Positions 1 through 40,578 of a DNA stretch of 40,578 nucleotides are shown one piece after another. Each line of letters starts with the position of its first letter. Positions within the stretch are counted from its first letter, which is position 1. The stretch is from Minisyncoccota bacterium (GTDB lineage Bacteria > Patescibacteriota > Minisyncoccia > JAHIHE01 > JAGLIN01). Made by a program: the position numbers and the translations under genes. The stretch lies in NCBI GenBank assembly GCA_028690055.1, contig JAQVBZ010000017.1:1-40578 (forward strand), written 5' to 3'. The notes under the pieces were generated by a model. That model made no database searches. It was given only the letters and a program-made list of their open reading frames with translations, and was not told the DNA's origin.

Positions 1-127
1 TGACACAAATGGACGTTGATAAAGCCGTTCTGCTTATCAACAATCGTCCCAGAAAAAGACTTGGCTATTTAACCCCTTACGAGGTTTTTGTTGAAGGGAA
101 AAATTGCAGTTCAAGGTAGAATCTACG
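1..127 (+). mobile_element. IS30-family element, 3' end: transposase C-terminus (TQMDVDKAVLLINNRPRKRLGYLTPYEVFVEGKNCSSR*, stop at 117-119) plus terminal sequence
   Basis: Translation in frame from nt 3 gives the IS30 C-terminal motif NNRPRKRLGYLTPYEVF; exact inverted copy at the other end of the window. Confidence 0.9.
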
Positions 128-501
128 GGTATGATGGCGGTAAAAATTATTATGTTCTCGTTAGCTCCATTGATTCCGCCTCCTCTGCCTTTAAAGGTGA
201 TATGAAAACTATAATAAAAAAAATAGTTTCTGAAAAGGGTAATAAGATATCAGTCGATATTTTGGATGATAAAGCTACTATGGATATTTATTACAGAAGT
301 CACTACGCATCTAATCAGCTAGGCAGGGTAATAAGTGTTAGCGAACGCAATCAAATTGGAATCCATTTAATAGCGAGTTATAATGGAGAATTCGAAATGG
401 GAACTTATCTTAATGGATTAGATTTTTTTCCAGGGGCAAATGAAGACGATTCAAAAGTGGGGGGATATGTCGAAAGTCTAGAATTTGATGCCTCAGAATA
501 G
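128..501 (+). pseudogene. 5'-truncated hypothetical ORF; the predicted start at 88 lies inside the IS30 end, so the 137-aa ORF is a chimera
   Basis: ORF 88..501 crosses the IS boundary at ~127; the sequence after the boundary stays open to 501. Confidence 0.5.
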
Positions 502-528
502 ACCGTTGTAGAAGGGGTGATTAAAAAA

Positions 529-560
529 TAAAAATACCGCTTCGGGGCGGTATTTTTATT
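529..560 (+). terminator. Rho-independent terminator
   Basis: aataccgc-ttcg-gggcggtattttt hairpin plus T-run after the 501 stop. Confidence 0.7.
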
Positions 561-633
561 GCTTTCGTTATATTCTCTATCTTTTTGGACGCAAAAGGAC
601 AGAGTGAAGGATCTTGAATCGATGCGGGATAGG

Positions 634-664
634 CCGGGATTCTTCGGGGTACCTTAGAATGACA
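634..664 (-). repeat. Dispersed intergenic repeat TGTCATTCTGAGGTACCCCGAAGAATCCCGG (copy 1)
   Basis: Near-identical to 3716-3746 in opposite orientation. Confidence 0.75.
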
Positions 665-875
665 TGTGGGGGCTGTTTTTATTGGTTCAACATCATAAAG
701 GGATTCCGGATATTTTGTAGTAACAAAATTCCGGAATGACAGGACGAGGGTGCGCTTCAAATTAGTTTACCTTGTGAATTTCAGACCCTATGGACCGAGT
801 CCGGAGAACCGTTCCAGCATAAGGACAGTCTTTACAGAATCAAAAGGACTGTCCTTCCTGTTTTTTAAACAAAAA

Positions 876-901
876 GGTTCGGTCGAGACGACCGAACCAA
901 C
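876..901 (-). terminator. Terminator for rnhA (GGTTCGGTCG-tct-CGACCGAACC-TTTTT on minus strand)
   Basis: Perfect 10-bp stem followed by T-run on the minus strand, just downstream of the rnhA stop. Confidence 0.75.
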
Positions 902-925
902 GTTAGTGGTGCAACAAGTGTTTTT

Positions 926-1339
926 CTAAAACCCCTGTTTATCCAATTCCTCATTCACTAACTTATCCGCCAATTTATTCTTCTCTCTTCGAACGTGCAC
1001 GAATTCTACTTTGTCAAAATCGAGACATAGCTTGCAGACCTTCGCGAAGGCTTCTTTCATTTTCTCGTCTTTAACTTTGTATTCACGCTTGAGTTGCTTT
1101 ACCACTAGCTCGCTATCGAGATGGCACGTCACCTCCCCTTTGCCCTTCAAAAGTTCTTTGGCTTTTTCCAGTGCCAAGATGAGTGCGCCGTATTCCGCTT
1201 GATTGTTGGTCGCGGTGCCGATATATTTTCCGGCAGTGTATATGATCTCTCCTTTTTCATTCTGGATTACTATTCCGCCTGCTGCCGGTCCTGGGTTGTT
1301 GCGCGAACCGCCGTCGGTGTAGGGTATAATCTTTGCCAT
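926..1339 (-). CDS. rnhA: Ribonuclease HI family protein
   Basis: YTDGGSRNNPGPAAGG ... NNQAEYGALILAL ... DSELVVKQL RNase H motifs. Confidence 0.9.
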   Translation of the reverse strand: MAKIIPYTDGGSRNNPGPAAGGIVIQNEKGEIIYTAGKYIGTATNNQAEYGALILALEKAKELLKGKGEVTCHLDSELVVKQLKREYKVKDEKMKEAFAKVCKLCLDFDKVEFVHVRREKNKLADKLVNEELDKQGF

Positions 1340-1386
1340 TGTCAGTTTCTAATTATTCGTTTTAAATAATCCTCCGAAGATATGAT

Positions 1387-2802
1387 TTATTTTTCTTTTT
1401 TCAGCTCCTCGATCTTGGCTGCGGCCGCATCGGCTTGGGCCTTCCAGTCTTTTCTGTCCTTGTAGGTCAGGTCTAGCATTTCGGTGAGAGTAGTGTCGAT
1501 CCGGTCGTCGAATTTGTTGTAGCTGCGGGCGATGGTTACTTGCTTGGCGAATGCAGCCGTGTTATCGTCCTTGGCCGCCTGCTCTCCGCTGAGATCGATG
1601 CGCACAGAAGCTTTGCCGGTAGAATTCAGATATTTGGCGATGTTCTCTTTTCTATTGGCGAAGCTCAGGAAACTCCAGGCAACATTCGCACAATCGATAT
1701 CTTCTCCGTTTCCCTCGATCTGGCAGGAACTCTGGTCAGAGACAACCGGGAACCAGACATTGGAGATACTGATCGGTGTGGAATTGGCAAGTTGCGGTAA
1801 GGGTGCTATGCCGTAATTGAGTTCAGGCTTGAGCGCTAGCAAGTTTGCTCTTTGATAATTGTAGTTGATCATCATCACTGTTTTTCCCTCGGCAAAATCT
1901 TTTACGGAGTCGGTAAAGGTATCGTTCCAAGTATAGGTTTCTTTGTTCGTGTCGGAGAAGTCCATATAGAATTGCAATGCAGTCAGTCCGGGTTCTCTCT
2001 CAACAGTACCGGCGGAAGTCGGGATGTTGACCTTCTTATTGAAATCGATATTGCCTTTGCTATCGATCACTTTTCCTCCGCCCTGTAGCGTGAGCAGCGA
2101 GAAGATATCGCAGGCTCGGTTGGTATTCTTACCGCCGCCCAGCGCGATGCCCGATTGAGCAAGGAAACCTTTCTTGTCCAGGACTGTGAGCTTCTTTACG
2201 TCGTTCTTGAGTTCGTCCCAGGTAGCTGGAGCTTTGTCGATGCCGGCTTTCTGGAAAAGGTCTTTGTTATAATAGAGCGCGAGCGTATCGGAATAAATGG
2301 GAAGCGCATACATTTCATTGTCCCCATAAAAAGTGTCTTGCAAAACGTTGGGCGGAAATATTCCCGTCAGATTTTCATAATTCAAAAGCTCATATTCATC
2401 AATCGCGGCCAAACTTCCTGATAGCGGCGTGAGTTTTTCGGCGTATCTATTCAGCCAATAATTGTTGATGAGATAGATACTGGGACTTTTCTGCTCGGTA
2501 TAGGCCTTGTCTATATCCGATTCGTAAGAAGCGATGTCTTTCTTCGCGTAATTGATTTTTACCTGCACTTCCCGTCCGGACCAGATGTGCGCCTCGCTTT
2601 CATATTTGTCGATGATGGCCTGCCAGCTGTCGGAGCTGTCCCACACTCCCCAGAAGTTCAAGGTGACTTTGACCGGTTCTTCTTTTTTGCTGATAATATT
2701 TTTGACCGGCTCATAATTCGTGTATCCGGAAACCTCAAAAATGATCATCGCGAGCAGGATTAGGATAATTGACATAATCAATATTATATTCTTTTTGGAC
2801 AT
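1387..2802 (-). CDS. Extracellular solute-binding protein (sugar ABC-type), N-terminal TM anchored
   Basis: KVTLNFWGVWDSSDSWQAIIDKYE ... YALPIYSDTLALYYNKDLFQKAGIDKAPATWDEL. Confidence 0.85.
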   Translation of the reverse strand: MSKKNIILIMSIILILLAMIIFEVSGYTNYEPVKNIISKKEEPVKVTLNFWGVWDSSDSWQAIIDKYESEAHIWSGREVQVKINYAKKDIASYESDIDKAYTEQKSPSIYLINNYWLNRYAEKLTPLSGSLAAIDEYELLNYENLTGIFPPNVLQDTFYGDNEMYALPIYSDTLALYYNKDLFQKAGIDKAPATWDELKNDVKKLTVLDKKGFLAQSGIALGGGKNTNRACDIFSLLTLQGGGKVIDSKGNIDFNKKVNIPTSAGTVEREPGLTALQFYMDFSDTNKETYTWNDTFTDSVKDFAEGKTVMMINYNYQRANLLALKPELNYGIAPLPQLANSTPISISNVWFPVVSDQSSCQIEGNGEDIDCANVAWSFLSFANRKENIAKYLNSTGKASVRIDLSGEQAAKDDNTAAFAKQVTIARSYNKFDDRIDTTLTEMLDLTYKDRKDWKAQADAAAAKIEELKKEK

Positions 2803-2840
2803 CGCTTTATTTTATTTTTTATTTATATAGTTATTTTATC

Positions 2841-3257
2841 CTATTCTTTAATAATTCGCCAGATGAAAAGAATCGCTCCTAAGAGAATGGCGAGATCAGC
2901 GAGATTAAAAATATAAATGTTCGATAGATTTATGTAGTCGATGATGAATCCGGTGTGTGCTCTGTCTAGGATGTTACTGGAAATACCCGAGAAGATAAGA
3001 GCAAGCGCATTATCGAAATAAGCGGCATCTTTGCGATTTTTTAAAAATTGTGATATGCCGATGAGAAATGTAATCAATATCAGAAACAGAAAAATCCGAT
3101 CTATCTCGAAGCCGAAAAGCGCATCGTAGTTTTTTTTGAACATTCCGCTTTGTAGAAATAGATTTTTCAATGTTTGGTCTATAAATAAAACGCCCGCAAA
3201 AATGAGAAAAAATTTCTTGGGACGTTTTGATTTTGATTTTGATTTTGTCAAAAGCAT
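2841..3257 (-). CDS. lspA: Lipoprotein signal peptidase (LspA family); start trimmed to the internal Met downstream of the dksA-like stop
   Basis: SNILDRAHTGFIIDYI and IYIFNLADLAILLGA catalytic Asp motifs, four TM pattern. Confidence 0.8.
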   Translation of the reverse strand: MLLTKSKSKSKRPKKFFLIFAGVLFIDQTLKNLFLQSGMFKKNYDALFGFEIDRIFLFLILITFLIGISQFLKNRKDAAYFDNALALIFSGISSNILDRAHTGFIIDYINLSNIYIFNLADLAILLGAILFIWRIIKE

Positions 3258-3261
3258 AAAA

Positions 3262-3624
3262 CTATTCTTCGCATTTGATACAAAACTTCGCTTCCGGTAT
3301 CGCTCGGAGTCTTTCGGCATCGATATTTTGACCGCAGTTGGTACAGATGCCATAGGTTCCGTTTTTTATCCGCTCCAGCGCTTCGTCGATATCCTGCAAA
3401 TCGTCCTCCATCTCGTGTTCGATCGCTAGTTTCTCTTCATAGGTCGCTACCTCGTCGGCATTCTCTTCTTCGCTATCCCCCACCTGCTCGAAGACCGTCT
3501 CGTAGTCATTCTTGATGTCGCTATTTTTCTTGGCAAAAGTCTGCAGCTGCCCTTCGACGCTTTGTCGTCTCTCAACTAATTTATTTTTAAAATCGTCCAA
3601 TTGTTCTTGACTCAAACCTTCCAT
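3262..3624 (-). CDS. TraR/DksA family C4 zinc-finger protein
   Basis: CTNCGQNIDAERLRAIPEAKFCIKC. Confidence 0.9.
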   Translation of the reverse strand: MEGLSQEQLDDFKNKLVERRQSVEGQLQTFAKKNSDIKNDYETVFEQVGDSEEENADEVATYEEKLAIEHEMEDDLQDIDEALERIKNGTYGICTNCGQNIDAERLRAIPEAKFCIKCEE

Positions 3625-3715
3625 AATTTTGATTTATGATTATCTGTTGCTATTTTAGCATCTAAGGCGGTTTGAGGCAATAAGCCGACTTCTATAATAC
3701 TTTATAGTAAATACT

Positions 3716-3746
3716 TGTCATTCTGAGGTACCCCGAAGAATCCCGG
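3716..3746 (+). repeat. Dispersed intergenic repeat TGTCATTCTGAGGTACCCCGAAGAATCCCGG (copy 2)
   Basis: Matches 634-664 (reverse) and 20091-20120. Confidence 0.75.
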
Positions 3747-4351
3747 TCATACACAACGTATGGTTTTAACTGATGTCTTTAATTGAATTTCTATATAATT
3801 TTGATAAACATTTCAAACATACAAAACTTCTTTTCCTGCGATATACCCCCCATTTTGTCATCCCGCAGGGATCCCTTAAGATATCTATTACTAAAATAGT
3901 AGCTGTTATGATACTGATAAAGGGACAAGGGGTTCTTAACAGAATGACAAAAATGATGGTTTTGTAGCGGAAAATGCTATTTGGTATATTTGATAGAGTA
4001 GTCACGAGATTCGCCTATATGAGGATTTATGTATTAATTTAGAACATTTCGCTCCGTTGGTTCGGTCGTCTTGACCGGGCTTTCTGTTACAAACAAAAAC
4101 CACCGGCACCGCCTGTGTGTGCGTTTTTTTTGATTTCAAAAAATAGTAAGGATAGTCCTTCGGGACGATTGAGCCAACAAAATCATACGAAATCATTGGC
4201 AATCGGGTGGATTTTTTCACTAAAAAAAGCGCCGCGTGCCTGTTTTTGTTCTTGGAATATATGGAAAAAGGTGATTTTAGGTAAAAAAAGAAGAGGCAGC
4301 ATTGATGAATCAGTGATGCCTCATATTAATTTAATAATAGACATGTGGTTC

Positions 4352-4474
4352 GGCTACCTCTCGGAGCCTGTTAAGGTTTTCCGAGGGCGACCGAGTATAT
4401 ATATGGAAACTATGGAATTCATAATTTGCATGTATATACTCAGCGTCCTATAGCCAAGGGTGGAGGCTATTTTT
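4352..4474 (+). ncRNA. Candidate structured ncRNA: three-way junction with competing terminator
   Basis: P1 GGCTA/TAGCC, P2 CCTCTCGGA/TCCGAGGG, P3 GAGTATATATATG/CATGTATATACTC, then TAGCC-aagggtgga-GGCTA-TTTTT. Confidence 0.5.
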
Positions 4475-4841
4475 CCAAACCAATATAACAAGATCCGTTT
4501 AAATTTTCTTCTACAATTGCTTCGTTTTTCTTTTTCTTTGCTTTATTTTTATGTTTATTTTAATTTTTTTTATTTTTTTTGTTTTAAAATTTTTTTTGTT
4601 TGCAAAGCGTTTTTTTGAATCACGCGAGCAATAGCGGAAGAAGCTTGAACATAAGAATTGGACTTCCATTCAAACTTCTTCTTGTGTAGTAGAATCTATT
4701 TTTTCAATGTGCTGCTCAATCACTGATAAACCCATTATAGCATAAAAAAATGACTCGGTCAACTATCGACCTTGAAGGCTGTATTTTGTTTCAAATAAGC
4801 CAAAATATTACATCATAAGTGATGGAAAAAAACAAAGAAAA

Positions 4842-4884
4842 CAAAAAAATAACTCCGCTTTTTGGGCGGGGTTATTTTTTTTAT
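4842..4884 (-). terminator. Terminator downstream of rpsA (bidirectional look)
   Basis: AATAACtCCGC-tttttg-GGCGGgGTTATT flanked by A- and T-runs. Confidence 0.8.
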
Positions 4885-4916
4885 CAACAAGTTATCCACA
4901 GTTGGTACTAACTTAT

Positions 4917-6074
4917 CTACTTTGTCTCTGTTTCGTCGTTAGTCTCCTCGGCTTTTGGCTTTTCTTCCTTAGTTTCTTCGATTTTCTTCTCAGAGTAAGG
5001 TTTAAGGCCTAAGCGGTGGTCTTCGGGCTCAATAGAGATGATCTCGAACTCGTAGTTTTTTCCGACTTCGACGTTCTTAGTCTCGCTTTCGCTTAACTTG
5101 GAAATGTGAGCCAAACCATGAATGTCCCTGTCGAGTTGGGCGAAAATACCGAAGGGGTTGATTTTCGTGACTTCACACATGACTTTCTGTCCGACTTGGT
5201 ATTTCTCGTGAACGTTTTTCCAAGGATCACTCTCCAAAGCCTTGATGCTAAGGGAAATGCGGGAATTATCGATGCCGATAATCTTACATTTGACCTTTTG
5301 CCCGACATTGAACAGTTTCGATGGGTCATCGATGAGCTTCCAGGCGAGTTCTGAGATGTGAACCAGACCTTCAAGGCTGTCATTGAACTTGACGAAGACT
5401 CCGAAATCAACGATACCGCTGATTTCTCCTTCAACCACGTTCCCGACCTCCAATTTGGATACCTTCTCCTTCTCTTCTTCCTCTTTGGTGGCCTTTTCAC
5501 TGACGATAAGCTTGCCTTCCTCTTTATCTAAGCCGATAATCTTAACACGAACGTTCGTGTTGACCATTTGCATCAATAAAGAGAGAATCTTGTTCTTGTC
5601 TCCATCGCTGACGCGCGGGTAGTGGTCGGAAGTAAGCTGGGATGCCGGCAAGAAGCCGACCATTCCATTGATCTTGATCATAAGGCCTCCTTTGTTGGCC
5701 TCCAGGACTTTGGTGGTGAGGATTTCTCCTTCCTCCATTTTCTTCTCCAGCTCGTTCCAAATCATATCCATGCTGGTCTCCTTGAGGGACATTTCTACGA
5801 ATCCGTCTTCATTTTCCAAATCTGTCACCGTGGCAGAGATAGGATCGCCGGATTTGAGGTCTTTGAAAGTGCTTAGACTTCCTAATACTCCTTTGCCATA
5901 GCCATAAATCGCTCCCGTTCCGATAGGTCCGAGGTCGACGTAGGTTATGTTGCTTCCGATTTCGATGATAGCGCCTGTCAAAACTTCACCTTCCTTGGGA
6001 AGTCTCGGGGCGTTCTCGTCATTCAGCAGCAGCTCCATTTCACCGGAGGGCGCTGTCTTAGTGGCGTTAACCAT
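4917..6074 (-). CDS. rpsA: 30S ribosomal protein S1 (multiple S1 RNA-binding domains)
   Basis: Repeated S1 motifs (GVFVKFNDSLEGLVHISELAW; FGIFAQLDRDIHGLAHISKLS); ATG at 6074 preceded by aaaggag. Confidence 0.9.
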   Translation of the reverse strand: MVNATKTAPSGEMELLLNDENAPRLPKEGEVLTGAIIEIGSNITYVDLGPIGTGAIYGYGKGVLGSLSTFKDLKSGDPISATVTDLENEDGFVEMSLKETSMDMIWNELEKKMEEGEILTTKVLEANKGGLMIKINGMVGFLPASQLTSDHYPRVSDGDKNKILSLLMQMVNTNVRVKIIGLDKEEGKLIVSEKATKEEEEKEKVSKLEVGNVVEGEISGIVDFGVFVKFNDSLEGLVHISELAWKLIDDPSKLFNVGQKVKCKIIGIDNSRISLSIKALESDPWKNVHEKYQVGQKVMCEVTKINPFGIFAQLDRDIHGLAHISKLSESETKNVEVGKNYEFEIISIEPEDHRLGLKPYSEKKIEETKEEKPKAEETNDETETK

Positions 6075-6278
6075 TTTTAAATTCTCCTTTCTTTGTGGGA
6101 TTTTCAGGCACAAAATCTGACGAATTTAAAAACGTCAGTTATGGGACTGAATTTAATTCAAGTATAGTCTATAATTATTTTATTGTCAAAGGCCAGTTCT
6201 TGTGCTAGAATTTAATTGTAAAAAAGGCTAAGCGTAGCCGATTTTGAATTTCATAACTAACAGATTTAAAGATAATCT

Positions 6279-6932
6279 ATGAATATTGCATGGTACGGAC
6301 ACAGTTGTTTTAAAATTTCCGGAAAAGACGTCTCACTTATCACAGATCCGTTCGGTAAGGAAATCGGATTGAAGCCACCGGCTACGAGTGCGGACATAGT
6401 CACGATAAGTCACGAATCTCCGAGTCATAATAATCGGGAGGCAATCAAGGGGGAGCCGTTCGTTATTGATGGTCCGGGAGAATATGAGACCAAAAAGGTA
6501 GTTATAAAAGGCATCGAATCTCTTTCTCGCAACAAAGAGGGCGAGTTGTCCGAAACCAATACCATTTATATCATTAATATTGAGGATGTCAGGGTCTGTC
6601 ATTTGGGCGATTTGGGTGAAAAAAGTTTGAGTGCAGAGCAGTTGAATGCCATCGGTAACGTGGATATTCTGCTTATACCGGTTGGAGGTCTTTGTACTCT
6701 GACTGCCAAAGATGCAGAAGCGGTGATAGCGCAGATTGAGCCGCGTGTGATAATCCCTATGCACTATAAATTGCAGGGACTTAAAGGCAATTTGGAAAAA
6801 TTGGAAGATGTTAAGCTCTTCTGCCAGGACCACAATCTCAATACGGACGAGACTGTTTCCAAGGTGTCTTTCAAGAAGAAGGATTTGCCGGAAGAAGAGC
6901 CTCAATATATTATTATGGACACGGGTAAATAA
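6279..6932 (+). CDS. MBL-fold metallo-hydrolase (UlaG-like)
   Basis: WYGHSCFKISGKDVSLITDPFG ... HLGDLGE ... IIPMHYK. Confidence 0.85.
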   Translation: MNIAWYGHSCFKISGKDVSLITDPFGKEIGLKPPATSADIVTISHESPSHNNREAIKGEPFVIDGPGEYETKKVVIKGIESLSRNKEGELSETNTIYIINIEDVRVCHLGDLGEKSLSAEQLNAIGNVDILLIPVGGLCTLTAKDAEAVIAQIEPRVIIPMHYKLQGLKGNLEKLEDVKLFCQDHNLNTDETVSKVSFKKKDLPEEEPQYIIMDTGK

Positions 6933-6942
6933 TAGGACAGGA

Positions 6943-7713
6943 ATGTTTAAAAAAAGAAAGAATAAAAGTCAAAATTTTATAAAAAATATCAAAAATAGGT
7001 CTGACGAGGAAAAAATGCGTCTGACCTGGCTTTTGTTTGCTCCTGTTATGGTCGGTGTTTTTATTCTTTGGACTGCCAGTATAAAAAGCAACTTCGCGTG
7101 TTTATCGAACCCCTTGTCAATAGACACTTCTACATTGCCTGACTTCCCTGAGACTGACGATATAGATTTGGGTGGCGTACTTGTGAAAAGCGGGCAAAAG
7201 TTGGAAGAGTATATGGATGAAAATAATGCATTGCTGCAGGGTGTCGGGGATGAATATCTCAAGGGGAATAAAATTTTGGATGAGGACGGTTTTTCCAGCT
7301 TGAAATTCGTTGATAGCACGGGGGATAATAATTCTATTATCTTGGAGTATGCACAATATTACAAGGATATTCCTGTTCTAGGCAAGGGGGTTTCCCTGGT
7401 AGTTTCATTGGACGATGATACGGTGAGCGAAAGAAGCAGAAATCTTGCTGCCGGTATAGATTTAGCATCCGATCCGAAAATTTCACTCAAAGATGCCGGT
7501 ATAATCGCGGAAAAAGAGTTTCAGGGTAAAGACCTTGTTTTGAAAGAAGGTAGTTTGGCAATCGCTAACTATGAAGAGGAATATTATCTGGTCTGGAAGG
7601 TTGTTTTGGTTTCTGACTCGGAAGAGGAAACGCAAGAGGTCTTGGTGGGTGCCGAGCACGGCGGTATAGTTTCTCGTGTTGCAGTCGATGAGTTAAGCGA
7701 CATGGTCGAATAG
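6943..7713 (+). CDS. Membrane-anchored hypothetical protein, PepSY-like C-terminal portion
   Basis: Single N-terminal TM (WLLFAPVMVGVFILWTA), soluble C-terminus; likely ATG at 6943 after the 6932 stop. Confidence 0.6.
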   Translation: MFKKRKNKSQNFIKNIKNRSDEEKMRLTWLLFAPVMVGVFILWTASIKSNFACLSNPLSIDTSTLPDFPETDDIDLGGVLVKSGQKLEEYMDENNALLQGVGDEYLKGNKILDEDGFSSLKFVDSTGDNNSIILEYAQYYKDIPVLGKGVSLVVSLDDDTVSERSRNLAAGIDLASDPKISLKDAGIIAEKEFQGKDLVLKEGSLAIANYEEEYYLVWKVVLVSDSEEETQEVLVGAEHGGIVSRVAVDELSDMVE

Positions 7714-7777
7714 GATTTATTCGGCTATGTTTTTTAGCTGATTGAAATATAAATTTATCTCTCGTTTTAGAGCTTGG

Positions 7778-7818
7778 CTAAAACGTCTGTTTTGCTTCGC
7801 GCGAAACGGCTTTTTTGC
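7778..7818 (+). terminator. Terminator
   Basis: GTCTGTTTTGC-ttc-GCGCGAAACGGC-TTTTTT. Confidence 0.55.
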
Positions 7819-7906
7819 TTAGGGCCTGTCTGAAAAGTCTTTTTTGTAACGAAAAATACTTTTCAGACAGGCTCAAATCTCTAAATTTAATAATTTTTGA
7901 ATATCT

Positions 7907-10402
7907 ATGACAAACAAGAAAGCAAAGAATGAAAAGAGTAAGATTCCGGAAGAAGAATTTGAAGAAGGGAATATCGGGAAACTCCAAGAAATAGTTATCG
8001 TCGATGAAATGCGGCAGTGCTATCTGGATTATGCGATGTCTGTAATAGTAGCACGGGCGCTGCCGGACGTACGTGACGGTTTGAAACCGGTACATCGTCG
8101 CATTCTTTACGCTATGCACGATATGGGTTTGCGTCCACAAGGAAGATTTAAGAAATCGGCATCGGTAGTCGGTGAGGTCCTCGGTAAATATCACCCTCAC
8201 GGAGATACTGCTGTTTACGATTCCATGGTACGTATGGCGCAGGATTTTTCGATGCGGTATATGATGGTCAATGGGCAGGGAAATTTCGGTTCGATGGACG
8301 GCGACAGCGCGGCGGCTATGAGATATACCGAAGCGAAACTGAGACCGATTGCGGAAGAGATGGTTTGCGACATCAATAAGAACACTGTCAACTTCATTGA
8401 TAACTATGACAAGAGTCGCAAGGAACCGGCAGTGCTTCCGGCAAGAGTGCCGCAGCTACTCTTGAACGGCGCGGTCGGAATCGCCGTCGGTATGGCGACT
8501 AATATTCCTCCTCATAATCTGGGCGAGGTCGTGGATGCGACGCTGTCTCTTATCGATCATCCCGATTCTTCCATAGAAGACTTGGTAAAGTTTGTTAAAG
8601 GTCCCGACTTCCCTACCGGCGGATATATATACAATCATAAAGATATCTTGCAGGCATATGCCACGGGAAAAGGTAAGGTCGATATGCGTGCCAAGGCGGA
8701 CATCGTGGAAGATAAGAAAGGAAAATTCCAGATCATCGTTTCCGAGATGATTTATCAAGTCAACAAGTCTACTCTCATCGAGAAGATGGCGGATCTCGTT
8801 AAGGACAAAAAAATCGAGGGTATCCGGGATTTGCGCGATGAGTCCAGCAAGGAAGGCGTACGTATAGTGATTGATCTCAAGGCAGATGCTTATCCGAAGA
8901 AAGTCTTGAATCAGCTCTACAAGCTTACGGATTTGCAGAGAGCTTTTCACTTCAATATGCTGGCATTGGTGGATGGCATCCAGCCGCGAGTACTTAATCT
9001 TAAAGCCATATTGGAATATTATATAATCCATCGCGAAGAAGTGGTGCGTAGGAAGACACAATATGATTTGGACAAGGCAAAGGAAAGAGCGCACATTTTA
9101 GAGGGTTTGAGCAAGGCGCTCGATCATATCGATGAAGTTATCCAGACCATCAAGAAAGCACCGAATAAAGAGAAGGCACATGATGATCTTATGAAAAAAT
9201 TCAAGCTGAGTGATTTGCAAGCGTCGGCGATATTGGAGATGAGATTGCAGACGCTTTCCGGATTGGAACAGCAGAAAATCAAAGATGAATTGGATGAGAA
9301 GCTTCGTTTGATCAAAGAATTGGAAACGATCTTGGGCGATCGTAACAGGATTATGAGTATCATTAAAGGTGATCTAAAAGAAGTCAGAGATAAATATGCT
9401 GATGAGCGAAAGACCAAAGTTATCAAAGGCGCCGTCGGTGACTTTTCGCACGAGGATCTGATGCCTAAGGAAGATGTGGTTATTTCTATTACTCGAGCGG
9501 GATATATCAAACGGATGGAGCTGAGTGAATATCATGTACAGCATCGTGGCGGCAAAGGCGTAACTGGCGGCAATATAAAGGAAGAGGATATGATAGATCA
9601 TTTCTTCATTGCCAACACACACGGCGATATTTTGTTCTTTACCAATATGGGGCGTGTATTCCAGATTAAGGCATATGAAATTCCGGTAGCTAGTCGTACC
9701 AGCAAGGGGCAGGCGATTGTGAATTTCTTGCAGCTCTCACAAGAAGAAAAAGTGACAGCGGCAATTTCTCTGGAAAAAGAAACTATCGAGAAGTTCCTTG
9801 TAATGGTGACAAGAAATGGTATAATTAAGAAAACAGGAATCGAAGAATTCGCGGCAGTGCGGAGGTCGGGTCTCATTGCAATCAACCTCAAGGCGGGCGA
9901 TGAACTCATTTGGGTGAAGATGAGCAGCGGGACCGATGAGGCGATGATCGTTGCTTCGAACGGACAGTCGATACGCTTCCAAGAAAAAGATGTGCGTCCG
10001 ATGGGAAGATCCGCATCCGGTGTGACAGCAATCAAATTAAAAGGCGGTGCGAAAGTTATCGGTATGGGGGTATTTTCCAAGGCTGATAAATTGAAAAACT
10101 TTGTATTTACCATCGCGGAAAATGGATTCGGAAAAATAAGTGATTTGAACTTGTACAAGATACAGAATCGCGGCGGGAGCGGCATAAAGACTGCCATCCT
10201 CACGAACAAGACCGGTCAATTGGTGTCAGCTTATGTGGTGGATGAGGAAGAAATCAAGAAAGACCTGATGATTATCTCACGCAAAGGCCAGATCATCAGG
10301 ATTCCATTCAGCTCCGTAGCCAAATCCGGACGTGCCACGCAAGGAGTGAGAGTGATGAGGACTGGCGCGGGTGATGCGATAGCTTCAGCAACGACTTTGT
10401 AA
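7907..10402 (+). CDS. gyrA: DNA gyrase subunit A
   Basis: [58 protein letters not shown]-terminal QHRGGKG box. Confidence 0.95.
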
Positions 10403-10429
10403 AAATATCCTAATTTCAAAAACAAAAAT

Positions 10430-11005
10430 ATGGAAGAAATTGAAAAAGAAAATTCGGCGGCAACGGCCGGCAACGGCGGTTTAATCAATCAGGACAAAAT
10501 CATCTCTCAACTCGGAGTCAAGGACGGAATGATTATCGCGGATCTGGGATGTGGGGCGGGATACTTTACTATCCCGATAGCGAAGATGCTTCACGATACG
10601 GGTCAGGTCTATGCCGTAGACGTCCTGACCGCCGCGTTGGAGTCGGTAGTGAGTCAAGCGAAACTCTATGGTCTTCTGAATGTTTACAAAAAAAGAGCGA
10701 ATGTGGAAGTGATAGGCGGGACCGGCATCGATTCCGGCAAAATAGATCTGGTGGTAATGGCTAATATCCTCTTCCAGTGCCAAGATAGAGATACTCTTTT
10801 CCAAGAGGCGAAGAGAATCCTGGCGCCGGGAGGAAGGATTGCGGTAATTGATTGGATCCCCAATAATGCTGCCATGGGGCCCAAATACGAACGTTGCATT
10901 TCTGAAGAGACGGCAAAGAAGATCGCGATTAAGAACGGCTTGAAGGTTGTCCAAGGGATCAGGGCCGGAGAGACACATTATGGTTTTGTTCTGGAATTGG
11001 TTTAA
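10430..11005 (+). CDS. Class I SAM-dependent methyltransferase
   Basis: IADLGCGAGYFTIPIAKM ... VYAVDV. Confidence 0.85.
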   Translation: MEEIEKENSAATAGNGGLINQDKIISQLGVKDGMIIADLGCGAGYFTIPIAKMLHDTGQVYAVDVLTAALESVVSQAKLYGLLNVYKKRANVEVIGGTGIDSGKIDLVVMANILFQCQDRDTLFQEAKRILAPGGRIAVIDWIPNNAAMGPKYERCISEETAKKIAIKNGLKVVQGIRAGETHYGFVLELV

Positions 11006-11024
11006 TCCGAATAATCTTTCAAAT

Positions 11025-12401
11025 ATGAATCAAGGGAAAATGGCCGTAACTATTGTTGTAGTTCTGGTTGTAACCGGATTGCTCTGGACTTACTTTCATT
11101 GCGCGCCTTTATCGTCTTGTCCTTGGTCAAAAACGCTAGTGGACAAGACGCCGAACAAAGTCACTCTCACCTTCTATGGCGCGTATGATACAAAAAACAA
11201 TTGGGCCGGAGTCATTAACGCATTCAGGGCACAGGAAAGGATTGATAGGAATCTGGATGTGACGGTGGTATACACGCAGCTGAATAAATATAATTATGAG
11301 GACCTTATCTACGACAGTCTGGTGAATAAGAAAGGTCCGAACATCTTTATGATGTTCAATAGTTGGCTGCCGAAATATGAGGCGCGGATTACGGAGATGC
11401 CCGAGACAATTATGACAATGGATCAGTTCGAAAAGAATTTTGTACCGGTAACTATGGACGATCTCACGGTTACAAACGCCAGCACGGGCGTAAGTAAAAT
11501 ATATTCTTTGCCACTCTACGTCGATACTCCGGCGCTCTATTATAATAAAGATATGTTATACAACGCCGAGATTGTCCATACTCCGACAACGTGGCCGGAA
11601 TTTGCGGATGATGTGGAGAAACTGACGATTCTGGACAGTAACGGAAAGATAAAGAGGAGCGGTGCCGCATTCGGAGGATCGAAATATGTGAACCGCAGTC
11701 AAGATATCGTGATGATGATGGTGATGCAGAATAATATGAAGTCGAGTGATACTAGCGGTAATTTGGTGTCATTTCGGACCGAGGAGTCGGCCCGAGCGGT
11801 CAAGCTCTATACCGATTACGCCAATTCCGCCAACCGATTCTATTCTTGGGATTATGACAGTCAGATTTATTCCATCGACGCTTTCATTGAGGGAAAAGCG
11901 GCAATGAGTATCAATTATTCTTACGATATTATGACTATCGATGAGAAGACACGGGGCAGTCTGAATTATGGTACGGCACCGGTACCGCAAAAGTACGCTG
12001 ATTTCAAGGCTAATTATGCCAACTATTGGTCTCCGGTCGTAGCGAAGGGCGCAGACTGTGCCAAGGAGAAAGGGACGGTAGTGGATTGCGAGGCTCTCGC
12101 TTGGGACTTCGTGAGTTTCGCCGCCAAGCCGGATAACGCCAGAATCTATCTTAACTCTACACAGCGTCCGGCAGCCAACCTTACGTTGGTGGAGGAACAG
12201 ATGGGAGAGGTCGGAAGCAAATTGGCACCGTTCGCCGAGCAGACTTTGACCGCCAAGAGCTGGAGCAATGCGAACAATAAAAAGTCAGACGCAGTACTGC
12301 TCAATATGATAGAGACTATTATTACCACGGACAAAGAGAAAAAAGCAACAATCTATGAAGCGATGAAGCTGGCGAAGGACAATATCAAAGAATTGAATTA
12401 A
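11025..12401 (+). CDS. Extracellular solute-binding protein, paralogue of 1387-2802
   Basis: KVTLTFYGAYDTKNNWAGVINAFRAQ ... YSLPLYVDTPALYYNKDMLYNAEIVHTPTTWPEF; start moved to internal ATG. Confidence 0.85.
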   Translation: MNQGKMAVTIVVVLVVTGLLWTYFHCAPLSSCPWSKTLVDKTPNKVTLTFYGAYDTKNNWAGVINAFRAQERIDRNLDVTVVYTQLNKYNYEDLIYDSLVNKKGPNIFMMFNSWLPKYEARITEMPETIMTMDQFEKNFVPVTMDDLTVTNASTGVSKIYSLPLYVDTPALYYNKDMLYNAEIVHTPTTWPEFADDVEKLTILDSNGKIKRSGAAFGGSKYVNRSQDIVMMMVMQNNMKSSDTSGNLVSFRTEESARAVKLYTDYANSANRFYSWDYDSQIYSIDAFIEGKAAMSINYSYDIMTIDEKTRGSLNYGTAPVPQKYADFKANYANYWSPVVAKGADCAKEKGTVVDCEALAWDFVSFAAKPDNARIYLNSTQRPAANLTLVEEQMGEVGSKLAPFAEQTLTAKSWSNANNKKSDAVLLNMIETIITTDKEKKATIYEAMKLAKDNIKELN

Positions 12402-12413
12402 ATTACACAATAA

Positions 12414-12445
12414 AAAAACGGAGTCGAGAGACTCTGTTTTTTTTG
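12414..12445 (+). terminator. Terminator after solute-binding protein
   Basis: ACGGAGTC-gaga-GACTCTGT-TTTTTT. Confidence 0.8.
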
Positions 12446-12569
12446 TTTGATCCGATTAGACTTGGCTAATTGTGTCATCCCGGAATTTGCGAAGCAAATA
12501 TCCGGGATCCCGATATTAAGCTGAAAAAATATTATTATAAATGCTTGATTCTAAAATGACAGAAAGCGA

Positions 12570-13058
12570 TTATATCTTTGCGAACATTACAACATAGTTA
12601 TGTCCGTATTTTTTGGCGCACTTGGGACAGGTGGTGTAATAGAAATAATATTTCTGCGCCTTCTTGTTTTGGGCAGACATATACAAATCCATCTCTTTGA
12701 TCCACTCGGGGACGGCATTGAAGGGTCCGTCAAAAACTTTGGTCATAAATGTGCCGGAGAGTGTCACGTTCTCCAAGCCGGGCACTTCCTTGGTGACGTG
12801 GATGTAATTCTCGGATTTCCAGGGCGAGGGGTCGTAAGAGAGCCAAAGGAAGTCTTGATCCGTCGGCTTGGCTCCCGCAGTTTCTATCTTTGCCGAGATT
12901 CCTGTCATCATCTTGCCGATCGTACCCGGCAACGGCATGTGCAGGAACGCAGGCAAATTCTTTTTGACAAACAATTTGTTTTCCCAGACGACGGTTTTTT
13001 CGTCCCAGAGCGTCGGGTCGAATCGGGGACAACAGATGGATTCTTTTGTTGTTTCCAT
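12570..13058 (-). CDS. Conserved hypothetical protein (often annotated 'hydrolase'), CPKC motif near C-terminus
   Basis: CCPRFDPTLWDEKTVVWENKLFVKK ... YYFYYTTCPKCAKKYGHNYVVMFAKI. Confidence 0.65.
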   Translation of the reverse strand: METTKESICCPRFDPTLWDEKTVVWENKLFVKKNLPAFLHMPLPGTIGKMMTGISAKIETAGAKPTDQDFLWLSYDPSPWKSENYIHVTKEVPGLENVTLSGTFMTKVFDGPFNAVPEWIKEMDLYMSAQNKKAQKYYFYYTTCPKCAKKYGHNYVVMFAKI

Positions 13059-13124
13059 AGTTTTTGATTAATTTTAAAATGTATCTTGATTTATTAATGA
13101 CGAGTTGGTCGGCAAGTGGAAGTT

Positions 13125-13883
13125 TTATTTTTGACAGACAAAAATAAAACTGCAGGGCATCTTTTTTGCTTTTTGAATGGAATAATATTTCTCGGGATCA
13201 TCGTGACCGCGATTCAAATTTTTTGGAGCGGGTTCGTGGTAGCCGATGATATTGAACCCCGCATCGCGTAATAATCGGAACCAAGTCGAGGTCTTGCGAT
13301 AAGTAATGTGTGCGGTAGTTCCCCTTTTCTTCCAGTCTATAAGAGTAACCGGTTTTTCTTCGTGGTATGAATGTTCAATATAATATCCGCCATCCTTATA
13401 TTCGATGTCGGTAAAGATAGAGTGATCCCAACTCCAGATAAATACTCCTCCCGGCTTGAGATATGAATATATATTACTAAAAACCTTCTCTGGTGCCACA
13501 GTCCATCCGATGGCATAGACGGAGATGACAAAATCAACCGGCTCGATATCGATTTTGTTTTCCATTTGACTTTGGATAAGGACCACTTTGCCGTCCTCGA
13601 TTTCTTGCCGATTGTAGCGGCTCGCTTCTTCTATCTGTTTGGGCGACAGGTCAAGTCCATAAACTCTCTCGGCATCCTCTTGCATAAGATATTTTATTGA
13701 ACGTCCACTACCACAGCCAATCTCAAGAAATGTCTTTCCTTTTATCTCGGGTATGAGATCAAGGTCGGCACCGATGCCAAAAGGACCCCAGTCTGGTAGT
13801 GCGCTCGCATCGGCAAACAGGTCGCATACAAGATTCCAAGTTTTTTGATTGTCGGAGACTATCTTTTCTGTAGGGGTATCCAT
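13125..13883 (-). CDS. Class I SAM-dependent methyltransferase
   Basis: KTFLEIGCGSGRSIKYLMQEDAERVYGLDLS. Confidence 0.85.
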   Translation of the reverse strand: MDTPTEKIVSDNQKTWNLVCDLFADASALPDWGPFGIGADLDLIPEIKGKTFLEIGCGSGRSIKYLMQEDAERVYGLDLSPKQIEEASRYNRQEIEDGKVVLIQSQMENKIDIEPVDFVISVYAIGWTVAPEKVFSNIYSYLKPGGVFIWSWDHSIFTDIEYKDGGYYIEHSYHEEKPVTLIDWKKRGTTAHITYRKTSTWFRLLRDAGFNIIGYHEPAPKNLNRGHDDPEKYYSIQKAKKMPCSFIFVCQK

Positions 13884-13970
13884 GTGATTTATTTGAATAG
13901 ATGAAATATTCTTCTTATCTAGGATTATAGTATATTTATAGCTAATAGTATAGTTATATTTTGATAAATA

Positions 13971-13994
13971 AAAAACAGAGCATCTCTGTTTTTT
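13971..13994. terminator. Terminator-like hairpin
   Basis: AAAACAGAG-cat-CTCTGTTTT. Confidence 0.6.
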
Positions 13995-14027
13995 GGGGGG
14001 TATTGTGCACAGATTGAATCGGCGACA

Positions 14028-14474
14028 TTAATTGCAGGTTTTTGCCTTAGACAGCCTAAAAATGATAAAATTGTAAGCTAATTGAATGGCAAGAAAGATA
14101 TACAATATGACCCATTCACCAATCATTTCCCTGCCGAATTCATATTCTCGTCCGATTTCATCTATCATCGTTTTCTCGCCGATCAATAAAAACAGACATA
14201 AGACACTAAGCGCTATTGATAATTTTTTGTAAGTCGGTACCTTTTTGTACCCATCGGTACTCCAAAGAAGCCAGGAAAACGATAAAATATCGAATAATGC
14301 AACGATAATAAATCCGATTAAAAGAATTATCTCTATGTTTGAAAAATTTTGATGATCGAAAAAAATATAGTTCTTGAAAAAAACAATTGCCACCATATTG
14401 AATACCAAGTAAGCGGCGGAAAAAAATGACAGTATACGGACAGAAATAACTATTGTTTTGTTGCTTTTTCCCAT
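14028..14474 (-). CDS. Small integral membrane protein, hypothetical
   Basis: Four hydrophobic segments; start trimmed to MGKSNK because the longer ORF runs into the tRNA. Confidence 0.6.
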   Translation of the reverse strand: MGKSNKTIVISVRILSFFSAAYLVFNMVAIVFFKNYIFFDHQNFSNIEIILLIGFIIVALFDILSFSWLLWSTDGYKKVPTYKKLSIALSVLCLFLLIGEKTMIDEIGREYEFGREMIGEWVILYIFLAIQLAYNFIIFRLSKAKTCN

Positions 14475-14516
14475 ACTTTTAGTACCATAGGGTTTAGTTT
14501 GACTTTGGCATACGGG

Positions 14517-14590
14517 TGGGCCATCCTGGACTCGAACCAGGGACATCGACCTTATAAGGATCGCGCTCTAACCGACTGAGCTAATGGCCC
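14517..14590 (-). tRNA. tRNA-Ile, anticodon UAU (TAT)
   Basis: GGGCCAT-TA-GCTC...GAGC-G-CGATC CTTATAA GGTCG-ATGTC-CCTGG TTCGAGT CCAGG-ATGGCCC-A; anticodon at loop positions 34-36 = TAT; no encoded CCA. Confidence 0.85.
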
Positions 14591-14699
14591 GAAGATGTCT
14601 TTACGACAACCTTATTCTATTAAAAAAAACGCAATCGGTCAAGGACAATCGGCTATACTTCCTAACCATTGCGGAGATTTGTAATATAATATATTTCTT

Positions 14700-14791
14700 G
14701 GAGTAGCGGGATCTATCCCGCGTCGTTGTCCCATACAAACATATAATAATGTTTGTGCGGGTTATCTGCGCGAACTAAAGTTCGCTACTCC
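14700..14791. repeat. REPIN-like inverted doublet, copy 1
   Basis: GGAGTAGCGGGATctATCCCGC ... GCGAACTaaAGTTCGCTACTCC. Confidence 0.7.
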
Positions 14792-14897
14792 AAATACAAC
14801 TCAACATATTTTGCTTTGGTATATAACAGCAGTCTGATAAAAGATAAAACGCGGTAAACCGCGTCTTTATATATTGTAAATTGATTGTAATATAATT

Positions 14898-15434
14898 CTA
14901 GAAAAGACTGGAAAAAAGGCACACCACACTCCATTCTCCGCCGAGTGGGTCGATGAATCCCCAAGCGGAGAGGACGAAATCGACGATGAGCCAAGCGCAG
15001 AAGATAATAATGTAACCTTTTATGATATTGATAATCGCTTCGTGGTTCTGGCTCTTGGATACCGGATTGGCGCCGGCGAAGACGTACATAAGAGACACAA
15101 TCATAAGGGCAAGTAAGGCGAGGACGGAGGCGATTTCAAAAGCGAAAAGTATGAAATTATTGGCGATGAGAGCGAGGTGACAGAGTGTACATTCTTTGGT
15201 TTCATCATTTTCGGTCTCGGAATTGTCGGTCTCTCGTCCGCAGGGAACGATTCCTCTATTGACGTCGGGAGCGGCCGCGGCAAGGACGGTGCTTGTGCCG
15301 AGAATATTAGTTTCTAGGTTAGAATCTATATGGAGAGAGCTGTTTCCAAAAAATGCTAGAGCCATGACTGCGCACAAAATCGCTGAATGCAAAATGTTGG
15401 TTTTGGAATTTTTTCTCCTAGGTATCGTTCTCAT
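14898..15434 (-). CDS. Pilin-like two-TM membrane protein (TrbC/VirB2-type architecture)
   Basis: Signal-like N-terminus and two TMs separated by a short polar loop (FAGANPVSKSQNHEAIINIIKGYIIIF). Confidence 0.55.
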   Translation of the reverse strand: MRTIPRRKNSKTNILHSAILCAVMALAFFGNSSLHIDSNLETNILGTSTVLAAAAPDVNRGIVPCGRETDNSETENDETKECTLCHLALIANNFILFAFEIASVLALLALMIVSLMYVFAGANPVSKSQNHEAIINIIKGYIIIFCAWLIVDFVLSAWGFIDPLGGEWSVVCLFSSLF

Positions 15435-15439
15435 TGTCG

Positions 15440-16045
15440 TTAGTTTATTTTTTGAAACTCACAGACTTTCCAGTCGGAGGCTTCTTTGATGCCTGTGATT
15501 CGGTAGGTCTCCGTCGCTATCTTTTCTATCAGGTCGTCCTTGTCGCCCGAGTATACTTGTCCGTTTTGATCGATCATCTTATATTTATTGGATTCCCCAG
15601 CGGGGTCCGGTACGATGGCGCCGTTCCAAGTGACTTTTTCGATGGTTACTTCTACTACGATTTTGTTTTCGTCGTAACTTTCAATCGTGGTTTTTTTGTC
15701 TTGCGATTCGACAGTGACATATTTGTCGTAGTCTGAAAAATTTTCACGTAGTGTCTCTTCCTTGGTTTTCTCGGTTGTTTCCAGTTTGGCGCACATCACA
15801 GGATAGAGGGAAATAAGATTGGACGTTTCGCCCATCCGGTAGGAATTGTAAGCGAGAATGAAACTCTTCATAATTCTCTTTCCTTCTTCTTGATCACTCT
15901 GATCTTGGGCGCTCAGATTGGATTCGTCGAGTGTTTTTGTCGGCGTCGTCGCCGAGAGTTTGTTCTTATTGAAACCGGATAAGACCTCAGCCGTGATAAC
16001 GAGTAAGGCCAATAAGGCGAATGTTTTTATGGCTTTAGGCGTCAT
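15440..16045 (-). CDS. Exported hypothetical protein
   Basis: N-terminal hydrophobic segment then soluble domain; in the minus-strand operon. Confidence 0.6.
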   Translation of the reverse strand: MTPKAIKTFALLALLVITAEVLSGFNKNKLSATTPTKTLDESNLSAQDQSDQEEGKRIMKSFILAYNSYRMGETSNLISLYPVMCAKLETTEKTKEETLRENFSDYDKYVTVESQDKKTTIESYDENKIVVEVTIEKVTWNGAIVPDPAGESNKYKMIDQNGQVYSGDKDDLIEKIATETYRITGIKEASDWKVCEFQKIN

Positions 16046-16112
16046 TTTGCTTTTTTGAGAATTTGATAAAAATAATTGTTATACAAATATTTTCAGCATC
16101 TTTGCTGCCGGA

Positions 16113-16523
16113 CTAGTTAACTCCCAGGATTTCTTCAAGAGTCTGCAGGAGTGAGAATGCTATGAGTGCGATACCCAATCCGATAATGGTTCCGGTAACA
16201 ATACTTTTAGCTTTTTTGATTTTTTCCTCGTCTCCGGCTGCGGTCATGTAAGTCAGTCCCGCGATGACCAGGAGTAGGAGGGCGATGGTGCCGATGAGCC
16301 CCAATAGTGTCTGTACAGTTTTGGTGCCCGCCTCAACTAGCGTACCGACAGTGCCTTCAAGCGGATTACAATATTTCCACGAGTTCGTATCACATGCCGT
16401 TGCGGAAACCGTCTGTGCTCCGGAAAAAAAGGAGATGAGAGCGGTCGAGATGAAAGGTAGAAATAAAACAGCAGTTTTCGGAATTCTTAGTTTACCGATT
16501 TTTTTTGCAAGCATTGTTTTCAT
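16113..16523 (-). CDS. VirB2/TrbC-like pilin protein
   Basis: Signal peptide, CDTNSWKYCNPL, TM-MTAAGDEEKIKKAKSIV-TM. Confidence 0.7.
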   Translation of the reverse strand: MKTMLAKKIGKLRIPKTAVLFLPFISTALISFFSGAQTVSATACDTNSWKYCNPLEGTVGTLVEAGTKTVQTLLGLIGTIALLLLVIAGLTYMTAAGDEEKIKKAKSIVTGTIIGLGIALIAFSLLQTLEEILGVN

Positions 16524-16581
16524 TTCTTTGGTTTATTTTTTGAAAAGCATGAACTTTTGGTTTTGCTTTGGATATAGAATA

Positions 16582-17373
16582 CTATTTTTTCGGATTATCT
16601 TTGCGTCTGTGGGCAATTATGTAGATAAGCCCGGTAATAGCCGAGAGAAAGAGAACTATGACTACGATTGATCCGGCGTTCGTGTTTTGTAATCCGGCGA
16701 CAGTCTTGTCGGTTTTCACAGCGCCGTCTGTCTCCGTGTCGGTAGCTTGGGTCCTGGCTCCTTTCACCATTTCTATTCCTCCGCAATCGCAAGCTTCCTG
16801 TGCGCTGTGGCAGTAGATATCTCCCCCCGTAGGACACTTAGACCCTTTGCAATCTTTTTCCAGGCTGCAGGCGTCCGAACAGTTTATCGTTTCCGGTATC
16901 TGTGCATATACGGCTGCATCCATATCACATTGCCAGCCTGAACCGGAGAGAGTCGGAGTTTCTACTACGTCTATGTCGACGGTCACTGTGCCGTCTTGGG
17001 CGTCGGCCATCGATGCGGTTGCTTTTATTTTTCCTTTTCCGAGAACCTCCGGCGCAATGTAAGAAAATAAGCACTGTCCGGATTCGTCAGTTCTGCAGGA
17101 AGAGACATCGAGTGCTTCGCATCCGTCAGACTCGCAGGAAAGGTTAAGCCTTCCACTGCCGAAAATGATCGAGGCTTTTACTTGCGCTTCGGGTACTCGG
17201 ATGCCGTCCTTTTCGACGATAAAAGCGATTACACGATTATCGTGCGGGCTGACAATAAGTTTATCGGGAAAAGAAGCGATGGACATCTGAGCGGCCTGCG
17301 CCGATGAAGCCCACAGCATTCCTCCGCATATACAGATGGTTAATATGAACAGGATACCATTCCTTATTTTCAT
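16582..17373 (-). CDS. Cell-surface protein: Ig/invasin-like segment, Cys-rich region, C-terminal TM anchor
   Basis: Signal peptide, ...DESGQCLFSYIAPEVLGKGKIKATASMADAQDGTVTVDIDV..., multiple Cys, C-terminal TM plus RRKDNPKK. Confidence 0.6.
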   Translation of the reverse strand: MKIRNGILFILTICICGGMLWASSAQAAQMSIASFPDKLIVSPHDNRVIAFIVEKDGIRVPEAQVKASIIFGSGRLNLSCESDGCEALDVSSCRTDESGQCLFSYIAPEVLGKGKIKATASMADAQDGTVTVDIDVVETPTLSGSGWQCDMDAAVYAQIPETINCSDACSLEKDCKGSKCPTGGDIYCHSAQEACDCGGIEMVKGARTQATDTETDGAVKTDKTVAGLQNTNAGSIVVIVLFLSAITGLIYIIAHRRKDNPKK

Positions 17374-17410
17374 ATGGTTATATTTTGTTTATTATGATTA
17401 AGACGAAAAA

Positions 17411-17800
17411 CTAGTTCTTTATTTTTAACATTTCTTCCAATCCGATCACGATACCATAAGAAACCATTGACAGGGCAAGCCCGATAATCGCCGAAGTAAT
17501 CGTGTGTTTGGCGGATTGCATGGTGTCTTCGTTGCCGGCCGCAACCGTGTATTTTACTCCTCCTATTACTATGAAAAGTAGAGCAAATATTCCTATAAGT
17601 GAAAGTATGGCTTTGACTCCGAGAATGAGTACATCTGCAATTGTGTCTGTGCCGCTCCCCCCCGTGTTGAGTGGATTACAAAAATATCCCGAGTTTGGAT
17701 CACAAGTAGACGCTGTCGCGAAACTTGCGCAGAAAAAGAACAGAGCTAAAAACGAGATAGCAAAAATATTTATTCTTATAGCTGAATCATTTTTCATCAT
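17411..17800 (-). CDS. VirB2/TrbC-like pilin protein
   Basis: CDPNSGYFCNPLN, TM-YTVAAGNEDTMQSAKHTI-TM, paralogous to 16113-16523. Confidence 0.7.
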   Translation of the reverse strand: MMKNDSAIRINIFAISFLALFFFCASFATASTCDPNSGYFCNPLNTGGSGTDTIADVLILGVKAILSLIGIFALLFIVIGGVKYTVAAGNEDTMQSAKHTITSAIIGLALSMVSYGIVIGLEEMLKIKN

Positions 17801-17808
17801 CGATTTTA

Positions 17809-19671
17809 TTATGATTGCATCAATGCTTCGAACTCCTCTTTCTCTATGACCTCCACCTCCATCAGTCTCTTGGTAACTTTTTCTAATTTCTCTTTGTTCT
17901 CTTGAATTACTTCGGTAGCTTTCTTATATGCGTCCGCTATGAATTTTTCTATCTCAGTGTCTATTTCTGATGCTATTTTCTCGCTGTAGTTTCTTTGTTC
18001 ATGGATTTCTTTGCCAAGGAATACGGTATCGCTATGTTCTCCGAAAACTACGGGGCCCATTTTTTCGCTCATACCGAATTTAGTTACAAGTTTCCTCGCT
18101 AAGTCGCTTGCACGTTTGAGGTCATTACTTGCTCCGGTAGTGAGGTCGTCAAAAATAATTTTTTCTGCGGCATATCCTCCCAGTAACATCGCCAGTTCAT
18201 CAAGGAATTCCGATCTGGTGTGGAAGTTTTTATCCTCTTGCGGTAAATTCAAGGTGTAGCCGGCGGCGTGTCCGCGACTTATGATAGAAATCTTGTGGAT
18301 AGGGTCGGTGTTGGGAAGAATATGTCCAACAATAGCGTGTCCGGCTTCGTGATAAGCGGTAATCTTCTTTTCTTTTTCTATATATACTTTCCCCTTTCTT
18401 TCCGGACCCATCATGACTTTTTCGATGGATTCTAGAATCTCATCGTTACCGATAGTTTTCTTGTCATGTTTGGCGGTCAGGATTGCCGCTTCGTTGAGAA
18501 GATTAAAGAGTTCAGCGCCGGAAAACCCCGGAGTCCTCTGTGCGACTTTCTGCAAATCTACGTCTTTGGCTAGGGGCTTATTCTTAGCGTGTACCTCCAG
18601 TATTTCCTTGCGGTCCCTGATGTCAGGCATATCAATCATAACGCGGCGATCAAATCTTCCCGGTCGGAGCAGCGCCGGATCCAAAACATCGGGGCGATTG
18701 GTGGCGGCTAGGACAATTACATTGTCTTTAGTATCAAAGCCGTCCATTTCTACCAAAATCTGATTGAGGGTCTGTTCCCGTTCGTCGTGTCCCCCGCCCA
18801 AGCCTGCGCCACGGTGTCGGCCCACGGCATCTATCTCATCGATGAAAAGTATCGAAGGAGCGCTTTTCTTGGCGTTCTTGAAAAGATCACGCACACGTGA
18901 GGCTCCCACTCCGACGAACATCTCGACGAATTCTGATCCTGAAATGTTGAAGAAAGGCGCGTCGGCTTCTCCCGCGACCGCTTTGGCCAGCAGAGTCTTA
19001 CCGGTGCCCGGTGCGCCTAAGAGTAAAACTCCACGTGGGATTCTGGCTCCCAGTTTCTGGAATTTCTCCGGGTTCTTGAGGAATTCCACCACTTCCCGCA
19101 GTTCTTCTTTGGCTTCTCTGGCTCCAGCCACGTCCGCGAACGTTACTTTTTTCTTAGGGTCTCCCGGTTTGAAGAACCTGGCTGTGGATTTACCGAAAGA
19201 CATAGCCTGTGAATTGGCTTGTTGCGCTCGGCCGAACATGATCCATAAGAGGAAGCCGAGGAAAATCAGGGTAATCAGGGTTGGCAAAAGCGCCGCCCCC
19301 CATATTTCCCATGCTGATTTCTGCAAACGGCTTATGTTGAGAGCACTGATCTTCGCTTGGTCTACGCCATAATCTTCGCGCAGCGTGGCTTCCAGCGATG
19401 AATCAAAATCCTTGTATACAATCTGTTTTTCACCATTTTTGAGCAGGATATCAACTTCTTGCACGTCTTCCAAATTTTTTACTTCCAGCTTTTCCACCTG
19501 GTCGGAGGAAATCGCAGATGAAAGCTCATTTAAAGTCACTTCCTTAGGTGCTGTTTCCGAACTGCCCAATAAACTAAAAATTCCCGTCAGGAATATGAAT
19601 AGTAAAACGATAGTAAGTAAGTTCTTAAAAAGACTGCCCTGTGGTGCGATATTAGAATTTTTCTTTGCCAT
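17809..19671 (-). CDS. ftsH: ATP-dependent zinc metalloprotease FtsH
   Basis: [21 protein letters not shown] region, [10 protein letters not shown]. Confidence 0.97.
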
Positions 19672-19813
19672 AGTATTATGTTATTCCAGCTTAAATCTAA
19701 ACAAGAGCGAGTGTGTCTCATGTATCTTATTTATAAAGGAATTATATCAGTCCAGTTCATTTTATGCAATAAAAAAGCCTCCCCTTACAGAGAGGAGTAC
19801 ATTTTTTCGTATT

Positions 19814-20029
19814 TTACATCAGTGTTGCACCGCTTATGGAGTCTATATAGTCGCCCATAAAGGAAGGTAGGACTAAAACGAGTATCAGTAGTGGCAGTAC
19901 GAAGGCAATAATCGTAAAGAGCATAGAATAGAGGAAATATTTTCTCGTTTTCTCGGCCGAGGTGTGCGTTTTTTGCAGAAGCTCCTGGTTCTGCTTGAGA
20001 AGTTCGAGGATTTGTTCTTCGTTTGTCAT
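19814..20029 (-). CDS. Small single-TM hypothetical protein (71 aa)
   Basis: MTNEEQILELLKQNQELLQK... then one TM; coding-like. Confidence 0.5.
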   Translation of the reverse strand: MTNEEQILELLKQNQELLQKTHTSAEKTRKYFLYSMLFTIIAFVLPLLILVLVLPSFMGDYIDSISGATLM

Positions 20030-20090
20030 GATATTGAGTAATTAGAGGTAGATTTATAAATATGTATTCTAAAAGTTCATTAACATCGTG

Positions 20091-20120
20091 TGTCATTCTG
20101 AGGTATTCCGAAGAATCTCG
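20091..20120 (+). repeat. Dispersed intergenic repeat (copy 3, TGTCATTCTGAGGTATTCCGAAGAATCTCG)
   Basis: Matches 3716-3746 with a few changes. Confidence 0.7.
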
Positions 20121-20303
20121 TTATCTTTAGCATAATGAGAAATACTTCGTTCCGTTTAGCTTATTATCTTGCCCGATTTGAGTGAACTGGGGATTGTTTC
20201 AGTCTCGATAAGAGTTGTTATCTTTAATATAGCTTTTCCCGCGTCATCTCAAATTAACTAAACCTGTTCCACAATCCAGTAATATGCAGCTTTTGGAGTC
20301 TCT

Positions 20304-20339
20304 TCTCTTCTTTCCGGGAGAGGGTCGGGGTGAGGGGGG
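20304..20339 (+). repeat. Short GC-rich dispersed repeat (ctcttctttccgggagagggtcggggtgagggggg)
   Basis: Resembles the end repeats around the DUF559 gene (palindrome then GTCGGGGTGAGGG). Confidence 0.4.
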
Positions 20340-20596
20340 TAAAAGCGAAAATGTTATGTTACGGATTATGTAAATTTGGCACTAGGCTTTACTAAGATTT
20401 CTCAATCGGAGTACTTCGTTTCGAAATGACACCCTCTTTTACTCATGGAACTGTGGATAATCGGGGGATAACTGTGTAAAACTCTGAATTGATGAGTTTT
20501 TTCGGTTAGACTTATCATTGCGGATAAGGCGAATACTCAGATTCTGCATATCGGATACGATAAATCGCTTATTCCCTTTATCCGATAAAGTAAACC

Positions 20597-22120
20597 CTAT
20601 ACCATATTGTGTTTAGGTCGGTATTGCAGCGCTTCCGCCACGTGCATGCTCTCAAGTTGCTCTTTTCCCTCCAAATCGGCAATAGTGCGGGCGACTTTGA
20701 GGATTTTGTAATACGAACGGGCGCTGAGATTGAATTGGCTGACCGCAGTTTTCAGTAAATTGATGGTCGCTTCATCGGTGGGGCAGAATTCTTTGACGAT
20801 TTGCGAATTCATCTCGGAATTGGAGACAACGTCTTTGCCTTCAAAACGTTTTTTCTGGATCTGTCTGGCAGCTTCCACACGTTTTTGGATTATTTCCGAG
20901 GATTCTTCCAGCTCTTCGCCGGAAAGCTTGTCGAATTTGATCCGTGGCACCTCGATACATAGGTCAATGCGGTCCAGAAGTGGTCCGGAAATCTTTTTCT
21001 GGTATTTGATAATCTGTGAAGGAGAGCAGGAACAGTCGTGTTCGGGATCATTCAGATATCCGCACGGACAGGGGTTCATACTGGCAATCAGCGTGAATTG
21101 TGCTGGGAAAGTGAGTGTGCCTTGGGCGCGTGAAATGGTGACAATACCATCTTCCAGCGGCTGGCGGAGATTTTCGAGTATCGTGCGGGGAAACTCCGGC
21201 AATTCATCGAGAAATAGTACACCGCGGTGCGATAAACTGATTTCTCCCGGTTTCGGGAACGCTCCTCCTCCGACCAGAGCTGGCGCGCTCGCGCTGTGAT
21301 GCGGGGTGCGGAAGGGGCGTGTAGTGATCAGTGGCTTGTTTCCGGGAAGAAGTCCTGCAATGCTGTAGATTTTCGTGACTTCCAGGGCCTCCTCTTTGGT
21401 CATTTCGGGGAGGATAGTCGGTACTGCGCGTGCCAGCAGTGTCTTGCCGGTACCAGGCGGCCCGCTCATCAGGACGTTGTGTCCTCCGGCGGCGGCGATT
21501 TCCAGCGCGCGCTTTACGTGTTCCTGTCCCTTGATGAAAGCCATATCGATCGAGTGTTTCGGTTTCTTATCCGAGGTGCCAATATCTATCGTTGTGGCAG
21601 GCTCAATCTTTTCGTTTCCGTCGAGGTAAGCGATGAGCTGCTGCAGACTTTCGATGGGTATGATTTCAATCCCCTCTACCAGTCCCGCCTCGAATTCGTC
21701 TACCTTTGGCACGAAAATTCTCTTGTATTTTTTGTTTTTGGCAAAAAGCGTGATAGGTAAGATACCGTTAGTGTGACGGAGCTTGCCGTTGAGTGCTAAT
21801 TCTCCCACGAAGAGCGAGCCTGTAAGGTCAGCTTCAATCTGCCGGCCGGCGGCGAGTATGCCTACGGCGATTGGTAAATCATAGGCGGGGCCTTCTTTCT
21901 TGATATCCGCCGGGGCGAGATTGATCGTAGTCCGTGTTGCTGGGAAATTCGTGCCGCTATTTTTGATAGCCGATTTGACGCGCTCTTTCGATTCCTGCAC
22001 AGCAGTATCAGGTAGCCCCACAACAATGACATTGAACAACCCCGGACTGATATCTATCTCTACTTCCACCTCTTCGCAATCCAAACCGATCACCGCACAA
22101 GAGTTGATCTTGGAAAGCAT
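20597..22120 (-). CDS. comM: YifB/ComM family Mg-chelatase-like AAA+ ATPase
   Basis: N-terminal chelatase subunit I-like region, [38 protein letters not shown]. Confidence 0.93.
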   Translation of the reverse strand: MLSKINSCAVIGLDCEEVEVEIDISPGLFNVIVVGLPDTAVQESKERVKSAIKNSGTNFPATRTTINLAPADIKKEGPAYDLPIAVGILAAGRQIEADLTGSLFVGELALNGKLRHTNGILPITLFAKNKKYKRIFVPKVDEFEAGLVEGIEIIPIESLQQLIAYLDGNEKIEPATTIDIGTSDKKPKHSIDMAFIKGQEHVKRALEIAAAGGHNVLMSGPPGTGKTLLARAVPTILPEMTKEEALEVTKIYSIAGLLPGNKPLITTRPFRTPHHSASAPALVGGGAFPKPGEISLSHRGVLFLDELPEFPRTILENLRQPLEDGIVTISRAQGTLTFPAQFTLIASMNPCPCGYLNDPEHDCSCSPSQIIKYQKKISGPLLDRIDLCIEVPRIKFDKLSGEELEESSEIIQKRVEAARQIQKKRFEGKDVVSNSEMNSQIVKEFCPTDEATINLLKTAVSQFNLSARSYYKILKVARTIADLEGKEQLESMHVAEALQYRPKHNMV

Positions 22121-22250
22121 AACTTTGAAATTAGAAGTTAAATTTAGTATAACATCTAGAAAATTGTAGTCTTATTTGTTTCCACTATGACATATAACTA
22201 GCGGTTTGTGAAATATAGAATTAAGGCAGAGCATTTTGAAGTAAATAGAC

Positions 22251-22313
22251 AAAAAAAGATAGCAGAATAACTTGATTGTTTTTTTTCTGCTATTCTGAAT
22301 TTTTTACGGAAGG
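22251..22313 (-). terminator. Terminator downstream of 22304-22795
   Basis: ATAGCAG...CTGCTAT followed by a T-run on the minus strand. Confidence 0.55.
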
Positions 22314-22795
22314 TTTTCTCTTCCATAGAAGGCGAATATATTTTTTATGGGCGAGGTTACATGCATTTTGTTCATCCGTTCATCTTCTAGTGTTAATCTC
22401 CCATAACATAAATCTAGAAAGGTTGGGTACAATCTATTTCCTACTCCCATTTCTCCCTTGTTGCCCTTGATTTTTTCAACCTTAAATAATTTTTTGTCAG
22501 GTTTATACTCGATTAAGTATATGGAATCCTCTGTTTCTATCATGAAGGATTTTACTTCTGTCATAAGTCCCATCTTATGGTCGGAGATTACTAATATCGG
22601 TTCAGCTCCCGCCACAAGGCGCGATCCATACGGGGATATTCCCAGGGATTCGCCTCGATAAACATTACCTCTCCCCGGTCCTTTTGTCGTAGTAACAACA
22701 AAGGCTTCACGTTCGTGTACTATACTATGTTCCGTAGAAGCAGTCCTTACTATTATTGCGCATTCTCTATAGTCTCTTTTATGGATTCCTTCCAT
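22304..22795 (-). CDS. Hypothetical protein
   Basis: Open frame with SD (gaggg) upstream of ATG at 22795. Confidence 0.55.
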   Translation of the reverse strand: MEGIHKRDYRECAIIVRTASTEHSIVHEREAFVVTTTKGPGRGNVYRGESLGISPYGSRLVAGAEPILVISDHKMGLMTEVKSFMIETEDSIYLIEYKPDKKLFKVEKIKGNKGEMGVGNRLYPTFLDLCYGRLTLEDERMNKMHVTSPIKNIFAFYGRENLP

Positions 22796-22907
22796 CTTAA
22801 ACCCTCTTTTTGTTTATTTGATTAATCCTGTAAAGTATGTAGATGATAGTATAAGTCGATATATCCGTCAATAGTACACCCTTTTCTATACTGAAGTGCA
22901 ATTTATT

Positions 22908-23612
22908 TTATCGCGCGTATAACATGACCGAGAGCACATACAAAAGTGCGATATGAGCAGGATAAAAGATATAGAAAAAGTATTTATATCCCTCACCCTT
23001 TTTGCCGTTATAGAGTATTATAAAAAATACGGCGAAAGTCATCATCCATCGGATGCTCTCATCATTCGCCCAGACCATCAGACATAGTGCGACGAAGCAG
23101 GCGGCTTGTGCGGGTCTGCTTTGTCTGGTGTAGTACAGCATAATACCGAGGAAAATATAAAACCATCCTCCTTCTGCAAATAGTGTCAGAGGTATTATAG
23201 TTATCAGAAGGATGGAATATGAGAGAAGGTGTCTTATCTCTTTTTTGTGGGCTTTTATCTGGTCGATACAGTATACGGACAAAACTGTGAGCAATATCGA
23301 TCCAAAGATGTTATTTTGTATCACGAAGCCATCCGGACGAGGGAAGGCAAACATCAGGTAATATCTTAATGCTTCCATAAGTAAGTAAAACGCAAAAAGG
23401 CGAAGTATATATTTTTTACGGTCATGGGTATAATAAAAACCTTCGGCGGTGCAGAATATAAATAGTGGAAGCGATAATCTGCCCAGCATCGTAAGTAAGA
23501 CAGGGGCCGATCCGGTGTATGCAAAAAACTCATAAATATGGTCCAAAAACATAAGCGCCAGCGCAATCATTTTCAGCTGGGTAGTCGTAAAATATTTTTT
23601 TATGGTAATCAT
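22908..23612 (-). CDS. TraX family membrane protein
   Basis: LKMIALALMFLDHIYEFF ... GRLSLPLFIFCTAEGFYYTHDRKKYILRLFAFYLLMEALRY. Confidence 0.8.
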   Translation of the reverse strand: MITIKKYFTTTQLKMIALALMFLDHIYEFFAYTGSAPVLLTMLGRLSLPLFIFCTAEGFYYTHDRKKYILRLFAFYLLMEALRYYLMFAFPRPDGFVIQNNIFGSILLTVLSVYCIDQIKAHKKEIRHLLSYSILLITIIPLTLFAEGGWFYIFLGIMLYYTRQSRPAQAACFVALCLMVWANDESIRWMMTFAVFFIILYNGKKGEGYKYFFYIFYPAHIALLYVLSVMLYAR

Positions 23613-23643
23613 CTTGTTAGTTGTTTTTTTATCAGGAAATTTG

Positions 23644-24176
23644 ATTCCCCTCTCGAGAGGGGTGGCGCGGAGCGACGGGGTGTGTGGGAACGGTATATTT
23701 CAATATAGTATTATTCTACACATTTTCTCTAAAAGAGTCACTATGTTCCTCTGTCCATCTTTTAATCGCTTCCACCACCCCTTCCATATTTCTCTTAACC
23801 TCAATATCTTGAAATCTCAAAAATCTGACTCCGAACTTTTCCAGATCCTTTTGTCTTTCTATATCACAATAATATTTCTCATCGTGGCTGACTCCGTCGA
23901 TTTCAATTGCTAACATTAACTCTTCACAAAAGAAGTCAACGATATAATTTCCGATAAGCTTTTGCCTATGAAAATCATATCCTTCCATTCTTTTGCTTTT
24001 CAAATGTTCCCACAATAGGACTTCCGACAAAGTGCTGTGATTCCTCAAATTCTTTGCGAGCTGTTTCAGTTTGGGATTGTATGGAATTATCTTACGCATA
24101 AATAATGTTTTTAACACACCCCACGCAAACGATATGGCTAAAGCCACATCGGCGCCACCCCTCTCAAGAGGGGAAT
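23644..24176. mobile_element. Putative inverted-repeat-bounded unit carrying a DUF559 nuclease-like gene
   Basis: Left CCCCTCTCGAGAGGGGTGGCGC...GGGGTGTG and right, inverted, CACACCCC...GCGCCACCCCTCTCAAGAGGGG. Confidence 0.55.
23716..24099 (-). CDS. DUF559 (PD-(D/E)XK/Vsr-like) endonuclease-domain protein
   Basis: KQLAKNLRNHSTLSEVLLWEHLKSKRMEGYDFHRQKLIGNYIVDFFCEELMLAIEIDGVSHDEKYYCDIERQKDLEKFGVRFLRF; start at MRKIIPYN. Confidence 0.85.
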   Translation of the reverse strand: MRKIIPYNPKLKQLAKNLRNHSTLSEVLLWEHLKSKRMEGYDFHRQKLIGNYIVDFFCEELMLAIEIDGVSHDEKYYCDIERQKDLEKFGVRFLRFQDIEVKRNMEGVVEAIKRWTEEHSDSFRENV

Positions 24177-24804
24177 ATGAATGTGGCTATTTTAGGCAAA
24201 AGAAAGGCGAGAAGGACTGACACAATCGTGATAATAATAGCGTCAGTATTTCTCTGTAAGAAACCATGTTTAGCATCTTTATCTTTTAAATATATGGTTG
24301 AATAATTTTTAGATTTTAAATTATAATACCAACGAATCCAAATAATAGAAACTAAGACTAATAGAATTCTTATTTCTAACAATTTTATAGGAATAGCCAA
24401 ATAAATTAAATTAAGCATTAAACAAACTAGCCATAAATTTCCAAAATATTTTATTGCAATTGTTTTTTTACTGACGATTTTTTTTATTTTTTCTACAATT
24501 CCTATAGATACCACATCGTTGTAATAGGAGATATCGCTAAACGCTCTCGTGAATTGTAGCTTTATAAAGGGAGTAGTTGATTCAAAAGATGCGCTATGTA
24601 GTTTTGTTATTTTCTTTTTACTTAATTCCTCAATTAGCTCTTCTATAGAGTCAGAGGATAGCTCGTTCTCCAATTGTCTGTCTGCTACTGTTATTAGATA
24701 GCTCTTGCAATTTTCTTTAAAGAGTTCTTCTATCTCTTTAAGATTTTCTGGATATAGAACTGTACTGTTGAAATCAAGCCTTATATACTTAGATTTTTTT
24801 CCAT
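24164..24804 (-). pseudogene. Hypothetical two-TM protein; likely 1-nt frameshift in an A7 tract after ATG at 24804; C-terminal FPS* encoded by the adjacent repeat
   Basis: Frame stays open upstream of the called TTG start (KSKYIRLDFNSTVLYPENLKEIEELFKENCKSYLITVADRQ-LENEL...); atgg-aaaaaaa-tct is one A short of being in frame. Confidence 0.55.
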
Positions 24805-24906
24805 TGTTTTAAATATAATTATAGATTTACTATGCCATATAAATTATATTTTGTTAAATAAAAAAACGGGATTATCTCTATCTTGTTTCTTGTATTTTGT
24901 GTTAAG

Positions 24907-24958
24907 AATCCCCTCTTGAGAGGGGTGGCGCTGGAAGCGACGGGGTGTGTGGGGACGG
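24907..24958 (+). repeat. Solo copy of the DUF559-element end repeat
   Basis: aatcccctcttgagaggggtggcgctggaagcgacggggtgtgtggggacgg, near-identical to 23644-23693. Confidence 0.75.
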
Positions 24959-25060
24959 TCTGCGAATCAACACTCCAAATTCTATGTAGCAATAAGAATC
25001 TATTGGATGTAAATCATTGGCTATTTGCCGATTCAACGTACCTCTCGCAACGTCATGGCT

Positions 25061-25130
25061 ATTCCCCTCTAGGGGGGGCGGATTAAAATATACCACAGGA
25101 AGTGCCGGTGGGTCAGCGCGCACGGGGTGC
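25061..25130 (+). repeat. Degenerate copy of the same end repeat
   Basis: attcccctctagggggggcgg ... cacggggtg. Confidence 0.4.
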
Positions 25131-25153
25131 CACTTTCCAAATTGAATCTACCC

Positions 25154-25186
25154 CTTGACAGAAATGGATTATTCTGCTAAAATATG
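25154..25186 (+). promoter_or_regulatory. Sigma70-type promoter
   Basis: TTGACA-17 nt-TAAAAT upstream of ORF 25243. Confidence 0.6.
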
Positions 25187-25242
25187 AGGTCATATAAAAT
25201 ATTGTATTCAATCAAAATTAAAACTCATAGGGAGGAAAAGTA

Positions 25243-25476
25243 GTGTCTTTAAATCAGGTGATACTCGCTGTTATGAGCATTGCTACTGCAGTAATCATAA
25301 TGTATATGCTGAAGGCGGAAGTCTTGAGCAAAAAATTGAAATCTCGGATACTGAAAAATGAGATATCAGTGGAAGAGATCAGCACAAAGGCGTCTATGGT
25401 AGCAACATGTTATTTAAGAGCTAATATATTTGTGCTCGTTGTTGCTATTTTAGCTGGAGCGCTTCAATCCGTATAA
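25243..25476 (+). CDS. Small two-TM hypothetical protein (GTG start)
   Basis: SD agggagg, hydrophobic segments at both ends. Confidence 0.55.
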   Translation: MSLNQVILAVMSIATAVIIMYMLKAEVLSKKLKSRILKNEISVEEISTKASMVATCYLRANIFVLVVAILAGALQSV

Positions 25477-25614
25477 ATATAAGAGAGGGACATGGTAAAA
25501 AAGATATCAAATATTTTATATGATTATTACGGTGCTATAAAAGCCAAATTCGATATGTTTCTCTTAAGCGGACAATATTCCCAGGAGAAATACAAATCTG
25601 AATTTGGCTTATTT

Positions 25615-27438
25615 TTATTGGCACAATTTCACATCCACCACATTCATCTGTAGTTCCCTATTCCCATTCCATTCGTTAACTTCCAGCTGGAAAACCACAT
25701 CCACTTTATCTCCCCAACGCAGTCCCGTCTCACGCTCCGGCATGTGGTCCAGCATATGTCCCAGGCGAAAACCGATAGCCGGGAAATATTTTATTTCTTC
25801 GTTTTTTAGTATAGTTGTGAAGCAAGCCTTGAGGTGGTTCTTGTCGCTTCCGACCGTTTTGATCTCTTCGACTTCTAAATTTTTCACGAGGAAGGTCGGT
25901 TTGCGATTGGCAAAGCCGAACGGTCCGAATTTCTCCAGTGAGTCGAGAAGTTCCCAGTCGATTTTTTCTGATGCGATTTCTGCGTCGATTTCAATGGAGG
26001 GGATGAGGTCGTTTTCCGTCAGGATTTCTTCTGCTATCCCGTTCATCATTTTCTCGAATTTTTTGAGAGAATTTTTTTTGAGCTTGAGTCCTGCCGCTTG
26101 CGAGTGTCCTCCGAATTGTGTCAGGAGGTCTTTGCATTTTTCGATCGCCTCGATAAGATTGAACGCGGGGATGCTTCTGCCCGAGCCTCCGCACACGCCG
26201 TCTTCGTTTTCATTTAAAATCAGAAAAGGTCGGCAATATTCTTCTGTGAGTTTTCCTGCTACGAGTCCTACTAGACCGACTTTCCAATCCGTTCCTTTCT
26301 CAATCACGATTTTGGGAAGGACTTTCTTTTTATCAAGTCGCACGCGGACTTCTGCCATCATCTTTTCCGTGAGTTTCTGCCTCGTCTGGTTGCTCTTCTC
26401 CAATTTTTCGGCAAGTTCCTGCGCTTCAACGTTATTTTCGCTCATCAAAAGTTTGTAAGCCGCGTTTGCATGGTCCATCCGTCCGGCGGCATTGAGTCTC
26501 GGTGCCAGATTGAAAGCGATATGTCCGGCATCCAGAAGCTGTCTTTTGGCTCGGCTTTCGCTTTTGCCTGTCTCCAGTCCCGCGACGCCTAAGAGTTTTT
26601 TGATTCCGACTCTTTGTGTTTTATTGAGGACCAAAAGTCCGTATTGTGTGAGCGTGCGATTCTCTCCCAGAAGGTCGACGCAATCGGCAACAGTTCCGAG
26701 TGCCACCAAATCCAATAGCCATTTCTCAAATCCCGGTTTCATCTTCTCGAATTTTTCCGGATAATTTTTCTGAAGATGTACGAGCAGTCCCTGTGCGAGC
26801 TTGAATGCTACGCCTACGCCTGCTAATGATTTGAAAGGATATTTGCAATCGGGCTGTTTTGGGTTTATGATTGCATACGCTTCCGGTCTTTTTTCGGGAA
26901 CGTGATGATGGTCCGTCACGATTACCTCGATGCCGAGTTCGTTGATCGCGTCCACACTTTCGACGTTGGACACTCCACAGTCGACCGTGATAATCAAGTT
27001 CGGTTTTCGTTTGGCAATTTCCAAAATAGCCTTTTCCGTGATGCCATAGCCTTCTTTCTCTCGGTCGGGGATATAGATATCCAAAAACTCTTTAGCTTTT
27101 TTTCCGCTGATGCCGGACAGGACTCTTTTGAGCTCGCAAAGAGTGTCCGTAAGCACGGCTGATGAAGTTACTCCATCGACATCATAATCGCCATATACTA
27201 GAATCTTTTCATCTCCTTCCAGCGCCGAAAAAATTCTCGCAATCGCTTTTTCCATATCCTTCATCAGATATGGGTCGTGAAGGTCAGATTCATAATCGGG
27301 ATTAAAAAATTCGTCGATCACTGTCTGATCGCGCAGTCCCCGGTCCCAGAGCAGTTGCAATACTATAGGAGATAATTCCGGAAACTTTTTCTCAAAACTC
27401 TTCGGATATTTCTTGTTCACAAGCCAACGTTTTTGCAT
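25615..27438 (-). CDS. recJ: Single-stranded-DNA-specific exonuclease RecJ
   Basis: YGDYDVDGVTSSAVL, VTDHH, GTVADCVDL, RLNAAGRMDHA, GGHSQAAG. Confidence 0.95.
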   Translation of the reverse strand: MQKRWLVNKKYPKSFEKKFPELSPIVLQLLWDRGLRDQTVIDEFFNPDYESDLHDPYLMKDMEKAIARIFSALEGDEKILVYGDYDVDGVTSSAVLTDTLCELKRVLSGISGKKAKEFLDIYIPDREKEGYGITEKAILEIAKRKPNLIITVDCGVSNVESVDAINELGIEVIVTDHHHVPEKRPEAYAIINPKQPDCKYPFKSLAGVGVAFKLAQGLLVHLQKNYPEKFEKMKPGFEKWLLDLVALGTVADCVDLLGENRTLTQYGLLVLNKTQRVGIKKLLGVAGLETGKSESRAKRQLLDAGHIAFNLAPRLNAAGRMDHANAAYKLLMSENNVEAQELAEKLEKSNQTRQKLTEKMMAEVRVRLDKKKVLPKIVIEKGTDWKVGLVGLVAGKLTEEYCRPFLILNENEDGVCGGSGRSIPAFNLIEAIEKCKDLLTQFGGHSQAAGLKLKKNSLKKFEKMMNGIAEEILTENDLIPSIEIDAEIASEKIDWELLDSLEKFGPFGFANRKPTFLVKNLEVEEIKTVGSDKNHLKACFTTILKNEEIKYFPAIGFRLGHMLDHMPERETGLRWGDKVDVVFQLEVNEWNGNRELQMNVVDVKLCQ

Positions 27439-27526
27439 ATCAAGATTTTTAGTTGCTAGTAAACTGATTATACCATTATGCCGGATTTATAAAAAGTTTA
27501 GAGCGAATTTAAATGAAGTATTAGGC

Positions 27527-27629
27527 GGAGTAGCAGACTTCAGTCTGCGCGGCTGTCCTATGCTATGGGAACGAAAGAGTGGGGTTCTTCTAACTTGGGA
27601 TAACCGCGCGGGATAAATCCCGCTACTCC
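27527..27629. repeat. REPIN-like inverted doublet, copy 2 (opposite orientation to 14700-14791)
   Basis: GGAGTAGCAGACTtcAGTCTGC ... GCGGGATaaATCCCGCTACTCC. Confidence 0.7.
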
Positions 27630-27677
27630 ATTTTACGATTTTGCTTTATAATACAATCAAATAAATAATCATCACTT

Positions 27678-27962
27678 ATGAAAGTCAATATCAAGAAATC
27701 GGAACTCAAAACTAATATCATAGCTTTTATGCGCAACGCAGGCTTTACGCCGTTTCACGATAGCTACATCCGTGTGCTCGGATCGGGCGGATATCCCCGC
27801 TTCCACATTTACATCGACGAGCTGGATGAAAAATATGTTCTCAATCTCCATCTTGACCAGAAGCGTCCCAGTTACGGCACCGAAACCGCTCACAGTGGCG
27901 ATTACGAAGGCAAAGCGGTGGAGGACGAAGCCGATCGGATTGTGGATGTTTTGTATAGATAA
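27678..27962 (+). CDS. Conserved hypothetical protein (94 aa)
   Basis: MKVNIKKSELKTNIIAFMRNAGFTPFHDSYIRVL...; intact codon structure. Confidence 0.65.
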   Translation: MKVNIKKSELKTNIIAFMRNAGFTPFHDSYIRVLGSGGYPRFHIYIDELDEKYVLNLHLDQKRPSYGTETAHSGDYEGKAVEDEADRIVDVLYR

Positions 27963-28019
27963 AAAAAGCTACAAATTATTTATAAGAAATAATGTTGTAG
28001 CAAGCTGATTTGCTTGGGA

Positions 28020-28448
28020 TTAAGCAAATCTAAAATTTTTTCTCGTAAATCTTAAAAATTTTTTAATGATTTCTTTTGCTTCTGTCTGAGACAACAGGGG
28101 TTTTCCCTCAATCTCATTCATATGAGAGTTCCTCTCAATTGCAACAATGGCACCTGGTGTATACCATTTTGCATATATTTTCAGAAGGTTGGATATCCAA
28201 AACTTATTTTCCTGCGATAATCCCGCAAGTACATTTTGGTTCACTTGTTTATGTTCTTTTTTTAGATCTGAAGTATACATTGCAAAATCTACGCAATTGT
28301 GTGCTCCGCTGAAATTTATAAATCCTACCAGTAACGCCTCTTTTTCTTCTATCGAGACTGGAATTAGTGCAAACTCTATATCTTTTCGGAACATTCTAAC
28401 ATAGTATTCCATAAAATACAGAAGTTCTATTATTGATATTTTTGCCAT
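28020..28448 (-). CDS. Hypothetical protein
   Basis: ATG preceded by strong SD (ggaggagat). Confidence 0.6.
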   Translation of the reverse strand: MAKISIIELLYFMEYYVRMFRKDIEFALIPVSIEEKEALLVGFINFSGAHNCVDFAMYTSDLKKEHKQVNQNVLAGLSQENKFWISNLLKIYAKWYTPGAIVAIERNSHMNEIEGKPLLSQTEAKEIIKKFLRFTRKNFRFA

Positions 28449-28641
28449 AATATCTCCTCCAACTTGTTAGCTGGTAAAATATATCAAAAATTTGATATCT
28501 TCTATGAGCCAAAAAGTATTATCGAAATTTGTATTCTATTCTAACAAGTAGAATCTGTCAATATTATACGGTATTATTAAGGCAAAATCCTTGACAAAAC
28601 CCCAATTTTCTATACAATTAAAGAGCTTAAACACAAATTTT

Positions 28642-29035
28642 ACAGACCAGATAATCGCTGAGGAAAAGCAATTTTCCCCAGAGGAAAGTCCGAACACCCA
28701 CGCCTTCGGGCGCGTCGTGGCAGTTGCTAACGGCAACCGTCTTTTTGCGCAAGCGAAGAGATAGGGAAAGTGCCGCAGAGACTATACTAGGAAGCTTGTC
28801 TTCCCAAACGTGAAAAGTCAATCGGTGTTTTCAATTTATTGGAAGCTACGGTTGTCCCTTGCCGGTAACGGCAAGCGGTGGAAAACCCTGCCTGGTGCAA
28901 GAGCAAACTTGGGGAACCTCGGTTCTCCATGACAAAGTGGCTCGCTTGATCTTGCCGGTGACGGCAAGGCTAGATAGATGATTATCGCCTTATGGATGCA
29001 AATCTATAGGGAACAGAATTCGGCTTATGGTCTGT
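28642..29035 (+). ncRNA. rnpB: RNase P RNA, bacterial class A
   Basis: ACAGACCA/TGGTCTGT closing helix; GAGGAAAGTCCGAACACC (CR-I), AGGGAAAGTGCCGCAGAGA, GGTGGAAAACCC, ACAGAATTCGGCTTATGGTCTG. Confidence 0.95.
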
Positions 29036-29072
29036 GAAATTTGTTTTTAAGTATTACTCTGTAAAATCTTAT

Positions 29073-30482
29073 ATGAAAAAGTCCGAACTGATGTTTAATG
29101 TACTCCTAGTTCCGATAGACTTTCTGATGGTAATCTTGGCAGGAATACTCGCCTACTATGTCCGGTTCGCGCCACAGTTGGAAGTGCTGAGGCCTGTGGG
29201 TTTCGAGATGGACTATCAGGCCTTTTTGGAAATAGTTTTTGCGATGGTGCCTATTTTTATCGGCTTCTTTGCCTTTTTCGGTCTCTATAGTTTGAGTAGT
29301 GTGCGTAAATTTTGGAGAGAAATATTGCGGGTAGTTGCGGGAGTGTCTGCCAGTTTTATGTTTATCTTATTTATGATCTTTTTCGCACGAGAGGAATTTC
29401 CGTCGCGGTTTATTTTCTTTGCCGCATGGCTTTTGGCAATACTTACCATCTCAATCGGCAGGGTAATCGTGCGTTTTATTCAGGGCTACGTTGCGCGCAA
29501 ATACAGCTTCGGTTTTCACCGCTTGGTGTTGGTGGGAAACAATTCTCTGATGAAAACCATTCAAGGCGAAATCAATCGCAACCATACCCTTGGCTACAAA
29601 GTGGTGCGCAAGCTCAAGAAAGTGGATTTGGATCTCCTGACCAAGCTCCATAATGATCCGGGAATTGATGAGATTATTCTTTGTTCTTCCGAGATGGACA
29701 AGAATGAGGTGCAGATTCTCTTGGATTTTTGTCGGGAGAAGAATATCGTTTTTAAATTTGTGCCGGATATGTTCCAGTCGCAAGCGGCGCTTTTCGAGAT
29801 GGAGACGCTTTCCGACGTAACTCTTATCGAAGTAAAAAGAACCTCTCTCGAAGGATGGGGACGTATCATCAAGCGTGTAGTCGACGTGATTTTTTCCGCT
29901 ATCGCTCTTGTCGTACTGTCTCCATTCTTCTTGCTGATTGCATTCTTGATCAAGCTCGATAGTGCCGGTCCTGTCTATGCCCGATTGGATCGTATCGGTC
30001 AGGGCAAGAAATTCAAGCTGTATAAATTCCGCTCGATGTATCGGGGCGCGCATCAGATGAAATATAATCCTGACGGTACTCTCAGTGAAGAGTTCAAGAA
30101 AATCAACGAACGCGGGGAAGGACCGCTCTTTAAGACTCGTAATGATCCGCGCGTAACTCATTTGGGCAAGTTCATCCGCAAGACTCGTTTGGATGAGTTT
30201 CCCCAACTCATCAATGTGCTCAAAGGAGATATGAGTCTGGTGGGGCCGCGGCCGCATGAACCGGAAGAAGTGGCAAAGTATGAGAATCGCCATCGCAAAC
30301 TGCTTACTATCAAGCCGGGCATTACGGGGATGTCTCAAGTCAACGGCAGTTCCGATCTGGACTTCGAGCGTGAAGTAAAACTAGACGTTTTCTATATCGA
30401 GAATTGGTCTTTGGGGTTGGATATCATATTGCTCTTCAAAACCTTTTTGATTTTTCTGGAAGGCGACGATTCCGCATGCTAG
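29073..30482 (+). CDS. Undecaprenyl-phosphate sugar phosphotransferase (WcaJ/exopolysaccharide polyprenyl glycosylphosphotransferase family)
   Basis: KFKLYKFRSM, GKFIRKTRLDEFPQLINVLKGDMSLVGPRPHEP, ITGMSQVNG. Confidence 0.92.
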   Translation: MKKSELMFNVLLVPIDFLMVILAGILAYYVRFAPQLEVLRPVGFEMDYQAFLEIVFAMVPIFIGFFAFFGLYSLSSVRKFWREILRVVAGVSASFMFILFMIFFAREEFPSRFIFFAAWLLAILTISIGRVIVRFIQGYVARKYSFGFHRLVLVGNNSLMKTIQGEINRNHTLGYKVVRKLKKVDLDLLTKLHNDPGIDEIILCSSEMDKNEVQILLDFCREKNIVFKFVPDMFQSQAALFEMETLSDVTLIEVKRTSLEGWGRIIKRVVDVIFSAIALVVLSPFFLLIAFLIKLDSAGPVYARLDRIGQGKKFKLYKFRSMYRGAHQMKYNPDGTLSEEFKKINERGEGPLFKTRNDPRVTHLGKFIRKTRLDEFPQLINVLKGDMSLVGPRPHEPEEVAKYENRHRKLLTIKPGITGMSQVNGSSDLDFEREVKLDVFYIENWSLGLDIILLFKTFLIFLEGDDSAC

Positions 30483-30684
30483 GTTATGAGATAGAATTCT
30501 AGACAGATTATTTTTAGAACCCTATCCTATTATTTTGTAGCTTTGCAGTTTGGTCTAATGATATATACCTAAAAATCTGTTCAATGTATTGAGAAGAATC
30601 AGCCGAAAAGCGACCGCGCTCTCCGCGCTGTTTTTTTATCTCCTTTTGTTGTATAATCAAATCAAACCAATAATCATCACTATT

Positions 30685-31023
30685 ATGTTTTTCAAGAGAA
30701 TGAAATATCTGTGCCTTGCAGCAATCATTCTGTTGCCGACAGCTTCGGCAATTGCGACTGATTCATCAAAGCCCATCGTAATCACTTTCTTGGGGGTAGA
30801 TATCAAAGAACGGGCAACGAGAGCGATACAATTCCTGCTCAGTGTCGCCGGCACGGTTGCACTCCTAATGCTTATTGTCGGCGGTATCTTCTTTATGATT
30901 TCTATCGGCAATCCCGACTCTCAGCAGAAAGCAAAAAGGATGGTGATCGGAGCGCTGGCCGGACTGATTGTTATATTGATGTCTTTTGCTCTCATTTCTC
31001 TTGTAAATGATTTCTTGGTGTGA
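30685..31023 (+). CDS. VirB2/TrbC-like pilin protein
   Basis: Signal peptide; TM-FMISIGNPDSQQKAKRMVIGA-TM. Confidence 0.65.
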   Translation: MFFKRMKYLCLAAIILLPTASAIATDSSKPIVITFLGVDIKERATRAIQFLLSVAGTVALLMLIVGGIFFMISIGNPDSQQKAKRMVIGALAGLIVILMSFALISLVNDFLV

Positions 31024-31050
31024 TACTTTTGATTTTTTAAAAAAGGCGAT

Positions 31051-31302
31051 ATGGAAATAGAATATTTTGACGCCGATGTCGTGACCGTAATCCAGGATCT
31101 TGCTGCTTGGCTGCTCAGCTACGTCGCGGCTCTCGCACTACTCCTGCTTATAGGAGATGGGGTTTACTATATGGCTGCCGGCGATGATCCACAAAAGCAG
31201 AAGCGGGCAAAGAATGCGGCCTCATACATCATACTCGGTCTATTGATTGTAGTGCTTTCTTATGCGCTGTTGAAAGCAGCCGAGGAGGTCGCGGTTAACT
31301 AA
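31051..31302 (+). CDS. VirB2/TrbC-like pilin-type two-TM protein without signal peptide
   Basis: TM-YYMAAGDDPQKQKRAKNAASYI-TM. Confidence 0.65.
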   Translation: MEIEYFDADVVTVIQDLAAWLLSYVAALALLLLIGDGVYYMAAGDDPQKQKRAKNAASYIILGLLIVVLSYALLKAAEEVAVN

Positions 31303-31318
31303 CATTAATTTTACGAAA

Positions 31319-32167
31319 ATGAAAATATTGATTCTGGGAGCCAAAGGTATGCTCGGCCATGAACTTGCAAAAGTTTTTTCCGATAAGGATAAATACGAAG
31401 TTACTCTTTGGGACCGTGAAGAATTGGATATTACGGATCAAGAGGCAGTGGATGCCAAGGTTAAGGAACTTCACCCCGAAGTCATCATAAATGCCGCCGC
31501 CTATACCGCAATCGATAAGGCGGAGAGCGAGACGGATTTGGTGTACAAGATAAACGCCTATGCGGTAGGCTATTTGGCTAATTTGGCCAAGGATATCGGG
31601 GCGCTACTTATCCATTTCAGTACGGACTACGTTTTTGACGGCGAAAATAATATGGGATACAAAGAAGACTATCCGGTCAAGAATCCCGCAACCGTGTATG
31701 GCAAATCCAAAAAATTGGCGGAAAAGATGATTGAAGATATCAACCCTCGACATTTCCTCATCAGAACCCAGTGGCTATTCGGGATATCTGGCAAGAATTT
31801 TATTGAGACTATGCTCCGAATCGCGGACGAGGGGAAAGACTTGAAAGTTGTGAATGATCAGTTCGGAAGTCCGACATATGCCAAAGATTTGGCCGAGAGG
31901 GTGCGTGAAATGATTGAAGAGAACCGCGAATCTGGAATCTATCACATAACCAACTCTGATACTTGCAATTGGTACGATTTCGCGCAGAAGATATTTGAGC
32001 TTTCGGATATTCATCCATCCTTGAAACCCGTGACATCGGAAGAATTCGCAGCTCCTGCCAAACGCCCTACCTATTCGATGCTCATCAACACCAAACTCCC
32101 TCCACTTCGCTCTTGGCAGGACGCACTGCAGGCATATCTGATTGAGACCGGAAGGATTAAGGAGTAA
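31319..32167 (+). CDS. rfbD: dTDP-4-dehydrorhamnose reductase
   Basis: MKILILGAKGMLGHELAK, NAAAYTAIDKAES, STDYVFDG, YGKSKKLAEK. Confidence 0.9.
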   Translation: MKILILGAKGMLGHELAKVFSDKDKYEVTLWDREELDITDQEAVDAKVKELHPEVIINAAAYTAIDKAESETDLVYKINAYAVGYLANLAKDIGALLIHFSTDYVFDGENNMGYKEDYPVKNPATVYGKSKKLAEKMIEDINPRHFLIRTQWLFGISGKNFIETMLRIADEGKDLKVVNDQFGSPTYAKDLAERVREMIEENRESGIYHITNSDTCNWYDFAQKIFELSDIHPSLKPVTSEEFAAPAKRPTYSMLINTKLPPLRSWQDALQAYLIETGRIKE

Positions 32168-32187
32168 AATCTATTCGGTCCAAAGAT

Positions 32188-32215
32188 AAGAGAGGCATCA
32201 TATTGCCTCTTTTAT
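32188..32215 (+). terminator. Terminator after rfbD
   Basis: AGAGGCA-tcatat-TGCCTCT-tttatt. Confidence 0.75.
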
Positions 32216-32306
32216 TGTTCTCTCATAATAATATTCTGTGGATAACTTCTACTTTTCCGGATGACAGTTTACTTTTTATGGCTTAAAATGGTCATTTAAA
32301 AAACTG

Positions 32307-32334
32307 TTGACATATTTTTTTTTATTGCTATACT
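32307..32334 (+). promoter_or_regulatory. Strong sigma70-type promoter
   Basis: TTGACA-16 nt-TATACT. Confidence 0.7.
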
Positions 32335-32346
32335 GTCCTTACCTTA

Positions 32347-32451
32347 ATGAGAAATATGGAAAACTTTAAATTACAATCTAGCGTTTCTGAAACAAGCCGA
32401 ACCTTCGGTATGTTTAAGGTTGTAATTATTAGCCTACTAACAGTCGGGTAG
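32347..32451 (+). CDS. Candidate leader peptide A: MRNMENFKLQSSVSETSRTFGMFKVVIISLLTVG*
   Basis: Starts just after the promoter; stop codon sits at the base of the following hairpin; related to leader B. Confidence 0.4.
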   Translation: MRNMENFKLQSSVSETSRTFGMFKVVIISLLTVG

Positions 32452-32519
32452 CTTTCTTTTGGATTATAAACGTACGGATTAAATCCGAAAGAAAGCCACT
32501 TAATCAAAGTGGGTTTTTT
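32451..32519 (+). promoter_or_regulatory. Attenuator-like hairpin pair: 15-bp stem then terminator
   Basis: GCTTTCTTTTGGATT/AATCCGAAAGAAAGC; CCACTT-aatca-AAGTGG-gTTTTTT. Confidence 0.6.
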
Positions 32520-32665
32520 ATTTATTCTAAATTTGCTTTTTGTCCCTGCTTCAGCTCCGTGTCTTTTTTGGAGAGTCGTATCTGGGATAAAAAACAAAAA
32601 CGATTTACAAAAATTAACAAATTAGGGGGAGTGAAAAATTTTAGGACTGCTTAAAAGGAGCAAAA

Positions 32666-32887
32666 GTGAAATATAAGCTATTAGCCGCGGGCAAACATCC
32701 TGCGACAGATCCGGATTCTTACGAGGAATCCTTAGGGACGAATCAGAGAGAAGACACAATCTTCTCGACTGCCAAGCCTGGCTTATATCCGCTCCAATCC
32801 GATAGGCAACGTGATTACAAATCAAATCCATACGTTGCCTCCCAATCCCTGCTTTGCAAAAGATTATATTTTGTAGGCAGAGATTAG
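32666..32887 (+). CDS. Small hypothetical ORF (73 aa, GTG start); could instead be part of a structured RNA
   Basis: SD aaaaggagc upstream; but several perfect hairpins inside (e.g. AGGCAACGT/ACGTTGCCT). Confidence 0.35.
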   Translation: MKYKLLAAGKHPATDPDSYEESLGTNQREDTIFSTAKPGLYPLQSDRQRDYKSNPYVASQSLLCKRLYFVGRD

Positions 32888-32929
32888 TCTTTCAATCAAA
32901 AACGATTGGAAGATTAAAGAGGTAAAAAG
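32849..32929 (+). promoter_or_regulatory. Duplicated two-hairpin 5' leader, copy 1
   Basis: CTGCTTTGCAAAA..TTTTGTAGGCAG and TCTTTCAATC..GATTGGAAGA then SD. Confidence 0.55.
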
Positions 32930-33061
32930 ATGAGAATAAAAATGAAACCGAGAATAGAAAAAACAAAGCGGCAAATATTTGCTGAGGAAGTAGGGGAAAC
33001 TATTTGGAATTTCTTTAGATTTAGATATGTATATTTTCTAGTCTGCGGCTATTTTCCATAA
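32930..33061 (+). CDS. Small ORF, 43 aa: MRIKMKPRIEKTKRQIFAEEVGETIWNFFRFRYVYFLVCGYFP
   Basis: SD aaagagg directly upstream; follows leader copy 1. Confidence 0.45.
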   Translation: MRIKMKPRIEKTKRQIFAEEVGETIWNFFRFRYVYFLVCGYFP

Positions 33062-33159
33062 ATACTTCCCCCACTCTATTTATTTCGTTTTTGATTCTAT
33101 AATTCTAAAAGTGTATTTCTTCTTAAAATATATTTTTACGATATCGTTAAAAATGATTC

Positions 33160-33249
33160 CTGCCTTGCAAAAAATTTTATTTTGTAGGTAGAAATTAATC
33201 TTTTATTTAAAAAAAACAATTAAAAGATTGATATTGGGAGGAGAAAAAG
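33160..33249 (+). promoter_or_regulatory. Duplicated two-hairpin 5' leader, copy 2
   Basis: CTGCCTTGCAAAA..TTTTGTAGGTAG and AATCTTTTA..TAAAAGATT then SD gggaggag. Confidence 0.55.
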
Positions 33250-33522
33250 ATGGGAAAAAGACAAGCGGAAGTAAAAGTCATAGAAATAAATATAAATCCA
33301 CGGAGTGAAGATGTCATTCCGGTGTTAAAGGAAATCAGGCAGAATATTGAAGGAATAAAGGGAACTGTGAAAGTCTTGTATAGTTTTAAAAAGGGAAGAC
33401 TTTTCTTTACCGTTCCTTTCGAAATGTATGATTTGGCCTTGAAATTACTTCAAGAAAAAATACCAGGAGTAGAAATTTCAAAGTCAAATAGGGAGAGAGA
33501 TGCGATTTGCTCTCTCTCCTGA
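33250..33522 (+). CDS. Small hypothetical protein (90 aa)
   Basis: Strong SD, well-formed amphipathic sequence MGKRQAEVKVIEININPRSEDVIPVLKEIRQNIEGIKGTVKVLYSF... Confidence 0.65.
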   Translation: MGKRQAEVKVIEININPRSEDVIPVLKEIRQNIEGIKGTVKVLYSFKKGRLFFTVPFEMYDLALKLLQEKIPGVEISKSNRERDAICSLS

Positions 33523-33657
33523 CTAAATTTTTTATTTTGAGCTTTTATTTTGTGGGGTAGATTTTACCCTACAGAATAAAGTCTCAAAAAAACTAAAACA
33601 TAATTTGAGGCTGAAAATAAAAAGAATGGAGATAATAGATCTAGGAGGAAGGTAAAC

Positions 33658-33792
33658 ATGGTATCGGTTAACGGTAATGATTATCAAACAAAGAAAATTC
33701 CGCCAGAGGTGGAAGTGTTAAGAGATGAAGGTGTCTTGTCTTTGTCTGACCCTTCTTTGCCGAAGAATGAAACATTAGATTCTTACGAGTGA
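33658..33792 (+). CDS. Small ORF, 44 aa: MVSVNGNDYQTKKIPPEVEVLRDEGVLSLSDPSLPKNETLDSYE
   Basis: SD ctaggagg upstream; preceded by a long hairpin 33540-33586. Confidence 0.45.
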   Translation: MVSVNGNDYQTKKIPPEVEVLRDEGVLSLSDPSLPKNETLDSYE

Positions 33793-33847
33793 CTGGGAAA
33801 ATAACAAAACTCAGTTCTCTCTTTTTCAAACCAAAATCATTTCATAT

Positions 33848-33916
33848 ATGTCTACGCAATCGCAAGTCATTATTAGCATTATTATTGTAGTCGGGATTTG
33901 GCCCGGTGGGTTTTGA
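33848..33916 (+). CDS. Candidate leader peptide B: MSTQSQVIISIIIVVGIWPGGF*
   Basis: Overlaps the 5' strand of the attenuator stem; shares VIIS...VG with leader A. Confidence 0.4.
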   Translation: MSTQSQVIISIIIVVGIWPGGF

Positions 33917-33969
33917 TGCCTACAAAACTTACTAGGTTAAATCCCGACTTATCAAAGTTGGGATTTTTT
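33890..33969 (+). promoter_or_regulatory. Attenuator: mutually exclusive antiterminator and terminator stems
   Basis: GTCGGGATTT (33890-33899) pairs AAATCCCGAC (33939-33948), which alternatively pairs GTTGGGATTTTTT (33957-33969). Confidence 0.65.
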
Positions 33970-34005
33970 AATAAAAACAAAAATAAAAATTAAAGGTGAC
34001 GGATA

Positions 34006-34200
34006 ATGGTTATGGTTGAAGTTACACAAGAAGATGTAGTTCGTATAAAGGATGCATTCGCAGAGAATAATCTTAACGATAAGGCGATATTCCTTCAGAC
34101 TGTAGGACAAATACAGTTTTTGTCTGTTTGCAAGCTGATGTCTAGTAAGGAAAAAAGACTGGCCGAGGGAATAGTCAGAAATGTAGTTTTTGGAATATAA
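34006..34200 (+). CDS. Small hypothetical protein (64 aa) downstream of the attenuator
   Basis: SD aaaggtg; MVMVEVTQEDVVRIKDAFAENNLNDKAIFLQTVGQIQFLSVCKLMSSKEKRLAEGIVRNVVFGI. Confidence 0.6.
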   Translation: MVMVEVTQEDVVRIKDAFAENNLNDKAIFLQTVGQIQFLSVCKLMSSKEKRLAEGIVRNVVFGI

Positions 34201-34218
34201 AATTAATAAAACGTTGCT

Positions 34219-34246
34219 CAAGTCTAAAATGACTTGGGTTTTTATT
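34219..34246 (+). terminator. Terminator after the small-ORF array
   Basis: CAAGTC-taaaat-GACTTG-ggtttttatttt. Confidence 0.75.
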
Positions 34247-34297
34247 TTACGCTCTGGAGGACAGATGATATAATAAAAGTGTAAATTAAAGAAATAT

Positions 34298-34906
34298 ATG
34301 GGCGAAATTTTCAAAGAATCTAAGAGCTATCTCAGTCACATCCAAATATATATTTGGATTTCGTTGGCCATTTTTTTGCTTTCTGCCGTTGCCGGCTTTT
34401 ATGCTTCTCAATACTATCCGCAAGAAATACAGTCATATCTGGACGAGGCGGAAATTTTTTTCTCGTCGATGCAATCCCCCACTCTTTGGGGAACCTTTTT
34501 GATGATTTTGCAAAACAATGTGGAGGCGATGCTACTTATAGTCTTTCTAGGGGTATTCGTTGGATTTTTTTCTTTTGCTTTTCTTATCGCCAATGGTTTT
34601 ATCGTAGGTGTTTTTGCCCATCTGTTTTATATGCAGAATATGCTGTTACTTTTTTTCGTGGGTATTTTTCCCCATGGTATCGTTGAAATTCCTTGCATGC
34701 TCTTTTCTGCGGCAATAGGTTTCCGAATCGGAAAAACAGTGATCGATAAGATTTTTTATAAAAAGACAAGTCTGACGGCAGAATTGTCAGAGGGAATTAA
34801 ATTCGCTGTTACTATAATTGTTCCTGCATTGGTCTTGGCGGCGCTCATCGAAACATATATAACACCTCTTTTTATCGCTCTGGTCCAAACTGGCCCGGAG
34901 GTTTAA
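34298..34906 (+). CDS. Stage II sporulation protein M (SpoIIM)-like membrane protein
   Basis: ILQNNVEAMLLIVFLGVFVGFFSFAFLIANGFIVGVFA ... FPHGIVEIPCMLFSAAIGFRIG. Confidence 0.85.
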   Translation: MGEIFKESKSYLSHIQIYIWISLAIFLLSAVAGFYASQYYPQEIQSYLDEAEIFFSSMQSPTLWGTFLMILQNNVEAMLLIVFLGVFVGFFSFAFLIANGFIVGVFAHLFYMQNMLLLFFVGIFPHGIVEIPCMLFSAAIGFRIGKTVIDKIFYKKTSLTAELSEGIKFAVTIIVPALVLAALIETYITPLFIALVQTGPEV

Positions 34907-34954
34907 AACCCTTTGCTTTTTTAAAAAAACATGTATAATGGATGGGTAAAGCAA

Positions 34955-35025
34955 GGGCCTGTAGTAAAGTGGTATTACATCGCATTCGCATTGCGGAGGC
35001 GCGAGTCCGATTCTCGCCAGGTCCA
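34955..35025 (+). tRNA. tRNA-Ala, anticodon CGC
   Basis: GGGCCTG acceptor with G3:T70, loop TTCGCAT, T-arm GCGAG TCCGATT CTCGC; no encoded CCA. Confidence 0.85.
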
Positions 35026-35052
35026 CAAAATAATTGATATACGCAACAAAGA

Positions 35053-35074
35053 AAAGGCTCAGAGCCTTATTTTT
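35053..35074 (+). terminator. Terminator after tRNA-Ala
   Basis: AAGGCTC-a-GAGCCTT-attttt. Confidence 0.6.
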
Positions 35075-35123
35075 GTTAATTCGTATTTTGGATTATAATT
35101 GAGATAAATCAATAATTTATATT

Positions 35124-35759
35124 ATGAAAAGTCAAAGTGAAAATATCCGACAAATCATCTCCATATTGGAAAAGGACTATCCCGATTATGATACTGAGCT
35201 TAATTTCAAAACGCCACATCAGCTTTTAGTAGCGGTTATTCTCTCGGCACAGTGTACAGATAAGAGGGTAAATCTGGTGACAAATAGTCTTTTTGATAAG
35301 TACAAGGACGTAAAGGCGTTTGCAGATGCAAATCTGAAAGAGTTTGAACAAGATATCTATTCCACTGGTTTCTACCGCAATAAGGCAAAAAATATTATTG
35401 CCGCATCACGGATGATTGTTGAAAAGTTTGATAGCAAAGTGCCAGACAGTATGGAAGACCTTATCACTCTTCCGGGCGTAGCGCGCAAAACTGCCAATGT
35501 GGTATTGTCTGAAGTTTTCGATAAACAGTCAGGTATAGCGGTAGATATTCACGTAATTCGTCTCTCTAATTTATTAGGATTGACCGGAAGCAAAGATCCA
35601 AAGGTTATCGAGAAAGAACTGATGTCGGTTACTGAGAGAAAAGAATGGGGGAAGGTTTCCAATTTATTGATATTGCATGGTAGGAATATTTGTGTAGCCC
35701 GTCGCCCCAAGTGCAATTTGTGTAGCATTAGGGAGTTTTGCCCCTTCTTTCTTGAGTGA
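35124..35759 (+). CDS. nth: Endonuclease III
   Basis: LPGVARKTANVVLSEVF, VDIHVIRLSNLLGL, C-terminal 4Fe-4S cysteines CVARRPKCNLCSIREFC. Confidence 0.95.
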   Translation: MKSQSENIRQIISILEKDYPDYDTELNFKTPHQLLVAVILSAQCTDKRVNLVTNSLFDKYKDVKAFADANLKEFEQDIYSTGFYRNKAKNIIAASRMIVEKFDSKVPDSMEDLITLPGVARKTANVVLSEVFDKQSGIAVDIHVIRLSNLLGLTGSKDPKVIEKELMSVTERKEWGKVSNLLILHGRNICVARRPKCNLCSIREFCPFFLE

Positions 35760-35781
35760 AGGTGAATAAAAATTGTTGAAC

Positions 35782-35817
35782 CAAAAAAACAGCCCTCTCA
35801 GTTAGGGTTGTTTTTTG
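35782..35817. terminator. Terminator between nth and the convergent gene
   Basis: AAAAACAGCCCT-ctcagtt-AGGGTTGTTTTTT. Confidence 0.7.
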
Positions 35818-35834
35818 TATAGAGTTTGTAATTC

Positions 35835-38300
35835 TTATCTAGCAGTCTCTATAGAATCGAATACCGTTTCATTAACAACTGCGATGTCTTCCCATTTGAG
35901 TCCGGCAGCTTGGAATGCTTCCGCGGTAGGAATCCATGTTTTTCGACCATTCTTTATTTTGTAAACTTTATAGTCATCTACCTTTTGGACAAGTGTTACA
36001 TCTTCAACTGTTCTTAAAAATGAATCTTTTTTCTTGAGAGATGTAGCTGGAGAAGCGGCAGGATTGGATGCGGCTATAGGAGTAGCAGTAAGACTGGAAG
36101 AAAGTGTAGGGTAAGTAGACGTGGCTGTATCAGCGTCTTTCGTACATGTTGTTGTAGCAAGGGCGGTGGCTGTTACACATGATGATAGGCATTCGCTTGC
36201 AGTCGGGCAAGAGGTGCTGGTAGTTGCCGCATCGCAACATTTACTTACTGTGTCGCAAGCATTTGAACAGTCTATAGCTTGCATACATGCGGTCAAACAA
36301 TCTGAAAAGCCTGTGGTCGTAGGGGTAGATGCAGCCGTGGTGGTTGTATCAGCCGAGGTTTTTCCAGCGAGATAATCTGCCCAGGCTTGTGCCATTGAAG
36401 CAGCTGTGGTGGCAGCAGGAACGGTCGCCGTTCCTGTAGTTCCTGTTCCGGTGGTTGTTCCTGTGGTCCCTGTGTTGTTTGCATTGACTTGTGCAAGGTA
36501 GGTTTCCCAAGCCTTTGCCAATTCTGCAACGGAGTTGCTGGCAGCAGCAGCCTTGATCTGTGAAGCTGTGTCAGTGGCAGTCGTATCAGAACTAGTGGCA
36601 GCAGCGGTATTACATCTTGTCATATAATTCTGAAAATCCTCAGACCACTGGTCGTCAGTAGTATATTCGTCATATCCATAATCTTCAAGGAAGTCTTCAT
36701 AAAGCTTCTCTGCCTCGTCTTGTGTAGACGAATTTACAGCTTCGTCGTAGTTAGCCAAATATTTATCCCAAGCTTCATCTAACGTAGATGCGGAATAGGT
36801 TTCGGTTTCACCGTTATTATTCACGAAAATATATGCATATTCGTAACTATCGGAGTTATTTGAAGAAATGTTTGAAGAATCATTTTGGTAATCACTTAAA
36901 AATGATTCTGCAAGATTCTCCCAATCCATATCTGAGAGTGAAGACATATCCCCTGCTTGTGAAGGTATGAATTGTTGCCAGTCCATGTTCATATTTTCAA
37001 GGAATTTATCTATTTGATTTTCGAATTCGCTTGATATGGAACTACTGTTGTCGTCGGTAAAATTTTGCCAAAGATTTTCAAGCTCTTTATTTGAGGTAGA
37101 CGATTCAGTATTACTGCTATTGACACTCGTAAGTTTACTTATGTACCCATCTAAAGCTTCCTGTAGATTTCCATCAATAAGCGCTTGTATCTCGTCAATG
37201 TTTATAAGACTCTGTCCGTTCGAGCTATTTGAGCTATCCAATGACATCAAACTCTGTTGATTGGTAATGAGCAATTTTTTTCCGTTTTCGGTAATGCAGA
37301 AGAGATTGCCATCTTCGTCTGCGACGATGGTAGCTTCTTCATAAGTATCTTGTACATTATCGTTGGTGTCTTCGACTTCTCCCCAATCATAACCGCCCTC
37401 CGCAAAGGCGTCCGGGTTTGGAATCCAGAAGGCTTGGCTTCCGATAATTTCATAAACCTTATCTAATTGGTCTTTGATAAGTCTTATTTGATCTTGAATG
37501 CTTGTGAGAGTCTCTGCGTCTATTTCTTGTATGTTATCCCAATTATAGCCTTCGCTTGTAAATTCCTCCGCTGTTTCGATCCATTCTTTTTCGCCACCCT
37601 CAATGACGTAAACTTTTTCGTCATCCGGGAGTTTGATAAGAGTGCCGTCTGGAAGGTTAGAAGCGGTTGGGGCGGAATAATTAGCTTCCAAGTTATCGAG
37701 GTAAGTACTCAGATAATTTTGAAGGCTTTGTTCATCAGTAATGTCGGCATTGCTGAAGTTCAAATTCTTGAGATAGCTGGCAAGATATGTACTCAACTGC
37801 TCGTCGGTCAAGTTTGAGAAATCTTCGCCTGTTTCCAGCGCTGCAAAATTGTAGTTTGCAACATCAAAACTCGTAGCATATCCATCGATGTAAGCATTGA
37901 TGTCAGCGGTGGTGAGATTTGTATCGATTGTTGAGGTCGTAGTAGTGGTGGTTGCCCCCTCGGCTAAGCAGGCTCCTTCACTACATCCAAATTCACAATC
38001 ATAATATGAGGCATACCAAGAATCGTTCTTGCAGGTGTACTCTAAGAGCTTGCCGTTATCAACACATTTGTCGTAAGACCTAAAAATCCCGACGCGGTTT
38101 GCATCATGGACTGATCCCCTTGCAAAAAGATTCGAACCATCATCGGAATCGGTACAAGCGATACCAGTATTGGTTGTGGTGCTTTCCGCAGTGCGCGCGG
38201 AAGTTGCTGTCAGATCCTCGTTTCCTTGTTTGGCCATCGTTACTCCGTAGCCGGCAAGAAACATCGATATGACTGCAACAAAAAGTAATTTTTTGTTCAT
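35835..38300 (-). CDS. Large secreted low-complexity (Ser/Thr/Asn/Asp) protein with repeated Trp-containing modules and Cys-rich segment
   Basis: Signal peptide MNKKLLFVAVISMFLAGYGVTMA; repeats AxAWxxYLA and VYxIxxGxKxWIxTAExFxxxGYxW; start set to 38300. Confidence 0.75.
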   Translation of the reverse strand: MNKKLLFVAVISMFLAGYGVTMAKQGNEDLTATSARTAESTTTNTGIACTDSDDGSNLFARGSVHDANRVGIFRSYDKCVDNGKLLEYTCKNDSWYASYYDCEFGCSEGACLAEGATTTTTTSTIDTNLTTADINAYIDGYATSFDVANYNFAALETGEDFSNLTDEQLSTYLASYLKNLNFSNADITDEQSLQNYLSTYLDNLEANYSAPTASNLPDGTLIKLPDDEKVYVIEGGEKEWIETAEEFTSEGYNWDNIQEIDAETLTSIQDQIRLIKDQLDKVYEIIGSQAFWIPNPDAFAEGGYDWGEVEDTNDNVQDTYEEATIVADEDGNLFCITENGKKLLITNQQSLMSLDSSNSSNGQSLINIDEIQALIDGNLQEALDGYISKLTSVNSSNTESSTSNKELENLWQNFTDDNSSSISSEFENQIDKFLENMNMDWQQFIPSQAGDMSSLSDMDWENLAESFLSDYQNDSSNISSNNSDSYEYAYIFVNNNGETETYSASTLDEAWDKYLANYDEAVNSSTQDEAEKLYEDFLEDYGYDEYTTDDQWSEDFQNYMTRCNTAAATSSDTTATDTASQIKAAAASNSVAELAKAWETYLAQVNANNTGTTGTTTGTGTTGTATVPAATTAASMAQAWADYLAGKTSADTTTTAASTPTTTGFSDCLTACMQAIDCSNACDTVSKCCDAATTSTSCPTASECLSSCVTATALATTTCTKDADTATSTYPTLSSSLTATPIAASNPAASPATSLKKKDSFLRTVEDVTLVQKVDDYKVYKIKNGRKTWIPTAEAFQAAGLKWEDIAVVNETVFDSIETAR

Positions 38301-38617
38301 TTTTGTTTTTAGTTTTCTTAAATAAAAGAGCAAATGTATTTTGTCTCGTGCTACATAGGCGTAAAACTTAGATTGATAAATACAAAGAGCAATTTTTCTC
38401 ACCTTCTGTGGTACTCTGATCGTTTAAAAGCGGGCAGAAATAAAAACACCCTTTAATTCGCCCGGTTTTCTTCATCTGTTATTACCATTATAGTCTAAAA
38501 AACGGCTTTTGTCAACGCGATGATTTTAGAGAATTCTCTGTAATATATATTGCTATTATTGGCTTGATATAGGTAAATAATGAGGTTAGAATGTCTCTTC
38601 GGCGCAGTTATGAATCA

Positions 38618-40060
38618 TCATTTTATCCAAAACTTACTTTTATTCTTTAAATCTTCTTCCTCTTTTTTCTCATCAATGATTTTTTCACTCTTTTGAATGT
38701 CTTCGAGGGAGAACTCGAAGAGCTTCTTTGTTCTTGTCTCGAGATATTCGCTGTTATTCTTTGTCGGATCTTCAATTATTTCTGCCAGTAGCACTTTTAA
38801 AATCGCGCCGACTTTAGGTCCGGGTTGAATATTTAGAAATTTCATAATGTCTTTACCGTTTATCTTGAGCATTTTGGGAGAAATCGGATCCTTGCTTACC
38901 TTCTCAATCAAATATTCCAGATGACGAAGCTTATAGGGCTTGCCTTTCGGAGTGCCGCTTCCTAGACGGTCGGCGATGCGCAAATCCATCAGGTCTTTGA
39001 GGTTTTCTTTGCCAACTCTAGCGATGAGTCTCCTTACTCCGGCTTCTGAAACTTCGCCCGTATTATAGTAGAACATGTGATTCTTTACGAGCAAGGAAGT
39101 TTTTTCCACCACCTTAGTCGGAAATTTGAGCCGTCTGAGAATCTTTTCGGTAACCTTTGCGCCGACGTAGTCGTGGTTATAAAAAGTACTATCCTGTCCC
39201 TCCCCTGCCTTGGTTTGCGGTTTGGCGATATCGTGAAAAAGCGCCGCCAATCTGACCTCCAGTTTCTTGCTTGGGCAGAATTTAAGAGACATAATAGAAT
39301 GCTCGTAGATAGTGTAGATGTGATGGCGGTTCTGCGCGACACCAACCCCCGCTTCCAGCTCGGGTATGATGTAGCTCAAGAGCCTTGATTCGCGGAGCAG
39401 CTCTATTCCCCTTGCCGGGTCTTCGGAGAGGATAATTTTTTGGAATTCATCGCGAATTCTCTCTTCAGAGATTTTTTCTAACCGTTCGGCGTTGCCTTGG
39501 ATGGAGGAAAGAGTCTCTTTGTCTATTTCAAAGCCAAGCTGTACTGCAAAACGTACGGCGCGCAGCATCCTAAGCGCGTCTTCAGAGAATCTATCGTCGG
39601 GATTACCTACCGCCTTAACCAATTTTTTTTTCAGATCCTGTCTGCCTTCAAATACGTCGACTATCTCTTCTTTTCCTGCCTTTTCTCGCAGTGCCATGGC
39701 GTTGATCGTGAAATCGCGGCGCTTAAGGTCCTCTTCCAAGCTAGGGGTAAAGGCTACTTGGTCAGGGTGACGTCCATCGGAATACACTGTCTCTGTGCGA
39801 TATGTCGTAATCTCAACCGTTTTGAGGTTGTCATTTTCCGTTTCGTCGTTTATTACCGTAACAGTGCCAAAAGTATTATTATAAAAGCTGTGCGGAAAAA
39901 TCACCTGGATGTCTTCCGGCTTTGCGTCAGTAGTCATGTCCCAGTCTTTTGGAATTTTGTCCATCAAAAAATCGCGTACCGGTCCACCTACGACATAAGC
40001 TTCAAAACCGCTCGCCTCTAATTTTGCACTGATTAATTGTATTTCTTGCGGTATTTTCAT
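38618..40060 (-). CDS. CCA tRNA nucleotidyltransferase / poly(A) polymerase family with HD domain
   Basis: GFEAYVVGGPVRDFLMDKIPKDWDMTTDA, RRDFTINAMAL, EDALRMLRAVRFA, LAALFHDIAKP. Confidence 0.93.
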   Translation of the reverse strand: MKIPQEIQLISAKLEASGFEAYVVGGPVRDFLMDKIPKDWDMTTDAKPEDIQVIFPHSFYNNTFGTVTVINDETENDNLKTVEITTYRTETVYSDGRHPDQVAFTPSLEEDLKRRDFTINAMALREKAGKEEIVDVFEGRQDLKKKLVKAVGNPDDRFSEDALRMLRAVRFAVQLGFEIDKETLSSIQGNAERLEKISEERIRDEFQKIILSEDPARGIELLRESRLLSYIIPELEAGVGVAQNRHHIYTIYEHSIMSLKFCPSKKLEVRLAALFHDIAKPQTKAGEGQDSTFYNHDYVGAKVTEKILRRLKFPTKVVEKTSLLVKNHMFYYNTGEVSEAGVRRLIARVGKENLKDLMDLRIADRLGSGTPKGKPYKLRHLEYLIEKVSKDPISPKMLKINGKDIMKFLNIQPGPKVGAILKVLLAEIIEDPTKNNSEYLETRTKKLFEFSLEDIQKSEKIIDEKKEEEDLKNKSKFWIK

Positions 40061-40186
40061 ATTTTGAGTCTAGCACACATTTTTTGCGGTGTCATCTAAT
40101 TAAATAGTTGTATGGAGGGTAGCCCCAGCTTTATCTTCATTGACTTTGATGCTCAGTTTGCTATAGTTGAGTATGTTGTATCCCCC

Positions 40187-40258
40187 GTTCTCGTAGTTCA
40201 ACGGATAGAACGGAAGCCTCCTAAGCTTCAGATACAGGTTCGATTCCTGTCGAGGACA
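40187..40258 (+). tRNA. tRNA-Arg, anticodon CCU (CCT)
   Basis: GTTCTCG...CGAGGAC acceptor, GAAGC CTCCTAA GCTTC anticodon arm; no encoded CCA. Confidence 0.88.
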
Positions 40259-40319
40259 CATGTTTATACTGTTGAATCTTTACAATTTATTATAATCGGT
40301 TATACTTTTTAAGTAATTT

Positions 40320-40392
40320 GGGCCTGTAGCTTAGTTGGTAGAGCGCCTCCATGGCATGGAGGAGGTCAGGAGTTCGAGTCTCCTCAGGTCCA
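40320..40392 (+). tRNA. tRNA-Ala, anticodon GGC
   Basis: GGGCCTG...CAGGTCC with G3:T70, CCTCC ATGGCAT GGAGG anticodon arm, AGGAG TTCGAGT CTCCT; no encoded CCA. Confidence 0.92.
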
Positions 40393-40452
40393 CATTGAAT
40401 AGCAGACGTTTTTGACATTTGTTTTTTGTTGAGAACCTCTTTTGATATGACG

Positions 40453-40578
40453 CGTAGATTCTACCTTGAACTGCAATTTTTCCCTTCAACAAAAACCTCG
40501 TAAGGGGTTAAATAGCCAAGTCTTTTTCTGGGACGATTGTTGATAAGCAGAACGGCTTTATCAACGTCCATTTGTGTC
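40453..40578 (-). mobile_element. IS30-family element, 3' end (second copy, inverted); transposase stop at 40461-40463
   Basis: Exact reverse complement of 2-127. Confidence 0.9.

Follow-up and report, generated by a model that had tools for sequence, protein, structure and literature searches.

A putative, clade-specific array of small-protein genes under two candidate branched-chain amino acid attenuators in Patescibacteria

Attenuation of the trp type is based on competing structures, namely a hairpin of the leader ORF, an antiterminator and a terminator. Among the systems closest to the one presented here, the ilv-leu operon of Staphylococcus aureus has a Leu-rich attenuator (PMC5794164), ilvBNC of Corynebacterium glutamicum has a three-hairpin attenuator (PMC11857589), and the mgtCBR operon of Salmonella carries tandem attenuators (PMC3641672). 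A literature search of incomplete coverage found no relevant paper on leader-peptide attenuation in Patescibacteria or Parcubacteria. These reduced bacteria are presumed to depend on other cells for amino acids, and little has been described of how they sense starvation and respond to it.

We analysed a window, that is the whole stretch of 40,578 nucleotides, from the assembly of a Minisyncoccota bacterium (G000; 1.46 Mb in 54 contigs). Between rmlD (31319-32167) and the gene of a SpoIIM-family membrane protein (34298-34906), the region 32307-34239 is very probably a single small-protein operon under two ribosome-mediated transcription attenuators, AttA and AttB. Judging from sequence comparison, the operon appears to be a clade-specific small-protein array attenuated by branched-chain amino acids (BCAA), the kind of attenuator itself being already known. 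This agrees in part with the first-pass annotation, which had proposed a regulated small-protein system with attenuated peptides: a structured leader stands before most of the ORFs, and synteny between the neighbours is conserved.

The transcription unit and its two switches

The strong promoter reported earlier, TTGACA-16-TATACT, is present on the plus strand at 32307-32334; it is sigma-70-like, has 11 of 12 matches, and is the top-scoring site of its kind in the stretch. Transcription from it would be expected to begin about 15 nt ahead of the leader ATG. The operon is closed by an intrinsic terminator on the plus strand at 34216-34239 (folding z -5.0), after which the SpoIIM gene has a promoter-like site of its own (34246-34274). 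The hairpins and T-run terminators already remarked on were confirmed as well, since five terminator-like sites were counted against 1.2 +/- 1.1 in shuffles; the relevant ones, all on the plus strand, are the ends of AttA and AttB and the site at 34216-34239. Folding z-scores, computed against dinucleotide shuffles, were -5.1 for AttA and -5.8 for AttB. Six places fold far more strongly than shuffles, while the coding stretches tested are ordinary (0.05, -1.1 and 0.02 in and around the 43-, 90- and 64-aa ORFs). At Rfam gathering thresholds only RNase P and four tRNAs were found in the window, and a T-box riboswitch was rejected because nothing in it matched the Rfam T-box model. Farther along, an 855-aa GTG ORF on the minus strand (35835-38402) has only sub-threshold Pfam matches.

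The AttA leader ORF (32356-32451, plus strand) encodes 31 aa, MENFKLQSSVSETSRTFGMFKVVIISLLTVG, and ends VVIISLLTVG before the stop. An alternative start at 32347 would give the 34 aa counted previously, and 32356 was set by homology; of the 18 genomes of the order, 16 have homologous leaders. Within the ORF lies the plus-strand hairpin P0 (ATTACAATC/GGTTGTAAT, 32370-32426) with an inner hairpin (CCGA/TCGG, 32397-32408), and both show compensatory changes. The AttA switch as a whole spans 32431-32519 and comprises, on the plus strand, segment 0 (AGCCTACT, 32431-32438, with Leu CUA codons), the antiterminator arms (32448-32465 and 32482-32499) and a terminator with T6 (32491-32519). AttB is internal to the operon, between payload genes. 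Its leader, the sixth ORF (33848-33916, plus strand), encodes the 22 aa MSTQSQVIISIIIVVGIWPGGF, reads VIISIIIVVGIWPGGF and contains VIISIIIVVG, thus spelling Ile-Ile-Ser-Ile-Ile-Ile-Val-Val. The AttB switch (33889-33968, plus strand) has antiterminator arms at 33889-33915 and 33923-33949 and an alternative terminator at 33939-33966 with a T run at its end. In both switches the leader ORF ends in what is also the 5' arm of a long antiterminator hairpin, whose 3' arm is shared with the T-run terminator.

In 17 AttA sequences the four helices (31 pairs) are 95% paired and 10 pairs have changed on both sides; none of 500 shuffles paired equally well, and slid-partner controls were 32-50% paired. 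The pairs of the AttA terminator itself are few, and most of their variation is one-sided. The helix of segment 0 with the terminator arm shows only one-sided variation in this set of 17 sequences; in the more distant copies of G015 and G016:C20 both of its sides have changed, CCTGCT going with AGCAGG (by eye). The 26 pairs of AttB are 94% paired, six of them with double changes.

The leader tails are also unusual in composition: 7 of 10 residues in one and 8 of 10 in the other are I, L or V, against 23.8% in the genes of the window. Such a tail occurs in only three of the 367 short ATG ORFs of the window, two of which are the AttA and AttB leaders, and a scan of the 40.6 kb on both strands for an ILV leader plus terminator returned these two loci only. 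CTA makes up 5.9% of Leu codons. Both elements have, upstream of the genes, a short ORF whose codons include a regulatory run, and alternative antiterminator and intrinsic terminator structures with compensatory changes.

Whether ribosome position decides the fold was evaluated by folding each attenuator, in an equilibrium model, with the front edge of the ribosome moved codon by codon. For AttA of the window the predicted terminator arm is free to 0.44-0.47 only with the A-site in the V-I-I-S-L block, as compared with 0.02 without a ribosome and 0.17 at the stop codon; in this model antiterminator and terminator exclude each other only in part, and the arm is never more than half free. The freeing block consists of the codons around and before CTA CTA, and most relatives show the same freeing window in silico, with varying height; in G006 the AttA leader is displaced and stops prematurely. 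In the leuA-like AttA copy of G010 the corresponding block is Ser/Leu. We infer that AttA may sense Val/Ile, Leu or a mixture of them. For AttB of the window the predicted terminator arm is free to 0.8-0.9 as long as the A-site has not reached the second Ile run, and is bound from there on (about 0 free). The copies of G005, G006, G007 and G011 switch similarly in silico, and in G003 only about half of the arm is free before the switch. In G001 and G002 the terminator fold is preferred at nearly every ribosome position, so the equilibrium model fails to explain them. AttB is lost or damaged in G012 and G013, where it looks decayed. A repeat interrupts AttB in G013 (L045, about 1310-1410, minus-strand orientation), the AttB payload is missing there, and the same repeat is also found upstream of AttA.

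From these data it is possible to propose a mechanism. RNA polymerase would initiate at the promoter and a ribosome would start the AttA leader peptide. With plentiful charged Val/Ile tRNA (and probably Leu tRNA, CUA being a rare codon) the ribosome would reach the stop codon and sequester the antiterminator's 5' arm, so that the terminator at 32491-32519 would form. A ribosome stalled in the GUA-AUU-AUU-AGC-CUA block would instead cover segment 0 and leave the antiterminator arm free, so that the terminator arm would stay open and transcription would run into the array. With no ribosome on the leader, segment 0 itself would pair with the terminator arm. AttB, as a second attenuator inside the operon, would then decide whether the last gene, of 64 aa, is made. 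Sequence comparison shows the leaders and the alternative structures, and also that these are conserved and, in relatives, stand in front of leuA; from this a response to BCAA starvation may be inferred.

A different kind of switch was also considered, in which the leaders stall the ribosome by their nascent-chain sequence, as for ABC-F resistance genes. A single distant AttA-like element, G016:C20 (L109, 698-2709), with the CCTGCT/AGCAGG pairing, does lie upstream of a gene for a ribosomal-protection-like ABC-F ATPase. However, it is the RNA that is conserved and not the residues of the leaders: pairs of leaders with 85-91% nucleotide identity have a dN/dS of about 1 or more, suggesting that the constraint is on the RNA rather than on the amino acids. 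Moreover, the conserved feature is the presence of I/V/L codons at the switching position, and leaders before leuA-type genes are Leu-rich. An antibiotic- or stalling-peptide switch is consequently highly improbable, and attenuation by supply of BCAA remains the preferred reading.

Payload genes and hairpins of the array

Seven ORFs of the sizes listed in the first-pass annotation are all present, but they do not form one class. Those of 34 and 22 aa are the attenuator leaders, which the annotation had recognised neither as such nor by the amino acids they encode, and the 73-aa GTG ORF (32666-32887, plus strand), which has no homolog, is probably not a real gene, because its 3' end overlaps the conserved E hairpin 1, which in G005 lies outside any such ORF. 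The other four, all on the plus strand, are retained as putative payload genes: 43 aa (32930-33061; SD GAGGT; no clear homolog), 90 aa (33250-33522; SD AGGAG), 44 aa (33658-33792; SD AGGAGG) and, under AttB, 64 aa (34006-34200; SD AGGTGA). In line with the remark that no family was recognised, nothing exceeded the cut-off when the small ORFs were compared with Pfam, NCBIfam, PHROGs and PADLOC. The 90- and 64-aa proteins had no credible homolog in the 383 other genomes of the class. Since the payload ORFs of the window are without homologs, their putative translation rests on SD sites and position. The toxin-like peptide module put forward at first found no support, as no known toxin or antitoxin family was matched in the libraries searched.

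A ferredoxin-like beta-alpha-beta-beta-alpha-beta fold is predicted for the 90-aa protein from its single sequence (pLDDT 72). The best PDB fold matches of this model are designed ferredoxin folds and the amino-acid-binding regulatory domains of aspartokinases, at E of about 0.001-0.015 and 10-24% identity. None of them is a specific relative, and they are suggestive of a common fold and no more. A beta-alpha-beta-beta-alpha fold shared by all payloads was rejected, the 64-aa protein being predicted as all-helical, with four helices (pLDDT 81).

Long hairpins precede the 43-, 90- and 44-aa ORFs. E hairpin 1 (CTGCTTTGCAAAA..TTTTGTAGGCAG) and a second hairpin (32846-32918, plus strand, z -5.5) lie upstream of the SD site of the 43-aa ORF, in a region about 90% identical in G005. 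E hairpin 2, again with a second hairpin (33157-33232, plus strand, z -3.8), lies upstream of the 90-aa ORF and is a repeat (D1) with 83% identity to E1. Hairpin E proper occupies 32846-32884 and 33157-33195. A 24-bp hairpin (33535-33589, plus strand, z -7.2) stands upstream of the 44-aa ORF, and G005 has a similar outer stem, TTTTGAG/CTCAAAA. These hairpins would probably act in mRNA processing, stability or translation, and the payloads would be starvation-induced proteins.

A model of the E hairpin, R3, matched the window at 32843-32890 and 33154-33201, and at the level of E = 0.05 these two copies of the array are the only ones in the genome. Up to that value all matches fall within AttA arrays or immediately downstream of an AttA, although R3 was built from array sequences, which favours arrays. 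Matches outside the training set were G016:C68, G003:C43:15857 and G010:C106:9400. As R3 keeps only 6 pairs because loop lengths differ, matches were judged by position together with E-value, and opposite-strand matches of R1-R3 were rejected as palindrome echoes. Because the E hairpins repeat and the payloads vary, an integron-like cassette array was considered; in the alignment of the E hairpins no attC core GTTRRRY/RYYYAAC was seen by eye, and the hairpins precede the ORFs.

The first-pass annotation had left room for one or more large structured RNAs. None of a known kind was matched in the array at Rfam gathering thresholds. RNA as the product is kept as an alternative, in which AttA would start a structured non-coding RNA, released by starvation and acting in trans, the tiny ORFs being mostly incidental. 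In favour of it, payload ORFs are replaced over time within a conserved RNA frame of AttA, E hairpins and AttB, and a block common to G001, G002, G009, G010 and G011 is conserved as hairpin-bearing DNA, so that even antisense ORFs look conserved; such antisense ORFs were rejected as an effect of conserved DNA. In G016:C68 (L107, minus strand, 4507 to about 4070), some 250 nt of hairpins with a terminator-like end come after AttA and an E hairpin, and no ORF there has an SD site; this may be an RNA-only member. On the other hand, AttB stands directly before a protein gene in most genomes, the payload ORFs of the window have good SD sites, and several payload ORFs of relatives are clearly coding, the better-conserved pairs having a dN/dS of 0.2-0.5, from which at least some payloads are real proteins. 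We therefore consider an RNA product unlikely and continue with the small-protein operon. The dN/dS check that had been suggested thus gave values expected of proteins for these payload pairs and not for the leaders.

Distribution among relatives and possible role

Those relatives with the element that bear a name are MAGs of Patescibacteria, assigned to Parcubacteria, Paceibacterota or Moraniibacteriota. The AttA covariance model found 16 of the 18 genomes of the order, the same 16 among the 384 of the class, and none of the 366 class genomes outside the order; AttB occurs in 10 of the 18. In a DNA search of 54 genomes, G005 had the same blocks in the same order, and AttB was found in G011 and G003. 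With SpoIIM as anchor, and counting the family genomes in which the contig extends over the upstream region, most have AttA, then tiny ORFs, then AttB and a single ORF of 62-96 aa before SpoIIM. The conservation that had been asked for in relatives therefore holds for hairpins and leaders and not for the payload ORFs of the window. Payload families of relatives measure 72-73 aa (G003/G010), 80-96 aa (G002/G007/G011) and about 25 aa (G006/G012/G013). By eye, tRNA-like sequences were noticed just after or within AttA arrays (L042 of G011, L105 of G009, L039 of G010), in G009 and G011 directly behind AttA.

Some attenuators precede biosynthetic genes. The gene after AttB is leuA in G003, and in G005 leuA lies behind a third, AttA-type attenuator with a Leu-rich leader; both exceed the cut-off of the NCBIfam 2-isopropylmalate synthase model, and putative control of BCAA biosynthetic genes, as in leu/ilv operons, is thus found in these relatives. 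The leuA of G005 (L014, G005:C11, 1873-3414, minus strand) has one in-frame TGA after codon 147, for which a nonsense mutation, an assembly error or recoding are candidate causes. A divergent leuA-like gene follows a Leu-rich AttA in G010. In three genomes an AttA copy is followed by a small ORF and, farther downstream, by prephenate dehydratase in G001, by an aroD/aroE/aroK-like fusion in G004 and by an M20 peptidase in G008; for these distant genes the position is downstream of AttA and control is putative.

The genome of the window has neither a leuA-type gene (PF00682) nor ilvC (PF01450), and thus lacks what attenuators of this type normally serve. PF00682 genes were found in 4 of 29 genomes and PF01450 in one of the 18 of the order, which implies that nearly all these bacteria cannot run the standard Ile/Val pathway. 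One could then suppose that the locus is the decaying relic of an attenuated leucine-biosynthesis operon after loss of leuA, its ORFs being noise. The leuA genes behind attenuators in G003 and G005, the damage to AttA or AttB in G006, G012 and G013, and the orphan payload ORFs of the window would all fit this idea. Yet compensatory changes, which make pure decay unlikely, maintain the structures throughout the family; all 14 family genomes retain AttA, although most have no leuA; and payload genes of relatives are under purifying selection. A relic is thus very unlikely, and we conclude that the region is not in decay.

Because members of the order keep the switches, with compensatory changes, despite the near-general absence of the pathway genes, the switches must serve something else, most likely the expression of small proteins when BCAA run short. 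A wider proposal, which we put forward tentatively and as possible rather than probable, is that order-wide BCAA-starvation switches induce fast-evolving orphan microproteins (or a structured RNA), with a clade-specific hairpin as their mark, in bacteria presumed to be host-dependent. If true, such bacteria would have a starvation-response regulon of orphan microproteins. The switches would also offer a readout of one nutrient signal in uncultured organisms, since terminated and read-through transcripts are countable in existing metatranscriptomes, and they single out small ORFs absent from the family libraries searched.

Comparison with known attenuators

The systems of S. aureus ilv-leu and C. 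glutamicum ilvBNC share with the present one a short BCAA-rich leader peptide and an antiterminator/terminator choice set by the ribosome, and some relatives here also have leuA downstream. The differences are that the genes putatively controlled in the window are small orphan ORFs and that its genome has neither leuA nor ilvC, that sequence and structure are specific to one order of Patescibacteria, and that AttA adds segment 0, predicted to pair with the terminator arm in the absence of a ribosome. To our knowledge there is no sequence relation between mgtCBR and AttA or AttB. Like mgtCBR, the array would have two leader ORFs with separate attenuators on one transcript, and controlled genes that are not biosynthetic for the sensed amino acid; unlike it, payload genes separate the two attenuators and both appear to sense BCAA. 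With trp-type attenuation the locus shares the hairpin inside the leader ORF and the competing antiterminator and terminator, while it differs in its regulatory codons, which are those of Ile, Val and Leu, and in AttB, most copies of which are predicted to read through without translation.
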